Shown here piece after piece: positions 1-64,000 of a DNA stretch of 64,000 nucleotides (its first letter is position 1; every line of letters begins with the position of its first letter). The notes below the pieces were generated by a model. It saw nothing but the letters and a program-made list of their open reading frames with translations, was not told the DNA's origin and made no database searches. The position numbers and the translations under genes were made by a program. Origin of the DNA: Streptomyces sp. RPA4-2. Lineage in GTDB: Bacteria > Actinomycetota > Actinomycetes > Streptomycetales > Streptomycetaceae. The stretch spans positions 5,084,001-5,148,000 of the forward strand of contig NZ_CP050975.2 in assembly GCF_012273515.2 (NCBI RefSeq). Direction: 5' to 3'.

Positions 1-1
1 C

Positions 2-601
2 GTGGACGCCGATCCCCTGGGGGGCGGACTCGATGTACTGCTCGGCGGAGAGGCGGTGGAGGGCCTGCGCTGGCCGTCGTTCGCCGCCTCCCGCGGCCGG
101 GTCGGCGGCGGAGCGCTGGAGGAGTCCCTGCCCGAACTGCACGCGCTGCGTGTCCTCAGCTGGGATCGCGGTGATTCCGTCGTCATCCCCTCGCAAGCGG
201 TCCGCGCTGTTCTGGCCGCGGCCAGACGGCGTGGCGGCGCGGTGGTCGTGGACCTGCCCCGCCGTGTCGACGACGGCGTCTCGGAGGCCCTCGCCCAGCT
301 CGACCTCGGACTGTTGGTGGTCCCCGCCGACCTGCGCGCGATCGCGGCTGCGGGCCGGGTGGCGTCCGCGGTCGGCATGGTCCTGCGCGATCTGCGGGTG
401 GCGGTCCGGGGCCCCTACGCTCCGGGTCTCGACGACCGTGAGGTGGCCCGGCTGCTCGGGCTGCCACTCGTCGGTGAAGTGCCCGCCGAACCCCCGCTGC
501 TGGACGCCGGTGTGCCACCCGGCGGGGCGGTACGGGGTCCGCTGGCCCGGTTCTGCACCGCCTTCTGGGAGCGAGTGGCGAGGGAGGGCGGGGGCGCGTG
601 A
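2..601 (+). CDS. SSD/CpaE-like septum-site-determining protein of the tad cluster (5' truncated)
   Basis: The gene runs off the left edge of the window; only the last ~199 codons are present and the GTG at position 2 is an internal Val, not a start. The surviving part resembles the C-terminal half of the MinD/CpaE-like P-loop ATPases that head actinobacterial tad clusters (Asp-rich strand with GGGLD near the start, then alternating hydrophobic strands such as VVVDLPR and LLVVPAD). The P-loop itself lies outside the window. The stop overlaps the GTG of the next gene by 4 bp (GTGA), which suggests translational coupling with the secretion ATPase. These proteins are thought to localise the Tad machinery and to influence septum placement. 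The family assignment rests mainly on context plus the fragment. Confidence 0.75.
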   Translation: MDADPLGGGLDVLLGGEAVEGLRWPSFAASRGRVGGGALEESLPELHALRVLSWDRGDSVVIPSQAVRAVLAAARRRGGAVVVDLPRRVDDGVSEALAQLDLGLLVVPADLRAIAAAGRVASAVGMVLRDLRVAVRGPYAPGLDDREVARLLGLPLVGEVPAEPPLLDAGVPPGGAVRGPLARFCTAFWERVAREGGGA

Positions 602-2904
602 ACCGGGACACCGTTGCGAGGACGCGCCGAGTCGCGGCCCGGGATGGAGCCACGACACCGGGCCGAGCCGAGGATCCGACAGGGCCGGGACGACGGACGG
701 TGCCGGTTGGGCAGACAGGGCCTACCGGGCCGCCTGGACCGCCAGGGCTGTCAGGCCCGTCAGGCCCGGCACGTCCACCAGGCCCGCGTGGTGGGCATAC
801 GGGGGCCCTGGGGCAGGGCGGGCGGGCCGGACCGTCAGGAGCCGTGGGGCACATGGGGCACACAGGGCGTACGGAGCTGTTGGACGGTGTACGGCAGTGG
901 CTCGCCGAGAGCGGGTCGGAGCCCACACCGGCACGCGTGGCACAGGCCCTGCGCGCGCAGGGTCGCGTCCTCGGTGATACAGAAGTGCTCGGCGCGGCCC
1001 GGCAGTTGCGCTCCGAGCTGGTCGGCAGCGGACCTCTGGAACCGCTGCTCGCCGATCCGTCGGTCACCGACGTCCTGGTGTCGGCGCCCGATCGGGTCTG
1101 GGTCGACCGGGGCGGCGGTCTGGAACTGACGGCCGTCTCCTTCCCGGACGCGGCGGCCGTACGACGCCTCGCCCAGCGCCTCGCGGCCGTGGCCGGACGA
1201 AGGCTCGACGACGCGCGTCCCTGGGTCGACGCCCGGCTTCCGGACGGCACCCGGCTGCACGCGGTACTGCCACCGGTCGCCGTCGGTTCCACCTGCCTGT
1301 CGCTGCGAGTCGTACGACCGCGCGCGTTCACGCTCGACGAACTGGTGGCCGCCGGGACGGTGCCACCCGGCGGCGACCGGGTGCTGCGGGCCCTGCTGGA
1401 GGCCCGGCTGTCGTTCCTGATCAGCGGAGGCACCGGCTCGGGCAAGACGACGCTGCTGAGCGCGCTGCTGGGGCTGGTCGGCCCGGGGGAGCGGATCGTG
1501 CTGGCCGAGGACTCGGCGGAGCTGCGGCCCGACCATCCCCATGTGGTCCGGCTGGAGGGGAGGCCGGCCAACCAGGAGGGCGCCGGGCTCGTGGCGCTGC
1601 AGGACCTGGTCCGCCAGGCCCTGCGCATGAGACCGGACCGGCTGGTCGTCGGTGAGGTGCGCGGACCGGAGGTCGTGTCGCTGCTGGCGGCGCTCAACAC
1701 GGGCCACGAGGGGGGCTGCGGAACGGTGCACGCGAACGCGGCGGCGCAGGTACCCGCCCGCCTGGAGGCCCTGGGCACCGCCGCCGGGCTCGACAGGGCC
1801 GCCCTCCACAGCCAGTTGGCGGCTGCGCTGTCGGTGGTCCTGCACCTCGTACGCGATCGGGCCGGGCAGCGGCGCATCGCCGAAGTGCACGTCCTGGAGC
1901 GCGATCCGTCGGGGCTGGTGGTGACGGTGCCGGCGCTGCGGTGGGGCGCTCGGGCGTTCGCGTACGAGCCGGGTTGGGAGCGGCTGCGGGGGCGTGCTCC
2001 GCGAGGGGAGCGAGGGGAGCGAGGGGAGCGGACCGTGGTGACGGGGACGGGCGGGATGTCGGTGGGGGCGGCCATGGCGTGTGCCGGGACGGCCGCCTGG
2101 TTGATGGGCGGGCGGGACTCGGGGGCGCGCAGAGCGCGGCTGCTGTGCGCGGGCGGCGCGGTGGTGGCCGGACCACCGGCGGGGGAGAGGGCGCGGGCCG
2201 GATGGCGGCGGCTGCGCGGGCGGCTGCGGCCCGAAGGGTGGTCGCTGGTGGCCGGGTTGGCGGTCGCGCTGCTGGGCGCCTCGGTCGTGCCGCTGCTCCT
2301 CGGCGCGGCCGGGGTGCCGTTGCTCCGGCGGGTACGACGGGCCGGCGAGGCGGACCGGGAGCGTGAGCGCCGGGGCGATGCGGTGATCGCCCTGTGCGGG
2401 GCCCTCGCCGGTGAGGTGCGGGCCGGACGCCAGCCGGGCGAGGCGCTGTTGAACGCCGCGCACGACTCGGGCGGCCTCGGCGAGGCGCGGGCGGCGGTAC
2501 TGGCGGCGGCGCGGTTCGGTGGGGACGTACCGGACGCGCTGACCGACGCGGCACGGCAGCCGGGGGCCGAGGGGTTGGTGGGGCTCGCCGCGTGCTGGCG
2601 GGTCGCCGTGGACCGGGGTGCGGGTCTCGCGGCGGGGCTCGACCGTCTGGAAGGGGCGCTGCGCGCGGAGCGCGACCAGCGGGCCGATCTGAGAGCCCAG
2701 TTGGCGGGATCGCGGTCGACGGCGGTGATGCTCGCGGGGCTGCCGGTCCTGGGGCTGTTGCTCGGCACGGCGCTGGGCGCGGATCCGCTGCACGTGCTTC
2801 TGCACAGCGGGCCGGGCCTGGGCTGCCTGCTGGTGGGTGGGGTGCTGGAAGGTGTGGGGCTGTGGTGGGCGCTGCGCATCGTGAAGGGAGCGGAGGCGGC
2901 ATGA
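598..2904 (+). CDS. tadA: TadA-type secretion ATPase fused in frame to a TadB-like membrane protein
   Basis: One uninterrupted 768-codon frame. Residues about 95-430 are a type II/IV secretion ATPase: Walker A GGTGSGKT at 277-284, Asp/Glu box LAEDSAEL near 302-309, Walker B region DRLVVGEVRG at 347-356, His box TGHEGGCGTVHAN at 368-380. From Met487 (ATG at 2056) the protein becomes a TadB/GspF-like membrane protein with hydrophobic stretches near 535-570 and 700-755. TadA and TadB are usually separate proteins; here they are joined through three in-frame GER units (9-bp repeats near 1999-2030). Residues 38-66 form a collagen-like Gly-X-Y run not expected in this family. The start is GTG, overlapping the upstream stop; Met86 (853) would remove the collagen-like part. 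The role is to power Flp pilus assembly at the inner face of the membrane. An internal TadB start at 2056 cannot be excluded. Confidence 0.88.
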   Translation: MNRDTVARTRRVAARDGATTPGRAEDPTGPGRRTVPVGQTGPTGPPGPPGLSGPSGPARPPGPRGGHTGALGQGGRAGPSGAVGHMGHTGRTELLDGVRQWLAESGSEPTPARVAQALRAQGRVLGDTEVLGAARQLRSELVGSGPLEPLLADPSVTDVLVSAPDRVWVDRGGGLELTAVSFPDAAAVRRLAQRLAAVAGRRLDDARPWVDARLPDGTRLHAVLPPVAVGSTCLSLRVVRPRAFTLDELVAAGTVPPGGDRVLRALLEARLSFLISGGTGSGKTTLLSALLGLVGPGERIVLAEDSAELRPDHPHVVRLEGRPANQEGAGLVALQDLVRQALRMRPDRLVVGEVRGPEVVSLLAALNTGHEGGCGTVHANAAAQVPARLEALGTAAGLDRAALHSQLAAALSVVLHLVRDRAGQRRIAEVHVLERDPSGLVVTVPALRWGARAFAYEPGWERLRGRAPRGERGERGERTVVTGTGGMSVGAAMACAGTAAWLMGGRDSGARRARLLCAGGAVVAGPPAGERARAGWRRLRGRLRPEGWSLVAGLAVALLGASVVPLLLGAAGVPLLRRVRRAGEADRERERRGDAVIALCGALAGEVRAGRQPGEALLNAAHDSGGLGEARAAVLAAARFGGDVPDALTDAARQPGAEGLVGLAACWRVAVDRGAGLAAGLDRLEGALRAERDQRADLRAQLAGSRSTAVMLAGLPVLGLLLGTALGADPLHVLLHSGPGLGCLLVGGVLEGVGLWWALRIVKGAEAA

Positions 2905-3689
2905 GCGCGGAGATTGTCCACAGGCTGGGGATGCTCGGGTGCGGGGCGGTGGCGCTCGGGTGGCTGGTGAGGGCGCTCGGCAGGGCGCGGTACGAGCGGC
3001 GGGTGCGCAGGAGGCTGACCGGGTTGCTGGACCCGCGGCGGCCGCCGCACCGGCGCCGATTCGACGTCCGGGACGCGGGGCTGAGGTGGCTGCCGCCGGT
3101 GGGTGCCGTGTGTGCCGGCTGGGTGCTGGTCGGAGGGCCGGCCGGGGTCGTGACGGGGCTGGTCGCCGGGCTCGGGATCCTTCGGTGGCGCCGGCGCCGG
3201 CGGCGCGGTCCGGGGCCGGTGGAGGAGTACGACACGACGCGGGCCGCCCGGCAACTTCCGCTCGCCGCCGACCTGGTGGCGGCCTGTATCGCGGCGGGGG
3301 CGGATCCCGTGGCGGCGGCCCGGGCCGTGGGCGAGGCCCTCGGCGGGCCCGTCGGGGAGCGGCTTGCCCGGGGTGCCGCGGAGGTGCGGCTCGGAGGCGA
3401 ACCGGCGGACGCGTGGCGGAGGTTGGCGTCGATACCGGGAGCCGGTGGTCTGGCGCGGCTGCTGGAGCGGGCGGGTGAGTCGGGGGTGCCGGCGGCCGTG
3501 CCGGTCGGGCGACTCGCCACCGAGGCCCGCGCCGAACGGGGGCGGAGCGCGACGGCGCGGGCACGCAGGGCGGCCGTCATGGTCACCGTGCCCGTGGGGC
3601 TGTGTTTCCTGCCCGCGTTCCTCGCGATCGGTGTCCTGCCCGTGGTGATCGGGCTGGCGGACGGGGTGCTGGGAGGTGGTGGCGGATGA
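2901..3689 (+). CDS. tadC: TadC-like inner membrane platform protein (GspF family)
   Basis: 262 codons starting at an ATG that overlaps the preceding stop (ATGA). There are hydrophobic segments at about residues 8-25, 58-90 and 225-255, and a central GspF-type cytoplasmic helical domain (residues ~105-215) with the usual alternation of Ala-rich helices. The long Arg-rich stretch around residue 95 is probably the cytoplasmic face. It follows tadA/tadB in the expected order and would form the membrane platform of the Flp pilus/Tad secretion system together with the TadB half of the previous protein. Family assignment is by topology and context. Confidence 0.8.
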   Translation: MSAEIVHRLGMLGCGAVALGWLVRALGRARYERRVRRRLTGLLDPRRPPHRRRFDVRDAGLRWLPPVGAVCAGWVLVGGPAGVVTGLVAGLGILRWRRRRRRGPGPVEEYDTTRAARQLPLAADLVAACIAAGADPVAAARAVGEALGGPVGERLARGAAEVRLGGEPADAWRRLASIPGAGGLARLLERAGESGVPAAVPVGRLATEARAERGRSATARARRAAVMVTVPVGLCFLPAFLAIGVLPVVIGLADGVLGGGGG

Positions 3690-3768
3690 CCGGCCGGGCG
3701 GCCGGCGACAGGCGTCGAGTGACGACACGAGTCAAGTGATCAGCAGGATCGAACCCACGGGGGTTGAG

Positions 3769-3975
3769 ATGTGCAGGACGGTACGAGTACGGGTGCGGGC
3801 ATGGATGCGCGGCCTGGCGGCGCGCGGGGACGCGGGAATGGTCACCTCCGAGTACGCGGTGGGTGTCATCGCGGCGGTGGCCTTCGCGGCCGTGCTCTAC
3901 AAGGTGGTGACGAGCGGTCAGGTCAGCGCGGAGTTGCAGGACATCGTGGGGCGGGCGCTCAATGTCCCGACATGA
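3769..3975 (+). CDS. Flp-like pilin (DUF4244 family)
   Basis: 68 residues. A basic N-terminus is followed by a class III prepilin motif: Gly-22 then MVTSE, giving Gly at -1 and the conserved Glu at +5, and then an uninterrupted hydrophobic helix (AVGVIAAVAFAAVLYKVV). This is the DUF4244 layout found after tadC in Streptomyces tad loci. The start is taken at ATG 3769 because it leaves a family-sized product; a longer frame opens at 3676 but has no pilin-like sequence. No TadV prepilin peptidase lies in the window, so the processing enzyme must be elsewhere. Confidence 0.82.
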   Translation: MCRTVRVRVRAWMRGLAARGDAGMVTSEYAVGVIAAVAFAAVLYKVVTSGQVSAELQDIVGRALNVPT

Positions 3976-4302
3976 GCCGGTGTCGAGCGGTCCGGCCCGG
4001 TGCGGCGACCGCGGATTCGTGACGGCCGAGGCCGCGGTGGTGCTGCCCTCGCTGGTGCTCGTCGGAATGGCGCTGGTGTGGGCCCTGCTCGCCGCGTCCG
4101 CGCAGATCCAGTGCGTGGACGCGGCGAGGGCGGGCGCCCGCGCGGTGCCAGGGTCACGGTGAGCCGGACGGGTGATCTGGTCCGGGTGACGGTCACGGCG
4201 AGCGCGCCGGGGCCCGGCGCGCTGTCCGTGGAGCTGAGCGACGAGGCCGTGGCCCTGGCGGAGGAGACCGTGGGGGTGACCGACGATGACACGAGGCCGT
4301 AG
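3962..4302 (+). pseudogene. TadE-like minor pilin, interrupted by a frameshift
   Basis: The N-terminal half is read in one frame from ATG 3962 (RGFVTAEAAVVLPSLVLVG, a typical TadE transmembrane/pilin motif, continuing to GARAVPGSR) and ends at a TGA at 4160-4162. The expected C-terminal half (GARVTVSRTGDLVRVTV to EETVG) is present but in a different frame, from about 4140 to the stop at 4302. The normal Ala/Arg/Glu-rich connector seen in TadE proteins is missing at the junction, so a small out-of-frame deletion around 4135-4150 is the simplest explanation. An assembly error in this GC-rich stretch is the alternative. The upstream ATGA at 3972 is also out of frame with the coding part. Confidence 0.7.
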
Positions 4303-5020
4303 AGCGCGGCGCGTCCGCCTCGGGCCGATGCCCGACACCACGACGTCCGACACCACGATGCCCGACACCCTGCGGCTCCCGCGCGACGGGTGTGGGCTCG
4401 TGTGCTCCCCCGCAGGGCCCCAGCGCACCCTCTCGGGACCCCTGCGCACCCTTCTCCGGCCTCGCGCTCTCCTCGGGCCCCCGCACGCCCTTCTCCAGCT
4501 CCGCGGCCCACTCGGGCCCCGGCACGCCCTTCTCCGACCCCGCGGCCTCCGCCGGACGCCGGACGCCCTCCTCCGCTCTCCCCACGCCCTGCTCCGGGCC
4601 ACGCGGGCTGCCGCGTGGGTGAGGCGGCGGACGCGGTCCCCGGGGTTCTCGGACAAGGGGTCGGCGACCGTGTGGGCGGTCGGGGTGATCGCCCTGCTGT
4701 GTGCCGTCTTCGGGGCGGTCCTGGCCATGGGGCAGGCGGTCGTGGTGCGCCACCGCGCGGCGGGGGCGGCCGACCTGGCGGCGCTCGCCGCCGCGGACCA
4801 CTGGACGGACGGGAGCCCGGCGGCCTGCGCCGAGGCGGACCGGGTGGCCCGGGCCCAGCGTGCCCGGCTGGCGCGGTGCACGGTGGAGGGGGAGATCTCG
4901 GACGTCACGGCCGTGTCGGGTGCGGGCCCCTTCGCCGTGGAGATCAGGTCCAGAGCGGGCCCCGCCGCACCGGTGGACCCGGCGGCTACTCCCGCGGCGC
5001 TCCCCGCAGCAGTTCGGTGA
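4286..5020 (+). CDS. TadE/TadG-like minor pilin (Rv3654c family) with repeat-expanded N-terminus
   Basis: 244 codons. The recognisable part is residues ~121-244: DKGSATVWAVGVIALLCAVFG opens a hydrophobic helix, followed by VVRHRAAGAADLAALAAAD, the hallmark of the Rv3654c-like TadE family. The preceding ~110 residues are low-complexity Leu/Arg/Pro sequence encoded by 39-bp degenerate repeats and are not expected in this family. ATG 4286 lies just downstream of a GGAG and overlaps the end of the broken tadE; an in-frame GTG at 4619 would give a normal-length protein starting just before the pilin helix. The 3' end overlaps the helicase gene on the other strand by 35 bp. Confidence 0.65.
   Translation: MTRGRRARRVRLGPMPDTTTSDTTMPDTLRLPRDGCGLVCSPAGPQRTLSGPLRTLLRPRALLGPPHALLQLRGPLGPRHALLRPRGLRRTPDALLRSPHALLRATRAAAWVRRRTRSPGFSDKGSATVWAVGVIALLCAVFGAVLAMGQAVVVRHRAAGAADLAALAAADHWTDGSPAACAEADRVARAQRARLARCTVEGEISDVTAVSGAGPFAVEIRSRAGPAAPVDPAATPAALPAAVR
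4436..4552 (+). repeat. 39-bp degenerate tandem repeat (3 units) inside the TadG-like gene
   Basis: Units begin at 4436, 4475 and 4514, each reading roughly GGGCCCC-N-GCACGCCCTTCTCC followed by a variable half. Flanking degenerate copies are visible on both sides (4417-4435 and 4553-4600). The unit is a multiple of three, so it adds 13-residue blocks without breaking the frame. Confidence 0.7.
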
Positions 5021-7439
5021 GCAGCCGGACGGCACCCCGTTTGTGGAGCGGCTCGTTGCCGTTGCCGCACTTGGGGGACTGGATGCAGGACGGGCAGCCC
5101 GCCTCGCACTCGCAGGAGGAGATGGCCTCACGGGTGGCGGTGAGCCAGGCACGGGCGGTGTGGAAGGCGCGTTCAGCGAAGCCCGCGCCGCCGGGGTGAC
5201 CGTCGTAGACGAACACCGTGGGCAGCAGGGTGTCGGGGTGCAGCGGGACGGACACGCCGCCGATGTCCCAGCGGTCGCAGGTGGCGAACAGCGGAAGCAT
5301 GCCGATCGACGCGTGTTCGGCGGCGTGCAGGGCGCCGCCGAGGATCTCCGGACCGATGCGGGCGGCGTCCAGCTGGTCCTCGGTGACCGTCCACCACACC
5401 GCACGCGTGCGGAGTGTGCGCGGAGGGAGGTCGAGCTTCGACTCGCCCAGTACTTCCCCGGTGATGACCCGACGGCGCAGGAAGGAGACGACCTGGTTGG
5501 TGACTTCGACGGAGCCGTAGCACAACCGGCCCTCACCCCAGGGGATTTCGGTGTCCGTCTCCAGGACGGAGATGGCGGTCGTGTCGCGGGCGACCGTCGA
5601 GTACGGCGGGTTGGCCTCCTCGACCAGCGCGACGGAGTCCTCCAGGTCCAGGTGCTTCACCAGGTACGTACGGCCCTGGTGCAGATGGACCGCGCCCTCG
5701 TGCACCGTCGTGTGCGCGGCGCCGGCGTCCACCGTGCCGAGCAGCCGCCCCGTTCCGGCCTCGACGATCTGCACCGGGCTGCCGCCCTCGCCGCGGATGT
5801 CGGTCAGGTCGGCGGCCCGCTCCCGGCGTGTCCAGTGCCAGGCCTTGGTCCGGCGGCGCAGCAGTTTCGCGGCCTCCAGTTGCGGCAGCAGATCCGCGGC
5901 GGCCGGGCCGAACAGCTCCAGATCCTCGTCCGTGAGAGGGATTTCGGAGGCGGCGGCGCACAAGTGGGGGGCGAGGACGTACGGGTTGTCGGGGTCGAGG
6001 ACCGTGGACTCCACCGGCTGGTCGAACAGTGCTTCGGGGTGGTGCACGAGGAACGTGTCCAGCGGGTCGTCGCGGGCGACCAGGATCGCCAGCGCGCCCT
6101 GCCCCGCGCGGCCGGCGCGGCCCGCCTGCTGCCACAGGGACGCCCGGGTGCCCGGGTAGCCCGCGATGACGACTGCGTCCAGTCCCGAGACGTCGACGCC
6201 GAGTTCTAGGGCGGTGGTGGCGGCGAGACCGAGGAGTTCTCCGGAGTGCAGGGCTCGTTCGAGGGCGCGGCGTTCCTCGGGGAGGTAGCCGCCGCGGTAC
6301 GCCGCGACGCGCCGGGCGAGCGAGCGGTCGACCTCGGCCAGCCGCTCCTGGGCGATCACCGCGATCAGTTCGGCGGCGCGCCGGGACCGTACGAAGGCGA
6401 CCGAGCGCACGCCCTGGACGGTCAGGTCGGTCAGGAGGTCGGCGGTCTCGGCGGTGGCGGTACGCCGGACGGGCGCGCCCTTCTCGCCGTGCAGTTCGGT
6501 GAGCGGGGGTTCCCAGAGGGCGAAGACCAGCTCGCCGCGCGGGGAGGCGTCGTCGGCGACCTCGACCACCGGGAGGCCGGTCAGGCGGCGGGCGGCGACG
6601 GAAGGTTCGGCAGCGGTCGCGGAGGCCAGCAGGAAGACGGGTGAGGAGCCGTAGCGGGCGCACAGGCGGCGCAGTCGGCGCAGCACCTGGGCGACGTGGG
6701 AGCCGAAGACTCCGCGGTAGGTGTGGCACTCGTCGATGACGACGTACTTCAGGGCACGGAGGAAGGAGGCCCAGCGGGGGTGGGAGGGAAGTATCCCGCG
6801 GTGCAGCATGTCGGGGTTGGTCAGAACGTAGTTGGCGTACTGCCGGACCCACTCGCGTTCCTCGACCGGGGTGTCGCCGTCGTACACGGCTGGTCGAACG
6901 GCGTTGCCCAGCGGTTGTGAAAGTTCCTTCACAGAACGGCGCTGATCGGCTGCGAGGGCCTTTGTGGGCGCCAGGTAGAGCGCGGTGGCCCCCCGGCCGT
7001 TCGGCGCCTCGGAGCCGTCCAGAAGGGCTGTGAGGACCGGCACGAGGTATGCCAGGGACTTGCCGGAGGCCGTGCCGGTGGCGACGATCACGGACTCGCC
7101 GTCCAGGGCGTGCTCGGCGGCGAGCGCCTGGTGGGCCCAGGGGTGCTCGATGCCCGCGGCCTGCACGGCGGCGACGACCTCCGATCGGATCCGATCGGGC
7201 CATACGGCATGGCGACCCGCCCGTGGGGGCAAGTGCTCCGTATGAGTGATGCGCGAAGCCCGGCTCGGCCCCGAGGCGAGCCGGTCCAGGACCGTGCCCG
7301 GAGAGGGGCGGGAAGCGGTGTCCGCCGAGGTTCGATCGGATCGGTGATTCTTGGCCATCGGCATCGAGTGTGTCACTGGCGTGACGGACAATGGGCTCAA
7401 GGCGTCGTGCACGCCTGCCGGTAAGTGATTGAATGCCAT
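4986..7439 (-). CDS. DEAD/DEAH-box helicase with C-terminal DUF1998 Cys cluster (MrfA/Hrq1 type)
   Basis: 817 codons. Motifs in order: Q/I region WAHQALAAEHAL, Walker A ATGTASGKS near residue 120, Ia APTKALAADQ, motif II VIDECH, motif III ASATAAEP, motif VI QQAGRAGRAG near 440, then a DUF1998-type C-terminal part ending with four clustered cysteines (CECEAGCPSC), as in Bacillus MrfA. Family members are 3'-5' helicases linked to repair of crosslinked DNA. The ATG at 7439 leaves 80 bp to the divergent bldG; Met26 or Met28 are alternative starts. This gene lies beside bldG in other streptomycetes. Its 3' end overlaps the pilin-like gene on the opposite strand. Confidence 0.9.
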   Translation of the reverse strand: MAFNHLPAGVHDALSPLSVTPVTHSMPMAKNHRSDRTSADTASRPSPGTVLDRLASGPSRASRITHTEHLPPRAGRHAVWPDRIRSEVVAAVQAAGIEHPWAHQALAAEHALDGESVIVATGTASGKSLAYLVPVLTALLDGSEAPNGRGATALYLAPTKALAADQRRSVKELSQPLGNAVRPAVYDGDTPVEEREWVRQYANYVLTNPDMLHRGILPSHPRWASFLRALKYVVIDECHTYRGVFGSHVAQVLRRLRRLCARYGSSPVFLLASATAAEPSVAARRLTGLPVVEVADDASPRGELVFALWEPPLTELHGEKGAPVRRTATAETADLLTDLTVQGVRSVAFVRSRRAAELIAVIAQERLAEVDRSLARRVAAYRGGYLPEERRALERALHSGELLGLAATTALELGVDVSGLDAVVIAGYPGTRASLWQQAGRAGRAGQGALAILVARDDPLDTFLVHHPEALFDQPVESTVLDPDNPYVLAPHLCAAASEIPLTDEDLELFGPAAADLLPQLEAAKLLRRRTKAWHWTRRERAADLTDIRGEGGSPVQIVEAGTGRLLGTVDAGAAHTTVHEGAVHLHQGRTYLVKHLDLEDSVALVEEANPPYSTVARDTTAISVLETDTEIPWGEGRLCYGSVEVTNQVVSFLRRRVITGEVLGESKLDLPPRTLRTRAVWWTVTEDQLDAARIGPEILGGALHAAEHASIGMLPLFATCDRWDIGGVSVPLHPDTLLPTVFVYDGHPGGAGFAERAFHTARAWLTATREAISSCECEAGCPSCIQSPKCGNGNEPLHKRGAVRLLTELLRGAPRE

Positions 7440-7519
7440 CGCGGCTGGCGAACCGTCCCGGGGGCTCTGCCGAGGTGTCCCTTGGGGCGACCGCTCGATA
7501 GCAAGGTGCTGGAGGATCC

Positions 7520-7861
7520 GTGGACCTGTCCCTGTCGACCCGTACCGTCGGCGATCGTACGGTCGTCGAGGTCGGTGGCGAAATCGATGTATATACCGCG
7601 CCCAAGCTGCGTGAGCAGCTGGTCGAGCTGGTGAACGACGGCAGTTTCCATCTTGTCGTCGACATGGAGGGCGTGGACTTCCTCGACTCCACCGGGCTCG
7701 GCGTTTTGGTGGGCGGCCTGAAGCGTGTGCGTGCCCATGAGGGCTCGCTGCGACTGGTCTGCAACCAGGAGCGCATTCTGAAGATCTTCCGTATCACCGG
7801 TCTCACCAAGGTGTTCCCCATCCACACCTCGGTCGAGGAAGCGGTAGCGGCCACCGACTGA
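7520..7861 (+). CDS. bldG: BldG anti-anti-sigma factor (STAS domain)
   Basis: 113 residues, the standard BldG length, starting at GTG 7520 after a GGAGG. A STAS fold covers nearly the whole protein. The phosphorylatable serine is Ser57 in the motif [10 protein letters not shown]. In Streptomyces coelicolor BldG is required for aerial growth and antibiotic production; it is phosphorylated by anti-sigma kinases and, when dephosphorylated, binds and neutralises them (including those controlling stress sigma factors). The divergent helicase and the downstream anti-sigma gene give the conserved neighbourhood. Two promoters are known upstream of S. coelicolor bldG; by spacing they would fall near 7390-7440 here, but I did not identify their boxes. 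Confidence 0.97.
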
Positions 7862-7892
7862 CCCCGTCACGGGGCGCCACGGGAGCGTGGCG
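7862..7892 (+). terminator. Two tandem hairpins between bldG and the anti-sigma gene
   Basis: Immediately after the bldG stop: CCCCG-TCA-CGGGG (7862-7874) followed directly by CGCCACG-GGAG-CGTGGCG (7875-7892). There is no T-tract. They could act as a partial terminator or 3' stabiliser, fitting the reported presence of both mono- and bicistronic bldG transcripts in S. coelicolor. Function is inferred. Confidence 0.5.
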
Positions 7893-7975
7893 TCCGAGAC
7901 GGTAGAAGCAATGGAGGGGGACCGGGCCTCGGCGGCCCGGCCCCCTGACAGCACGCCCGTAGTTGAGGGGGATGC

Positions 7976-8413
7976 ATGGCCACCGTTGAGCTCCGCTTCA
8001 GCGCGCTGCCCGAGCACGTCAGGACCGCCCGACTGGTGGCGGCAGCGGTGGCGCGCAGGGCCGGAGTGGACGAGGCCGTCCTCGACGAGGTCAGACTCGC
8101 CGTGGGCGAGGCCTGCAGCCGTGCCGTCGGACTGCACCAGAGTGGCGGCATCTCGGCGCCGGTGCGGGTGACGCTGATCGAGGAGGAGAAGCAGTTCTCC
8201 ATCGAGGTCGGCGACGAGGCGCCGCGTTCGGTGCCCGGTGCGACGGTGCCCGGAGCCTCTCCCGGTGAGGCCGACACGGACGCCGAGGAGGACGAGATGG
8301 GCCTCGCGGTCATCAGCGGCCTCGTCGACGACGTGGAGGTCAGCGCCGACGAGCACGGTGGACTGATCAGGATGAGCTGGCCGACCACGCCGCCGGTCAC
8401 GCTCGTTCCCTGA
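7976..8413 (+). CDS. Anti-sigma factor / RsbW-like HATPase, BldG partner (SCO3548 type)
   Basis: 145 residues. An RsbW-like GHKL ATPase: N-box-like region ending DEVRLAVGEACSRAV at about residues 39-53, then a degenerate G-box region with an acidic insertion (DTDAEEDEMGLAVISGLVDDV). It follows bldG by 114 bp, co-directionally, as the conserved bldG partner whose product binds BldG antagonistically in S. coelicolor. GHKL proteins of this kind bind a sigma factor and may phosphorylate the anti-anti-sigma factor. The ATP-lid glycines are poorly conserved, so kinase activity is uncertain. A strong terminator follows. Confidence 0.9.
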   Translation: MATVELRFSALPEHVRTARLVAAAVARRAGVDEAVLDEVRLAVGEACSRAVGLHQSGGISAPVRVTLIEEEKQFSIEVGDEAPRSVPGATVPGASPGEADTDAEEDEMGLAVISGLVDDVEVSADEHGGLIRMSWPTTPPVTLVP

Positions 8414-8458
8414 TGTCCCCCTCGTAGCAGGACACGTACAAGACACACTCATCACACG

Positions 8459-8487
8459 AAGGGCCCTGCCTCGCAGGGCCCTTTTTC
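8459..8487 (+). terminator. Rho-independent terminator of the bldG operon
   Basis: AAGGGCCCTGC-CTC-GCAGGGCCCTT stem (9 GC-rich pairs plus two A-T) followed by TTTTC. It is the clearest intrinsic terminator in the window and separates the bldG operon from the pyrophosphatase gene. Confidence 0.9.
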
Positions 8488-8735
8488 TTGCTCCCGGGCA
8501 GGTGAGATGACTGCGCGCGCCTTTCGTGAATTGGTTCACGATCATTCAGGCGATTATTTGATCAAGGGTCAACGCTTTTGGGGCATTACCTCTTTTGGGT
8601 TCTGTGAACGCCCGTCGATCATTTGCTGACGGGGATGTGAAGGCAAATTCCGTTTACCGCGTACTGTTTTGATCAGGTTCCGGTACCTACAATCCGTCCA
8701 CATCTTGAGCTCAGCCCAAGCGTCAAGGAGGACGA

Positions 8736-11141
8736 ATGGCGGGGCTTTCTACCCCTCAGCAGTTTGACCATCCCACAACCTTCGCAGCCGCAGTTCTGAC
8801 CGACGACAATCGCCTGATCGTGATGGTCATCGGCGTCGTCGCGCTGGCGGCCCTGGCGGTCGCCGGGGTTCTGGTACGACAAGTACTCGCGGCCGGCGAG
8901 GGCACCGACAGCATGAAGCAGATCGCGGCAGCGGTCCAGGAGGGCGCGAACGCCTACCTGGGGCGGCAGTTGCGCACCCTGGCGGTATTCGCCGCCGTGG
9001 TGTTCTTCCTGCTCATGCTGCTGCCCGCGGACGACTGGAATCAGCGTGCCGGAAGGTCGATCTTCTTCCTGATCGGCGCGGTGTTCTCGGCGACCACCGG
9101 ATATATCGGTATGTGGCTCGCCGTCCGGAGCAATGTCCGCGTGGCCGCCGCGGCACGGGAAGCGACCCCGGCAGCGGGTGAACCCGAAAAGGATCTCACC
9201 GCCGTCTCGCACAAAGCCATGAAGATCGCATTCCGTACGGGCGGCGTCGTCGGCATGTTCACGGTGGGGCTCGGTCTGCTGGGCGCCTCCTGTGTGGTGC
9301 TGGTGTACGCGGCCGACGCGCCGAAGGTCCTGGAGGGATTCGGACTCGGCGCCGCGCTGATCGCCATGTTCATGCGTGTCGGCGGCGGCATCTTCACCAA
9401 GGCCGCCGACGTCGGCGCCGACCTGGTCGGCAAGGTCGAGCAGGGCATTCCGGAGGACGACCCGCGCAATGCCGCGACCATCGCCGACAACGTGGGCGAC
9501 AACGTCGGGGACTGCGCCGGTATGGCCGCGGACCTCTTCGAGTCGTACGCCGTCACGCTCGTCGCCGCGCTGATCCTCGGCAAGGCGGCGTTCGGCGACT
9601 CCGGGCTCGCCTTCCCGCTGATCGTGCCCGCGATCGGCGTCCTCACGGCCATGGTCGGCATCTTCGCGGTGGCACCACGCCGTTCCGACCGCAGCGGCAT
9701 GTCGGCGATCAACCGTGGCTTCTTCGTCTCCGCGGTGATCTCGCTGGTGCTGGTCGCGGTGGCCGTCTACGTCTACCTGCCGGGGAAGTACTCCGGCCTG
9801 GACGGCGTCACGGACGCGGCGATCAAGGCGAAGAGCGGCGATCCTCGGATCCTCGCGCTGGTGGCCGTCGCGATCGGCATCGTGCTGGCCGCGCTGATCC
9901 AGCAGCTGACCGGCTACTTCACCGAGACAACCCGCCGTCCCGTACGGGACATCGGCAAGAGCTCACTCACCGGTGCGGCCACCGTCGTCCTCGCCGGTAT
10001 CTCCATCGGTCTCGAATCGGCCGTCTACACCGCCCTGCTGATCGCTCTCGGCGTGTACGGGGCCTTCCTGCTCGGCGGCGCGTCCATCACGCTGGCGCTC
10101 TTCGCCGTGGCGCTCGCCGGGACCGGCCTGCTCACCACGGTCGGTGTCATCGTCGCCATGGACACCTTCGGCCCGGTCTCCGACAACGCCCAGGGCATCG
10201 CGGAGATGTCCGGCGACGTCACGGGCGCGGGCGCCCAGGTGCTCACCGACCTGGACGCGGTGGGCAACACCACCAAGGCCATCACCAAGGGCATCGCCAT
10301 CGCCACGGCCGTCCTCGCCGCCTCGGCGCTCTTCGGCTCGTACCGGGACGCGATCCTGTCGGCCGCGAACGACGTGGGCGAGAAGGTCTCCGGGCCGGGC
10401 GCGCCGTTGAACCTGATGATGGACATCTCCCAGCCCAACAACCTGGTGGGCCTGATCGCCGGCGCGGCCGTCGTGTTCCTCTTCTCGGGCCTCGCGATCA
10501 ACGCCGTGTCGCGCTCCGCGGGGGCCGTGGTCTACGAGGTGCGGCGGCAGTTCCGCGAGCACCCCGGGATCATGGACTACACGGAGAAGCCCGAATACGG
10601 GCGGGTCGTCGACATCTGCACCAAGGACGCCCTGCGGGAGCTGGCCACCCCGGGTCTGCTCGCCGTCCTGGCGCCCATCGCCATCGGCTTCACACTCGGT
10701 GTCGGCGCGCTCGGCTCGTATCTCGCGGGCGCGATCGGCACCGGCACCCTGATGGCCGTCTTCCTCGCCAACTCCGGCGGCGCGTGGGACAACGCGAAGA
10801 AACTCGTGGAGGACGGTCACCACGGTGGCAAGGGCAGCGAGGCGCACGCCGCCACGGTGATCGGCGACACCGTCGGTGACCCCTTCAAGGACACCGCGGG
10901 ACCGGCGATCAACCCGCTTCTGAAGGTGATGAACCTGGTGGCGCTGCTGATCGCGCCGGCGGTCGTCAGGTTCTCGTACGGCGACGACAAGAACCTCGCT
11001 CTGCGGTTCCTGATCGCGGTGCTCTCGTTGCTCGTGATCGTGGTCGCGGTGTACATCTCGAAGCGACGCGGGATCGCCGTGGGCGACGAGGAGGACGCGG
11101 AGCGGGTCTCCAAGTCGCCGGATGCGGCGGTGGTTTCGTAG
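8736..11141 (+). CDS. hppA: Membrane-bound proton-translocating pyrophosphatase
   Basis: 801 residues, start ATG 8736 after AAGGAGG. About 16 hydrophobic helices. The substrate site is evident: DVGADLVGKVE and the Asp-rich DNVGDNVGDCAGMAADLFESY region, a C-terminal DNAKK (WDNAKKLVEDG) and GDTVGDPFKDTAGPAINP. The sequence GNTTKA at the potassium-selectivity position (Lys rather than Ala) predicts a potassium-independent H+-PPase. The enzyme couples pyrophosphate hydrolysis to proton export across the membrane. The gene is monocistronic by context, with terminators on both sides and an AT-rich 250-bp upstream region. Confidence 0.97.
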   Translation: MAGLSTPQQFDHPTTFAAAVLTDDNRLIVMVIGVVALAALAVAGVLVRQVLAAGEGTDSMKQIAAAVQEGANAYLGRQLRTLAVFAAVVFFLLMLLPADDWNQRAGRSIFFLIGAVFSATTGYIGMWLAVRSNVRVAAAAREATPAAGEPEKDLTAVSHKAMKIAFRTGGVVGMFTVGLGLLGASCVVLVYAADAPKVLEGFGLGAALIAMFMRVGGGIFTKAADVGADLVGKVEQGIPEDDPRNAATIADNVGDNVGDCAGMAADLFESYAVTLVAALILGKAAFGDSGLAFPLIVPAIGVLTAMVGIFAVAPRRSDRSGMSAINRGFFVSAVISLVLVAVAVYVYLPGKYSGLDGVTDAAIKAKSGDPRILALVAVAIGIVLAALIQQLTGYFTETTRRPVRDIGKSSLTGAATVVLAGISIGLESAVYTALLIALGVYGAFLLGGASITLALFAVALAGTGLLTTVGVIVAMDTFGPVSDNAQGIAEMSGDVTGAGAQVLTDLDAVGNTTKAITKGIAIATAVLAASALFGSYRDAILSAANDVGEKVSGPGAPLNLMMDISQPNNLVGLIAGAAVVFLFSGLAINAVSRSAGAVVYEVRRQFREHPGIMDYTEKPEYGRVVDICTKDALRELATPGLLAVLAPIAIGFTLGVGALGSYLAGAIGTGTLMAVFLANSGGAWDNAKKLVEDGHHGGKGSEAHAATVIGDTVGDPFKDTAGPAINPLLKVMNLVALLIAPAVVRFSYGDDKNLALRFLIAVLSLLVIVVAVYISKRRGIAVGDEEDAERVSKSPDAAVVS

Positions 11142-11178
11142 CTCCAGGGTTCTCCATCTGGTCAGGTACTGGCCAACG

Positions 11179-11218
11179 GGCGGGCGGGCGGCGCGTTTTG
11201 ACACGCCGCCCGCCCGCC
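11179..11218 (+). terminator. Hairpin terminator after hppA
   Basis: Perfect 15-bp stem (GGCGGGCGGGCGGCG paired with its complement) with a 10-base loop containing TTTT, 38 bp after the hppA stop. The T-tract is weak (TTGTGTG), as is common in Streptomyces. Confidence 0.75.
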
Positions 11219-11364
11219 TTGTGTGTGTTCACACCCTCACCGTGAGCCTTCTCTCGCTTGGTGCAAATGGCTCTAATAAGGGGTGAACCGGTCGCACGAC
11301 CCGCGGATGTCGCCCGGATGGCGTGTATGTTCCGGGGCCGAGAGCCATGGAAGGGACCAATCCG

Positions 11365-11937
11365 GTGAACAAGAAGCTCACGGCCGCACTGTCCGGCGGT
11401 GCGGTACTGGTACTGGCGCTGACGGGATGCAGCAGCGACAACGGCAACAACGACAAGCTGAACTCCTGGGCCAAGCAGGTCTGTGACGCGGTGCAGCCGC
11501 AGGCCAAGAAGATCGAGGCCGCCAACGCCGCGATCCAGAAGGAGACCTCGGACAACAGCGCGCCGGACGCCGTCCGCAAGACGGACGCGCAGGCCTTCCA
11601 GGACATGTCCGACGCCTACAAGGCGATCGGCGCCGCCGTCGACGGCGCAGGCGCGCCCGACGTCACCGACGGCAAGAAGAAACAGACGGACGCCGTGAAG
11701 GAACTCAACGGCATCTCCGCGTCCTACGCCGCCCTCAAGAAGCAGGTCGACGGGCTCGACACGAAGGACCAGGCGAAGTTCGCGGACGGCCTCAAGGGCA
11801 TCGCGACGCAGCTCACCAAGCTGAGCCAGAGCGGCAACGACGCGCTGAAGAAGCTGGAGGAGGGCGACGTGGGCAAGGCGATGGCGAAGCAGGAGAGCTG
11901 CAAGTCGGCGTCGTCGCCCTCCGCGGCCCGGGGCTGA
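11365..11937 (+). CDS. Small secreted lipoprotein, helical
   Basis: 190 residues from GTG 11365 (MNKKLTAALSGG), preceded by AAGGGA; an in-frame ATG at 11347 is possible. The signal peptide ends in the lipobox LALTGC, so the mature protein is a lipid-anchored extracytoplasmic protein. The mature part is Lys/Ala/Asp-rich and probably helical, with only a few cysteines. It occupies the conserved position between hppA and the methyltransferase gene. No function recognised. Confidence 0.85.
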   Translation: MNKKLTAALSGGAVLVLALTGCSSDNGNNDKLNSWAKQVCDAVQPQAKKIEAANAAIQKETSDNSAPDAVRKTDAQAFQDMSDAYKAIGAAVDGAGAPDVTDGKKKQTDAVKELNGISASYAALKKQVDGLDTKDQAKFADGLKGIATQLTKLSQSGNDALKKLEEGDVGKAMAKQESCKSASSPSAARG

Positions 11938-11941
11938 GCGC

Positions 11942-11967
11942 CGGGCGGGCGCGCGGTCGCCCGCCCG
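11942..11967 (+). terminator. Hairpin after the lipoprotein gene
   Basis: 10-bp perfect stem CGGGCGGGCG / CGCCCGCCCG with a 6-base loop, 5 bp after the stop codon at 11937; no T-tract. Confidence 0.6.
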
Positions 11968-12053
11968 ACGAGGATCCGATACGTGTCCGGACCAGGACCC
12001 GGTACGCCCGCGTGCCGGGTCCCCGACATGGGCATCCACACGGGTGCGCGCCG

Positions 12054-12098
12054 CTGTCCACAGGAGGCTGTCCACAGGAGTACGTGCCGCTGTCCACA
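12054..12098 (+). promoter_or_regulatory. Three direct DnaA-box-like sites (CTGTCCACA) upstream of the methyltransferase gene
   Basis: Exact CTGTCCACA occurs at 12054-12062, 12068-12076 and 12090-12098, all in the same orientation, with a fourth partial TCCACA at 12035-12040. Streptomyces DnaA boxes follow TTGTCCACA with C tolerated at the first positions. The cluster lies 33-80 bp upstream of the start codon at 12131. Whether it binds DnaA or is a simple tandem repeat is not decided by the sequence. Confidence 0.45.
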
Positions 12099-12130
12099 GG
12101 AGTGCGTGCCGGTCGGCGGGAGCGGACACA

Positions 12131-13660
12131 ATGGGGGATGTGAGTCACACCAGCCTGCCACCGTTGCCCTCGTCCGACCGCGTCGACGTCGCCGCTCGGC
12201 TGCGGGACGCCCTGCTCGGCGCCTCGTTCACCGCCGACGGAATGCTCGACCTGCTCGGCGCACCCGCATACGCGGCGCTGGCGCGCAGCGAGACAGTGCC
12301 CGCGCTCCGGGCGACCCGCGGGGACACACCCCTGGAGACACTCGTCCGGCTGTTCCTGCTGCAGCAGCCCGTGCCCCACGCGCGCGTGGCGGACGTGCTG
12401 CCGGTCGAGGACTGCCTGCAGAGCGGCTGGCTGAGCCGGGTGGGCGGGGACGAGGTCACCGCGACGGTGGACGTCCGCCCGTACGGGGGACCGGCCGGCG
12501 AGGACTGGTTCATCGTCTCCGACCTCGGGTGCGCCGTAGGTGGCGCGGGCGGCATCGGAAGCCGTGAGGAGGGCGTCGTCCTCGGTGTGGGCGGCGCGTC
12601 CACGACCCTGGCCGGCATCACGGTCCGCGAACCCGTCGCCGCCGCGCTCGATCTCGGCACCGGCTCCGGTATCCAGGCCCTGCACGCGGCCCAGCACGCC
12701 ACCCGCGTGACCGCGACCGACCTCAACCCGCGCGCGCTGCACATCACCGCGCTCACCCTGGCGCTGTCCGGCGCCCCGGCGGCCGATCTGCGCGAGGGCT
12801 CGCTCTTCGAGCCGGTCGCGGACGACGAGACGTACGACCTGATCGTCTCCAACCCGCCCTTCGTGATCTCGCCCGACGCCCGGCTCACCTACCGCGACGG
12901 CGGGATGGGCGGGGACGATCTGTGCCGCACGCTCGTTCAGCAGGCGGGGGACCGGCTGAACGAAGGGGGATACGCCCAGTTCCTGGCCAACTGGCAGCAC
13001 GTGGAGGGCGAGGACTGGCAGGACCGGCTGCGCTCCTGGGTGCCGCGCGGCTGTGACGCGTGGATCGTGCAGCGCGAGGTCCAGGACATCACGCAGTACG
13101 CGGAGTTGTGGCTGCGCGACGCGGGCGACCACCGCTCCGACCCGGTGGAGTACCAGGCACGGTACGACGCATGGCTGGACGAGTTCGAGGCGCGCAAGGT
13201 CAAGGCGGTCGGCTTCGGCTGGATCACCCTGCGCAGAACGGCGGCCGCCGAGCCCTCGATCACCGTCGAGGAGTGGCCGCACCCCGTCGAACAGCCGCTC
13301 GGCGACACCGTGCGCGCGCATTTCGCCCGGGTCGACTTCCTGCGGGCCAGCGACGACGCGGCGCTGCTCGCCGGGCACTTCAGGCTCACCGCCGAGGTGG
13401 TCCAGGAGCAGGTCGGGCTGCCCGGCGCCGAGGACCCGGAACATGTGGTGCTGCGCCAGAACCGCGGGATGCGGCGGGCCACCAAGGTGGACACGGTCGG
13501 CGCGGGCTTCGCGGGCGTGTGCGACGGCACGCTGAGCGCCGGGCGGATTCTCGACGCCATCGCCCAACTGGTCGGGGAGGACCCGGTGTTGCTGCGCGAC
13601 CGGACACCCGGCCAGATCCGGCTGCTGGTGGAACAGGGGTTCCTCGAGCCCGCGGAGTGA
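12131..13660 (+). CDS. Class I SAM-dependent methyltransferase (HemK/PrmC-like NPPF type)
   Basis: 509 residues from ATG 12131 (MGDVSHTS, preceded by CGGGAG at 8 bp; GTG 12140 is an alternative). The SAM-binding motif LDLGTGSGIQALHAA is at about residues 175-189, the acidic loop is TATDLNPRAL, and the catalytic motif is SNPPF (about 241-245), as in N6-adenine or glutamine methyltransferases. The N-terminal ~150 residues form a helical domain found in actinobacterial homologues, and the C-terminal ~170 residues form an additional domain. The substrate is unknown. It may be a ribosomal or RNA modifying enzyme; context does not narrow this. Confidence 0.85.
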   Translation: MGDVSHTSLPPLPSSDRVDVAARLRDALLGASFTADGMLDLLGAPAYAALARSETVPALRATRGDTPLETLVRLFLLQQPVPHARVADVLPVEDCLQSGWLSRVGGDEVTATVDVRPYGGPAGEDWFIVSDLGCAVGGAGGIGSREEGVVLGVGGASTTLAGITVREPVAAALDLGTGSGIQALHAAQHATRVTATDLNPRALHITALTLALSGAPAADLREGSLFEPVADDETYDLIVSNPPFVISPDARLTYRDGGMGGDDLCRTLVQQAGDRLNEGGYAQFLANWQHVEGEDWQDRLRSWVPRGCDAWIVQREVQDITQYAELWLRDAGDHRSDPVEYQARYDAWLDEFEARKVKAVGFGWITLRRTAAAEPSITVEEWPHPVEQPLGDTVRAHFARVDFLRASDDAALLAGHFRLTAEVVQEQVGLPGAEDPEHVVLRQNRGMRRATKVDTVGAGFAGVCDGTLSAGRILDAIAQLVGEDPVLLRDRTPGQIRLLVEQGFLEPAE

Positions 13661-14185
13661 CGAGGGCCGCGCCTCCCGGCGGCCGGCGACACGCGCTCCG
13701 CCGGGCACCGGAAGCTTCGTAGGGCACCCGATGCTCCGCCGGGCGTTTCCCGTCAGGACCTTGCTCCGGGGTCCCCCGTAAGGGCCCCTCGCCGGGGGCC
13801 TGGCCTTGGCCGGGATGCGAATTCGGCCAACATACGTCCGGCGCCGGACGTTCCGGGCGATCCACGCGCAGGTGTGCCGCTCGCCGGCTGGGGGAGCGGG
13901 CCCGGCGTCTCAGGACCCGAGACAGGCCGGGCGGCGGGGGTGAGCCGGTCGGTGAGGGTGGGCGCCGGGAACGGCGAACGACGAATTCACCACAGTCCCA
14001 CGCCCGGCGTATCGCTCCGGCCAAGCCGAGGACGCCCCGGAGGGCCACCCGCACCGGGCGCGGTCCGAGCCGTCCGGGCCCGCCGATGGAGTGCCGTCCG
14101 CCCTGCGTTCACCGCAGGTTCGCACAGTCGCTTCCGGGGCGTGCCAACGTCCCGACCCTAGGACTCGGGGCGGAAGGGCATATCG
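13661..14185 (+). other. 525-bp intergenic region without a supported gene
   Basis: No frame here combines a credible start, family-like sequence and Streptomyces codon bias. It contains an 18-bp perfect palindrome (13834-13851) and GC-rich small inverted repeats, and presumably carries the promoter for the small membrane protein at 14186. Confidence 0.5.
13834..13851. promoter_or_regulatory. 18-bp perfect palindrome
   Basis: ACGTCCGGCGCCGGACGT is its own reverse complement and sits next to a relatively AT-rich stretch (AATTCGGCCAACAT). It could be an operator for a dimeric regulator; no adjacent regulator gene is present. Confidence 0.4.
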
Positions 14186-14383
14186 ATGGAAAGTGGACCG
14201 GCGATCTTCGTGGGCACGGTGTTCGCCCTGTTCGGAGGCGCGCTGCTGGCGTGGACGGTGGTGCGGCTGCGGCAGGGTGAGCCCATCGCCGTCGGTGTGA
14301 ACCGCGTCGCATCGGCGACGGTCGCGAGCGTCGCCGGAGCGGGTGCGCTGGCACTCGGGATGTGGTGTTTCACGCGCGTGTGA
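14186..14383 (+). CDS. Small integral membrane protein (65 aa)
   Basis: 65 residues from ATG 14186, preceded by GGAAGGG at about 8 bp. There are two predicted membrane helices (residues ~7-26 and ~42-62) joined by a basic loop (RLRQGEP). It sits in the conserved position between the methyltransferase gene and topA in streptomycetes. Function unknown. Confidence 0.75.
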   Translation: MESGPAIFVGTVFALFGGALLAWTVVRLRQGEPIAVGVNRVASATVASVAGAGALALGMWCFTRV

Positions 14384-14619
14384 GAGCCGGGACCCCGGTA
14401 ACCGGGGGGTCACGCTCCGGTTAGGGCCGAAAGGGCAGCTGCGTACTCCGGGCGGCAGGAATGGCGGTAGTCGGGTTACCGTTCGAGTGGCCGTTGCGGG
14501 CTTTTCCCGTTTGACACGGGGGCGGGATGTACCGTCACACTCCGCAGCGTCAGCACGACCCGACCCCCGGGACCCAGGCCTGGGGAGACCCCCTGCGTCG
14601 ACCGGAGAGAAGAGCGAAG

Positions 14620-17433
14620 TTGTCCCCGACCAGCGACACCGCACACGGCGGCCGCCGACTCGTCATCGTCGAGTCGCCTGCCAAGGCGAAGACGATCAAG
14701 GGCTATCTCGGCCCCGGCTATGTCGTCGAAGCGAGCGTCGGGCACATCCGCGACCTCCCCAACGGCGCGGCGGAGGTGCCGGAGGAGTACACCGGCGAGG
14801 TGCGCCGCCTCGGCGTGGACGTCGAGCACGACTTCCAGCCGATCTACGTGGTCAACGCTGACAAGAAGGCCCAGGTCAAGAAGCTCAAGGACCTGCTGAA
14901 GGACTCCGACGAACTCTTCCTCGCCACCGATGAGGACCGCGAGGGCGAGGCCATCGCGTGGCACCTCCTGGAGGTCCTGAAGCCCAAGGTCCCCGTCCAC
15001 CGGATGGTCTTCCACGAGATCACCAAGGACGCGATCCGCAGTGCCGTCGCCAATCCGCGCGAGCTCAACCAGCGCATGGTCGACGCCCAGGAGACCCGCC
15101 GCATCCTGGACCGCCTCTACGGCTACGAGGTCTCACCGGTCCTGTGGAAGAAGGTCATGCCGCGCCTGTCGGCGGGCCGTGTCCAGTCCGTGGCGACCCG
15201 CCTCGTCGTCGAGCGGGAGCGCGAGCGCATCGCCTTCCGGTCCGCCGAGTACTGGGACCTGACCGGCACCTTCGGTACCGGCCGCCGTGGGGACGCCTCC
15301 GACCCGTCCTCCCTGGTCGCCCGTCTCACCGCGGTCGACGGCAAGCGCGTCGCCCAGGGCCGCGACTTCGACTCGCTCGGCCAGATCAAGGGCGCGAACA
15401 CGCTCCATCTGGACGAGGCGGACGCCCGCGCGCTCGCCGCCGCCCTGGAGAACACCGACTTCTCGGTCCGCTCGGTCGAGTCCAAGCCCTACCGCCGTTC
15501 GCCGTACGCGCCGTTCCGCACGACGACGCTCCAGCAGGAGGCCTCGCGCAAGCTCGGCTTCGGCGCGAAGGCCACCATGCAGGTGGCCCAGAAGCTGTAC
15601 GAGAACGGCTTCATCACGTACATGCGTACGGACTCCACGACCCTCTCGGAGACGGCGATCACCGCCGCCCGCACCCAGGTCACGCAGCTGTACGGTGCCG
15701 ACTACCTGCCGGCCCAGCCGCGCACGTACGCCGGAAAGGTCAAGAACGCGCAGGAGGCGCACGAGGCGATCCGCCCCTCGGGTGATCGTTTCCGCACTCC
15801 GGCCGAGACGGGTCTGACCGGCGACCAGTTCAAGCTGTACGAGCTGATCTGGAAGCGGACCGTCGCCTCCCAGATGAAGGACGCGGTCGGCAACTCCGTC
15901 ACGGTGAAGATCGCCGGCACCGCCGCCGACGGCCGCGACGCCGAGTTCAGCGCGTCCGGCAAGACGATCACCTTCCACGGCTTCCTGAAGGCCTACGTCG
16001 AGGGCGCGGACGACCCGAACGCCGAACTCGACGACCGCGAGCGCCGCCTCCCCCAGGTGGGCGAGGGCGACCCGCTGTCCGCCGAGGAACTCACGGTCGA
16101 CGGGCACGCCACCAAGCCCCCGGCCCGCTACACCGAGGCCTCGCTGGTCAAGGAGCTCGAAGAGCGCGAGATCGGCCGCCCGTCGACGTACGCGTCGATC
16201 ATCGGCACGATCCTCGACCGCGGCTACGTCTTCAAGAAGGGCACGGCCCTGGTGCCGTCCTTCCTGAGCTTCGCCGTGGTCAACCTCCTGGAGAAGCACT
16301 TCGGGCGGCTCGTCGACTACGACTTCACGGCCAAGATGGAGGACGACCTCGACCGCATCGCGCGGGGCGAGGCGCGCGCCGTGCCGTGGCTCAGGCGCTT
16401 CTACTTCGGCGAGGGCGAGGCCACCGGTGCCGCCGAGGCCGGGAACGGCGACGGCGACCACCTGGGCGGCCTCAAGGAGCTCGTCACCGACCTGGGCGCC
16501 ATCGACGCCCGCGAGGTGTCGTCCTTCCCCGTCGGCGACGGCATCGTGCTCCGCGTGGGCCGCTACGGCCCGTACGTCGAGCGCGGTGAGAAGGACTCCG
16601 AGAACCACCAGCGCGCGGACGTGCCCGAGGACATGGCCCCGGACGAACTCTCCGTCGAGCTGGCGGAGGAGCTGCTCGCCAAGCCGAGCGGCGACTTCGA
16701 ACTCGGCAACGACCCGGAGTCGGGCCACCAGATCATCGCGCGGGACGGCCGCTACGGCCCGTACGTCACCGAGGTGCTCCCCGAGGGCACCCCGAAGACG
16801 GGCAAGAACGCCGTCAAGCCGCGTACCGCGTCCCTCTTCAAGTCCATGTCGCTGGACACGGTGACCCTTCAGGACGCCCTCAAACTGATGTCCCTGCCGC
16901 GCGTCGTCGGCAAGGACGCGGAGGGTGTGGAGATCACCGCGCAGAACGGGCGCTACGGGCCGTACCTGAAGAAGGGCACGGACTCGCGCTCCCTCCAGAC
17001 CGAGGACCAGCTCTTCACCATCACGCTCGAAGAGTCGCTGGAGATCTACGCCCAGCCCAAGCAGCGTGGCCGCGCGGCCGCCAAGCCGCCGCTGAAGGAA
17101 CTGGGCGAGGACCCGGTCAGCGCGAAGCCCGTCGTCGTCAAGGACGGCCGTTTCGGGCCGTACGTGACCGACGGCGAGACCAACGCGACCCTGCGGTCCG
17201 GGGACAGCGTCGAGGACATCACTCCGGAGCGCGGCTTCGAGCTGCTCGCCGAGAAGCGTGCCAAGGCCCCGGCCAAGAAGACCGCGAAGAAGGCCGCCGC
17301 CAAGAAGACGGCCACCAAGAAGGCCCCTGCCAAGAAGGCCGCCGCGAAGAAGACGACGACGTCGAAGACGGCCGCCAAGAAGGCGCCCGCCAAGAAGACC
17401 GCTGCCAAGAAGACGGCCGCTTCCGAGAGCTGA
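14620..17433 (+). CDS. topA: DNA topoisomerase I (type IA) with Lys/Ala-rich tail
   Basis: 937 residues. The start is taken as TTG 14620 (MSPTSDTAHGG), with GGAGAGAAG just upstream, because the conserved protein begins there; an ATG frame extension to 14527 has no homology-like sequence. The Toprim domain opens with RRLVIVESPAKAKTI and contains DEDREGEAIAWHL; the catalytic tyrosine lies in ENGFITYMRTDST. The C-terminal third has four Streptomyces-type repeats each with GRYGPY or GRFGPY. The last ~50 residues are a Lys/Ala/Thr tail (repeats of APAKKTAKKA type), which in Streptomyces TopA promotes DNA binding and processivity. It relaxes negative supercoils. A strong hairpin terminator follows. 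Confidence 0.97.
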   Translation: MSPTSDTAHGGRRLVIVESPAKAKTIKGYLGPGYVVEASVGHIRDLPNGAAEVPEEYTGEVRRLGVDVEHDFQPIYVVNADKKAQVKKLKDLLKDSDELFLATDEDREGEAIAWHLLEVLKPKVPVHRMVFHEITKDAIRSAVANPRELNQRMVDAQETRRILDRLYGYEVSPVLWKKVMPRLSAGRVQSVATRLVVERERERIAFRSAEYWDLTGTFGTGRRGDASDPSSLVARLTAVDGKRVAQGRDFDSLGQIKGANTLHLDEADARALAAALENTDFSVRSVESKPYRRSPYAPFRTTTLQQEASRKLGFGAKATMQVAQKLYENGFITYMRTDSTTLSETAITAARTQVTQLYGADYLPAQPRTYAGKVKNAQEAHEAIRPSGDRFRTPAETGLTGDQFKLYELIWKRTVASQMKDAVGNSVTVKIAGTAADGRDAEFSASGKTITFHGFLKAYVEGADDPNAELDDRERRLPQVGEGDPLSAEELTVDGHATKPPARYTEASLVKELEEREIGRPSTYASIIGTILDRGYVFKKGTALVPSFLSFAVVNLLEKHFGRLVDYDFTAKMEDDLDRIARGEARAVPWLRRFYFGEGEATGAAEAGNGDGDHLGGLKELVTDLGAIDAREVSSFPVGDGIVLRVGRYGPYVERGEKDSENHQRADVPEDMAPDELSVELAEELLAKPSGDFELGNDPESGHQIIARDGRYGPYVTEVLPEGTPKTGKNAVKPRTASLFKSMSLDTVTLQDALKLMSLPRVVGKDAEGVEITAQNGRYGPYLKKGTDSRSLQTEDQLFTITLEESLEIYAQPKQRGRAAAKPPLKELGEDPVSAKPVVVKDGRFGPYVTDGETNATLRSGDSVEDITPERGFELLAEKRAKAPAKKTAKKAAAKKTATKKAPAKKAAAKKTTTSKTAAKKAPAKKTAAKKTAASES

Positions 17434-17457
17434 GGCCGGGCCGATACCGCCCGGCAG

Positions 17458-17499
17458 ATGTGGACGCCCCCGTACCTTCCGGTGTGGGGGCGTCCACAT
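17458..17499 (+). terminator. Hairpin terminator after topA
   Basis: 14-bp perfect stem ATGTGGACGCCCCC paired with GGGGGCGTCCACAT around a 14-base loop, 24 bp after the topA stop. No clear T-tract. Confidence 0.8.
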
Positions 17500-17547
17500 G
17501 TTCGGGCACCCCTCCGGACAGTCAGTGGGTCCCGATAGGCTTGCAGA

Positions 17548-20500
17548 ATGACGCGAGCCGAGCAGCCTACGGCCCACACTCCGGCCCCCGACGACGCCCT
17601 GGTCGCGGATTCGCGCGAGCGCGCCGTGCGCGCGCTGCTGCGACAGCCGCAGCTGAAACGCCTGTGGGGCGCCCACCTCGTGGGGAGTGTCGCCGACGCC
17701 CTGGCCCTGCTTGTGCTGGTCGTTCTCGTCCTCCAGGCGGCGGTCGCCGAGGGCTCCTTCGGCGGCGGCTACCGCGGCGTGGCCCTCGCGGTGTCCGCGG
17801 TCTTCGCGGCGCGCGTGCTCGCGACGCTGCTCTTCGGAGCGGTCCTGCTGGGCCCGCTCACCTCGCTGACGTCGAAGGACGGCCCGCTCGACAGGCGCTG
17901 GACCATGGTCGGCGCCGACGGCCTGCGTGCCCTGCTGCTGATCGTCGCGCCCCTGTGGATCGACTGGACACCGGACGACGCCCTCGCCGTCCTCCTGGTC
18001 GTCGCTTTCGTGACCGGTGTGGCCGAGCGCTTCTGGACGGTGAGCCGGGAGGGCGCGGCCCCCGCGCTGTTGCCGGCGCCGCCCCTGGAGGGCGCAACGG
18101 TGCGCCCGCTGCCGGACCACATGGACGCGCTGCGGCGCCTGTCCCTGCGCACCGCCTTCGTGGCGGTGCCGATCGCGGCCGCGGCGCTCGTCGTGGTGTC
18201 CCTCGTCAACAACCTGCTCGGTGCCGGGATCGCCTGGTTCGACCAGCACCAGGGGGCGCTCGCCTCGTACGTCGCCGCCGGGCTGTTCGCCGCCTCGCTC
18301 TCCGTGCTCACGTTCCTCGAACTGCCCGACACCCGCACCCCCCGCGCCCGCTCGCCCCTGGAGGGCCTGCGCCGCCCCAAGACGGGCACCGGTGTCGACA
18401 AGGGCCGTACCGGCGTGATCCCGCTCCTGGTGCTCGCCTGCGCGGCCGTCGCCGCGGCGATCGCGGCCTCCGTCGCGGTCTCCGTGCTGCAGGCCAAGGA
18501 CCTGGGCGGCGGACCGGTCACGTACGGGCTGCTGGTGCTGGCGCTGACCGGCGGTGTCGTCGTCGGTATCCGCACCGCCGCCAAGGTGCTGCCTTCGCTG
18601 TCCCGCCGCCGGCTGCTCTCCCTCGCGATCGCCTTCACCGGTATCGCCCTGCTGGCCGCCGGACTGGTCCCGGACGTCACCACCGTGCTGCTGATCGTCG
18701 CCCTCGCCGGCGTCGGTGCGGGTGTCGCAGCAAACACCGGGCACGCGCTGCTCGACCAGGAGACCGAGGAGTACCGGCGGCCGCGCACCACCGAACACCT
18801 GCACGCGGTCGTACGGATCTCCGTGGCGCTCGGCGTCCTGCTGGCACCCCTGGTGGCCGCCGCGATCGGACCGCACCGCCTGGAGAACGGCAAGTTCGTG
18901 TTCGCGCACGGCGGTGCCGCCTTCACCCTGATGCTGGTGGGCGCCCTGCTGCTGCCCGTCGCCGCCCTGGTGCTCGCCAAGGTCGACGACCGCGCGGGCG
19001 TGCCGCTGCGCCACGACCTGCTGGACGCCCTGCGCGGCGGCGACGACCCGCTGCCGACGCCCGCCGGGAACGGGTTCTTCATCGCTCTGGAGGGCGGTGA
19101 CGGGGCCGGGAAGTCGACCCAGGCCGAGGCGCTCGCCGAGTGGATCCGGGCCAAGGGCCACGAGGTCGTGGTGACCCGCGAGCCCGGTGCCACACCGGTC
19201 GGCAAGCGGCTGCGGTCGATCCTGCTGGACGTGTCGTCGGCGGGTCTGTCGCACCGCGCGGAGGCGCTGCTGTACGCCGCCGACCGCGCGGAGCACGTGG
19301 ACACCGTGGTGCGGCCCGCACTGGAGCGCGGTGCCGTCGTCATCTCCGACCGCTACATCGACTCCTCGGTGGCCTACCAGGGCGCCGGCCGCGACCTGTC
19401 GCCCACCGAGATCGCCCGCATCAACCGGTGGGCGACCAACGGCCTGGTGCCGCACCTCACGGTGCTGCTCGACGTCTCCCCGGAGGCGGCGCGCGAGCGG
19501 TTCACGGAGGCGCCGGACCGGCTGGAGTCGGAGCCCGTCGAGTTCCACACGCGCGTGCGGTCCGGTTTCCTGACGCTGGCCGCGGCCGACCCCGGCCGCT
19601 ACCTGGTCGTCGACGCCGCACAGGAGCCCGAGGCGGTCACCACCGTCGTCCGGCACCGCCTCGACGTGATGCTGCCCCTCTCCGAGGCCGAGGTGAAGGC
19701 CCAGGAGGAGGCGCGCAAGGCGGCCGAGGAGGAGGTCCGGCGCAAGGCCGAGGAAGAGGCCGCCCGCAAGGCCGAGGAGGAGCGCCAGGAGCGCGAGCGC
19801 CAGGAACAGCTCGCCCGGCTGCGCGCGGAGGAAGAGGAACGCAAGCAGCGCGAGCTGGAGGAGGCTCAGCGTCGCGAGGCGGAGCGGCAGGCGGAGGAGG
19901 CCCGGCAGCGTGCCGAGGACGCCCGCCGCCGGGCCGAGGAGGAGCGGGCCCGTCTGCTGGCCGAGGAGAAGGTCAGGGCGGCCGAGCAGGAACGGCTGCG
20001 CAAGCAGGCCGAGGAGGAGGCCCGGCTGCGCGCCGAGGCGGAGACCCGGCGTCTGGAGAAGCAGCGCAAGGCGGAGGAGGCGCTGCTGCGCGCGGAGCGG
20101 GCACGGCGTGCCGCGGCGGAGACGGCGGCCGCTTCGGCCACGGCCGCAGCCGCGGCGAGCGCCGCGGCGTCCTCGCCTTCCACCGGGACCGCTCCTTCCA
20201 CCGGGACCGCTCCTTCCACCGGAGCTTCGACATCCGCCGCCGCATCGGCCTCCGCTCCCGAGCGGACCCCGACCCCGGCCCCGTCGCAGGCTTCCGCTCC
20301 GGCCGGCACCGGCTCTGGCACCGGCACCGGGTCCGACAACGAGACGACCGTGCCCACGCCGGTCGTCGCGCCCCCGAACGCGTCGGGTGGTGCGGTGGAC
20401 GACACCGCGGTGCTGTCGCCGGTGCGGGACAGGGGCAACCGCGGTTCCCGGTCCGACTCCGAGGAGACGGCCAAGCTGCCGAAGCCGCCCGTGCCGGAGG

Positions 20501-20946
20501 ACACCGCGGAGCGGACGACGGTGCTGCCGCCGGTCGGGGGAGCCGTGGACGAGACGGCCGTCCTGCCGCCGGTGACACCCCGCCCGGCCGACGAGACGGC
20601 GGTACTGCCTCCCGTACGGGACAGGGATTCGGACGCGGACAGGGACTCGAACAGGGGCAGCGGTAGGGATTCGTCCGGGGACCCTGCGGACCGGGTGCCC
20701 CCGGGCTACTTCCGGGACGAGCGGCAGGCGGCGCGGCCGTCCGACGACGGGGTGGACCGTACCCGCGAGCTGCCCCAGGTGGACGCCTCGGGCACGCCCC
20801 GCCGCCGCCCGCGTCCCGACTGGGCCGAGGAGACACCGCTCGACGACCTCCCGACCCTCGCGGACGAGCTGCTGGGCCCGCGGGACGACGACGAAGCGGA
20901 CGAGGGGCGCGGCGGGCGCGAGGGGCGCGGCGGGAACCGTCGCTGA
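17548..20946 (+). CDS. tmk: Three-part fusion: MFS-like membrane domain, thymidylate kinase, coiled coil and disordered tail
   Basis: 1132 residues from ATG 17548. Residues ~40-480 hold about 12 hydrophobic helices resembling a major facilitator transporter. Residues ~508-715 are thymidylate kinase: P-loop GGDGAGKST near 515-523, TREPGATP, the DRY motif ISDRYIDSSVAYQGAGR, and the RFTEAPDRLE lid-like region. Residues ~715-865 are a Glu/Arg/Ala heptad-like coiled coil (repeats of KAEEEARRKAEEE type). The remainder is Pro/Ser/Thr-rich with repeated ETAVLPPV blocks and ends acidic. dTMP kinase makes dTDP for DNA synthesis; the fusion is characteristic of streptomycetes. The membrane domain may tether the kinase; its transport substrate, if any, is unknown. 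Confidence 0.93.
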   Translation: MTRAEQPTAHTPAPDDALVADSRERAVRALLRQPQLKRLWGAHLVGSVADALALLVLVVLVLQAAVAEGSFGGGYRGVALAVSAVFAARVLATLLFGAVLLGPLTSLTSKDGPLDRRWTMVGADGLRALLLIVAPLWIDWTPDDALAVLLVVAFVTGVAERFWTVSREGAAPALLPAPPLEGATVRPLPDHMDALRRLSLRTAFVAVPIAAAALVVVSLVNNLLGAGIAWFDQHQGALASYVAAGLFAASLSVLTFLELPDTRTPRARSPLEGLRRPKTGTGVDKGRTGVIPLLVLACAAVAAAIAASVAVSVLQAKDLGGGPVTYGLLVLALTGGVVVGIRTAAKVLPSLSRRRLLSLAIAFTGIALLAAGLVPDVTTVLLIVALAGVGAGVAANTGHALLDQETEEYRRPRTTEHLHAVVRISVALGVLLAPLVAAAIGPHRLENGKFVFAHGGAAFTLMLVGALLLPVAALVLAKVDDRAGVPLRHDLLDALRGGDDPLPTPAGNGFFIALEGGDGAGKSTQAEALAEWIRAKGHEVVVTREPGATPVGKRLRSILLDVSSAGLSHRAEALLYAADRAEHVDTVVRPALERGAVVISDRYIDSSVAYQGAGRDLSPTEIARINRWATNGLVPHLTVLLDVSPEAARERFTEAPDRLESEPVEFHTRVRSGFLTLAAADPGRYLVVDAAQEPEAVTTVVRHRLDVMLPLSEAEVKAQEEARKAAEEEVRRKAEEEAARKAEEERQERERQEQLARLRAEEEERKQRELEEAQRREAERQAEEARQRAEDARRRAEEERARLLAEEKVRAAEQERLRKQAEEEARLRAEAETRRLEKQRKAEEALLRAERARRAAAETAAASATAAAAASAAASSPSTGTAPSTGTAPSTGASTSAAASASAPERTPTPAPSQASAPAGTGSGTGTGSDNETTVPTPVVAPPNASGGAVDDTAVLSPVRDRGNRGSRSDSEETAKLPKPPVPEDTAERTTVLPPVGGAVDETAVLPPVTPRPADETAVLPPVRDRDSDADRDSNRGSGRDSSGDPADRVPPGYFRDERQAARPSDDGVDRTRELPQVDASGTPRRRPRPDWAEETPLDDLPTLADELLGPRDDDEADEGRGGREGRGGNRR

Positions 20947-21248
20947 ATCCAGGGCGGTGGCCGCTGTCCGGGCGGTCACTGCCGCGGGAACGGGGTGGGG
21001 TGACCGCCGGGTGCGGTGCTCGTGACCCCGGGGCCCGGCGGGATGATCCGCCGGGGGTGCGGTGGTCGTGATCGGTGAGACTGGTGGCCGTGAGCGGCCG
21101 TGATCGTTCGTGATCGGCGGGCGTGGACCGGGCGGGATCGCCGGGCACCACGGCCTGTGCCGGGCGATCCCGGGTCCGGGGCCCGTTGTCAGTGGCGACC
21201 CGCACAATGGACGCGGCAAGGCAAAGTGCGACGAAAGGGCGGTGCCCC
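20947..21248 (+). other. 302-bp intergenic region, no supported gene
   Basis: It contains several imperfect GTGATCGG/GTGATCG copies (around 21068-21120) but no credible coding frame, terminator or promoter that I can support. The coding potential of the longer in-frame extension upstream of holB (from 21123) is poor. Confidence 0.5.
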
Positions 21249-22454
21249 GTGCCCGTATGGGACGACCTGGTGGGCCAGGACAAGGTGAGCGAGCAGCTCG
21301 CCGCCGCCGCGCGGGACGCCGACGCCCTGGTCACGGCGGTCGCCGGGGCCACCCCGCCCCCCGAGGCGTCCAGGATGACCCACGCGTGGCTGTTCACCGG
21401 CCCGCCCGGCTCGGGCCGTTCCACCGCGGCGCGCGCCTTCGCCGCGGCGCTCCAGTGCGTGAGCCCCGACCGCGCGCTGGGCGGAGTCCCCGGCTGCGGG
21501 TTCTGCGACGGCTGCCACACCAGCCTGATCGGGACGCACGCCGACGTGCAGATCGTCCGTACCGACCTCCTCTCCATCGGTGTGAAGGAGACCCGTGACC
21601 TGGTCCGCCGCGCCCAGCTGTCACCCGCCGTCGGCCGCTGGCAGGTCATCGTCCTGGAGGACGCGGACCGGCTGACGGAGGGTGCGGGCAATGTGCTGCT
21701 GAAGGCCGTCGAGGAGCCGGCGCCGCGTACGGTCTGGCTGCTGTGCGCGCCCTCCATCGAGGACGTCCTGCCCACCATCCGATCCCGCTGCCGCCTGCTG
21801 ACCCTGCGTACGCCACCGGTGGAAGCGGTCGCCGACATCCTCGTACGGCGTGACGGCATCGCCCCCGATGTCGCCGCGGCCGCCGCGAGCGCGACACAGG
21901 GGCACATCGGGCGGGCCCGGCGTCTCGCCACGGATCCGCGTGCCCGTGAGCGCCGGGCCGCCGTCCTCAAGCTCCCGCTCCGGGTCGACGACGTCGGTAG
22001 TTGCCTCAGGGCGGCCCAGGAGCTGGTCGACACCGCATCGGAGGACGCGAAGCAGCTCGCCGAGGAGGTCGACGTGAAGGAGACCGAGGAGCTGAAGACC
22101 GCCCTCGGCGCGGCGCAGGGCGGCCGCATGCCGCGTGGCACCGCGGGCGTCATGAAGGAGCTGGAGGACCGGCAGAAGCGCCGCAGAACGCGCACCCAGC
22201 GCGACAGTCTGGACCTCGCGCTCATCGACCTCACGGGCTTCTACCGCGACGTCCTCGCCCTCCAGCTCGGCTCCCGCCTGGCCATCGCCAACGCGGATTC
22301 CGGGGATGTGCTGGAGAGACTGGCCCGCGGCAGCTCGCCGGAGGCGACCCTGCGCCGGATCGACGCCATCGCCGCGTGCCGCGACGCCCTGGACCGCAAT
22401 GTGGCACCGCTGCTGGCGGTGGAGGCGATGACGATGGCGCTGCGCGCGGGCTGA
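21249..22454 (+). CDS. holB: DNA polymerase III delta' subunit (clamp loader)
   Basis: 401 residues from GTG 21249 (MPVWDDLVGQDKVSEQL), preceded by AAAGGG. AAA+ clamp-loader fold: modified P-loop TGPPGSGRST, a four-cysteine zinc module (CVSPDR to GCGFCDGCHT), LEDADRLTEGAGNVLLK as the Walker B/sensor region, and a C-terminal helical collar. As part of the tau-delta-delta' complex it loads the sliding clamp. The Arg in place of the P-loop Lys agrees with delta' being a non-hydrolysing subunit. It follows the thymidylate kinase fusion in the usual order (tmk-holB neighbourhood). Confidence 0.95.
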   Translation: MPVWDDLVGQDKVSEQLAAAARDADALVTAVAGATPPPEASRMTHAWLFTGPPGSGRSTAARAFAAALQCVSPDRALGGVPGCGFCDGCHTSLIGTHADVQIVRTDLLSIGVKETRDLVRRAQLSPAVGRWQVIVLEDADRLTEGAGNVLLKAVEEPAPRTVWLLCAPSIEDVLPTIRSRCRLLTLRTPPVEAVADILVRRDGIAPDVAAAAASATQGHIGRARRLATDPRARERRAAVLKLPLRVDDVGSCLRAAQELVDTASEDAKQLAEEVDVKETEELKTALGAAQGGRMPRGTAGVMKELEDRQKRRRTRTQRDSLDLALIDLTGFYRDVLALQLGSRLAIANADSGDVLERLARGSSPEATLRRIDAIAACRDALDRNVAPLLAVEAMTMALRAG

Positions 22455-22471
22455 CGCGACCGTCGGGATAC

Positions 22472-22595
22472 GGCGGGCGGGCCGAAGGGGTCGCCGGGAC
22501 GCGGCGGGTGGGCTGACGAGGTCGCCGGGACGCGGCGGGTGCGCTGACGGGGTCGCCGCGACGCGGCGGGCAGGCCGACGGGGTCCTCAGGGCGC
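22472..22595 (+). repeat. Four tandem 31-bp repeats downstream of holB
   Basis: Units start at 22472, 22503, 22534 and 22565, each GGCGGG followed by about NGG-GCCGA-GGGGTCGCCGGGACGC with a few substitutions. The array begins 17 bp after the holB stop and ends shortly before the peptidase promoter region. No coding role is apparent. Confidence 0.85.
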
Positions 22596-22683
22596 GGAGT
22601 GCGCGAGGTTGACGATGTCACTCGTACGAGGCGCGTATGCCACTGAAGGTGATCAATCGATCGCGCAAGGTTACGCTCGCGGA

Positions 22684-24267
22684 ATGTACTTCAGGCGCAT
22701 CCTCAGGCCCCTCCGCAGGGGCGGCATGCTGCTGGCCGCCACGACGCTGCTCGTCTCCGCCTGCTCCACGGAGAGTTTCACCACGACGGCGTCGGCGCCG
22801 ACGACGGCGGAGGCGGTGCTGACCCCACTGCCCCGCACCACGCCCGCGACGCTGACGCCGTACTACGAGCAGAAGCCGGCCTGGCGCTCCTGCGGTGCGC
22901 CCGGCTTCGAATGCACCACGATGAAGGTGCCGCTCGACTACGACGACGCGGCCTCGGGCGCCATCAAACTGGCCGTGGCCCGCAAGAAGGCCACGGGTCC
23001 GGGGAAGCGGATCGGCTCGCTGCTGGTCAACCCGGGTGGTCCGGGCGGCTCGGCGGTCGGATACCTGCAGGCGTACGCGGGGCTCGGCTACCCGGCGCAG
23101 GTCCGCGCCCGTTACGACATGGTCGCGGTCGACCCGCGCGGAGTGGCCCGCAGTGAGCCGGTCGAATGTCTCAGCGGCCCGGAGATGGACGCGTTCACGA
23201 AGACGGACATGACGCCCGACAACACGAGGGAGACGGCCGAACTGGTCGACGCCTACAAGAAGTTCGCCGAGGGGTGCGCCCGGCACTCGCCCAAGGTGCT
23301 GCGTCATGTCTCCACGGTCGAGGCGGCCCGTGACATGGACATCCTGCGTGCGGTTCTGGGCGACCAGAAGCTGAACTACGTGGGAGCGTCGTACGGGACG
23401 TTCCTGGGAGCGACGTACGCGGGCCTGTACCCGCAGCGGGTGGGCCGTATGGTCCTGGACGGCGCGCTGGACCCCTCGATCACCGCCCGCAAGCTCAACG
23501 AGGACCAGACGGCGGGCTTCGAGACGGCCTTCCAGTCCTTCGCGAAGGACTGCGTGCGCCACAGCGGCTGCCCACTGGGCGGCCGGGGGACCAGCCCGGA
23601 CCAGGTGGGCAAGAACCTCAGCGCCTTCTTCAAGAAGCTCGACTCGGACCCGATCCCGACGGGCGACGCGGACCGCAGCCAGCTCACCGAGTCGCTCGCG
23701 ACGACGGGCGTGATCGCGGCGATGTACGACGAGGCGGCCTGGCCCCAGCTGCGCGAGGCGCTCAGCGCGGCGATGAAGGACAAGGACGGGGCGGGCCTGC
23801 TCGCCCTCTCCGACAGCTATTACGAGCGTGACCCCAAGGGTCACTACACGAACCTGATGTACGCCAACGCGGCCGTGAACTGCCTCGACCTCCCCGCCGC
23901 CTTCTCCACCCCCGACCAGCTGGAGAAGAGCCTCCCCGCCTTCGAGAAGGCGTCCCCCGTCTTCGGTGACGGCCTGGCCTGGGCCTCCCTGAACTGCGCG
24001 TACTGGCCCGTGAAACCGACGGGGGAGCCCCACCGCATCGAGGCGAAGGGCGCGGGCCCGATCCTGGTGGTCGGCACCACCCGGGACCCGGCCACCCCCT
24101 ACGCCTGGGCCGAGTCCCTCGCCGGGCAGCTCTCCTCCGCCACGCTCCTGACCTACGTCGGCGACGGCCACACCGCCTACGGTCGCGGCAGCGTCTGCAT
24201 CGACACCGCGATCAACCGCTACCTCCTCGACGGCACCCCTCCGCCCAAGGGAAAGCGCTGCTCATAG
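22684..24267 (+). CDS. Secreted alpha/beta-hydrolase peptidase (tripeptidyl aminopeptidase family), lipoprotein
   Basis: 527 residues from ATG 22684. The signal peptide (basic MYFRRILRPLRRGG then hydrophobic core) ends in the lipobox LLVSAC. Peptidase family S33 features: oxyanion-hole loop NPGGPGGSA, nucleophile elbow VGASYGTFLG (Ser), catalytic Asp in GTTRDPATPY and His in GDGHTAYGRG near the C-terminus. The C-terminal TAP-like domain is present. Related to the Streptomyces Tap and Slp peptidases, which remove tripeptides or short peptides outside the cell. No ribosome binding site precedes the ATG, but a TTACGC-like -10 lies 10-16 bp upstream, so the mRNA may be leaderless. Confidence 0.93.
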   Translation: MYFRRILRPLRRGGMLLAATTLLVSACSTESFTTTASAPTTAEAVLTPLPRTTPATLTPYYEQKPAWRSCGAPGFECTTMKVPLDYDDAASGAIKLAVARKKATGPGKRIGSLLVNPGGPGGSAVGYLQAYAGLGYPAQVRARYDMVAVDPRGVARSEPVECLSGPEMDAFTKTDMTPDNTRETAELVDAYKKFAEGCARHSPKVLRHVSTVEAARDMDILRAVLGDQKLNYVGASYGTFLGATYAGLYPQRVGRMVLDGALDPSITARKLNEDQTAGFETAFQSFAKDCVRHSGCPLGGRGTSPDQVGKNLSAFFKKLDSDPIPTGDADRSQLTESLATTGVIAAMYDEAAWPQLREALSAAMKDKDGAGLLALSDSYYERDPKGHYTNLMYANAAVNCLDLPAAFSTPDQLEKSLPAFEKASPVFGDGLAWASLNCAYWPVKPTGEPHRIEAKGAGPILVVGTTRDPATPYAWAESLAGQLSSATLLTYVGDGHTAYGRGSVCIDTAINRYLLDGTPPPKGKRCS

Positions 24268-24274
24268 CCCTCCC

Positions 24275-24307
24275 ACACGCCCCGGATCCGGGCCCTCCGG
24301 GGCGTGT
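24275..24307 (+). terminator. Hairpin terminator after the peptidase gene
   Basis: 11-bp perfect stem ACACGCCCCGG / CCGGGGCGTGT with an 11-base loop, 7 bp after the stop. Confidence 0.75.
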
Positions 24308-24374
24308 ACGGAGCACACTCGGAAACTGTGTAGACTTACCGACGTTGCTGATCGCACCATAGTGCGGACAGCGC

Positions 24375-24448
24375 GCCGCCTTAGCTCAGATGGCCAGAGC
24401 AACGCACTCGTAATGCGTAGGTCTCGGGTTCGAATCCCGAAGGCGGCT
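24375..24448 (+). tRNA. tRNA-Thr (anticodon CGT)
   Basis: The cloverleaf is complete. Acceptor stem GCCGCCT/AGGCGGC, D arm GCTC-loop-GAGC, anticodon stem ACGCA/TGCGT with loop CTCGTAA (anticodon CGT, reading ACG), T arm TCGGGTTCGAATCCCGA, discriminator T. CCA is not encoded. It is single and is followed by its own terminator-like hairpin. Confidence 0.97.
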
Positions 24449-24454
24449 CTGTAG

Positions 24455-24493
24455 AAGCCCCAGGATTCTCACTCGCCGTGACCTGGGGCTTTT
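24455..24493 (+). terminator. Rho-independent terminator after tRNA-Thr
   Basis: AAGCCCCAGG pairs with CCTGGGGCTT around a 17-base loop, followed by TTGCTTTT. Confidence 0.85.
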
Positions 24494-24505
24494 GCTTTTC
24501 CTCGT

Positions 24506-24537
24506 CTTCAGAGCTTCAGAGCTTCAGAGCTTCAGGG
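24506..24537 (+). repeat. 8-bp tandem repeat, 4 copies
   Basis: CTTCAGAG three times then CTTCAGGG, immediately after the tRNA terminator. Non-coding by position. Confidence 0.8.
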
Positions 24538-24549
24538 TCTCAGGCCTGA

Positions 24550-24918
24550 GGTCTGACGGGAGCCAGGGGTACAGATCCGCGCGGGTCTTCGCCCAAGACC
24601 TGGGCACCTGCCCCCCCCGGGCCAGACCTTGTCGTGGTCCTGACCGACGGCCAGAGCCTTGGCCCGGCCGCACGGCTGTCATGCCAGATCATGGTGGGCA
24701 CCTTCCCGTGCCAGGGCAGGCAACGGTTCCGGATCGAGGACGATCTCGACCACGCATCGGACGCACCGCCCGACTGGACGCGAGCGGACGTCATCGCGGC
24801 CTCCCGACACCGCTGGATCGCTCCGGACGACATCCGAACAGCGCGAGCGGCAGGGGCGGTTGAGGTCTCGTACCGGTTGCATAAACCCGCTCGCTCTCCT
24901 GCCGGGGGCAACCGCTAG
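24550..24918 (+). pseudogene. Possible gene remnant (VWA-like strand) downstream of tRNA-Thr
   Basis: An open frame from 24550 to the TAG at 24916-24918 contains PDLVVVLTDGQ near 24620-24650, which looks like the metal-site strand of a von Willebrand factor A-type domain, followed by a plausible soluble sequence (RFRIEDDLDHASDAPPDW). There is no convincing start: GTG 24634 would begin inside the VWA-like strand. I read it as the 3' end of a decayed gene. It could also be an unrecognised small gene of about 94 residues. Confidence 0.3.
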
Positions 24919-25028
24919 AGTCCGGTGCGTTGCGTGATGTTCACAGCAACCGCACAAAACAGCGCGGCCGGCCTCCGGAGACACCCGGGGCAGCGCGGCC
25001 GCGCCATTCCCGTGGGGGGAATCCAGCA

Positions 25029-26897
25029 GTGAGAACACGCTCTTTGGTGTCGGCGGCCGTGTCCGCCGCACTGGGCGCCGCGCTCCTCGCCGCGCCCGCG
25101 CTGGCGTACGCGGCCGACGACGGCACGTCCGGGCAGGACCCGGCGGCCACCGCGACCACGAACCCGACGGCCGATCCGGCTTCGGCGGATACGCCCACCA
25201 GCGCCCCGACGGGGACTCCTTCGGACACCCCGAACCCGTCCAACCCGCCCATCGGTGAACCGTCGGACACCCCGACCCCCACCGATCCGACCCCGTCCGA
25301 ACAGCCCTCCGGCGACCCGACGTCCGATCCGAGCGGCGGCGCACCCGCCGACGGCGCCGGCGCCCCGGTGTTCGGCGACGTCGGTTCCGATCCTTCCGAC
25401 GCCGGGTTCGTGACGGTCGCCGTCTCCTCCGATTCGGCGATCACCGAGGTGTCGGCCGATCTGACCGAGGTGCGCGGCGCGAACCCGGCGACCGTCGCGG
25501 TCACCGGCTTCACGCTCGTCTCCGGCACGGCGCAGGACGGCGTCTGGCGCTCGCCCCGCATGTCGCAACTGCCGTCGTACGGCAGCTATGACGTGACGGT
25601 CAGCGCCCAGGACAGCGATGGCGACATCGCCTCGTCAGCACATGCCACCACCGTGGACGTAGAGCCGAAGCCGGTCTTCGCCGACCGCAGCATCAGCCCC
25701 GCCGTACTGGACGTGGAGCACACGCACGTCGCGCTCGGCGGTCGCATCTCGCTCTTCGACCCGATCACCGGCGAGACCGCGCCGCTGGCCGGCAAGTCGC
25801 TGAGCGTCGTGGCCGAGTACGCCTACAGCGCCGTCACCGCCGCCGACGGCAGCTACGCGATCGACGTGGCACCGAAGTTGAACGGCGAGAACGACACGTC
25901 CGTGCCGGTCTCCCTCTCCTTCTGGATCGCCAACCCCGACGGCACGAACACCTACGTGCTCGTCGACACGAAGACCCTGCCGGTCGTGGTCAGCCCGAGC
26001 CGGATTCGGCTGGACCACTCCAGCGTGCAGATCAAGTTCGGCGCCAAGGTGTCCTCGTCCGGTGTCGTGGAGTACCTGTACAACGGCACCTGGCGCCCGG
26101 CCAAGGGCGTCGCGCTCGACATGGGCAACTACGCCACGGCGACCAGCGGTGCCGGCGGGCGCTTCACCCTCACCGACCCGTACATCCCGTACGACGACGG
26201 CACGTACACCGTCGAGACAACCCGGTACAGCTACCTGACCAACCCGTATCTGACCGCCTCGCAGGCGCAGTTCAAGGTCGACGTCATCAACCGGACGAAC
26301 ATCTGCTTCTGTTCGAGCTGGATCGACGAGTACTCCAACCTGCACATCCAGGGCAGCATGAACGCCAGCAACGGCAAGGTGCCGCCGAACCGGAAGCTGT
26401 ACCTGCAGCAATCGGCCGACGGCAAGACCGGCTGGAAGTCGCTCGGCTGGTTCACCGCGAAGTCCAACGGCACCTTCGACCTCGACGGGCACGTGGCGGT
26501 GCCGAAGGGCTACTGGCGGCTGTACTCGACGGGGTCGTCGGACTACCAGTCCGGCTACTCCAACTCCGTGCACTTCAACCGCACCGCCACCCGGATCACC
26601 GGTTTCAACGCCGGTCCCGAGCCGGTGCGCAAGGGCCACACCGTGACCGCCACCGGCACGTTGCAGCGGCTGAGCGGCACGAAGTGGGTGGCGTTCGGCA
26701 AGCAGCGCATCTACATCGTCTTCCAGGCCAAGGGCAAGAAGTCCTGGACGGGGCTGGGCTCCGTCAAGGCCGACTCGCACGGCCACTTCACCGCCCGCTT
26801 CACCGCGAAGCAGGACGGCACCTGGGTCGGGGTCTATCTCGCGTCCGGCTCCTACGTGGACGCCGAGAGCTACCACGACTACGTGGACGTGCGCTGA
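25029..26897 (+). CDS. Large secreted beta-rich protein with Pro/Thr/Ser linker
   Basis: 622 residues from GTG 25029, preceded by GGGGGA. Signal peptide MRTRSLVSAAVSAALG to PALAYA with a likely signal peptidase I site. Residues ~31-115 are a Thr/Pro/Asp/Ser-rich low-complexity linker (PTSAPTGTPSDTP type). The rest looks like several beta-sandwich repeats: Ig-like or carboxypeptidase-regulatory-like segments with recurrent motifs of the form T-A-DGSY and T-SNGTFDLDG, and SHGHFTARFTAKQDGTW near the end. Two cysteines lie close together (NICFCSSW). There is no LPXTG or C-terminal membrane helix, so it is probably released or loosely wall-bound. No catalytic motif recognised; likely adhesive or structural. 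Confidence 0.85.
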   Translation: MRTRSLVSAAVSAALGAALLAAPALAYAADDGTSGQDPAATATTNPTADPASADTPTSAPTGTPSDTPNPSNPPIGEPSDTPTPTDPTPSEQPSGDPTSDPSGGAPADGAGAPVFGDVGSDPSDAGFVTVAVSSDSAITEVSADLTEVRGANPATVAVTGFTLVSGTAQDGVWRSPRMSQLPSYGSYDVTVSAQDSDGDIASSAHATTVDVEPKPVFADRSISPAVLDVEHTHVALGGRISLFDPITGETAPLAGKSLSVVAEYAYSAVTAADGSYAIDVAPKLNGENDTSVPVSLSFWIANPDGTNTYVLVDTKTLPVVVSPSRIRLDHSSVQIKFGAKVSSSGVVEYLYNGTWRPAKGVALDMGNYATATSGAGGRFTLTDPYIPYDDGTYTVETTRYSYLTNPYLTASQAQFKVDVINRTNICFCSSWIDEYSNLHIQGSMNASNGKVPPNRKLYLQQSADGKTGWKSLGWFTAKSNGTFDLDGHVAVPKGYWRLYSTGSSDYQSGYSNSVHFNRTATRITGFNAGPEPVRKGHTVTATGTLQRLSGTKWVAFGKQRIYIVFQAKGKKSWTGLGSVKADSHGHFTARFTAKQDGTWVGVYLASGSYVDAESYHDYVDVR

Positions 26898-26920
26898 GCA
26901 GCGCTGGGCCACGAGCACCA

Positions 26921-26960
26921 CGAAGGGCGCCCCGGGGACTCCGGGGCGCCCTTCGCTTTT
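26921..26960 (+). terminator. Rho-independent terminator after the secreted protein gene
   Basis: 15-bp perfect stem (CGAAGGGCGCCCCGG and its complement) with a 5-base loop GGACT, followed by CTTTTA. Confidence 0.88.
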
Positions 26961-27181
26961 ACGGCCGCGTGATTACGCGCCGCCAATATGGGCCAGCGTG
27001 AGTCCGGTCCGTCCACCTTCAGGGCTGAGGCCGGCGTCCGTGACCGCGGGTCCGTACACCCGACCCACCTGTCATGGAGCCGACGTCCACTCGGGGCCGC
27101 GCTACGTAACGCGCCGTCTGCTGGTGTTGGTGCTCGGGCCATGGACGAACTCTGTGCTGGCGTCGCTGCGCACCCGGGAGC

Positions 27182-27289
27182 GGCCGCGTCGAGCGGTTGA
27201 GGGACCGTGACAACCCCGGCGCTCGTGCGTTCTACACGTCGCATGGGTTCGCTGAGTTCGACGGGAAGATTGTCTACGCGTCCACACCG
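27182..27289 (+). pseudogene. 3' remnant of a GNAT acetyltransferase
   Basis: In one frame the sequence reads GRVERLRDRDNPGARAFYTSHGFAEFDGK, the typical motif B end of GNAT N-acetyltransferases (NPGARAFYxxxGF). The upstream part of such a protein is missing or scattered over other frames, and no start is present. The frame then runs on into the next gene without a stop, so the fragment is not an independent product. Confidence 0.6.
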
Positions 27290-27340
27290 GCGCGGCGTGT
27301 GTTTGGGAGGCGGGGCACGGATCCCTGCCGGGGAAGCGAA

Positions 27341-27715
27341 ATGGGCGAAGCTGTGAAGGAAGAACGCTGCGAGCGATGTGACTGCATCATCGGGCTGGGG
27401 TGCGGTTGCCCACCGGACGGGTCCGTGCGAGAGGTGCGTACTGCGGTTCAGTTGCGGCAGGAATGGCGGCGACTTCCCGCGGACACGATTCTGATCTCGC
27501 CCACGCAGTACGCGCACCTGCCGGGAGCGTGCGCTCACCTCACCGAGGAGTTGGTGAGGGCGCCACGCTGGGGCTGGATCCCCAGTCCGGCGCCCGGGCT
27601 CTGGGACCGCCTGGGCAGCAGCTGTCCGGCGGTTGCGACAGAGGGCAACACGAGGCGGCAAACCACGCGACGATGCACGGAGTGCGAGGGAACCGTGGCT
27701 CCGGCCGGCAACTGA
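27341..27715 (+). CDS. Small Cys-rich (zinc-ribbon-like) hypothetical protein
   Basis: 124 residues from ATG 27341 with GGGGAAG at 4-5 bp. N-terminal CERCDCIIGLGCGC and C-terminal RCTEC look like zinc-binding cysteine pairs. The middle reads LISPTQYAHLPGACAHLTEE and WGWIPSPAPGLWDRLG, a pattern I recall from short Streptomyces hypothetical proteins that usually sit beside mobile or accessory genes. Function unknown. A zinc-binding DNA- or protein-interaction module is the best guess. Confidence 0.6.
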   Translation: MGEAVKEERCERCDCIIGLGCGCPPDGSVREVRTAVQLRQEWRRLPADTILISPTQYAHLPGACAHLTEELVRAPRWGWIPSPAPGLWDRLGSSCPAVATEGNTRRQTTRRCTECEGTVAPAGN

Positions 27716-28056
27716 TGGGCGAACTGCACGTCCTCGCTCACACGAAGCCGAGGGCCGGCGGTGGCGAGCACCACCTGAGCCGCGATCTGCACAACCAGGG
27801 GCCACGCGCAGTACGAGAGGGCAGCCGGGCCCGGGGCCAGGTGACTGCCGTAACTCCGGCGGCCAGCGACACGAAGCCTGCTGTGTCATGTGCAGGCGCT
27901 CGCCGGGTGAGGAGATGAGCGAGGCGGCGTCACGGAGTCTCTCGGGTGCGGCCGTGTCGCTTGGTGTGGCGACCGTAGGGCCGGGGCCGACCTTCTGAAG
28001 GGGCAGGGCGATGGTTTGCCGAGGGTGCTGATCGGATGACGTGGCCGTCGGTATGG
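27716..28056 (+). other. 341-bp region without a supported gene
   Basis: The only frame with a ribosome binding site is a 27-codon ORF at 27915-27998 (GGAG just upstream), with no recognisable product. No terminator is evident before the convergent marR gene. Confidence 0.4.
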
Positions 28057-28524
28057 TCAGCCGCGCGGCCAGGGGCGTCCGTCGAGTCGCTCGATGTCGC
28101 GGTTGAAGCGGCTGAGGTAGGCGGCGAACTCGGCCACGTCCTCTGCCGTCCAGTCGACCATGACCTTCTCCAGACCCTCCAGGTTCTCGGTCCGGTGGAT
28201 GTCCAGACGGCGTTCGCCCTCGGCGGTGATGGCGAACTTGCGGGCCATCCCGCCCTCGGGGTCGGGCATGCGCTCGACGACGCCGGCCCGCACCATCGCG
28301 GCCGTCTGCCGGTTGAGGGTCGAGGCGTCCAGACTGAAGGCCTCGCTGAACTCGCCGATGGACATCGGGCCCTGCGCCTGGATGCGGCTGAGCAGGACGT
28401 ACGCACTACGGTCCAGCCGCTCCTCGCCGGCCCCACGCGCCCGCGGGTTGAGCATGTGCATGTGCCGCCCGAGCAGCATGGTCTCGAATTCCAGCAGATC
28501 AAGTGGCTTGTCCACGCGAGGCAT
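28057..28524 (-). CDS. MarR-family transcriptional regulator
   Basis: 155 residues from ATG 28524, preceded by GAAGG. Winged-helix core: SAYVLLSRIQAQGPMSIGEFSEAF (helix-turn-helix), recognition helix SLDASTLNRQTAAMVRAG, then the wing ERMPDPEGGMARKFAITAEG with the family Asp-Pro-Glu-Gly turn. The flanking helices would form the dimer interface. It is divergent from the ABM-fold gene at 28866, with a 33-bp symmetrical site between them that overlaps its own TATGAT -10-like box; autoregulation is likely. The ligand is unknown. Confidence 0.92.
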   Translation of the reverse strand: MPRVDKPLDLLEFETMLLGRHMHMLNPRARGAGEERLDRSAYVLLSRIQAQGPMSIGEFSEAFSLDASTLNRQTAAMVRAGVVERMPDPEGGMARKFAITAEGERRLDIHRTENLEGLEKVMVDWTAEDVAEFAAYLSRFNRDIERLDGRPWPRG

Positions 28525-28588
28525 CCTTCGGTTCCCGGCTCGCTTCCCCTGTCAGGGGAACTGCCTGCGGCTAGATATACCACCCCTA

Positions 28589-28621
28589 TGTGCATCATAC
28601 ACTCGACGTGTACCGTGCACA
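28589..28621. promoter_or_regulatory. Symmetrical 33-bp operator candidate for the MarR regulator
   Basis: TGTGCA-N3-TACAC-N5-GTGTA-N3-TGCACA: two nested perfect inverted repeats with equal spacers. On the minus strand it includes TATGAT (28599 to 28594), a good -10 for the marR gene. Binding would therefore block marR transcription and could also affect the divergent gene. Confidence 0.65.
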
Positions 28622-28865
28622 TCTTCCACGCCGGAAACGGCGACCCATGACGGCCCACGGCGACCCATGACGGCCCACGGTGACCCGCCGCGATCCACGG
28701 CGGCCCGCGCGATCCGGCCGTCGCGCCGGCGGACGACGCGGTGAGTTCCCAAAGATGCCGGCGCCTGTCACACATCCACCCCGGGGCGCGTCAAGAAGGA
28801 GGCGCCGCCCAGATGGCCCGGTGGTGGTGCGACAGGTGTGACAGGGACGAGAAGGAGATGGCGAC

Positions 28866-29162
28866 ATGGTCGTTCTGATGGTGCGTGCCACGGTGAAGCC
28901 CGAGTGTGTCGACGCACTCGAAGCGGCGCTGCGGAAGATGTTCACCGCGATCGAGGGCGCGCGGCCCAAGGGCGTGCGGTACGCCTCGTACCGGCTGCCC
29001 GACGGAGTCACCTACCTCGCGGAACTGGAGATCGCGGACGGAATCGAGAATCCGCTTCCCGGGATCCAGGAGTTCCGTGAGTTCCAGGCGGCCCTCAAGG
29101 ACTGGCTGGCCGCCCCGCCCGTCGCCGAGCACCTCGAGGTGCGGGGCGCGTACGCCGCCTGA
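28866..29162 (+). CDS. Small ABM-fold (antibiotic biosynthesis monooxygenase-like / dimeric alpha-beta barrel) protein
   Basis: 98 residues from ATG 28866, preceded by AAGGAG at 9 bp. MVVLMVRATVKPECVDALEAALRK is the beta-alpha start typical of dimeric ferredoxin-like barrels, with LAELEIADGIENPLPGIQEFREFQAALKDWL as the second half. Such proteins are small oxygenases, cyclases or heme-degrading enzymes, or have no known activity; no active-site residues are decisive here. Divergent from the MarR gene, so probably in its regulon. Confidence 0.8.
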   Translation: MVVLMVRATVKPECVDALEAALRKMFTAIEGARPKGVRYASYRLPDGVTYLAELEIADGIENPLPGIQEFREFQAALKDWLAAPPVAEHLEVRGAYAA

Positions 29163-29461
29163 GGACGCGAGGGTGTGCGTCCGGTGAGAGTCGGCGGGAC
29201 GCCGGGCGTGCTCCCATGCCGTGGTCCCCGCGCCGAGTAGGTTCGCCCACGACCGCGCGGCCGACCGGCCGGGGAGAGCCCTGACCTGGGCCGGGCGGCG
29301 GGTGCGGCCGGCAGTCGGGACCGAGGTGCGTACGGCGCGGGGACCCGCGTACGGCGTGAGGAACCGCATACGTGACAAGGAAAGACGGCGTACATGGGGG
29401 ATACGCCCGGTGAACGGTTAGCATCGCGGGCAGTGTTGTCGGCCTGGGATGGAGTGGTGTC

Positions 29462-30358
29462 GTGCCGGAGGGTCCGCGGATCGCCGTCGCCGTCGTGACG
29501 ATGGGCAATCGGCCTGTCGAGGTCGACGCGCTGCTCACCTCGGTGGCCAAGCAGGATGTCCCGCCCGCCCGCATCGTGATCGTGGGGAACGGGTGTCCGC
29601 TGCCCGACTTCGCCGAGCGGCTCGGACTGCCCGGCGACGTGACCACCATCGAGGTGGACGAGAACCTCGGCTGCCCAGGCGGACGGAACGTGGGCCTCGC
29701 CAGGCTCGCGGAGTTCGGGGACGTTGACGTCGTGGTCGAACTCGACGACGACGGACTGCTGGTCGACGCGGACGTGCTGCGCAAGGTCCGCGACCTGTAC
29801 GCCGCCGACCCGCGCCTCGGCATCGTCGGCTTCCGGATCGCCGACGAGAACGGGGAGACCCAGCGCCGGCACGTGCCGCGGGTCGGGGCGAAGGACCCGA
29901 TGCGGGGCGGTCCGGTCACCGGGTTCCTCGGCGGGGGGCACGCCCTGTCGATGCCCATGGTCGCCGAGATCGGTGACTGGCCCGCCGAGTTCTTCTTCGC
30001 CCACGAGGAGACCGACATGGCCTGGCGTGCCATCGACGCCGGGTGGACCGTGCTGTACGAGCCCGAGCTGCTGCTCCAGCACCCGAAGACCTCGCCCGCC
30101 CGGCACGCCATCTACTACCGGGTCACCGCCCGCAACCGCGTCTGGCTCACCCGCCGCCGGCTGCCCCTCGCGCTCATCCCCGTGCACCTGGGGATCTGGG
30201 TGCTGCTCACGCTCCTGCGGACACGTTCGCTCGGCGGACTGCGGGCCTGGTTCGGCGGTTTCGCGGAAGGCCTGCGCGAGTCCGGCGGCCGGCGGCAGCC
30301 CATGCGGTGGCGGACGGTGTGGCGGCTCACGCGGCTCGGACGCCCGCCCGTCATCTGA
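29462..30358 (+). CDS. Family 2 glycosyltransferase
   Basis: 298 residues from GTG 29462. N-terminal GT-A fold: IAVAVVTMGNRPVEVDALLTSV, NENLG-like DENLGCPGGRNVGLA, and the metal site VVELDDDGLL (DxD). FFFAHEETDMAWRAIDAGW carries the acceptor/catalytic ED motif common in rhamnosyl-type GT2 enzymes. The C-terminus has a hydrophobic segment (LALIPVHLGIWVLLTLL, ~235-255), so it is probably membrane-associated. Acceptor unknown. A TAGCAT -10-like box lies about 40 bp upstream. A hairpin terminator follows. Confidence 0.9.
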   Translation: MPEGPRIAVAVVTMGNRPVEVDALLTSVAKQDVPPARIVIVGNGCPLPDFAERLGLPGDVTTIEVDENLGCPGGRNVGLARLAEFGDVDVVVELDDDGLLVDADVLRKVRDLYAADPRLGIVGFRIADENGETQRRHVPRVGAKDPMRGGPVTGFLGGGHALSMPMVAEIGDWPAEFFFAHEETDMAWRAIDAGWTVLYEPELLLQHPKTSPARHAIYYRVTARNRVWLTRRRLPLALIPVHLGIWVLLTLLRTRSLGGLRAWFGGFAEGLRESGGRRQPMRWRTVWRLTRLGRPPVI

Positions 30359-30386
30359 CGGTCCGGTGGGCGCCGGGAAAGACGAA

Positions 30387-30419
30387 GGCCCCGGTCGTTC
30401 ACCTCCGACGACCGGGGCC
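30387..30419 (+). terminator. Hairpin terminator after the glycosyltransferase gene
   Basis: 12-bp perfect stem GGCCCCGGTCGT / ACGACCGGGGCC with a 9-base loop, followed by CTCTCTG, 28 bp after the stop. Confidence 0.78.
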
Positions 30420-30550
30420 CTCTCTGTCCCCGGATCCGGCCACGGCGGCGACACTCCCCCGAGTTACGCGTCGTACGCGCGCACCGTCGGGCCAGATCCG
30501 ATGTGCTGATCCCATCAGGCCGCGCCAACGGATCGCTAACATGTGGCCAA

Positions 30551-30589
30551 CGGTTCCCTCGGGAACCGGCCAATGGTTCCGCCGGAACC
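30551..30589. promoter_or_regulatory. Two GGTTCC/GGAACC inverted repeats upstream of the SARP gene
   Basis: CGGTTCCC-TC-GGGAACCG at 30551-30568 and GGTTCC-GCC-GGAACC at 30575-30589, centres about 22 bp (two helical turns) apart and about 75-100 bp before the start codon. A TAACAT -10-like box is just upstream (30536-30541), so a bound protein would sit on the early transcribed region. Probably operators; the binding protein is unknown. Confidence 0.55.
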
Positions 30590-30658
30590 GGAGGACGGCC
30601 GGTGCGAAGTCGCCAGGGGCACGGCCGGACGGTCGCGTGGGAAGGCAGTGGGCGGGCT

Positions 30659-31852
30659 ATGCGGTACGGGCTGCGGTTCGGGCTGCTGGGTCCACCAGTC
30701 CTGTACGGCGCCGGCGGTGAGGCCCGGTCGATCGGCAGCGGCAAGATGCGTGCGCTGCTGGTGGCGCTGCTGCTGGAGCCGGGCCGGGTCGTCTCGGTCG
30801 ACGCGCTCAAGGACGCGCTGTGGGGCGGGGCGCCGCCCGCGTCCGCACAGGCCTCCCTGCAGAACCACGTCACCCGGCTGCGCCGGCTCCTCGACGATCC
30901 TGAGCGGCTGCGGGCCGTGCCGCCGGGGTATCTCCTGCGGGTCGGCGAGGGTGAGTTGGACGTCCGCGTCTTCGAGTCCCACGTCACGGCCGCGCGTGCC
31001 GCGCATGCCGGGCGGGACGGCGCACGGACGCTGCGTGAGGCCCTGGCGGCGCTCGCGCTGTGGCGCGGCACCCCGCTCGGCGGAGTCCGGCCCGAGCTCG
31101 GCGGCCATGCCCTCGTCCAGCGCCTGGAGGAGGCCCGGCTGCTGCTTCTGGAGTGGCGCTACGAGGCCGAGTTGTGGCTCGCGGGGCCGATCGCCGGACG
31201 TGGCGGGGGCGGGGGAGCGGCCGGGACTTCGGGGAACACGGGGGGTGCCCGGGGGATGCGTGACTTCGGACACTCCACGAGCTACCCGGGCGCGGACGGT
31301 TCCGGGGACGCCAGGAGTGCTGCGGGCGCGGACGACTCCGTGGAGGCGAGGAGCGCTGCGGGCGCGGACGGTTATGGGAGCCTCGCGAACCCTTCGGACG
31401 CGGGTTCCTCGGGGCATGCCCGACTCGCGGTCCTCGCACCCGAGTTGGCCGCCCTCGTCGCGGAGCACCCCTTGCGGGAGGCCTTCCACCGGCTGCTGAT
31501 GCTCGTGCTGCACCGCACCGGTCGCCAGGCGGAGGCCCTGGCCGTCCACCGCGACCTGCGGGCCCGCCTGGTCGAGGAGCTGGGGGTCGAGCCGGGTCCC
31601 GCGGTGCGCGAGGCGCATCTGGAGATCCTGCGGGACCGGGGGCCCGGCGGATCAGCCGTAACAGGCGGGGCGGGTGTGTCAGGCGGGCCAGGCGGGCCAG
31701 GTGGGTCGGGGCTTACCAAGGAGAACGAGCGGACCGAGCCGGGCAGGCGGATCGGGCAGGGCAGGCGGATCGGGCAGGGCAGGCGGGCTTACCGGAGCGG
31801 ACGGGACCGGTGGCGTCGGTCAGGATCTCCGTGCCGACGGAGGCGCGCTTAG
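30659..31852 (+). CDS. AfsR/SARP-type regulator, N-terminal part (DNA-binding and BTAD domains), ends at a frameshift
   Basis: From ATG 30659 (MRYGLRFGLLGPP). OmpR-like winged helix of SARPs: VDALKDALWGGAPPASAQASLQNHVTRLRRLL around residues 45-80, then a bacterial transcriptional activator domain with SLANPSD to EHPLREAFHRLLMLVLHRTGRQAEALAVHRDLRARLVEELGVEPGP. The BTAD domain is split by a ~75-residue low-complexity insertion (residues ~180-255). After the BTAD the frame enters 18-bp repeats and stops at 31852 after an Arg-rich tail, while the expected NB-ARC and TPR part continues in another frame. Intact AfsR-like proteins exceed 900 residues. The truncated product could still bind DNA, as small SARPs do. 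Confidence 0.8.
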   Translation: MRYGLRFGLLGPPVLYGAGGEARSIGSGKMRALLVALLLEPGRVVSVDALKDALWGGAPPASAQASLQNHVTRLRRLLDDPERLRAVPPGYLLRVGEGELDVRVFESHVTAARAAHAGRDGARTLREALAALALWRGTPLGGVRPELGGHALVQRLEEARLLLLEWRYEAELWLAGPIAGRGGGGGAAGTSGNTGGARGMRDFGHSTSYPGADGSGDARSAAGADDSVEARSAAGADGYGSLANPSDAGSSGHARLAVLAPELAALVAEHPLREAFHRLLMLVLHRTGRQAEALAVHRDLRARLVEELGVEPGPAVREAHLEILRDRGPGGSAVTGGAGVSGGPGGPGGSGLTKENERTEPGRRIGQGRRIGQGRRAYRSGRDRWRRSGSPCRRRRA

Positions 31853-34220
31853 CCGTACCGGCCGTACCGGCGCAGCCGCCCCGCCCCGCCCCGCCCAACT
31901 CCCCGCGCCCCCCGCGCACTTCACCGGCCGCGGCGACGTGCGCGACGAACTGGGGCTGGTCCTGGACACGGACCGGCGGCTGCGCCTGCCCGTTCCGGCC
32001 GTGGCCGTCATCAGCGGTATGGCCGGGGTCGGCAAGAGCGCGCTGGCGCTCCACGTGGCCCATGGGCTGCGGGAACGTTTCCCCGACGGCCAGCTGTACA
32101 TCAACCTGCACGGGGCCACCCCCGGAATGACCCCGCTCACGTCCGGCCAGGCGCTCGCGGCGCTCCTGCGCGACCTCGGCGTCGAGCCACGCCGTATCCC
32201 CGAACTCCCGGACGCGGCAGCCGCGTTGCTCCGGTCGACGCTGGCCCCGACGCGCACCTTGATGGTGCTGGACGACGCCGCGCACGCCGCTCAGGTGCGG
32301 CCGCTGCTGCCGGCCGGCGCCGGGTGCGCGGTGATCGTGACCAGCCGGTCGCCGCTCACCGCGTTGGACGGCGCACACCGTTTCCCGCTCGCCCCGTTGT
32401 CGGACGAGGACAGCGCGGCGCTGCTGCGCGCGGTCTCCGGACGCCGCGACGGCCTCGACGGCGGGCACCCGCTCGTCGAACTCACGGGTCGGCTCCCGCT
32501 CGCCCTGCGCGTCGTCGCCGCCCGCCTCGCCGCGCGCCGCGCGCTCACCCCGGACGCACTGGCCGGGCAACTGACGGACACGGAAAGCCGGTTGCGTCAT
32601 CTGGAGTATGACGACCTGAGCGTCCGGAGGTCCCTCGCCGTGGCCCATGACGCGCTGCGCGCCTCGGACCGCGAGGCCGACCGGGACGCGGCGCGCGCCC
32701 TGTGCAGCATCGGGGCGCTCGACCTGCCCGTCTACGGTGCGCCCCTGCTCGCCCGGCTCTCCGGGATCGCCGAACACCGCGCCGAGGCCGCGCTCGACCG
32801 CCTCGTGGACGTCGCCCTCCTTGAGGAGACGGCGTACGCCCGGTACGCACCCCACGACCTCGTCCGCGACTTCGCCCGGGAGATCGCGGGAACGGCAGCA
32901 ACGACAACAACGACAACAACGACTGGAGCGACTGGAGCAACGGGAACGAGGGAAGCAACAGGGGCGACGGATACAGCCGGGGCGACGGGGGCGGGGACCG
33001 TACCCGACCCGACCGAGGCACCCGACGGAGCGGCCGGAGCGGCCGGAGCGCCCGGCGCGGCCGGCGCGGAAGCCGCCAGGACGCATGGGGTGACCGCGGG
33101 CCCCTGTGTCTCCGAGCGTGCCCTGCGCTGGTACGCCGGAGTCGCCGCCCGCTCGCTCGAAGTGATCGTCGAGGCGGGGCTCGACCGCGCGGACCGCAGC
33201 CGGCCGACGGCCACGCAGCCGGCCGCGCACGCGGAGGACGCCGCCGCCACACCCCCGTTCCGCTGCGCCAAGGACGCCTTCGCCTGGGGCGATCTGGAGC
33301 TGGAGAACGTGATGACACTGGTGGAGCGGTACGCGGAGGTCTCCGCGTACGTTCCGGTGCTGGTGCGGCTGCTCAACCCCTACCTCCAGCGCAGCGGCCG
33401 GGTCGCGGAGTCGGAGGTGCTGCTGCGGACGGCGCTGGGCGCGGCGCGGCGGCTCGGGGACGAGGCCGCACAGGCGTACGCGCTCGGCGACCTCGCGGGG
33501 CTGCACTTCATGACGGGGCGGGCGGGCGAGGCGCTCACGCTGAACGACGAGGCGCTGGCGATCTGGCGGCGGCTCGGGGTGCTGTCGTGGGTGCGGCGCG
33601 GTCTGAACAACCGCGGCATGCTCCTGGAGGGGCTCGGACGGTACGAGGAGTCCAGCGAGGCGCTGCTGCTGAGCCTCGAACTCTCCCGGGAGCTGGGCGA
33701 CCCGCACACGGAGGCCATCACCTACAGCCACCTCGGCAACCTGTACGAGCACACCGACGCCCGCGCCGCCATCGACCACCACAAGCGCAGCCTCGCGATC
33801 GGCGACGTGATGGACGACGTGATCATCCGGCACTCCGCGCACTGCAACATCGGCTACGCGCACCTCACCCTCGGGGAACCGGCCGCAGCCGTACCGCACT
33901 TCGAGGAGAGCTTGCGCATCCTGGGCGGACACGACGACTGGCACGGGGAGTCGCAGACCCGGCTCGGGCTGGTGCGCGCGCTGCGCGGGGTGGGGCACTG
34001 CGAGCGGGCCGCGCTGGAGTGCGAGCTGCTGCTGTGCCGTGCCGATCGGCGCGCCGACCAGTTCACCGGCGGCCTGGCCCGGCACCAGCGCGGACTGCTG
34101 CTGCGCACCCGGGGGGACGCCGAGGGGGCGTACGCACAGTGGAGGGCGGCGCTGGAGGCGCTGGACGGCAGGGACACCTCGGTGGTGGGCGAGCTGCGGG
34201 AGCTGCTCCACGAGGCGTAG
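31674..34220 (+). CDS. AfsR/SARP-type regulator, C-terminal part (NB-ARC and TPR domains), frameshifted from the N-terminal part
   Basis: The frame opens at 31674, but real similarity starts near 31905 (PAHFTGRGDVRDEL). NB-ARC: P-loop ISGMAGVGKSALALHVAH, Walker B TLMVLDDAAHAAQV, VTSRSPLTALDG (RNBS-B-like) and GRLPLALRVVAARL (GLPL-like). After a Thr/Gly/Ala-rich linker (32890-33090) there are TPR repeats (LGDEAAQAYALGDLAGL, GRYEESSEALLLSLELSRELGD, HSAHCNIGYAHLTLGEPAAAV). No good start or ribosome site precedes the conserved part, so this is best read as the second half of one gene separated by a +1/-2 shift between about 31680 and 31850. True pseudogene and sequencing error are both possible. 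Confidence 0.8.
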   Translation: MCQAGQAGQVGRGLPRRTSGPSRAGGSGRAGGSGRAGGLTGADGTGGVGQDLRADGGALSRTGRTGAAAPPRPAQLPAPPAHFTGRGDVRDELGLVLDTDRRLRLPVPAVAVISGMAGVGKSALALHVAHGLRERFPDGQLYINLHGATPGMTPLTSGQALAALLRDLGVEPRRIPELPDAAAALLRSTLAPTRTLMVLDDAAHAAQVRPLLPAGAGCAVIVTSRSPLTALDGAHRFPLAPLSDEDSAALLRAVSGRRDGLDGGHPLVELTGRLPLALRVVAARLAARRALTPDALAGQLTDTESRLRHLEYDDLSVRRSLAVAHDALRASDREADRDAARALCSIGALDLPVYGAPLLARLSGIAEHRAEAALDRLVDVALLEETAYARYAPHDLVRDFAREIAGTAATTTTTTTTGATGATGTREATGATDTAGATGAGTVPDPTEAPDGAAGAAGAPGAAGAEAARTHGVTAGPCVSERALRWYAGVAARSLEVIVEAGLDRADRSRPTATQPAAHAEDAAATPPFRCAKDAFAWGDLELENVMTLVERYAEVSAYVPVLVRLLNPYLQRSGRVAESEVLLRTALGAARRLGDEAAQAYALGDLAGLHFMTGRAGEALTLNDEALAIWRRLGVLSWVRRGLNNRGMLLEGLGRYEESSEALLLSLELSRELGDPHTEAITYSHLGNLYEHTDARAAIDHHKRSLAIGDVMDDVIIRHSAHCNIGYAHLTLGEPAAAVPHFEESLRILGGHDDWHGESQTRLGLVRALRGVGHCERAALECELLLCRADRRADQFTGGLARHQRGLLLRTRGDAEGAYAQWRAALEALDGRDTSVVGELRELLHEA

Positions 34221-34303
34221 CTACGTTGCGTCCGCGTAGCAACGAGGTGTAGCTACTTCGCGTCCGCGTAGCAACGCGGCGTCACTACTTCGCGTCCGCG
34301 TAG
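34218..34303. repeat. 32-bp direct repeats spanning the convergent stops of the SARP and polymerase genes
   Basis: Units at 34218-34249, 34250-34281 and 34282 to about 34303, core CTAC-N-T-GCGTCCGCGTAGCA. The SARP stop codon is in the first unit, and the last unit encodes the C-terminal CYADAK of the polymerase on the other strand. Each unit can form a small hairpin (GCTAC/GTAGC), so the array may act as a bidirectional terminator. Confidence 0.75.
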
Positions 34304-35976
34304 CACTCCACCACCGCGGTCGTGAACGGGAAGTGGACCGGTGTCTCGCCGAACGTCAGCCTGCCCGCCAGCTCCGCGGCCTCCCGGACAGCCGCCACGA
34401 CCACGTCCGCCTCCTCGGCCGGGCAGTGCACGATGACCTCGTCGTGCTGGAAGAAGACCAGCTCGGCGGCGAGGCCGGCGCAGGCGCGGCGGAGGGCGGC
34501 GAGCAGCAGCAGCGCCCAGTCGGCGGCGCTGCCCTGGACGACGAAGTTGCGTGCGAAGCGGCCGCGGGCCCGGGAGTTGGAGGAGGCGTATCCGGGCACC
34601 CAGCCCTGGTCGCCGGGCGCCTCGGCGGGCTCGTCCTGGGGGAGGCCCGCCTCCTCGGACGCCCGGTCGGAGGCACCGGCGGCCGGGGGGCTGGTCCGGC
34701 CCAGCCATGTCCGTACGAGCCGGCCCTCCTCGCCCGCGCGGGCGGCGTCGTCCACATACGCCACCGCCTTGGGGAAGCGGCGGCGCAGCGCGGCCAGGTT
34801 CTTCAGGCCGTCGCCCGACGTCTGCCCGTACACCGCGCCGAGGACGGCGAGCTTGGCCTGGGCGCGGTCGCCCGCGAAGGCCCGGTCCGACACCGCCTGG
34901 TACAGGTCGCCTTCCCGGCCCGCGACCTCCATCAGGCCGGGGTCGCGGGAGATCGCGGCCAGTACCCGAGGCTCCATCTGGTCGGCGTCGGCCACCACGA
35001 GCCGCCAGCCGGGGTCGGCGACGACGGCACGGCGGATGACCTTGGGGATCTGGAGCGCGCCCCCGCCGTTGGTCACCCAGCGTCCGGTGACCGTGCCGCC
35101 GGGGAGGTACTCGGGCCGGAAGCGTCCGTCGCGCACCCAGTCCTGCAGCCAGGACCAGCCGTGGGCCACCCAGATCCGGTACAGCTTTTTGTAGGCGAGC
35201 AGGGGTTCCACGGCGGGATGGTCGACGGATTCGAGCTCCCATCGCCGGGTGGACCCGACCTTGATCCCGGCCTGCGCGAAGGCTTTGACGACATCGGCGG
35301 GCAGGTCGGGTCTGACCCGCCGGCCGAAGGCCGCCGAGACCTCGTCCGTGAGCTCGGCGAGGCGGCGGGGCTCACCGCCGCCCGCGTACCGCTCGCCGAG
35401 CAGTTCGTTCAGCAGCTCGCGGTGGACGTCCGCGCGCCACGGCAGTCCCGTCGCGTTCATCTCCGCCGCCACCAGCATGCCCGCCGACTCGGCGGTGGTG
35501 AGCAGGTGCATGCGCTCGGGGTGGGTGGTGGCCGCGTGGCGGCGCCGCTGGTCCGCGTACACCTCGATGAGGTCCTCCAGGGGGAGGTGGACCGGGCGCG
35601 GTTCGAAGAGGGACGACTGCGAGCCGGGCTCGGCGGAGCGCTGCGGGGGGTCCGGCGGCACGGGCCCGCCGCGCAGCCTGGCCAGCGCGGCGGCCGCCGA
35701 GCGGGGTTCGCCGAGCCGGCCCTCGTGGCCGAGCAGGATGTTCTCGGCGGCCTCGATGTCGTAGCACCGCTCCACGCGCACCCCGGCGGCGAGCAGGCGC
35801 GGGTGGACGTCGGCCGTGGACCGCCAGACCCACCGGACCACGTCGGGCCGGGCGCGCACGGCCTCGACGAGATCGGCCTCCCTGCGCACCGGTCCCGCGG
35901 GCAGCCCGTCGGTTCCGAGGGGGGCGAGCTCCACGCCGCCGTCCTCGGCCGGTCCGACAGCCCACCGGTCGCTCAT
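34285..35976 (-). CDS. Family A DNA polymerase (small bifunctional 3'-5' exonuclease/polymerase type)
   Basis: 563 residues from ATG 35976 (MSDRWAVGPAEDGG); an upstream in-frame ATG at 36006 is possible. Polymerase motifs: A, VVADADQMEPRVLAA; B, RAQAKLAVLGAVYGQTSG region; C, FFQHDEVIVH (Asp-Glu pair). LQIPKVIRRAV precedes motif A as in Pol I. The N-terminal ~160 residues correspond to the 3'-5' exonuclease fold but without clear catalytic carboxylates, and there is no 5'-3' exonuclease domain. This is the second, shorter PolA-like enzyme of streptomycetes, probably for repair synthesis. Its 3' end lies in 32-bp repeats. Confidence 0.9.
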   Translation of the reverse strand: MSDRWAVGPAEDGGVELAPLGTDGLPAGPVRREADLVEAVRARPDVVRWVWRSTADVHPRLLAAGVRVERCYDIEAAENILLGHEGRLGEPRSAAAALARLRGGPVPPDPPQRSAEPGSQSSLFEPRPVHLPLEDLIEVYADQRRRHAATTHPERMHLLTTAESAGMLVAAEMNATGLPWRADVHRELLNELLGERYAGGGEPRRLAELTDEVSAAFGRRVRPDLPADVVKAFAQAGIKVGSTRRWELESVDHPAVEPLLAYKKLYRIWVAHGWSWLQDWVRDGRFRPEYLPGGTVTGRWVTNGGGALQIPKVIRRAVVADPGWRLVVADADQMEPRVLAAISRDPGLMEVAGREGDLYQAVSDRAFAGDRAQAKLAVLGAVYGQTSGDGLKNLAALRRRFPKAVAYVDDAARAGEEGRLVRTWLGRTSPPAAGASDRASEEAGLPQDEPAEAPGDQGWVPGYASSNSRARGRFARNFVVQGSAADWALLLLAALRRACAGLAAELVFFQHDEVIVHCPAEEADVVVAAVREAAELAGRLTFGETPVHFPFTTAVVECYADAK

Positions 35977-36081
35977 GATGCCGAGTCTCGCAGGGGGGTC
36001 TGACAACGCCGTCGCGACGACGCGGCTGGTCGGGGCGGCGCGACGGTGCGGCCGGGTACGGCCTTGCGACGGCCCGGCCGG

Positions 36082-36804
36082 TCACGGCGCCTTGGTGACG
36101 ACCTCCAGCGCGCGGGCGATGTGGGCCTCGGTCGCCTGCTTGGTGACGCCGACGCCGCTGAGCACGCCCTGGCCGTTCTCGTGCTCCAGGAGGGCCAGGA
36201 GGATGTGTTCGGTGCCGATGTAGTTGTGGCCGAGGCGGAGGGCCTCGCGGAAGGTGAGCTCCAGGACCTTCTTCGCGGCGGGGCCGTAGGGGACGAGTTC
36301 GGGGACCTCGGCGGCGGCCGGCGGCAGCGCCGCGGTCGCCGCCTCGCGGATCGCGTCCAGGGTCACGTCCTGCGCGGTGATCACGAGCGCGGCGAGGCCC
36401 TCGGGCTCGGCGAGCAGACCGAGGACCAGGTGCTCGGGGAGGCCTTCGGCGTTGCCCGAGGTCTTGGCCTCGGCGTGCGCGGCCATGACCACGTGCCGGG
36501 CGCGCGGTGTGTAGCGGCCGAAGCCCTGGCTGGGGTCGAGGTCCGACTCGGCCTTCGGGACGAACCGCTTCTGCGCCGCCTGCCGGGTGACCCCCATGCT
36601 CCTGCCGATGTCCGTCCAGGACGCGCCCGAACGCCGGGCCTGGTCGACGAAGTGCCCGATCAGATGGTCGGCGACGTCGCCGAGGTGGTCCGCGGCGATC
36701 ACCGCGTCCTGGAGCTGGTCGAGCGCGTCGGTGTGGACCTTCTTGATGGCCTCGATGAGGTCGTCGAGACGTACGGATGGCGTGCCGAGTGGGTTCGTCG
36801 TCAT
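36082..36804 (-). CDS. ClpC2-like regulator: helix-turn-helix plus double ClpN domain
   Basis: 240 residues from ATG 36804. Residues ~35-85 carry a helix-turn-helix (SGASWTDIGRSMGVTRQAAQKRF). Residues ~95-165 and ~170-238 are two Clp N-terminal repeats (YTPRARHVVMAAHAEA, and YGPAAKKVLELTFREALRLGHNYIGTEHILLALL). There is no AAA+ ATPase module. This is the architecture of mycobacterial ClpC2, which mimics the ClpC1 N-domain, sequesters ClpC1-targeting peptide antibiotics and represses its own gene. Two perfect 19-bp palindromes just upstream (36806-36824 and 36834-36852) support autorepression. The first lies against the start codon, so the mRNA is nearly or fully leaderless. Confidence 0.88.
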   Translation of the reverse strand: MTTNPLGTPSVRLDDLIEAIKKVHTDALDQLQDAVIAADHLGDVADHLIGHFVDQARRSGASWTDIGRSMGVTRQAAQKRFVPKAESDLDPSQGFGRYTPRARHVVMAAHAEAKTSGNAEGLPEHLVLGLLAEPEGLAALVITAQDVTLDAIREAATAALPPAAAEVPELVPYGPAAKKVLELTFREALRLGHNYIGTEHILLALLEHENGQGVLSGVGVTKQATEAHIARALEVVTKAP

Positions 36805-36805
36805 G

Positions 36806-36852
36806 TGTCAACCGTAAGTTGACAGTCTCAGAGTGTCAACCCGAAGTTGACA
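36806..36852. promoter_or_regulatory. Twin operators TGTCAAC-N5-GTTGACA of the ClpC2-like gene
   Basis: TGTCAAC-CGTAA-GTTGACA at 36806-36824 and TGTCAAC-CCGAA-GTTGACA at 36834-36852: identical 7-bp arms, 28 bp between centres. On the minus strand the arms also contain TTGACA, the consensus -35, so the outer site can double as promoter element and repressor site. Confidence 0.82.
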
Positions 36853-36908
36853 TCTCCACGGGTCCATGGGGAACCTCCGAGGCGAAAACCTCCGTGAACA
36901 CCGCCACG

Positions 36909-36943
36909 GGAAAAACTGTCCACAGGGTGTGGATACTTTTTCC
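36909..36943. promoter_or_regulatory. 35-bp near-perfect palindrome with DnaA-box-like cores
   Basis: Arms of 16 bases (GGAAAAAcTgTCCACA and, on the other strand, GGAAAAAgTaTCCACA) match at 14 positions around a GGG centre. Each arm ends in TCCACA, resembling DnaA boxes (TTGTCCACA/TTATCCACA). It lies in the divergent region between the ClpC2-like gene and the DUF2786 gene. Confidence 0.5.
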
Positions 36944-37009
36944 GCTCGAAGGAAGTCCCGGCGGCACCTGCCCCGGAGACGGCCCCGGAGCGCGTGGCAC
37001 GATCGGGGG

Positions 37010-38125
37010 ATGAGCAGCAGTACGACGCCCAGCACCGTGGAGCGCGCCTTCGGGGCCGCCCTCTACGCCGAGACCGACGCGGCCCTCGACACGGGCGCCT
37101 CGCTGCTCGCCGCCGACCCCGCGTCCGACGCCGAACTCGCCCTGCGTGGCACGGAGTTCGTCGCCGCCGCCTGGCGCCGCGGCTGGCAGCCCGCCGACGT
37201 CGTACGGATCGTGCGGCGCGAACTGGACGACGTACACGTACGCCTGGTGTCGGCCCTGATCCTGCGGGAGGACCGGACCCCCCGGGGTCCGCGCTGGGCG
37301 GCTCAGCTCGACGAACTGGACGCGGACACCGAGCCGCCGCGCACCGACCGCTTCACGCAGGCCACCACCGTCCTGGAGCTGTACCGGCTGCTGCTGCGGC
37401 TGCCCGCCATCGAGCCGTTGGACCCGCCCCGGCAGCACGCGCCGCAGGACTCCCGGATGCTCACCCGCATCCGCGCCCTGCTCGCCAAGGCCGAGGCGAC
37501 CGGTTTCCCGGAGGAGGCGGAGGCGCTGAGCGCCAAGGCGCAGGAGCTGATGGCGCGGCACAGCATCGACGAGGCGCTGCTCGCCGCCCGTACCCACGCC
37601 AAGGACGCGCCCGGCGCCTGCCGCATCGGTGTCGAGCCGCCGTACGAGACGGCCAAGGCGGTACTGCTCGACGCGGTGGCCGGCGCGAACCGCTGCCGTG
37701 CCGTGTGGAACGAGCCCCTCGCCTTCTCGACCGTCGTCGGATTCGAACCGGACCTGGAGGCGGTCGAACTCCTCTACACCTCGCTGCTCGTGCAGGCCAC
37801 CGCCGCGATGACGAAGGCGGAGGCGGCGCAGCGGGCGGGCGGCCGGAAACGTACGAAGACGTTCCGGCAGTCGTTCCTCGCCGCGTACGCCCATCGCATC
37901 GGGGACCGGCTCGCGACGGCCGCCGAGGGGCAGGTCGCGTCGGCGGAGGGGGAGCTGCTGCCCGTCCTGGCGGCCCGCGACGTGGCGGTCACCGACCACA
38001 TGGAGCAGATGTTCCCGGACACCGTCACCACCCGGCTGCGCGGGGTGGACGACGCGGCGGGATGGCAGGAAGGGGCCGCCGCGGCGGACCGGGCCCAGGT
38101 CAGGGCCCGGCCGCCGCTGCGATGA
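37010..38125 (+). CDS. DUF2786 domain protein
   Basis: 371 residues from ATG 37010 with GGGGG just upstream. The conserved DUF2786 segment is MLTRIRALLAKAEATGFPEEAEALSAKAQELMARHSIDEALL near residues 150-190, followed by a helical region with VDAGANRCR-like and RKRTKTFRQSFLAAYAHRIGDRL motifs. No known enzyme motif. Zincin-like DUF7168-type C-terminal parts occur with this domain, but I see no HExxH. Function unknown. Divergent from the ClpC2-like gene. Confidence 0.85.
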   Translation: MSSSTTPSTVERAFGAALYAETDAALDTGASLLAADPASDAELALRGTEFVAAAWRRGWQPADVVRIVRRELDDVHVRLVSALILREDRTPRGPRWAAQLDELDADTEPPRTDRFTQATTVLELYRLLLRLPAIEPLDPPRQHAPQDSRMLTRIRALLAKAEATGFPEEAEALSAKAQELMARHSIDEALLAARTHAKDAPGACRIGVEPPYETAKAVLLDAVAGANRCRAVWNEPLAFSTVVGFEPDLEAVELLYTSLLVQATAAMTKAEAAQRAGGRKRTKTFRQSFLAAYAHRIGDRLATAAEGQVASAEGELLPVLAARDVAVTDHMEQMFPDTVTTRLRGVDDAAGWQEGAAAADRAQVRARPPLR

Positions 38126-38161
38126 GGCGACGGGCGGCGTGCCCGGGGAGCGGCGGATCGC

Positions 38162-38701
38162 TCAGTCGCCGGCCGCCTGGAAGGTGCTCACGGAGGCGTT
38201 CAGGTCGTCCGGTCCGGTCTTGCCCGCGAGGGGCCCGTACGACCACTTGAAGCGCTGGGCGTCCTTGGCACCGGGCAGGCTGATCTTCAGCGAGGTCGCG
38301 GCGAGGCTCTTCGCGTCGCCCGCGGCGCCCCGTACGTAGGTGATCGTGAAGGAGGCGGTGCCGTCCTTCGCCAGGGTCACCTTCTGGGGCTTCGCCGACT
38401 TGTCCGCGAAGACCTCGGTGCCCCGGGCGCTGTCGTGCACCTCGATGCCGGGGAAGCCCTCAAGGGTGCACTTGTCGCCGTGGTTGGTGAGCGTGACGGG
38501 CACGTTGCCGGTGTCCCCGGCGGCCGGGGCGGTGTTGGCGGGGCCGACCTCGAAGTCGATCCGGTCGATCGCGCAGACGGTGGAGGAGGCCGAGGTCGCC
38601 GTGGAGCCGCCGGAATCCTTCTTGTCGGCGCCGCCGCTGTCGCAGGCGGTCAGCATGAGGGCCGCCGCGGCGGTGACGACGGCGATCGGAAGGGCGCGCA
38701 T
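38162..38701 (-). CDS. Lipoprotein with DUF4232-like domain
   Basis: 179 residues from ATG 38701, preceded by AGGGGGAA. Signal peptide MRALPIAVVTAAAALM ends in lipobox LTAC. After a Ser/Thr/Gly linker the mature part begins with a Cys and contains GNVPVTLTNHGDKCTLEGFPGIEV, the typical DUF4232 beta-sandwich core with its paired cysteines. Extracytoplasmic, function unknown. The next gene upstream on the same strand is another lipoprotein. Confidence 0.88.
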   Translation of the reverse strand: MRALPIAVVTAAAALMLTACDSGGADKKDSGGSTATSASSTVCAIDRIDFEVGPANTAPAAGDTGNVPVTLTNHGDKCTLEGFPGIEVHDSARGTEVFADKSAKPQKVTLAKDGTASFTITYVRGAAGDAKSLAATSLKISLPGAKDAQRFKWSYGPLAGKTGPDDLNASVSTFQAAGD

Positions 38702-38939
38702 GGGTTTCCCCCTGGGTTCGTGACGGAGCACACCGATCATCACGCAGACCGGGGGGTGAGTGTCGCGCGACCCCCCGTTCCGGCGCGTCGTCCGGACGAC
38801 CGCCACCCGGAGAATCACCTGAACGTCGAGCGGGGCGGGCCGGCGGGCGTCCGGTGCGGGGCAGCGGAACGCGGGGAGATCCGCGTCCCGTTCGGGGGCG
38901 TGGACCGCAAGTGCGCAGGCGGGAGCGGCGGACGGGGGG

Positions 38940-39476
38940 TCAGGACCCCAGGTTCGCCGTCGGCAGCCCCGACGGCAGCTTGCCGCCCTGGGCCTTGGTG
39001 TACGACTCCTTGCCGAGACCGCCCGACCAGGTGACCTTGAGCGTCGTGCCGTTGACGGAGTCGACCATGCCCGTGGCGCGCTGCTTGTTCCCGTCCGTAC
39101 AGGTGAGGTGGATCATCCGCATGCCCGCCTCCTCCCCGGCCGTACCGGTGCACACGGTGCCGCCCGTCGCGAAGAGCCCGGCCTGCTTCCCGGTGATCAC
39201 CAGCGCCACCGCCTTGCCGCCCGTAGTGGCCAGCCAACTGCCCTCGAGCCCGGTCTTGGCGGTGGGCGACGTTCCCGAATCCCCGCCCGTGCCGCCGGTT
39301 CCGGAGCCGCCGGGGCTCGCGGTCGTCTCCGCGGAGCCGGAGCCGGAGGGGCCGGAGTCGTCGCTGCTGCAGCCGGTCAGCATGAGCGCGCCCGCCAGAC
39401 CCGCGGCCACGAGCATGGCGGTGGCCGCGGTCCGAGCCCGCCGACGCGGGTGGATCGCCGAAGTCGCCGATGTCAC
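38940..39476 (-). CDS. Secreted lipoprotein, small beta-rich domain
   Basis: 178 residues from GTG 39476, with GGGGGC 6 bp upstream; TTG 39488 is an alternative. Long basic N-terminus, hydrophobic core TAMLVAAGLAGALM and lipobox LTGC, then a Gly/Ser/Thr linker (residues ~45-75). The mature domain has a GLEGSWLATTGGKAVALVITG start and two cysteines (TVCTGT, LTCTDG). No family recognised with certainty. It may form a unit with the DUF4232 lipoprotein downstream. Confidence 0.8.
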   Translation of the reverse strand: MTSATSAIHPRRRARTAATAMLVAAGLAGALMLTGCSSDDSGPSGSGSAETTASPGGSGTGGTGGDSGTSPTAKTGLEGSWLATTGGKAVALVITGKQAGLFATGGTVCTGTAGEEAGMRMIHLTCTDGNKQRATGMVDSVNGTTLKVTWSGGLGKESYTKAQGGKLPSGLPTANLGS

Positions 39477-40614
39477 TGAAGCCCCCAAGGGTGGTGGTGT
39501 CGCTGGGGTCGCCGGAACGACCGCAGCAAGCTACCAGGAGCATGCGTGAACGCCTCGGGCGAGTCGTGCGGAGATCGTACGGATGTTCCGAGCGGCCCGG
39601 CCCGGCCCAGCCCGGCGCGGGCGGTCCCGTCCCGTCCACGCCCGCCCATCCGCGCCCGGCCCATCTCGTCCCGTCCGGACGGGAGGCCCGGCCGACATCC
39701 GGTCCGGTGGGAATCCCGCGGGCCCGTTTCCGCGCCCTCCTCTTCCGCACCCGGCCGACACCCGTCACCGGCTCGACACCCGTCACCCGCTCGACACCCG
39801 TCGCGGCGGCGGCCGGAAAGGCGAGCGGGACGGGAGGACGGCCGCGCCCACCCGGTGGTGGACGTCACCGCGGGCCGGGCGGAGTGCTTCACGTGGCGCT
39901 ACGAGGAGGCACGGCCGGGTCCGGCGGTGTTCACCGTGTTCGCGGTGTTCGCGGTGTTCGCGACGGCGGCGTCCGGCACCACGCCGAGTACACCCGCCGG
40001 ACCGCCGGGCCCGATGGCCTGGAAGTGGCTCCGGCGCGACCGTGATTGCGCCCCGGAGAACCGGCCCTCGACCCGCGAGTCCGGACGCGAGGGCCTCGCC
40101 CCGCCGCGCTCCGACGTGCTGGACCACGGCGAGATCGCGCACGACGAACCTGTCGGTCCGTCTCGGCCGCGCGGGCGCCGACCTGCCCTGGAGTCTCCTC
40201 CGCGGGGGCGGGGCGATCCGCGGCGGCGGGGACGGCCGTGCGACTGTAGGGGTGGCAGAGGCTGCTGGTGTGTGCGAGCGGGAACGCGGGGAAGAGAGTG
40301 CCGCCGCCGCAGCGCCGCTCCGGCCGCCTACCGGACCCACCTGGCCGGAGGTTGAAAACCGGACGTTGAAGCCGAACGTTGAAACTCGAAAGGCTCGCCG
40401 TGCGTCTGTTCCTAGTACATAGGGATTCGACCCGGGCGAACCCGTACGGATGCCGGGGCGGACGAGCATGCACGGGGGCCGGAGGTCGTGTGTCGGGCGA
40501 CTTCCGGGGCAGACGATGGGCCGTCGGCGGCCTGGCGGGCAGCAGGCCGTAGCCAAGCGGACAGCAGGCAGTAGTCAAAGGCCGGTAAAAGCTGTAACCG
40601 TGGGACCACCCCCC
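39477..40614 (+). other. 1.1-kb region without a supported gene
   Basis: Long frames exist on both strands but have Pro/Arg/Ser-rich low-complexity translations with no family features. Short repeats occur (GGCCC runs at 39595-39670, CGACACCCGTCACCCG-type units at 39766-39800, four GTGTTCNCG units at 39928-39963). A frame around 39850-39960 reads VVDVTAGRAECFTWRYEEARPG, the only plausible protein-like piece, and could be a remnant. No terminator or promoter that I can defend. Confidence 0.45.
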
Positions 40615-40706
40615 GTGCACGTGCATCTGCTCATGCATCTGCACATGAACAGAGCTATGATCCGGGGCAGTTGGCCACTGCATCAATGGCCACATCGGCC
40701 ACTGCA
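40615..40706 (+). promoter_or_regulatory. Upstream control region of the DUF397 gene (28-bp element, TATGAT box, GGCCAC repeats)
   Basis: 40615-40642 is GTGCACGTGCATCTGC, three variable bases, TGCATCTGC. This element recurs at 41701-41728 in inverted orientation upstream of the HATPase gene. TATGAT at 40656-40661 is a good -10. Downstream, GGCCACTGCA occurs at 40673-40682 and 40697-40706 with a GGCCACA between them. The -35 position does not match consensus and falls inside the 28-bp element, suggesting activator-dependent transcription. Confidence 0.6.
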
Positions 40707-40723
40707 CGACCGGGGAGCGACCT

Positions 40724-40984
40724 GTGGACCACGACGTGTGCGACGTGGATGACGTGTACAACGGCATGGCTGCGACAGAGCTGACCGGGGCGGCCTGGCA
40801 GAAGAGCAGGCACAGCAACTCGCAAGGGTCCTGCGTGGAGTTCGCGAGGCTGCCGGGCGGTGACGTGGCCGTGCGGAACTCGCGGTTCCCCGAGGGGCCG
40901 GCGCTCGTCTACACCCGCGCCGAGATCGAGGCGATGCTCCTGGGCATCAAGGACGGCGAGTTCGACCACCTGATCGCGGGCTGA
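40724..40984 (+). CDS. DUF397 protein (BldB-like) of a WhiJ-type cluster
   Basis: 86 residues from GTG 40724 with GGGGAG at 7 bp. Typical DUF397 core: WQKSRHSNSQGSCVEFARLPGGDVAVRNSRFPEGPALVYT followed by an EIEAMLLGIKDGEFDHL helix. The N-terminus contains three 9-bp repeats (GACGTG plus three bases), giving DVCDVDDVY, longer than in homologues I recall. DUF397 proteins pair with Scr1/WhiJ-type XRE regulators (here 41925) and often with an HATPase (here 41099), as in the bldB, whiJ and abaA loci that affect development and antibiotic production. Confidence 0.92.
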   Translation: MDHDVCDVDDVYNGMAATELTGAAWQKSRHSNSQGSCVEFARLPGGDVAVRNSRFPEGPALVYTRAEIEAMLLGIKDGEFDHLIAG

Positions 40985-41066
40985 GGGCGGGGTGCCGGCG
41001 GAGCAGTGGCGGGGCCGCGTTCCGTGAACGCGGCGCGGTTGTCACCTCGCGTTGCGTAACGCGCGT

Positions 41067-41098
41067 AGAACCGCGGCGCCGAAAGGCGCCGCGGTTCT
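41067..41098. terminator. Bidirectional terminator between DUF397 and HATPase genes
   Basis: 14-bp perfect stem AGAACCGCGGCGCC / GGCGCCGCGGTTCT with a GAAA tetraloop, ending directly at the stop of the convergent HATPase gene. Confidence 0.9.
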
Positions 41099-41626
41099 TC
41101 ATTCGGCCGGGGCCGGTGCCGCCGTGGCGGGGGCGTGCGGCGGGAGCCGGAACAGCGCCCACACGACCTTGCCGCTGAGGGTGCCCGCGAGCGGGTGCCA
41201 GCCCCAGCTGTCGGCGAACGAGTCGACCAGGAACAGGCCCCGGCCCGACTCCGCCGAGAAGTCGTCCGAGTCGCCGGCCACGGGACTGTCGTGACTCGGG
41301 TCGCGCACCGCGCACACCAGACGTGAGGTCCACCGCATCAAGTGCAGCCGCACGGGCGCGCCCTGGTCGTCCGCGCGGGGTGTGTCCGAGGGCAGAGCGT
41401 GCCGCAGCGCGTTCGTCACGAGTTCGGAGACCACCAGGCACACGTCGTCGAAGCGGTCGCCTATGTCCCACTGGTCCAGTGTTCTGCGCGTGAACTGCCG
41501 GGCCTCGCGCACCGCTTCGTAGCGTGGGGGCAGGGCGCAGGAAGCGGCGCTGGACACGGCCGCGGGATCGAGCGGCGGAAGTCCCTGCCGTAAGGGCTCG
41601 AGCATGGTCGATCCATTCGTCCCCAT
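41099..41626 (-). CDS. Anti-sigma-like HATPase (AbaA/RsbW type)
   Basis: 175 residues from ATG 41626 (MGTNGSTMLEPLRQG) with GGGAG at 8 bp. GHKL fold: N-box FDDVCLVVSELVTNALRHA near residues 80-98, then SGRGLFLVDSFADSWGWH as the G1/G2 region. It lacks the transmitter domains of sensor kinases, so it is an RsbW-like serine kinase or anti-sigma factor. It sits between the DUF397 and XRE genes, and the 28-bp element lies 75 bp before its start. Confidence 0.9.
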   Translation of the reverse strand: MGTNGSTMLEPLRQGLPPLDPAAVSSAASCALPPRYEAVREARQFTRRTLDQWDIGDRFDDVCLVVSELVTNALRHALPSDTPRADDQGAPVRLHLMRWTSRLVCAVRDPSHDSPVAGDSDDFSAESGRGLFLVDSFADSWGWHPLAGTLSGKVVWALFRLPPHAPATAAPAPAE

Positions 41627-41700
41627 GCGAGGCACTCCCGGGTGTTCGCGGTCGTTGCGATGCAGCGGTGGCGCGGGGACCATGGTTCCGAATGCGTACA

Positions 41701-41728
41701 GCAGATGCAAGGGCAGATGCACGTGCAC
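41701..41728 (-). promoter_or_regulatory. 28-bp element upstream of the HATPase gene (copy of 40615-40642)
   Basis: On the minus strand it reads GTGCACGTGCATCTGC, CCT, TGCATCTGC; 25 of 28 bases equal the copy before the DUF397 gene, in the same orientation relative to its gene and at a similar distance from the start (about 75 versus 81 bp). It also lies in the divergent region upstream of the XRE gene. Confidence 0.7.
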
Positions 41729-41924
41729 GCGCCCGAATTGAAGGCTCTTACACCTCTTTCTGCCTACTTCTTCTGTCACCTTCTTCGCTCTTGTTGGCCC
41801 TCGCGTGGTCCTTTGCTGCACGACGCCTTCGGAAGCTTTCCGTTTCTGTAATCGAACGAGTACTGGTTGAAGTGTTTTAGTGGCAGACTTCGGCGTCTGA
41901 AGACGGTTGGGGAGGCGGACGAAC

Positions 41925-42788
41925 GTGAGCGCTGGTGAGTCGAGCGGCTCTGTGGTGCGGCGCATGCTGCTCGGGTCACATCTGCGGCGCCTGCGGGAGG
42001 CGCGCGGAATCACCAGGGAAGCGGCCGGCTACTCGATCCGTGCCTCCGAATCGAAGATCAGCCGCATGGAGTTGGGACGGGTGAGCTTCAAGACGCGCGA
42101 CGTCGAGGATCTGCTGACGCTGTACGGCATCAACGACGAGGCCGAGCGCACCTCCCTGGTGTCCCTCGCCAAGGAGGCCAACGTCGCGGGCTGGTGGCAC
42201 AGTTACTCGGACGTCCTGCCCAGCTGGTTCCCGACCTACGTCGGCCTGGAGGGCGCTGCCCATCTGATCCGGTCGTACGAAGTCCAGTTCGTGCACGGCC
42301 TGTTGCAGACCGAGTCCTACGCCCACGCGGTCGTCGCGCGCGGCATGAAGGGTGCGAGCGCGGCCGACATCGATCGCCGGGTGGCGCTGCGCCTGGAGCG
42401 GCAGAAGTACCTCGTCTCCGAGAAGTCCCCGGAGTTCCACATCGTCCTCGACGAGGCCGCGCTGCGCCGTCCCTACGGCGACCGCGAGGTGATGCGCGGC
42501 CAGCTCCAGCATCTGATCGAGGTGTCGGAGCGTCCCAACGTGCGCCTCCAGGTGATGCCGTTCAGCTTCGGCGGCCACTCCGGCGAGAGCGGCTCGTTCA
42601 CGATCCTGAGCTTCCCCGAGTCCGACCTGTCGGACGTCGTCTATCTGGAGCAGCTCACCAGCGCGCTCTACCTGGACAAACGCGAGGACGTCACCCAGTA
42701 CGAGAGTGCGCTGAAGCAGCTGCAGCAGGACAGCCCCGGGCCGTCCGAGAGCCGCGATCTGCTCCGTGGACTGCTCCAGCTCTCCTGA
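41925..42788 (+). CDS. XRE-family regulator, Scr1/WhiJ type (HTH plus DUF5753)
   Basis: 287 residues from GTG 41925 with GGGGAGG upstream. N-terminal HTH: LRRLREARGITREAAGYSIRASESKISRMELGR at residues ~20-52. The rest is the DUF5753 domain: YSDVLPSWFPTYVGLE, SYEVQFVHGLLQTESYA, RLERQKYL, and VRLQVMPFSFGGHSGESGSFTILSF, as in Scr1/WhiJ. Partners are the neighbouring DUF397 and HATPase proteins. A CAGAC-N6-GTCTG hairpin lies in its leader (41884-41899), and the 41729-41924 intergenic part is unusually AT- and pyrimidine-rich. Confidence 0.94.
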   Translation: MSAGESSGSVVRRMLLGSHLRRLREARGITREAAGYSIRASESKISRMELGRVSFKTRDVEDLLTLYGINDEAERTSLVSLAKEANVAGWWHSYSDVLPSWFPTYVGLEGAAHLIRSYEVQFVHGLLQTESYAHAVVARGMKGASAADIDRRVALRLERQKYLVSEKSPEFHIVLDEAALRRPYGDREVMRGQLQHLIEVSERPNVRLQVMPFSFGGHSGESGSFTILSFPESDLSDVVYLEQLTSALYLDKREDVTQYESALKQLQQDSPGPSESRDLLRGLLQLS

Positions 42789-42890
42789 CCCCTCGCCCAG
42801 GCGTCGCCCGGCCACCTCCCCGTCCTCCCCCGGGAGTCTTCACGTCCTGTCCCGAGGGCACTCCAACTCCCTTTGAGCACAAGTACGATG

Positions 42891-42943
42891 ACGTCTGATC
42901 AGACGTTGATCGGATGTCTGCTGACTCAGACTCAAAATGTCTG
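42891..42943. promoter_or_regulatory. Array of five GTCTG half-sites upstream of the aldehyde dehydrogenase gene
   Basis: ACGTCTGATCAGACGT (42891-42906) is a perfect 16-bp palindrome. GTCTG-N6-CAGAC follows at 42916-42931, and a further GTCTG at 42939-42943. Palindrome centres are 25 bp apart. The array ends 29 bp before the start codon, so it probably overlaps the promoter. Confidence 0.6.
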
Positions 42944-42972
42944 CCTCGGCAGCAAGGGGATCGAGGGAGCAC

Positions 42973-44433
42973 ATGTCGTCCTACTTCACCGACCTGGCCC
43001 GGCAGTACATCGGCGGGGAGTGGCGCCCGGGCACCGGCTCCTGGGACATCATCGACTTCAACCCGTACGACGGTGAGAAGCTGGCGTCCATCACCATAGC
43101 CACGGTGGACGAGGTCGACGAGGCCTACCGCGCGGCCGAGCGCGCCCAGAAGGAATGGGCCGCGGTCAACCCGTACGCGCGCCGCGCCGTCTTCGAGAAG
43201 GCCCTGCGTCTCGTCGAGGAGCGCGAGGCGGAGATCACCGAGGTGATCATCGCCGAGCTCGGCGGCACCCACCTCAAGGCCGGCTTCGAGCTCCACCTCG
43301 CCAAGGAGTTCCTGCGCGAGTCGATCCAGCTGGCGCTGCGGCCCGAGGGCAGGATCCTTCCCTCGCCGATCGACGGCAAGGAGAACCGCGTCTACCGCGT
43401 ACCCGTCGGTGTCGTCGGCGTGATCAGCCCCTTCAACTTCCCCTTCCTGCTCTCCCTGAAGTCCGTCGCGCCGGCCCTGGCGCTGGGCAACGGCGTCGTC
43501 CTGAAGCCGCACCAGAACACCCCGATCGTCGGCGGTTCGCTGGTCGCCAAGATCTTCGAGGACGCGGGGCTCCCCGGCGGCCTGCTCAACGTCGTGATCA
43601 CCGACATAGCGGAGATCGGCGACGCCTTCATCGAGCACCCCGTCCCGAAGGTCATCTCCTTCACCGGTTCCGACAAGGTCGGTCGGCACGTCGCCACCGT
43701 CTGCGCCTCGCACTTCAAGAACGCGGTCCTCGAACTCGGCGGCAACAGCGCGCTGGTGGTCCTGGACGACGCCGACATCGACTACGCCGTGGACGCGGCG
43801 GTCTTCAGCCGGTACGTCCACCAGGGCCAGGTCTGCATGGCCGCCAACCGCGTACTCGTGGACCGCTCGGTCGCGGACGAGTTCACCGAGAAGTTCGTCG
43901 CGAAGGTCAGGACGCTGAAGGTGGGCGACCCGAGCGACCCGCGGACGATCATCGGCCCGGTCATCAACTCCTCCCAGGCGGACGCGATCACGGGCGCCGT
44001 CGACCAGGCGATCGCCGAGGGCGCCACCGCGCTCGTCCACGGCACCACCACCGACAACCTGGTCGAGCCGACCGTCCTGACGGACCTGCCGTCCGACTCC
44101 GCCATCCTCCGGCAGGAGATCTTCGGCCCGGTCGCGCTCCTCGTCCTCTTCGACGGCGAGGAGGAGGCCGTACGCATCGTCAACGACACCCCGTACGGGC
44201 TCAGCGGCGCCGTCCACACCGCCGACGTCGAGCGCGGAGTCTCCTTCGCCAAGCAGATCGACACCGGCATGTTCCACGTCAACGACGGCACCGTGCACGA
44301 CGAGCCGCCGGTCGCCTTCGGCGGCGAGAAGCACTCGGGCATCGGCCGCCTCAACGGCGAGGCGACGGTCGAGGCGTTCACCACCCAGAAGTGGATCTCG
44401 GTGCAGCACGGGCGGAGTTTCTTCCCGTTCTGA
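42973..44433 (+). CDS. Aldehyde dehydrogenase (benzaldehyde/vanillin dehydrogenase-like)
   Basis: 486 residues from ATG 42973 with GAGGGA at 6 bp. Motifs: PFNFPFLLSLKSVAPALALGN (cofactor side), ISFTGSDKVG, general base in LELGGNSALVV, catalytic Cys288 in HQGQVCMAANR, and IFGPVALLVLF. The length fits the NAD(P)+-dependent ALDH superfamily, closest in feel to aromatic aldehyde dehydrogenases. Substrate not determinable. It has an operator array upstream and a PadR regulator 183 bp downstream, and phenolic-responsive PadR proteins are known to control such genes. Confidence 0.93.
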   Translation: MSSYFTDLARQYIGGEWRPGTGSWDIIDFNPYDGEKLASITIATVDEVDEAYRAAERAQKEWAAVNPYARRAVFEKALRLVEEREAEITEVIIAELGGTHLKAGFELHLAKEFLRESIQLALRPEGRILPSPIDGKENRVYRVPVGVVGVISPFNFPFLLSLKSVAPALALGNGVVLKPHQNTPIVGGSLVAKIFEDAGLPGGLLNVVITDIAEIGDAFIEHPVPKVISFTGSDKVGRHVATVCASHFKNAVLELGGNSALVVLDDADIDYAVDAAVFSRYVHQGQVCMAANRVLVDRSVADEFTEKFVAKVRTLKVGDPSDPRTIIGPVINSSQADAITGAVDQAIAEGATALVHGTTTDNLVEPTVLTDLPSDSAILRQEIFGPVALLVLFDGEEEAVRIVNDTPYGLSGAVHTADVERGVSFAKQIDTGMFHVNDGTVHDEPPVAFGGEKHSGIGRLNGEATVEAFTTQKWISVQHGRSFFPF

Positions 44434-44615
44434 GCGGCGCATCCTCTGCCGCTTGGATCCGGACGCGCGCACCTCGCCTACCGAGCGCAGCGGCCGCACG
44501 GAGCCTTGGACCGGCGGAGTCCCCGGACGGCGCGAGCGCCTTCGGCCTGGTGGCCAGGGAGCAGGCGGCCGACCGGGGGCCCGTCAGCCGGCGGCCGGGT
44601 CATAACCTTGGCCGC

Positions 44616-45257
44616 ATGTCAGCGATCCGTCTCCTGGTGCTGGGGGCAGTGCGCCAGCACGGGCGGGCCCACGGGTACCAGGTGCGCAACGACCTCGAGT
44701 ACTGGGGCGCGCACGAGTGGTCCAACGCCAAGCCCGGCTCGATCTACCATGCGCTCAAGCAGATGGCGAAACAGGGACTGCTGCGCGCCCACGAGATCGC
44801 GCCGTCCACGGCGGGCGGCCCCCCGCGCACCGAGTACGAGATCACGGACACGGGCACCGCGGAGTACCTCACGCTGCTGCGCCGGTCGTTGACCGCGTAC
44901 GACCAGAAGCCCGACATCCTCTCGGCCGCGCTCGGCTTCATGGTCGACCTCGGCCGGGCGGAGGTCCTCGCGCTCCTTCGGGAGCGGGTGCGCGCCATCG
45001 AGGAGTGGCGCACGTCCGTCACCGAGTACTACACCCCCGAGGACGGCCCCGGACAGCTCGGCCACATCGGCGAGATCATGAACTTCTGGGTGCACTCCGC
45101 CGACTCCGGAGCCGAATGGACCCGGGGGCTCGTCGAGCGGATCCAGGGCGGCGCGTACACGTTCGCCGGCGAGGGCCCACCCTTCGTCGGCGTGCTGGGG
45201 GACGGCGAGGAGAACCCGTACGCGACGGGGGCTTCGCACCGCGGCGACCGTACCTAG
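44616..45257 (+). CDS. PadR-family transcriptional regulator
   Basis: 213 residues from ATG 44616. Winged helix: LVLGAVRQHGRAHGYQVRNDLEYWG, then SIYHALKQMAKQGLLRAHE and the wing GGPPRTEYEITDTGTAEYLTLLRR. A C-terminal PadR-C/AphA-like helical dimerisation domain follows (FMVDLGRAEVLALLRERVRAIEEWRT). No ribosome binding site is present, but CATAACCT lies 8-15 bp upstream and could be the -10 of a leaderless transcript. It may regulate the aldehyde dehydrogenase gene or the gad/ClC genes. Confidence 0.92.
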   Translation: MSAIRLLVLGAVRQHGRAHGYQVRNDLEYWGAHEWSNAKPGSIYHALKQMAKQGLLRAHEIAPSTAGGPPRTEYEITDTGTAEYLTLLRRSLTAYDQKPDILSAALGFMVDLGRAEVLALLRERVRAIEEWRTSVTEYYTPEDGPGQLGHIGEIMNFWVHSADSGAEWTRGLVERIQGGAYTFAGEGPPFVGVLGDGEENPYATGASHRGDRT

Positions 45258-45310
45258 CGCTGCGGCGGCGCCCAGCCGGAACGGTGGGTGCGGGCACCGT
45301 CCGTCCCGCC

Positions 45311-45545
45311 AAGGGGCTGCGCCCCCTGGACCCCCGCTCGCCCGAAGGGCTCGTCCTCAAACGCCGGACGGGCTGAAATGCATGACCTGGGCGCCGGCCT
45401 TCGAGGGCGACCCATCAGCGGGAGCCCACATCTCCAGCGCGGGCCGGCATATCCAGCGCGTCCGGCGATTGAGGACGAGGCCGTTCAGGCCGAACGGGGT
45501 CCGGGGGCGGAGGCCGAACAGGGTCCGGGGGCGGAGCCCCCAGGG
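45311..45545. repeat. Long imperfect inverted repeat between convergent padR and gadB, with 24-bp direct duplication
   Basis: CTCGTCCTCAAACGCCGGACG (45350-45370; 21 bp) is mirrored by 45459-45479 with one mismatch. Outside these, GGGGCTGCGCCCCCTGGACCCC is mirrored by the GGGGTCCGGGGGCGGAGCCCCC segment. Within the right arm a 24-bp unit is duplicated (45487-45510 and 45511-45534). This resembles the interspersed REP-like element common in Streptomyces between convergent genes and can fold into a long hairpin. Confidence 0.75.
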
Positions 45546-45574
45546 ATGGGAACGGCGCGCCCCCGCACGCGTCC

Positions 45575-46981
45575 TCAGTGGTGGAAACCGGTCGCCGCCT
45601 GCTTGTCACGGGTCCACGGATGCGGCTGGCGGCGCAGCTGGGGCACCAGCCGGCCCAGGTCCTCCAGGAAGAGGTCGGCGAGGTCCGCCGAGAAGCCGTT
45701 ACGGCACACCACACGCAGCACGGACAGGTCCTCCCGGTTGGCCGGGAAGGTGTACGCGGGCACCAGCCAGCCGTTCTCCCGCATCCGCCGGGACACGTCG
45801 AAGACGTCGTACGCGCTCACATGGGGCGCCGTCGTGAAGGCGAAGACGGGCAGCTGGTCGCCCCGGGTGATCAGGCGGAAGTCCTCCAGCGCCTCGATCC
45901 GTTCGGCGAGCCCGCGGGCCAGGTCCCGGGTCGTCTGCTGGACGGCCCGGTAGCCCTCCCGGCCCAGCCGCAGGAAGGTGTAGTACTGCGCCGCGACCTG
46001 TGCTCCCGGCCGGGAGAAGTTGAGCGCGAAGGTCGGCATGTCGCCGCCCAGGTAGTTGACCCGGAAGACGAGCTCCTCCGGCAGCTCGGCCGACGACCGC
46101 CACAGCGCCCATCCGACGCCCGGGTAGACGAGCCCGTACTTGTGCCCCGAGGTGTTGATCGACGACACCCGCGGCAGCCGGAAGTCCCAGACCAGGTCCG
46201 GGTCCAGGAAGGGGGCGATCATCCCGCCGGACGCGCCGTCGACATGGACGGGGATGTCCAGGCCCGTACGCTCCTGGAGCCGGTCGAGGGCCGCGCAGAG
46301 GTCCGCGATCGGCTCGTAGGACCCGTCGAAGGTGGAGCCGAGGATCCCGACGACCCCGATGGTGTTCTCGTCGCACAGTTCGGCCGCCGCCTGCGGGTCG
46401 AGGTGGAACCGGTCGCCCTCCATGGGGACTTGGCGGGCCTCGACCTCCCAGAAGTTGCAGAACTTCTCCCAGCAGACCTGGACGTTCACGCCCATGACGA
46501 GGTTGGGGCGCGCTCCCGGGTAGCGGTCCGCGTTCCGCTGTGTCCAGCGCCGCTTCAGCGCCATCCCCGCGAGCATGCAGGCCTCGCTCGAACCGGTCGT
46601 GGAACAGCCCACGACGGCCCCGGGATCGGGCGCGTTCCACAGGTCCGCGAGCATGGCCACGCAGCGTCGCTCCAGCTCGGCGGTGCGCGGGTACTCGTCC
46701 TTGTCGATCATGTTCTTGTCGAGGCACTCCGCCATCAGCACCCCGGCCTGCGGCTCCATCCAGGTGGTGACGAAGGTGGCGAGATTCAGCCGGGCGTTGC
46801 CGTCCAGCATCAGTTCGTCGTGGACCAGTTGGTACGCGATCGTGGGTGTCAGCGGCCGGTCCGGGAGCCGGTGCTTGGGCGGGGCCTCGGTCATGTCGCC
46901 GAGCGGATTCGCGTCGCCGAAGAAGGGGTTGACGGACATCGGTCGCTCGTCGGGCTTCTCGGGGCCTTTGTGGAGCGGCAT
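45575..46981 (-). CDS. gadB: Glutamate decarboxylase (PLP-dependent)
   Basis: 468 residues from ATG 46981 (GGGAGAG 3 bp upstream); an ATG at 46993 would add four residues. Group II decarboxylase: GCSTTGSSEACMLAG (phosphate-binding), VHVDGASGGMIAPF (Asp contacting the pyridine N) and the Schiff-base lysine in SINTSGHKYGLVYPGVGW. It converts glutamate to GABA while consuming a proton; the C-terminal HH pair resembles that of E. coli GadB, which auto-inhibits at neutral pH. It lies downstream of the ClC gene on the same strand, consistent with a shared role in acid resistance. Confidence 0.95.
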   Translation of the reverse strand: MPLHKGPEKPDERPMSVNPFFGDANPLGDMTEAPPKHRLPDRPLTPTIAYQLVHDELMLDGNARLNLATFVTTWMEPQAGVLMAECLDKNMIDKDEYPRTAELERRCVAMLADLWNAPDPGAVVGCSTTGSSEACMLAGMALKRRWTQRNADRYPGARPNLVMGVNVQVCWEKFCNFWEVEARQVPMEGDRFHLDPQAAAELCDENTIGVVGILGSTFDGSYEPIADLCAALDRLQERTGLDIPVHVDGASGGMIAPFLDPDLVWDFRLPRVSSINTSGHKYGLVYPGVGWALWRSSAELPEELVFRVNYLGGDMPTFALNFSRPGAQVAAQYYTFLRLGREGYRAVQQTTRDLARGLAERIEALEDFRLITRGDQLPVFAFTTAPHVSAYDVFDVSRRMRENGWLVPAYTFPANREDLSVLRVVCRNGFSADLADLFLEDLGRLVPQLRRQPHPWTRDKQAATGFHH

Positions 46982-47114
46982 GAGCTCTCCCATCGCGTCG
47001 GAGGGTCGGGGGCCGGAGGGGCGGGGGGAAGGGACGGTCTGTCGGCGGGGTCTGTGGGGTCCGAAGGGGTCCAGTCCAGTGGGGTCCGAAGGGGTCTTAT
47101 GAGGTCCTGTGGGG

Positions 47115-48401
47115 TCAACGAACGGCGGTTCCGTCCTGGCGGAGCTGCATCTGCGGTCTGCCGGTCACCAGCAGCCAGGCCGGCAGGGTCGCGATGCACA
47201 GCAGGGCGAGGATCGTGGGAGAGGCGACCAGGACGGCCGCCGTGAACAGACTCAGCCAGCCCTGCCGGGTGATCGCGAGGAGCATGCCCAGCACCCCCGC
47301 GGCCACGCCGAGGGCGGCCGGGACCGCCGGCACGAGCGCGTGGGCGAACAGGCCGAAGGCGGAGCCGATGAAGACGGCCGGGAAGATCCGGCCGCCCCGG
47401 AACCCGCAGGACGCCGCGACGACCAGGGCGGCGAGCTTCACCACCGTCATCGTGGCGAACTGCCCGGCCGACCAGCCCTCGGGGTTCCCGGCCAGCTCGC
47501 CGACCTCGTCCAGCCCCTTGAAGAGCGTCAGATGCCCGCCCAGGGCGCCCAGCAGGCCGAGGACGAGCCCGCCGAGCGGGAGCGCCAGCATGGGGTGGCC
47601 GAGCCGGGAGAAGGCGCCGTGGACGTAGGGGAAGGCGTAGACCGCCGCCATGCCGAGCAGCGCCGCCGCGGAGGCGATCACGAGCGCGGCCAGGACGTTG
47701 CCCCCGCCGGGCGGTCCGAGCGGGGGCAGATGGAGGTCGAAGGCCGGATGGGCCACCAGGGCGGTCGTCGTGGCACCCGTGGCGGCGGCGGTCAACGGCC
47801 CGAACAGGTTGTCCCACAGCTTGCCCTCCAGCTGCTGTCCGGCGAGCGCCTCGGAGATGACCAGCGCCGCCGCCACCGGCGTCCCGAACAGCGCACCGAG
47901 CGTCGCCGCCTCGGCCAGCACCGCCCACAGACCGCCGGACAGCCCTGGCGCGAACCTGCGACCCAGCCAGAACGCGAGGGCGATATTGGTGGCGATGATC
48001 GGGTTCTCCGGCCCCAGACTCGGACCGCCGGCCAGCATCAGCGCGGTCGCCACCAGCAGGCCAGGCAGCACGGCGGGCGGCACCGGGGGCGCCGAGAGCC
48101 CGATGGTCGCGGGGTCGGGGCCCGCGTGACCCGGGACCTTCCACACCACCAGACCGACCAGTACGCCCGTCGAGGTGAGGACGACGAGCATCCAGACCAC
48201 GGAGTACCGGCCGACACCCAGCGCATCGGGGAGGCCGTTCCAGAGCACCCCCTGAAGTTTCTCCGCGAGCGCGCTCACCCCCAGGTACAGAAGGCTGGCC
48301 GCGACACCGACGACGAGTGCCGGGACGATCAGCGGCAGCAGCGCCCGCGCGGGGGTCGCCGGGGCGGAGGCATGTGCCAGCCGGGCCGCGTCGTGGGTCA
48401 C
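47115..48401 (-). CDS. ClC-type chloride channel/antiporter
   Basis: 428 residues from GTG 48401. About 10-12 membrane helices. ClC signature regions: GPSLGPENPIIATN (GxExP filter region), GTPVAAALVISEAL, and CGFRGGRIFPAVFIGSA (GxFxP). The gating-glutamate position is held by the Glu of GPENP. ClC antiporters support extreme acid resistance in enteric bacteria by balancing charge during amino-acid decarboxylation. The gene precedes gadB by 133 bp on the same strand, so the two probably form an operon. Short GGGGTCCGAAG repeats occupy the gap (47054-47105). Divergent from tipA. Confidence 0.88.
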   Translation of the reverse strand: MTHDAARLAHASAPATPARALLPLIVPALVVGVAASLLYLGVSALAEKLQGVLWNGLPDALGVGRYSVVWMLVVLTSTGVLVGLVVWKVPGHAGPDPATIGLSAPPVPPAVLPGLLVATALMLAGGPSLGPENPIIATNIALAFWLGRRFAPGLSGGLWAVLAEAATLGALFGTPVAAALVISEALAGQQLEGKLWDNLFGPLTAAATGATTTALVAHPAFDLHLPPLGPPGGGNVLAALVIASAAALLGMAAVYAFPYVHGAFSRLGHPMLALPLGGLVLGLLGALGGHLTLFKGLDEVGELAGNPEGWSAGQFATMTVVKLAALVVAASCGFRGGRIFPAVFIGSAFGLFAHALVPAVPAALGVAAGVLGMLLAITRQGWLSLFTAAVLVASPTILALLCIATLPAWLLVTGRPQMQLRQDGTAVR

Positions 48402-48464
48402 GCGGTCACCCTAAGCGGGCAAACAGGACATCACATCCGGAGTGGCGCCACCCGGAATCCGCGC

Positions 48465-48495
48465 TTGCACCTCACGTGACGTCAGGGGCCAGGCT
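48465..48495 (+). promoter_or_regulatory. tipA promoter with 19-bp spacer and TipA operator
   Basis: TTGCAC (48465-48470), a 19-bp spacer, CAGGCT (48490-48495): the same layout as ptipA of S. lividans. The spacer overlaps an inverted repeat CCTCACGT-G-ACGTCAGG (48470-48486, one mismatch), where a MerR-type dimer would bind and untwist the over-long spacer. It starts 58 bp before the gene. Confidence 0.85.
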
Positions 48496-48522
48496 GAAGG
48501 GCGTACGGAGGAAGGAGCGGAA

Positions 48523-49284
48523 GTGAGCTATTCGGTGGGCGAGGTCGCCGGATTCGCCGGGGTCACGGTGCGCACCCTGCACCACTACGACGAGATCGGC
48601 CTGCTCGTGCCGAGCGGGCGCAGTCACGCGGGGCACCGGCGCTACGGCGACACCGACCTCGACCGGCTGCAGCAGATCCTGTTCTACCGGGAGCTCGGCT
48701 TTCCGCTCGACGAGGTCGCCGCCCTGCTCGACGACCCGGAGGCGGACCCGCGCGCGCATCTGCGCCGCCAGCACGACCTGCTGACCGCCCGGATCGAGAA
48801 ACTGCAGAAGATGGCCGCGGCCGTGGAACACGCCATGGAGGCACGCACGATGGGCATCAACCTCACGCCCGAGGAGAAGTTCGAGGTCTTCGGGGACAAG
48901 GATCCCGAAGCACACGCCGAGGAGGCCGAGCAGCGCTGGGGAGGCACCGAGGCGTACGCCGAGTCGCAGCGCCGCGCCGCCCGTTACACCAAGGACGACT
49001 GGAAGCGCATGCAGGCCGAGGTGGCTTCCTGGGGCGAGCGCTACGACGCCCTCATGGAGGCCGGTGAGCCCCCGGCCGGCGAGTGCGCCATGGACATGGC
49101 CGAGGAGCACCGGCTCCACATCACCCGGTGGTTCTACGCCTGCTCGTACGAGATGCACCGGGGTCTCGGCGAGATGTACGTGGCCGACGAGCGGTTCAAG
49201 GAGTTCTACGACTCCATGCGCCCGGGGCTCGCCGAGCACCTGAAGGAGGCGATCGCGGCGAACGCCACCCGGCACGGAGGCTGA
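48523..49284 (+). CDS. tipA: TipA thiopeptide-responsive MerR-family regulator (TipAL), with internal TipAS
   Basis: 253 residues, the exact TipAL length, from GTG 48523 with GAAGGAG at 4-5 bp. MerR HTH: YSVGEVAGFAGVTVRTLHHYDEIGLL; coiled-coil dimer helix to ~105; then the globin-like TipAS domain. Met110 (ATG 48850) matches the internal TipAS start and gives 144 residues. In S. lividans TipAS binds thiostrepton-type thiopeptides covalently at Cys214; here positions 211-214 read Met-His-Arg-Gly, so Cys214 is absent while Cys207 (FYACSYEMH) remains. The promoter and autoregulatory site are intact. Ligand recognition may therefore be non-covalent, shifted to Cys207, or directed to other compounds. 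Confidence 0.95.
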   Translation: MSYSVGEVAGFAGVTVRTLHHYDEIGLLVPSGRSHAGHRRYGDTDLDRLQQILFYRELGFPLDEVAALLDDPEADPRAHLRRQHDLLTARIEKLQKMAAAVEHAMEARTMGINLTPEEKFEVFGDKDPEAHAEEAEQRWGGTEAYAESQRRAARYTKDDWKRMQAEVASWGERYDALMEAGEPPAGECAMDMAEEHRLHITRWFYACSYEMHRGLGEMYVADERFKEFYDSMRPGLAEHLKEAIAANATRHGG

Positions 49285-49320
49285 CGGCGCCCGTCCCGCG
49301 GGTCCCCGGCCGCGTCCGTG

Positions 49321-49380
49321 TTCGCCAGGGTTCTCCAGGGTTCTCCAGGGTTCGCCAGGGTTCTCCCGGGTTCTCCGGGG
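49321..49380 (+). repeat. Six tandem 10-bp repeats downstream of tipA
   Basis: Exactly in register: TTCGCCAGGG, TTCTCCAGGG, TTCTCCAGGG, TTCGCCAGGG, TTCTCCCGGG, TTCTCCGGGG. The array lies between tipA and the DedA gene; it is non-coding on both strands by context. Confidence 0.9.
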
Positions 49381-49525
49381 CCCGTGGCTCACAGCTTTGT
49401 GCCAGGGGGACCACAGTGCATGCTGGGGACATCCGTGGAACCTGGCGTGGACACCATGCGTTGATAGCTTTGGCCCGCCGTACCAGGACGCCGTTTCTTC
49501 CTTCACCCCTCAGGAGCCCGGAACC

Positions 49526-50623
49526 GTGACGCAGCTCGCCCTCGGTCCAAGCTGGATGGATCCGAACACGCTTCTGGACAACTTCGGCATCTGGGGCCTC
49601 CTCCTCATCGTCTTCGCCGAGTCCGGCCTGCTCATCGGCTTCTTCCTGCCGGGCGACTCGCTGCTGTTCACCTGCGGTCTGCTGATCACGTCGCACCAGC
49701 TGGACTTCCCGCTGTGGGGTGCCGTCGCCCTGATCTGCGTCGCCGCGATCCTCGGCGACCAGGCGGGCTACCTCTTCGGCAAGAAGGTCGGCCCCTCGCT
49801 CTTCAGCCGCCCGGACTCCCGCCTCTTCAAGCAGGAGAACGTGGTCAAGGCCCACGAGTTCTTCGAGAAGTACGGCCCCAAGTCCCTGGTCCTGGCCCGC
49901 TTCGTGCCGATCGTGCGGACGTTCACGCCGATCATCGCGGGCGTCAGCGGCATGCGGTACCGCTCCTTCATCACGTTCAACATCATCGGCGGCGTCCTGT
50001 GGGGCGCGGGCGTCACCCTGCTCGGCTCCTGGCTCGGCAACATCGCCGTCGTCAAGAACAACATCGAGGCGATCCTGATCCTGATCGTCCTCGTCTCGGT
50101 GGTCCCGATCGCCATCGAGTTCCTGCGGGCGCGCTCCAAGGCCAGGAAGAACCCGCCGGAGCCGCAGACCCCCCAGGGCCCGGCCGCGTACCAGCAGCAG
50201 CCCATGGCCCCCGTCATGGACGACGCCACGCGCCCGCTGCGCATGCAGCAGCCGCCGCAGGGCCAGGACCCGTACCAGCAGGGCCGCCGCGGGTCGGGCC
50301 GGCACCAGCAGGACCAGTACGCCCAGGGCCAGGGGTACCCCCAGCAGCAGGACCCGTACGCCCAGGGCCAGGGATACCCGCGGCAGCAGCCCCAGCAGCC
50401 CCAGCAGCCCCAGCAGCCCCAGCAGCCGTACGGCGACCAGGAGCAGGGCTACTACCAGGGCCACGACCAGAACCACGGCAGGCACGGCGACCAGAGCTAC
50501 GGGCAGAACCACGACCAGAACCACGACCAGGCCTACCCGCCCCAGCAGTACCCGCAGGGCTACCCGCAGCAGCCGTACGACGCGCAGCAGAACCCGTATC
50601 ACCAGGGCTACCCGCAGGGCTGA
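49526..50623 (+). CDS. DedA/VTT-domain membrane protein with long Gln/Gly/Tyr-rich tail
   Basis: 365 residues from GTG 49526 with GGAG at 9 bp. Residues ~25-205 are a DedA protein: FAESGLLIGFFLPGDSLL, DQAGYLFGKKVGP, the amphipathic FFEKYGPKSLVLARFVPIVRTFTPIIAGVSGM and a final helix pair. DedA proteins act in undecaprenyl phosphate or phospholipid translocation and membrane homeostasis. Residues ~210-365 are a low-complexity tail with QQP repeats (near 295-310) and DQNHDQNHDQ-type repeats, probably intrinsically disordered and cytosolic. Confidence 0.9.
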   Translation: MTQLALGPSWMDPNTLLDNFGIWGLLLIVFAESGLLIGFFLPGDSLLFTCGLLITSHQLDFPLWGAVALICVAAILGDQAGYLFGKKVGPSLFSRPDSRLFKQENVVKAHEFFEKYGPKSLVLARFVPIVRTFTPIIAGVSGMRYRSFITFNIIGGVLWGAGVTLLGSWLGNIAVVKNNIEAILILIVLVSVVPIAIEFLRARSKARKNPPEPQTPQGPAAYQQQPMAPVMDDATRPLRMQQPPQGQDPYQQGRRGSGRHQQDQYAQGQGYPQQQDPYAQGQGYPRQQPQQPQQPQQPQQPYGDQEQGYYQGHDQNHGRHGDQSYGQNHDQNHDQAYPPQQYPQGYPQQPYDAQQNPYHQGYPQG

Positions 50624-50660
50624 ACCCGGCAGGCCGCGCCCTGAAGGGGGCGTGGGGAGC

Positions 50661-52301
50661 TCAGAAGCCCCTGGTCCGCTTGGCGGCCCGGCGCCCCGCG
50701 GCGGAACCGCCGGGCACCCGCAGGAACAGCCGGGAGATCTCCGACCCCAGGTTCACGCCGATCGCGATGGCCATCGCGAGCGCGGCGGCCTTGGTGAGGG
50801 AGACCAGCCCCTTGTCGACGTTGTTCTGGGCGATGGACAGCAGTCCGAAGTAGGTGGCCGAACCCGGCAGCAGGGGCCCGATCGCGGCGGTCGTGTACGG
50901 CAGCGCGGAGGCGAAGCGGTAGCGGGACAGAAGCTGCCCGAAGAGACCCACCAGGCCCGCCGCGACGGCCGTCGAGGCGACCGGTGAGATGCCGCCCGGG
51001 TAGTGCATCGCCCCGTAGACCGACCAGGCCACCCCGCCGTTGAGGGTCACCGCGAGGACGGTGGACCGTTCCTGCTGGAGCAGGACCGCGAAGGTCAGCG
51101 ACAGCAGCATGGACGCGGCGATCTGCACCAAGGGGCGCTCGGAGATGCTCAGGGCCTGGTCCGGGTTGAGCTGGGCGTCGAACTTCACGCCGAAATACAG
51201 CACCACCAGGACACCCACGACGATGCCCACGAAGAGGTACATGACCTCCAGCAGGCGCGCGGACGCGGTGATGTAGAAGCCGGTCAGCCCGTCCTGCACG
51301 CCCGCGACGAGCGCCCGTCCGGGCAGCAGCGCGAAGAGCCCACCGGTGATCACCGCGGACGCCTTCACGTCGACGTGCGCGAGCTGGAGCGCGACCCCGA
51401 TCGCGGCCGGCGGCATCGCGGCCACCGTGAACTGGTAGAACTCCGGCAGTCCGCGCCCGGCGCACAGCCACGCGAGCCGGTCACCGAGCATCGCGCCCAG
51501 CGCCGCGGCGACGAACACCAGGGCGTCACCGCCGACGAGCACCGAGGCCGCGCCCGCGAGCAGCCCGCTGGAACCGGTCAGCACCCAGCCGGGATACGGG
51601 TGCCGGTTGCGCCGCATCTCGGCGAGCCGCCGGTAGGCGTCCTCCAGGGAGATCCCGGTCTCGGTGTCACTGAGCTCGTCGACGAGCCGGTAGACGGCCG
51701 CCAGGCGGGTGTAGTCGGTGCCCCTGCGGCGTACCGTCCGTGAAGCCGTCACCGGATCGTCCACCAGGGACGGCTGGTGGGAGATCGACAGCAGCGTGAA
51801 GGTGACGTTCGGCTCGCAGCGGTCCAGGCCGTAGGAGCGGCAGACGGCGAACATGGCCGCCTCCACGTCCTCGGCGCCCTCGCCGCCCGCGAGCAGCAGC
51901 TCGCCGATACGCAGCGTCAGGTCGAGCACGCGCGGGACGGCGGGTCCCGCATCGTCCTCCTTGTGCACCAGCTCGGGTGCCGGGCGCTCGGCCACGGGCA
52001 TGCGCAGCATCGTGCGCATCCGGTCCTGCCAGGGCACGTCCTTGGTGAGACTGACGACGGGGACGCCCGTCGCCGGTGTGAAGGCCGGCGGGGCGTGCCG
52101 CGCGCTGTAGGTGCGCGGCGTGCTGAACGCCGACCCCTCGGCATCCGCGCCCGCCGATTCCGGCGGCGCCATTCCCTTGGGAATCGCGAACTCCGACGTG
52201 GTCCCCGACTCGTCCTCGACCGCCTGCGCCACGCCGTCCGGCTGGACGAAGGCACTCCTCGCCTCGTCCGACTGCGGTTTGCGGTCCTCCGCTTCCGTCA
52301 C
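50661..52301 (-). CDS. Threonine/serine exporter family protein (ThrE, DUF1212 plus DUF3815)
   Basis: 546 residues from GTG 52301 with GGGAG at about 6 bp. The N-terminal ~110 residues are acidic and disordered. The ThrE domain starts with LTLRIGELLLAGGEGAEDVEAAMFAVCRSYGLDRCEPNVTFTLLSIS, followed by about ten membrane helices (GWVLTGSSGLLAGAASVLVGGDALVFVAAALGAMLGDRLAWL and later). Homologous to the Corynebacterium ThrE exporter, which expels threonine and serine using proton motive force. Convergent with the DedA gene. Confidence 0.9.
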   Translation of the reverse strand: MTEAEDRKPQSDEARSAFVQPDGVAQAVEDESGTTSEFAIPKGMAPPESAGADAEGSAFSTPRTYSARHAPPAFTPATGVPVVSLTKDVPWQDRMRTMLRMPVAERPAPELVHKEDDAGPAVPRVLDLTLRIGELLLAGGEGAEDVEAAMFAVCRSYGLDRCEPNVTFTLLSISHQPSLVDDPVTASRTVRRRGTDYTRLAAVYRLVDELSDTETGISLEDAYRRLAEMRRNRHPYPGWVLTGSSGLLAGAASVLVGGDALVFVAAALGAMLGDRLAWLCAGRGLPEFYQFTVAAMPPAAIGVALQLAHVDVKASAVITGGLFALLPGRALVAGVQDGLTGFYITASARLLEVMYLFVGIVVGVLVVLYFGVKFDAQLNPDQALSISERPLVQIAASMLLSLTFAVLLQQERSTVLAVTLNGGVAWSVYGAMHYPGGISPVASTAVAAGLVGLFGQLLSRYRFASALPYTTAAIGPLLPGSATYFGLLSIAQNNVDKGLVSLTKAAALAMAIAIGVNLGSEISRLFLRVPGGSAAGRRAAKRTRGF

Positions 52302-52358
52302 CCACTGCTCCCGACTGCTCAGGTCCAGTACGCCCCAGTATGCGCACTGATACACGAA

Positions 52359-52394
52359 CGGGCCGCGCCACCCCGGCAGGGGTGGCGCGGCCCG
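52359..52394 (-). terminator. Hairpin terminator downstream of ppa
   Basis: 16-bp perfect stem CGGGCCGCGCCACCCC / GGGGTGGCGCGGCCCG with a GGCA loop, just after the ppa stop on the minus strand and before the ThrE gene start. Confidence 0.88.
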
Positions 52395-52410
52395 CGGAAC
52401 TCAGGAGGGA

Positions 52411-52902
52411 TCAGTGACCGCCCTGCTCCTTGAGTCGCTTGTAGGAACGCTCGATCTCGGCCTCGGCCTCCGTGCGGCCCACCCAGTTGGCGCCCTCGAC
52501 GGACTTGCCGGGCTCCAGGTCCTTGTAGACCTCGAAGAAGTGCTGGATCTCCAGGCGGTCGAACTCCGACACGTGGTGGATGTCGCGCAGGTGCTCCACC
52601 CGCGGGTCGTGCGCCGGGACGCACAGCAGCTTGTCGTCGCCGCCGGCCTCGTCCGTCATACGGAACATGCCGATCGTGCGGCACTGGATGAGGCAGCCCG
52701 GGAAGGTCGGCTCGTCCAGGATGACCAGCGCGTCCAGCGGATCGCCGTCCTCGCCGAGGGTGTTCTCGACGAAGCCGTAGTCGGCCGGGTAGCTGGTCGA
52801 GGTGAAGAGTCGACGGTCCAGACGGATCCGACCGGTCTCGTGGTCCACCTCGTACTTGTTCCGCGAACCCTTCGGAATCTCGATCGTGACGTCGAACTCC
52901 AC
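52411..52902 (-). CDS. ppa: Soluble inorganic pyrophosphatase (family I)
   Basis: 163 residues from GTG 52902 ([18 protein letters not shown]), with GGAGGAG 6 bp upstream; a longer frame opens at 52926 but lacks a better start. Family I motifs: [31 protein letters not shown] (metal-binding Asp cluster DGDPLD), and [13 protein letters not shown]. Hydrolyses pyrophosphate from biosynthetic reactions. Together with hppA at 8736 the window holds both soluble and membrane pyrophosphatases. Divergent from dacB. Confidence 0.97.
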
Positions 52903-52987
52903 CGGTGGCTCCTCCATGATCAACACATAGTTCTGGTGGTTAAGTGTCCCTCACGCAGGTGTGTGATCGCGAAAGGGGCTGGTGGTC

Positions 52988-54595
52988 GTGCCAGAGCTGA
53001 GGGCTTGGCGGGCCGCGAGACCGCATGTGCTGCGGGTCGCGCGGGCCGTTCAGCCGCGCGTGACGCGGGTCGCTCGGGCCGCGCGACCGCGGGTGAGGCG
53101 GGCTGCGCAGTCCGTACGGCCGCGGCTGGCGCGGGTCGCTCAAGCCGTGCGGCCGCGCTCCGGGAGGATCACGACCCCGCAGCTCACGGCCGTGGCCGCC
53201 ACCGCGGGCCTGGCGCTCGCGGTCGGGGCGGTGACCGTGGCCGGTCCCTGGGACTCCACCGGTCAGCGTACGGCGGAGCGCGACTGGGCCGCATCGCGGG
53301 ACCAGCAGGGTGGCGCAGATCACGGGCGGAACGCCGATACGTCCCCTACGTCGCCGGCACCCGCGCCCAGCGCCGCGTCCGTGCTCACCGGCCTCGGCAG
53401 TGCCACGTCCGCGGCGCCCGCGCCGGACGGGAAGGCCCTCGCGACCACCCTCGACCGGCTCCTGGGCGTGCCCGCGCTCGGCGCCCGGCGCACGGCCGTG
53501 GTCGTCGACGTGGCGACCGGCAGACGGCTGTACGGCAAGGAGGCCGGCACGGCCCAGACCCCGGCCTCCACCACCAAGATCGCCACCGCGGTCGCCGTGC
53601 TCTCCGCCGCGGGCGCCGACCACCGCCTCGCGACCCGCACGGTGCTGGAGCCCGGCACCAAGGAGGTCGTCCTCGTCGGCGGCGGCGACCCGACACTGAC
53701 CGCCCGCAAGGACGCCGGGGGGTGGGCGAGCCTGCGCACCCTCGCCGACGACACGGCCAAGGCGCTGAAGGCCCGTCACCTGGACGAGGTGACGCTCTCG
53801 TACGACACCTCGCTCTACTCCGGTCCCGCCGTGCACCCCATCGGCGCCAACCCCAACCTCGCGCCGGTCAGCGCCCTGACGGCCGACGAGGGCCGTACCG
53901 ACGCCTCCACCAGCGGCCCGGCCGCACGCACCGCGGACCCGGCGGCGGACGCCGCCGGCACGTTCGCGGACCTGTTGCGGGCCAAGGGCATCGACACCAC
54001 GTCCCCCGGCCCGTCGAGAGCCACCACCGGCTCACAGGCCCTCGCCTCGGTCTCCTCGCCACCCCTGTCCGCCCTCGTGGAGCGGATGCTGACGAACAGC
54101 GACAACGACATCGCGGAGGCCATGGCGCGTCAGGTCGCCGTCGCCACGGGACGGCAGCCGAGCTTCGACGGCGGCGCCGGGGCGATCGACGCGCAGCTGC
54201 GGAAGCTCGGACTCCCGCTGTCCGGGGCCCACTTCACGGACGGCAGCGGCCTCAACCGCGACGACCGGCTGACGGCGGACCTGCTCACCGCCCTCCTGGT
54301 GAAGGCCGGCGACCCCGCCCGCCCCGAGCTCCGCCCGGTCCTGACCGGCCTCCCGGTAGCGGGCTTCACGGGCACCCTCAGCGACCGCTACACCGACGAC
54401 GCCTCCGGCCCCGGCGTCGTACGCGCCAAGACCGGCACCCTGACCGGGGTGAACACCCTGGCGGGCACGGTCGTCGACGCGGACGGCCGGCTGCTGGCCT
54501 TCGCCTTCCTGGCCTCCGGCACCTCCGACCCCATGGCGGCCCAGTCGGCCCTGGACGACACGGCCTCGGCACTGGCGGGCTGCGGCTGCCGTTAG
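52988..54595 (+). CDS. dacB: D-alanyl-D-alanine carboxypeptidase/endopeptidase (PBP4, S13 family)
   Basis: 535 residues from GTG 52988 (GAAAGGGG ~9 bp upstream; GTG 52982 possible). The N-terminal ~60 residues are cytoplasmic and built of five 11-residue Arg-rich repeats, followed by one membrane helix (TAVAATAGLALAVGAVTVAG) as an uncleaved anchor. Catalytic domain: PASTTKIA (SxxK), TNSDNDIAEA (SxN) and VRAKTGTLTG (KTG). S13 enzymes trim pentapeptide stems or cleave crosslinks in peptidoglycan. Immediately upstream of the F420-associated peptidase/tilS block, as in other streptomycetes. Confidence 0.95.
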   Translation: MPELRAWRAARPHVLRVARAVQPRVTRVARAARPRVRRAAQSVRPRLARVAQAVRPRSGRITTPQLTAVAATAGLALAVGAVTVAGPWDSTGQRTAERDWAASRDQQGGADHGRNADTSPTSPAPAPSAASVLTGLGSATSAAPAPDGKALATTLDRLLGVPALGARRTAVVVDVATGRRLYGKEAGTAQTPASTTKIATAVAVLSAAGADHRLATRTVLEPGTKEVVLVGGGDPTLTARKDAGGWASLRTLADDTAKALKARHLDEVTLSYDTSLYSGPAVHPIGANPNLAPVSALTADEGRTDASTSGPAARTADPAADAAGTFADLLRAKGIDTTSPGPSRATTGSQALASVSSPPLSALVERMLTNSDNDIAEAMARQVAVATGRQPSFDGGAGAIDAQLRKLGLPLSGAHFTDGSGLNRDDRLTADLLTALLVKAGDPARPELRPVLTGLPVAGFTGTLSDRYTDDASGPGVVRAKTGTLTGVNTLAGTVVDADGRLLAFAFLASGTSDPMAAQSALDDTASALAGCGCR

Positions 54596-54745
54596 GCCGT
54601 GTCCGACCACTCCTCCCCTCCCCGCCGGACGCGCCGACGGGTCCCGCGCCCCCACCGCCACACGAGCCCCGGCAGCCCCGGGCGGGGGACTCATCCGGCG
54701 CCGTACCCCTAACCGCAGCCCGATCCCCTCACGTACGGTTGACGC

Positions 54746-55876
54746 ATGACGAGCATCGGTGGTGCTGCATCTACTGGGATGGTCGACTGGAATCTCGCGG
54801 TGGCGACCGCGACACGGCTCGTGCGGCCTGGCCCCGACGTGAGCCGCGACGAGGCCCGGGAGGTCGTCGCGGAGCTGCGCCGGCACGCGAAGGCCTCGGA
54901 GGCGCACGTCCGGGGCTTCACGCGGATGGGCACGGAGGACACCCACGACACCCCCGTACTCGTGGTCGACCGCCCCGGTTGGGTGCGGGCGAACGTCGCC
55001 GGGTTCCGGGAGGTCCTCAAGCCCCTGCTGGACAAGATGCAGGAACGCCGGGGGAGCGGCCCGGGCGGAGCCGTTCTCGGCGCCGTCGGCGGCAAGGTGA
55101 CCGGCGTGGAGCTGGGCATGCTGCTGTCGTTCCTGTCGTCGCGGGTCCTCGGCCAGTACGAGACCTTCGCCCCCGCGACCCGCGAGCTGCCCGCCGGGGA
55201 GAACGGCGGCGGCAGGCTCCTGCTCGTCGCGCCGAACATCGTCCACGTGGAGCGCGAACTCGACGTGGAGCCGCATGACTTCCGCCTCTGGGTGTGTCTG
55301 CACGAGGAGACCCACCGCACCCAGTTCTCGGCCGTGCCCTGGCTGCGGGACCACCTGGAGGGCGAAATCCAGTCTTTCTTGGCGGAGACCGAGGTCGACC
55401 CCATGACGGTCCTGGAGCGCATCAGGGAGGCGGCGCAGTCGCTCGCGGGCGGGCGGCCCGAGGGCGAGGAGGACGAGGGCCGCTCACTGGTCGAGATCGT
55501 GCAGACGCCCGCCCAGCGGGAGATCCTCGCCCGGCTGACGGCCGTGATGTCGCTCCTGGAGGGGCACGCGGACTTCGTCATGGACGGCGTGGGCCCGGAC
55601 GTGGTCGCGTCCGTCGGTGAGATCCGCGAGAAGTTCCAGCAGCGCCGCGCCAAGGGTGCCTCGCGCCTGGACCTCGCCCTGCGCAAGCTGCTGGGTCTGG
55701 ACGCCAAACTGAAGCAGTACAGGGACGGCGAACGGTTCGTGCGCGCGGTCGTCGGACAGGTGGGCATGGACGGGTTCAACCGCGTGTGGACATCCCCGAA
55801 CACGCTCCCGACGAAGACGGAGATCGCCAAACCGGCGGACTGGGTCGCGCGAGTGCACCGCAAGACGGAGTCGTGA
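54746..55876 (+). CDS. Zinc-dependent metallopeptidase (F420-biosynthesis-associated family)
   Basis: 376 residues from ATG 54746. The zinc motif HEETH is at residues 186-190 (CLHEETHRTQF), with a downstream EGHADFVMDGVG motif near 270 supplying the third ligand. This is the actinobacterial family noted to co-occur with F420 biosynthesis genes; the peptidase substrate is unknown. It is conserved between dacB and tilS. The length is typical and no signal peptide is visible, so it is cytosolic. Confidence 0.88.
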   Translation: MTSIGGAASTGMVDWNLAVATATRLVRPGPDVSRDEAREVVAELRRHAKASEAHVRGFTRMGTEDTHDTPVLVVDRPGWVRANVAGFREVLKPLLDKMQERRGSGPGGAVLGAVGGKVTGVELGMLLSFLSSRVLGQYETFAPATRELPAGENGGGRLLLVAPNIVHVERELDVEPHDFRLWVCLHEETHRTQFSAVPWLRDHLEGEIQSFLAETEVDPMTVLERIREAAQSLAGGRPEGEEDEGRSLVEIVQTPAQREILARLTAVMSLLEGHADFVMDGVGPDVVASVGEIREKFQQRRAKGASRLDLALRKLLGLDAKLKQYRDGERFVRAVVGQVGMDGFNRVWTSPNTLPTKTEIAKPADWVARVHRKTES

Positions 55877-56068
55877 ACCCTACGGCAAGGTCGTGAAACG
55901 AATCCGGCCGACGGCAGGTGAACGCCCCTCCAATCACCCGTCCGAGGGACCGTGGGCCATGCGTAGGCGTGCAATGCTCGGGGAACGGCCTGTTTCTGTC
56001 ACCATCGACACACTCTGAGTGACCGAAACTCGGGCTCACCCCCGAAAACTTCATGAAGGGAACCGGAC

Positions 56069-57082
56069 ATGGGTCCCCATCCTGCGGTCGCGGCGATACG
56101 CCTGGCGGTCCGCCGCGTACTCCACGACATCCTCATCGACCACACCCGTCCCCCAGGCGAGTCCCCGCTCGGCCCGCTCGTCATGGTCGCCTGCTCCGGC
56201 GGCGCCGACTCCATGGCGCTCGCCTCCGCCCTCGCCTTCGAAGCCCCCAAACTCGGCGTCCGCGCCGGTGGCATCACCGTGGACCACGGTCTGCAGTCCG
56301 GCTCCGATCTGCGCGCCGACGACGTGGTCGGACGCCTCGTCGAGCTGGGCATGGCGCCCGTCGAGTCCCTCGCCGTGACCGTGGGCCGCGACGGCGGCCC
56401 CGAGGCCGCCGCCCGTGACGCCCGGTACGCCGCCCTGGACGCCGCCGCCGAGCGCCACGGCGCCGCCGCGATCCTCCTCGGACACACGCGCGACGACCAG
56501 GCCGAGACGGTCCTGCTGGGCCTCGCCCGCGGCTCCGGCATCCGCTCCCTGTCCGGAATGGCCGAGGTCTCGGGGGCCGGCGGCCGTTACCGGCGCCCGT
56601 TCCTGCACCTCGACCGGCAGACCGCGCGCAAGGCCTGCATGGTCCAGTCGCTGTCCGTCTGGGACGACCCGCACAACGCCGACCCGGCCTACACCCGTTC
56701 GCGACTGCGACACGAGGGCCTGCCCGCCCTGGAGAAGGCGCTGGGCAAAGGAGTGGTCGGGGCCCTCGCCCGCACGGCCCAGCTCTCCCGTGACGACGCC
56801 GACGCCCTCGACGCCTGGGCCCGGCAGGCCGAGGCCTCCGTGCGGGACACCGCGGGCCTGCTGGAGTGCGCCAAGCTCTACGCCCTGCCGCCCGCCGTGC
56901 GCCGCCGCATCCTGCGCAGGGCCGCCATCGAGGCGGGCGCCCCGGCCGGTTCGCTGTTCGCCCGCCACATCGAGGAAGTCGACCGGCTGATCACCGGCTG
57001 GCGCGGTCAGGGAGTCATCAATCTCCCGGGCAAAGTCGTCGCGCAGCGGCAGGGTGGCAGACTGGTGATTCGGCAAAGCTGA
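56069..57082 (+). CDS. tilS: tRNA(Ile)-lysidine synthase
   Basis: 337 residues from ATG 56069 with GAAGGGA 6-8 bp upstream. PP-loop ATPase motif [15 protein letters not shown] near residues 41-55, then [26 protein letters not shown] and RPFL. TilS modifies C34 of tRNA-Ile(CAU) to lysidine, allowing AUA decoding. The short C-terminal domain is usual for actinobacteria. It precedes hpt and ftsH, the conserved order. Confidence 0.95.
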
Positions 57083-57135
57083 ACCTTGCCCCCCTCCGGG
57101 GAGGGCGGGGACAGCCGGTGGGACGACCGAAAGTG

Positions 57136-57696
57136 ATGCGGGTGGACGCGAAAGACATGGGCACCGACCTCAAGTCGGTGCTCATCACCAAGGAAGAGAT
57201 CGACGCCAAGCTGGCTGAGCTGGCCGCGAAGGTCGACGCGGAGTACGCGGGCAAGGACCTGCTGATCGTGGGGGTGCTCAAGGGCGCCGTCATGGTCATG
57301 GCGGACCTCGCGCGTGCGCTGTCCACCCCCGTCACCATGGACTGGATGGCGGTGTCCTCGTACGGCGCGGGCACCCAGTCCTCCGGTGTGGTGCGGATCC
57401 TCAAGGACCTCGACACCGACATCAAGGGCAAGCACGTCCTGATCGTCGAGGACATCATCGACTCCGGGCTGACCCTGTCCTGGCTGATCTCCAATCTCGG
57501 CTCCCGCGAGCCCGCCTCCCTCAAGGTGTGCACGCTGCTGCGCAAGCCGGACGCGGCCAAGGTCGCGATCGACGTGGAGTGGGTCGGCTTCGACATCCCG
57601 AACGAGTTCGTGGTCGGGTACGGCCTGGACTACGCCGAGAAGTACCGCAACCTCCCGTTCGTCGGTACGCTCGCGCCTCACGTCTACGGCGGCTGA
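57136..57696 (+). CDS. hpt: Hypoxanthine phosphoribosyltransferase
   Basis: 186 residues from ATG 57136; the adjacent GTG 57133 is an alternative. The PRPP-binding motif [18 protein letters not shown] is near residues 105-122, [15 protein letters not shown] forms the pyrophosphate loop, and [25 protein letters not shown] forms the base-binding end. It salvages hypoxanthine/guanine to nucleotides. Conserved tilS-hpt-ftsH cluster. Confidence 0.96.
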
Positions 57697-57894
57697 ACCC
57701 CCGAGTCCCGGTCTTCGTATGACGATCGGGAACCCCAGCGGGTTTCGCGCCGTTGGAGCATGCGTGGGCGGGATTGTCAGTCGTCCCCTGCGGCTTCGGG
57801 TGACAATGCTGGGGTACCGTCCGAAGAACAGTCTTTCTAAGTCTTTATCAAACTCACTATGGCAGGAGGGACGGGGCGGCTCCGCTCCGTATGG

Positions 57895-59919
57895 ATGGAC
57901 GTGAAGCGATACTTCCGTGGGCCGGTCATGTGGATCGTGCTGGCCGTCCTTGCCGTGGTCGTGTTGATGCAGGTCGTCGGCTCGTCCGGCGGCTACAAGA
58001 CAGTGGACACCGGCCAGGTCGTCCAGGCGATCAATGACAACAAGGTCGAGTCGGCCAAGATCACCACTGGCGACGAGCAGGTCATCAAGGTCTCGCTGAA
58101 GGACGGCGAGAAGGTCGATGGCAGCTCGAAGATCCAGTCGAGCTACATCGGCGACCAGGGCGTGGCCCTGGCCAACACCCTGCAGGACAAGTACCAGAAC
58201 AAGCAGATTCCGGACGGCTACACGGTTTCGCCGTCCAAGCAGAACCCGTTCCTGGGCATCCTGCTGTCGCTGCTTCCCTTCGTTCTCATCGTCGTCGTCT
58301 TCCTGTTCCTGATGAACCAGATGCAGGGCGGCGGCTCCCGGGTCATGAACTTCGGGAAGTCCAAGGCGAAGCTCATCACCAAGGACACCCCGAAGACGAC
58401 GTTCTCGGACGTCGCGGGTTCGGACGAGGCGGTGGAGGAGCTCCAGGAGATCAAGGAGTTCCTGCAGGAGCCGGCGAAGTTCCAGGCCGTCGGGGCGAAG
58501 ATCCCCAAGGGCGTGCTCCTGTACGGGCCTCCCGGTACCGGCAAGACGCTGCTCGCACGCGCCGTAGCGGGCGAGGCCGGCGTTCCCTTCTACTCGATCT
58601 CGGGTTCCGACTTCGTCGAGATGTTCGTCGGTGTCGGTGCCTCCCGGGTCCGTGACCTCTTCGAGCAGGCCAAGGCGAACGCCCCGGCGATCGTCTTCGT
58701 CGACGAGATCGACGCGGTCGGCCGCCACCGCGGCGCCGGCCTCGGCGGCGGTCACGACGAGCGCGAGCAGACGCTGAACCAGCTGCTCGTCGAGATGGAC
58801 GGCTTCGACGTGAAGGGCGGCGTGATCCTCATCGCCGCCACGAACCGGCCCGACATCCTCGACCCGGCCCTCCTGCGCCCCGGCCGCTTCGACCGCCAGA
58901 TCGCGGTCGACCGCCCGGACATGCAGGGCCGTCTGGAGATCCTCAAGGTTCACCAGAAGGGCAAGCCGGTCGCTCCGGACGTCGACCTGTCCGCCGTCGC
59001 CCGCCGCACCCCCGGCTTCACCGGTGCCGATCTCGCCAACGTGCTGAACGAGGCCGCGCTCCTGACGGCCCGCAGCAACATGAAGCTGGTCGACAACAAC
59101 ATGCTGGACGAGGCGATCGACCGAGTGGTCGCGGGCCCGCAGAAGCGGACCCGGATCATGTCGGACAAGGAGAAGAAGATCACCGCGTACCACGAGGGCG
59201 GCCACGCCCTGGTCGCGGCGGCGTCTCCGAACTCCGACCCGGTCCACAAGATCACGATCCTGTCGCGTGGACGGGCCCTCGGTTACACGATGGTCCTGCC
59301 CGACGAGGACAAGTACTCCACGACGCGCAACGAGATGCTGGACCAGCTGGCCTACATGCTGGGCGGCCGCGCGGCCGAGGAGCTCGTCTTCCACGACCCG
59401 ACCACCGGTGCCGCGAACGACATCGAGAAGGCCACCGCAACGGCCCGCGCGATGGTCACGCAGTACGGCATGACCGAGCGTCTCGGCGCGATCAAGTTCG
59501 GCGGCGACAACACCGAGCCGTTCCTCGGCCGGGAGATGTCGCACCCGCGCGACTACTCGGAAGAGGTCGCCGCGCTCGTCGACGAAGAGGTCAAGAAGCT
59601 CATCGAGAACGCGCACAACGAGGCCTGGGAGATCCTGGTCGAGAACCGCGACGTTCTGGACGCGCTGGTGCTCCAGCTGCTGGAGAAGGAGACGCTGAGC
59701 AAGGAGCAGATCGCCGAGGTCTTCGCTCCCATCGTGAAGCGCCCGGCCCGCCCCGCGTGGACCGGCTCCTCCCGCCGCACGCCGTCCACCCGCCCGCCGG
59801 TGCTCTCCCCCAAGGAGCTGTCACTGACGAACGGGGCGAACGGCGCGACGCCGTCCATCGTCAAGACGGAATCCGTCCCGGCGAAGGAAGCGGCTCCCGA
59901 GGACCGCACCGAGAGCTGA
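57895..59919 (+). CDS. ftsH: ATP-dependent zinc metalloprotease FtsH
   Basis: 674 residues from ATG 57895 ([13 protein letters not shown]); an in-frame ATG at 57859 would add 12 residues, and neither has a strong ribosome site. Two membrane helices (residues ~10-28 and ~118-138) flank a small extracytoplasmic domain. AAA+: Walker A GPPGTGKT, Walker [32 protein letters not shown]. Zinc protease HEGGH ([11 protein letters not shown]). It degrades membrane and some cytosolic proteins. Upstream lies an ATTGTCA-N21-TGACAAT inverted repeat (57774-57808). Confidence 0.96.
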
Positions 59920-59960
59920 CCCGCTCAGCTCCCCGGCGGCCTCAGCAGGCCCGGAATGAC

Positions 59961-59998
59961 TGCCGCGCCCCCCAGGTTTTAGCCTGGGGGGCGCGGCA
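59961..59998 (+). terminator. Rho-independent terminator after ftsH
   Basis: 16-bp perfect stem TGCCGCGCCCCCCAGG / CCTGGGGGGCGCGGCA with loop TTTTAG, followed by TTTC. Confidence 0.9.
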
Positions 59999-60064
59999 TT
60001 TCGGTATGCCCGCACGTCGGCGCGTCGAACCGCACGCGCCGAGAGGCACAGGAACGAGGACCAC

Positions 60065-60670
60065 ATGACCGACCCCGTGACGCTGGACGGCGAGGGCTCG
60101 ATCGGCGAGTTCGACGAGAAGCGCGCCGAGAACGCCGTACGAGAGCTCCTCATCGCGGTCGGCGAGGACCCGGAGCGTGAGGGCTTGCGGGAGACGCCGG
60201 GGCGGGTGGCGAGGGCGTACAGGGAGATATTCGCCGGGCTGTGGCAGCGGCCCGAGGACGTGCTCACGACCACCTTCGACCTCGGGCACGACGAGATGGT
60301 GCTCGTGAAGGACATCGAGGTCCTCAGCAGCTGTGAGCATCACCTGGTCCCGTTCGTCGGAGTGGCCCATGTGGGGTACATCCCGTCCTCGGACGGCAAG
60401 ATCACGGGGCTCTCGAAGCTGGCCCGGCTCGTGGACGTCTACGCCCGGCGGCCGCAGGTCCAGGAACGGCTGACCACGCAGATCGCCGACTCCCTGATGG
60501 AGATCCTGGAGCCGCGTGGCGTGATCGTCGTCGTGGAGTGCGAACACATGTGCATGTCGATGCGCGGTGTCCGCAAGCCGGGCGCGAAGACCATCACCTC
60601 GGCGGTGCGCGGCCAGATGCGGGATCCGGCCACCCGCAACGAGGCGATGAGCCTGATCATGGCGCGCTGA
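60065..60670 (+). CDS. folE: GTP cyclohydrolase I
   Basis: 201 residues from ATG 60065 with AGGAACGAGG upstream. Zinc ligands in [12 protein letters not shown] and in [29 protein letters not shown] and [23 protein letters not shown] are typical. First committed step of tetrahydrofolate synthesis (GTP to dihydroneopterin triphosphate). It converges on the folP-folB-folK group, so the folate pathway genes meet here on opposite strands. Confidence 0.97.
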
Positions 60671-60787
60671 GCCGGCTCCCCACACACCGGGCGTGCTTCC
60701 GGTGCGGTCGCTTCCTCCAGGCGAGCCGGGGCCCCGTCCCCGGTGCCGGGGGCTCGGTGGTGGTGCGGTGGCGGCGCCGGACGGGCG

Positions 60788-61276
60788 TCACGCGGCCGGG
60801 GCCGCGCCGCCGTGTTCGTTGTCGTCGTCCTCGGGGAGCTTGCAGACGCGCTCCAGGAAGAAGGCGGCCGCTATGACGGCGATGCCGGCCAGGACCGAGA
60901 AGCCGGCGTAGATGGCCTGGTCGCGGCGGGCGGGGACTTCCAGGGACTCGAGCAGGAACGCGCCCGCGCCGCCGTACATGCCCGCCACCAGGGCGGCGAC
61001 CAGGGCGCTCGCCTGGCCGAAGACGACCGCGCGGGCCGCCATCAGCGGGTCGACGCCCTTGGCACCGGGTCGGCGCTCGCGCTGGGCCTTGAGACGGGCG
61101 CGCAGCGAGAGCGCCGTGGACAGCAGCACGACGGCGATCAGGGCCAGCACGATGGGGGCGGCCAGAGGGACGCGGGGAAGCGTCCCCACCGCGTTCCACA
61201 GCCGGGCACCCGCCCAGGACAGCAGGCCCGCCACGACGAACACGGCGGCCAGCGTCCTGATCCGCAGCTCTTTCAC
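60788..61276 (-). CDS. DUF3180 membrane protein
   Basis: 162 residues with four predicted membrane helices (residues ~10-28, ~36-58, ~82-105, ~120-142) and an acidic C-terminus. DUF3180 proteins regularly follow folK in actinobacteria. Last gene of the minus-strand folP-folK group. Function unknown. Confidence 0.88.
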   Translation of the reverse strand: MKELRIRTLAAVFVVAGLLSWAGARLWNAVGTLPRVPLAAPIVLALIAVVLLSTALSLRARLKAQRERRPGAKGVDPLMAARAVVFGQASALVAALVAGMYGGAGAFLLESLEVPARRDQAIYAGFSVLAGIAVIAAAFFLERVCKLPEDDDNEHGGAAPAA

Positions 61277-61340
61277 TTTGCCCCTTCGGTCACCCGCCCC
61301 CGGACGGTCGTCCGGCCTCTGGTCGTCTTGACCTTAACGA

Positions 61341-61952
61341 CTACTCGGGCAGGTGGAGTTCCAGGTCGGCGCGGGGCGTGACATCCTCCTGGCCGACGCC
61401 GGCGAGGAGCTGTGCCACCGGGCCGCGGCCGGGCAGTTGGGCCTCGGGCTCCACGTCGTGCCAGGGGGCGAGGACGAAGGCGCGCTCGTGGGCGTGCGGG
61501 TGAGGGAGCGTCAGGACCGGATCGTCCGAGACGACATCGGCGTACGCCACGATGTCCACGTCGATCGTGCGTGCGCCCCAGCGCTCGTCGCGTACCCGGT
61601 CGAAGGCCTCCTCGACCGCGTGCGCCCGCTCCAGGAGCGAGGACGGGGGGAGGGTGGTCTTGAGGACCACGACCGCGTTGAGGTACGTCGGCTGGCTGCC
61701 GGGCTCGACGCCCCACGGCTCCGTCTCGTAGACCGGCGAGACCGCTTTGATGCGGACGCCGGGGGTGTCCTCCAGGGCGTCGACGGCGCCCTGGAGGGTC
61801 TCCAGCCGGTTGCCCAGGTTCGAGCCGAGCGAGAGGACCGCCCGCTTCGGGTTCTGGAGTGTCGTGTCGGCGGCGTCCACGCGCTCCACCACGGAGGCGG
61901 GCACCGGCTGGACCGTCGGGTCGCTGTGGCCTTCGGTGTAGGACGCAGTCAT
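61341..61952 (-). CDS. folK: 2-amino-4-hydroxy-6-hydroxymethyldihydropteridine pyrophosphokinase
   Basis: 203 residues from ATG 61952, overlapping the folB stop by 4 bp. HPPK motifs: LSLGSNLGNRLETLQGAVDAL, SPVYETEPWG, YLNAVVVLKT, and RWGARTIDVDIVAY (metal-binding Asp pair), then LTLPHPHAHERAFVLAPW. Transfers pyrophosphate from ATP to hydroxymethyl-dihydropterin. The N-terminal ~35 residues are longer than in E. coli. Confidence 0.96.
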   Translation of the reverse strand: MTASYTEGHSDPTVQPVPASVVERVDAADTTLQNPKRAVLSLGSNLGNRLETLQGAVDALEDTPGVRIKAVSPVYETEPWGVEPGSQPTYLNAVVVLKTTLPPSSLLERAHAVEEAFDRVRDERWGARTIDVDIVAYADVVSDDPVLTLPHPHAHERAFVLAPWHDVEPEAQLPGRGPVAQLLAGVGQEDVTPRADLELHLPE

Positions 61953-62308
61953 ACTCGGCTCCGGGTGATGGTGACGGTCACGTCGTCGAAGGGGACGGTG
62001 ATCGGCGCGTCCGGCTTGTGGACGCAGACTTCGACTTCCCTTACCCCGTCGTGCTTCAGGCAGGCCTGGGCGATGCGCTCGGCGAGCGTCTCGATGAGGT
62101 CGACGGGCTCGCCCTCGACGATGGCCACGACCTCCTCCGCCACGATGCCGTAGTGCACGGTCTTCGTCAGGTCGTCGTCGGCCGCGGCCGACCGGGTGTC
62201 CAGGCCCAGCGACAGGTCGACGATGAAGGGCTGTCCCTCTTCGCGTTCCTTCTGGAAGACACCGTGGTGTCCGCGAGCCTTGAGGCCGCGCAGCGCGACA
62301 CGATCCAC
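61949..62308 (-). CDS. folB: Dihydroneopterin aldolase
   Basis: 119 residues from GTG 62308 with GGAG at 8 bp. Motifs: DRVALRGLKARGHHGVFQKEREEGQPFIVDLSL (catalytic Glu), VHYGIVAEEVVAIVEGEPVDLIETLAERIA, and VEVCVHKPDAPI with the active-site Lys. Converts dihydroneopterin to hydroxymethyl-dihydropterin. Coupled to folK by an ATGA overlap. Confidence 0.96.
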   Translation of the reverse strand: MDRVALRGLKARGHHGVFQKEREEGQPFIVDLSLGLDTRSAAADDDLTKTVHYGIVAEEVVAIVEGEPVDLIETLAERIAQACLKHDGVREVEVCVHKPDAPITVPFDDVTVTITRSRV

Positions 62309-62556
62309 GCGAATCACTCCTGCAATCGTCGGTAGGGCCCGTCGTGCACCGCGTGCGGTCGGCACACCGGCCTTCGAACGAATCTACCTGCGGGCACTGA
62401 CAGTGTTCGTCCGCGGGGGCGAGCGCCCACATGATGGTCACGAGGCTTCATCGGGTGTTTCCCCTGGGGAACGCCGGGCTCATGGGTCGGTAGCCGCCCA
62501 TACCCGGTGGTTCGTGATTCCAACCACTCCTTGGTTCCGCCGGGCGTCCGGCCCAC

Positions 62557-63051
62557 TCAACCGGGTGTCTCCTCGTCCTCCTCCTCGCCGGATTCGGCGA
62601 GGACGGGGGAGGCGTGGTGCGACCAGAGTTTCCAGCCGTCGTCCGTGCGCCGGAACACGTTCGTGGCGACCACCAGCTGGCCGACCAAGGGGCCGAGCTC
62701 GTCGCTGTCGTCGGGCGCGGGGCCGCCGCTGAGGATGTTCTCGGTGCAGGTGACCAGCGCGGTGTCGCCGCCGACGGAGACGTGCACATCCGTGAGGAAG
62801 AACTGGATGTACTCGGTGTTGGCCATGATCAGCGCGTACGAGCGCAGGACCTCGCCGCGGCCGTTGAGGACCGGCCAGCCGGGGTGGACGCAGGAGACCT
62901 GCGCGTCCTCGCCGCCGACGTTGTCGGCGACGATGTCCAGGGGGGCCAGCCAGAGGGACGACAGCTCCTCGAAGTCGCCCCTCTCCAGTGCCTCGTAGAA
63001 TGCGGTGTTGGCGAGTTCGACCTGCTCGACATCGGTGCCGGGTGCGCTCAC
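62557..63051 (-). CDS. NTF2-like (SnoaL-fold) protein of the folate cluster
   Basis: 164 residues from GTG 63051, which overlaps the folP stop by 4 bp (GTGA) with GAGGGAG upstream. NTF2-like fold: NTAFYEALERGDFEELSSLWL, HPGWPVLNGRGEVLRSYALIM, and a long beta-sheet with VATNVFRRTDDGWKLWSHHASPV. The C-terminus is acidic. Streptomyces folP-folB clusters regularly contain this gene. Role unknown; enzymatic or binding roles are both possible for the fold. Confidence 0.9.
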   Translation of the reverse strand: MSAPGTDVEQVELANTAFYEALERGDFEELSSLWLAPLDIVADNVGGEDAQVSCVHPGWPVLNGRGEVLRSYALIMANTEYIQFFLTDVHVSVGGDTALVTCTENILSGGPAPDDSDELGPLVGQLVVATNVFRRTDDGWKLWSHHASPVLAESGEEEDEETPG

Positions 63052-63908
63052 TGGGCTCCCTCGACGGCCCGGGCGACGCGTACCGCGTCCGCGGTGGCCC
63101 GTACCTCGTGGACACGGACCGCCCACGCGCCCTGGTGGGCGGCGAGCGCGGAGACGGCGGCGGTGGCGGCGTCCCGTTCGCGGGCCGGTGGCGGGGCGCC
63201 CTCCGGGCCCGCCAGGACGTGGCCGAGGAAGCGTTTGCGTGACGCGGCGACCAGGAGCGGACGGCCGAGTCCGCCCAGCCGGTCGAGGTGGGCGAGGAGC
63301 GTCAGATCGTGTGTGGAGTCCTTGGAGAAGCCGAGGCCCGGGTCGACGACGATCCGGTCGGGGCTGACGCCGCCGGCCAGCACGGCCTCCACGCGTGCGT
63401 GCAGCTCGTCGACGACTTCGGAGACGACGTCCGCGTAGGTCCCCCTGACGTTGCCGCCCTCCAGGAAGCCGCGCCAGTGCATGACCACGAAGGGGGCTCC
63501 CGCCGCGGCTACGGCGGAGATCATCGCGGGGTCGGCGAGGCCGCCGCTGACGTCGTTGACCAGGGCGGCTCCCGCGGCGAGCGCCCGTTCGGCGACGCTG
63601 GCGCGCATGGTGTCCACGGATACGGTGACGCCCTCGGAGGCCAGGCCCCGGACGACCGGGATCACCCGCTTGAGCTCTTCCGCCTCGTCGACACGGGAGG
63701 CGCCGGGGCGGGTGGACTCGCCGCCCACGTCCACCAGGTCGGCGCCCTCGGTGACCAGGTGGAGGCCGTGTTTGACGGCGGCCGTCGTGTCGAACCAGCG
63801 GCCGCCGTCCGAGAAGGAATCGGGCGTGACGTTGACGACTCCCATGACCGCGCAGCGGTCCCAGGTCGGCAGTCCCGCGACGTGGCCGCGCCGGCGCTCA
63901 GTGCTCAT
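63048..63908 (-). CDS. folP: Dihydropteroate synthase
   Basis: 286 residues from ATG 63908. Motifs: MGVVNVTPDSFSDGGRW (loop 1), DLVDVGGESTRPGA (loop 2), VSVDTMRASVAERAL, LVNDVSGG, DPGLGFSKDSTHDLTLL, and LVAASRKRFLG with the conserved SRK. Condenses p-aminobenzoate with the pterin pyrophosphate; target of sulfonamides. First gene of the minus-strand folate operon, coupled to the NTF2-like gene. Confidence 0.96.
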   Translation of the reverse strand: MSTERRRGHVAGLPTWDRCAVMGVVNVTPDSFSDGGRWFDTTAAVKHGLHLVTEGADLVDVGGESTRPGASRVDEAEELKRVIPVVRGLASEGVTVSVDTMRASVAERALAAGAALVNDVSGGLADPAMISAVAAAGAPFVVMHWRGFLEGGNVRGTYADVVSEVVDELHARVEAVLAGGVSPDRIVVDPGLGFSKDSTHDLTLLAHLDRLGGLGRPLLVAASRKRFLGHVLAGPEGAPPPARERDAATAAVSALAAHQGAWAVRVHEVRATADAVRVARAVEGAQ

Positions 63909-64000
63909 ACGTCCAGCCTAGGCCTCCGGTGCGGGCCGGATTCCTTCGCGGGTCGTCCCTGACCGGGGTCTTCGGGCCACCTCGCGGCCGGTTCGGGGGC

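Follow-up and report, generated by a model that had tools for sequence, protein, structure and literature searches.

The window analysed here, a 64,000-nucleotide stretch of the chromosome of Streptomyces sp. RPA4-2, carries a tipA orthologue whose product has Gly at position 214, the position which we take to hold the thiopeptide attachment cysteine in S. lividans TipA. Gly at 214 was found to be common among Streptomyces orthologues, not peculiar to the window protein, and it predominates outside the genus. The gene is probably a working chromosomal tipA, a self-activated drug sensor and drug sponge that holds its ligand reversibly, with Cys214 being a derived and often-switching addition to the Gly214 state. 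As a single finding the product is ordinary, being one of many Gly214 TipA orthologues.

The tipA gene and its product

Four Pfam families (MerR_1, MerR, MerR-DNA-bind and TipAS) scored above their cut-offs in the 253-aa protein, and the TipAS family (PF07739) matched as a single stretch at 139.5 bits against a cut-off of 23.8. The best solved relatives were all S. lividans TipA: the DNA-binding part matched PDB 2vz4 at 2.7e-59, and the TipAS part matched 2mbz/2mc0 at 8.4e-50 and 1ny9 at 4.7e-49. The S. lividans reference sequence was put together from two PDB chains, 2vz4 and 2mbz. The first-pass annotation had described a TipA homologue of the same length that aligns to this protein without gaps, and this was confirmed, with 179/251 identical residues in total, 97/109 in the DNA-binding part and 82/142 in TipAS. 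The two proteins share Cys207, I112, F123 and Met110, and differ at 213 and 214, where Arg-Gly replaces Thr-Cys (HRG for HTC, also as annotated), and at 126, 131 and 135, where the window protein has Lys, His and Ala. Within residues 1-251 the only cysteines were 188 and 207. Cys at 214 is expected of a covalent thiopeptide trap of the S. lividans type, and the window protein has Gly there. The genome is complete in a single contig of 9.86 Mb, and the whole chromosome gave one TipAS-domain match.

The 22 proteins most similar to the window protein (P0002-P0023, 91-99% identical, for example P0005 from S. fagopyri) form the group to which it belongs, with no notable difference between them. All 22 had both Cys207 and Gly214; at 213, 19 of them had Arg and 3 had Gln. 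A sequence error at 49161-49165, which the annotation had named as a possible flaw, was therefore rejected as very unlikely, the more so as the genome is a complete single contig.

Table 1. Features of the tipA locus, in window coordinates
Feature	Position	Strand	Remarks
-35-like hexamer TTGCAC	48465..48470	+	TTGCAC-CTCACG core upstream of 130/137 orthologues
Operator-like near-palindrome CCTCACG-TGA-CGTCAGG	48470..48486	+	One mismatch of seven
-10-like hexamer CAGGCT	48490..48495	+	19-nt spacer after TTGCAC
tipA orthologue	48523..49284	+	GTG start, 253 aa; MerR DNA-binding part and TipAS part
Predicted internal product TipAS, residues 110-253	48850..49284	+	ATG start; GGAGG at 48837-48841
Cys207 codon TGC	49141..49143	+	Cys in 126/137 and Val in 11/137 Streptomyces orthologues
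Arg213-Gly214 codons CGG GGT	49159..49164	+	Thr213-Cys214 in S. lividans
DedA-type membrane protein (VTT domain), downstream neighbour	49526..50623	+	PF09335, 1.3e-21

Position 214 among Streptomyces orthologues

The genus survey covered 189 Streptomyces genomes, with an orthologue defined by an E-value of at most 1e-95. An orthologue was found in 137 genomes and no match in 52, and all 137 orthologues were aligned with none dropped. Cys was found at position 214 in 88 and Gly in 34; Ser, Ala and Arg were each found four times and Asn, Glu and His once each, which left 49/137 orthologues without Cys214. Residues 212-214 read His-Arg-Gly, as in the window, in 16/137 and His-Thr-Cys in 36/137. 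Two further sets gave the same picture closer to the window protein. The best 80 named loci, which lean towards window relatives and overlap in species with the 137 orthologues, divided into 38 with Cys, 33 with Gly and 9 with another residue, and of the best 120 of 7139 protein matches, nearer still to the window, 110 had Gly, 6 had Cys and 4 had Ser. The absence of the cysteine had originally been framed as a loss peculiar to one protein; with these counts, and with Gly214 in 16/21 proteins from outside the genus, that framing did not stand. No paper on Cys214 variation among orthologues was found in the literature searched, outside which the primary TipA papers lie, and the variation may thus already be reported.

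Compensation by a cysteine at 201 was considered and rejected: Cys201 was present in 10/49 rows without Cys214 and 10/88 rows with it (Fisher p 0.21), and the window protein does not have it.

State outside the genus and on gene trees

The family-level sample comprised 61 genomes. Matches came from 41, and 32 of those genomes belong to other genera; the better-scoring 21 of these 32 were aligned. Of the 21 rows, 16 had Gly at position 214, the others being three with Cys, one with Ala and one with Ser. A wider phylum search gave 26 loci, one unaligned and one with a gap at 214. The 25 phylum rows included 12 Gly and 2 Cys, both of the latter being low-identity paralogues without Cys207. Two distant solved structures, SkgA of Caulobacter (7cla) and 3qao, presumably Lmo0526 of Listeria, share the MerR plus TipAS architecture and have Gly and Ser, respectively, in column 214. 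Both are far more distant from the window protein, with TipAS-part E-values of 7e-4 and 8e-6. Since Gly214 is common in the genus (34/137) and predominates outside it, Cys214 is the likelier derived state, and it was probably gained many times and lost again.

A protein gene tree was built from 164 rows, 137 of them from the genus, 21 from the family and 5 from the phylum, with S. lividans as the last; columns 205-216 were left out. On this tree the minimum number of switches between Cys and non-Cys at 214 was 28, compared with a mean of 54 and a minimum of 45 in 200 trials with shuffled labels. The Cys214 trait thus follows descent, yet changes often. The cost was 28 steps with a non-Cys root and 30 with a Cys root, with 15-18 gains and 10-13 losses. 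A codon tree of 163 rows again gave 28 switches and root costs of 28 (non-Cys) and 30 (Cys), with 14-18 gains and 10-14 losses; in both trees the preference for a non-Cys root is a difference of 2 steps. The corresponding two-state count at position 207 was 3.

When all residues were counted, position 214 required 40 steps, which placed it at the 86th percentile of the 251 columns and indicates that it behaves as a variable column would, and not as a protected active site would. The mean number of steps per column was 22.0 in TipAS versus 12.9 in the DNA-binding part. For the window protein itself the two trees conflict: Gly214 was a reversion from Cys inside a Cys-rich clade on the protein tree, and was retained from the root on the codon tree. 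The switch count is a rough one, since a single gene of about 250 residues resolves a tree poorly, and recombination may contribute to the count.

Promoter, internal start and neighbouring genes

The promoter architecture of tipA had been described as kept, and the elements in Table 1 bear this out. By sequence, the gene has its own promoter with a palindrome lying between widely spaced hexamers, the arrangement of an autoregulated tipA, and the layout matches that of S. lividans-like orthologues. The TTGCAC-CTCACG core was found at most 160 nt upstream in 48/49 orthologues without Cys214 and in 82/88 with it. The circuit is thus kept in both states. The right half of the palindrome was CGTGAGG in 108/137 orthologues, the window form CGTCAGG occurring in 11/137. 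Among the 129 orthologues holding TTGCACCTCACG, the hexamer at the 19-nt spacing was CAGGCT in 18, the commonest being CACCGT (37).

The exact 22-nt operator-like site occurred once in the 9.86 Mb genome. The next-best site had two mismatches and the control, read backwards, gave 1 and 2 hits, so no claim of a TipA regulon in this genome is made. The two-mismatch site lies at G000:C1:398020-398041 (L312), where the nearby frames suggest no target; given the control, a chance occurrence or the operator of another MerR-type regulator is plausible.

The annotated TipAS start at residue 110 was likewise present. Codon 110 was ATG in 134/137 orthologues, and GGAG occurred within 16 nt upstream in 137/137. 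This GGAG also encodes part of Met-Glu-Ala, and coding constraint may explain its conservation. The DedA/VTT gene adjoined tipA in 77 of the best 80 named loci, and a chloride-channel gene lay upstream in 30 of them. Shortly past the tipA stop codon, at window positions 49320-49380, a 10-nt unit (GTTCTCCAGG) was seen to occur six times in tandem.

Probable reversible capture and the drug-binding pocket

Among the three mechanisms offered by the first-pass annotation, reversible binding is the most likely. In the proposed mechanism, ligand-free TipAL would bind poorly to its own promoter. A thiopeptide or similar cyclic ligand would order the alpha6-alpha7 region, and the ligand-bound TipAL would then bind ptipA to give more TipAL together with TipAS, which would soak up the ligand. 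In S. lividans TipA, Cys214 presumably makes this capture irreversible. In the Gly214 protein the ligand would be held by shape and hydrophobic contact only and, position 214 being Gly, capture should be reversible. Chiu et al. reportedly found in 1999 that thiopeptides without the dehydroalanine tail left TipAS unmodified, yet induced ptipA with reduced activity. Activation would in that case not require covalency. On the other side, a passage of a review links the induction of ptipA to this tail (PMC3917276), and a passage of another paper describes TipA activation as following covalent bonding (PMC9909328). In the literature searched, Cys214 is not named as the attachment residue; PMC7762955 speaks just of 'an active cysteine'. 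A drug-trapping relative, AlbA of Klebsiella oxytoca, is a MerR-like drug-binding protein with a TipAS-like fold; as excerpted, it differs in having two tandem TipAS-like units, where the window protein has one PF07739 stretch, and in its ligand, albicidin, which it contacts by hydrophobic, stacking and hydrogen-bond interactions (PMC6078987).

Other positions in the drug-binding region had also been noted as different, and the changes F126K, Y131H and V135A bear this out. According to passages of PMC7762955, positions 126, 131 and 135 contact thiopeptides, the key contacts being Y131, V135 and W139; thiopeptide binding shifts the alpha6-alpha7 region and frees the DNA-binding part; and mutating F123, or I112 together with F123, impairs the DNA-binding switch while reducing thiopeptide affinity little. 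The same paper gives 5.2 uM, by ITC, for binding by S. lividans TipAL. The window protein keeps I112, F123 and W139. F123 and W139 were invariant in 137/137 orthologues and positions 126, 131 and 135 were variable. Because 131 and 135 are key for recognition and both are changed in the window, the protein may bind thiopeptides weakly or not at all.

A ligand of a different class, a non-thiopeptide drug or an endogenous metabolite to which a clade pocket of K126, H131, A135 and G214 would be adapted, is unlikely. It draws on the joint occurrence of K126, H131 and A135 in 9/137 orthologues, every one with Gly214, and on relatives with other ligands: in the excerpts seen, Mta, of the TipA class, is multidrug-responsive (PMC9909328) and AlbA responds to albicidin (PMC6078987). 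However, K126 (39/88) and A135 (44/88) were also the commonest residues of the genus among orthologues with Cys214, the nine rows look like a single lineage, and the switch residues and operator are kept. Linked change of pocket residues with 214 was assessed in 10 independent pairs on supported branches, and none was significant among the positions listed, which leave out F126 and part of K126. V135 occurred with Cys214 in 3.2 pairs versus 0.1 on average, a number too small for testing.

Position 207 and the state of the gene

Covalent capture at Cys207, with the dehydroalanine reacting seven residues before 214 in place of Cys214, is less probable still. Cys207 is present in the window protein and in all 49 surveyed orthologues without Cys214. 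It was equally usual beside Cys214 (77/88) and in the family relatives outside Streptomyces (21/21), and is apparently conserved for another reason. Since it is kept with and without Cys214, finding it here does not suggest that it replaces Cys214. Moreover, S. lividans TipA has both cysteines and only the second is known to react. A TipAS without cysteine in the named set (L127, described below) also speaks against capture at Cys207.

The rule that 207 and 214 never both lack cysteine was true for 137/137 orthologues, but was broken by L127 of the named set and was discarded. In that set, Val or Ile was seen at 207, within a YF(E/D)(V/I) motif, in nine loci (L114, L118-L121, L123, L125, L127 and L142). 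Cys214 was kept in 8/9 of this lineage, the exception being L127 from Streptomyces sp. S.PB5, which has Val207 and Ser214 and a TipAS part without any cysteine.

Compared with three near Gly214 relatives, dN/dS was 0.17-0.26 for TipAS and 0.14-0.15 for the DNA-binding part, values which for TipAS point to constraint (purifying selection). That the gene is decaying, its covalent function lost and the system no longer used, is very improbable: tipA is dispensable, with 52/189 genomes lacking a match at E 1e-95, and at least one other genome has a shifted and shortened copy, but in the window the frame is open, the operator is intact and dN/dS is low in both parts. The shortened copy (L051, genome G016) is 88% identical over residues 1-129, after which the frame departs, with a stop after 216 residues. 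Reversible capture by a working gene remains the preferred reading.

Paralogues, resistance and cluster markers

Two tipA-like paralogues were observed in other Streptomyces. The second paralogue, at 16 loci (L040-L050 and L052-L056), is about 48-53% identical to the window protein and has Cys207 and Arg214 in 16/16; column 110 is Thr, so there is no internal Met start. The third, at five loci (L057-L061), is about 35-39% identical and shows the opposite cysteine pattern, with Leu207 and Cys214 in 5/5.

The thiostrepton-resistance methyltransferase family PF04705 had no match in the RPA4-2 genome. A link between this family and position 214 was dropped, as 6/189 genomes matched at E 0.001 and 4 above cut-off, too few for the comparison. 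The four were G002, G021, G034 and G043, three of which were without a tipA orthologue at 1e-95 (Fisher p 0.064). TIGR03891 was tried as a marker for thiopeptide clusters and matched 130/189 genomes, which made it uninformative; its domain is also shared by other dehydratases.

Significance

A passage of PMC9909328 presents covalent bonding with thiostrepton as belonging to the TipA mechanism. If about one-third of the Streptomyces orthologues keep the promoter without the bonding residue, covalency would be an option of the system and not its core. Tentatively, and with some doubt, the covalent lock of TipA may be an evolutionary toggle, in which Cys214 is gained and lost tens of times while the promoter and activation switch are kept. 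Lineages would then alternate between a trap that is irreversible and a sensor that is reversible and re-usable, perhaps tracking the thiopeptides that they meet, and the window protein would be one among many reversible TipAs in nature. Of most interest in these results is how often the presumed covalent lock has switched while one promoter was kept, which offers a natural experiment on the purpose of irreversible capture. TipA and the tipA promoter are standard tools, the promoter being thiostrepton-inducible, and hosts with a non-Cys tipA of their own may respond differently when this tool is used.
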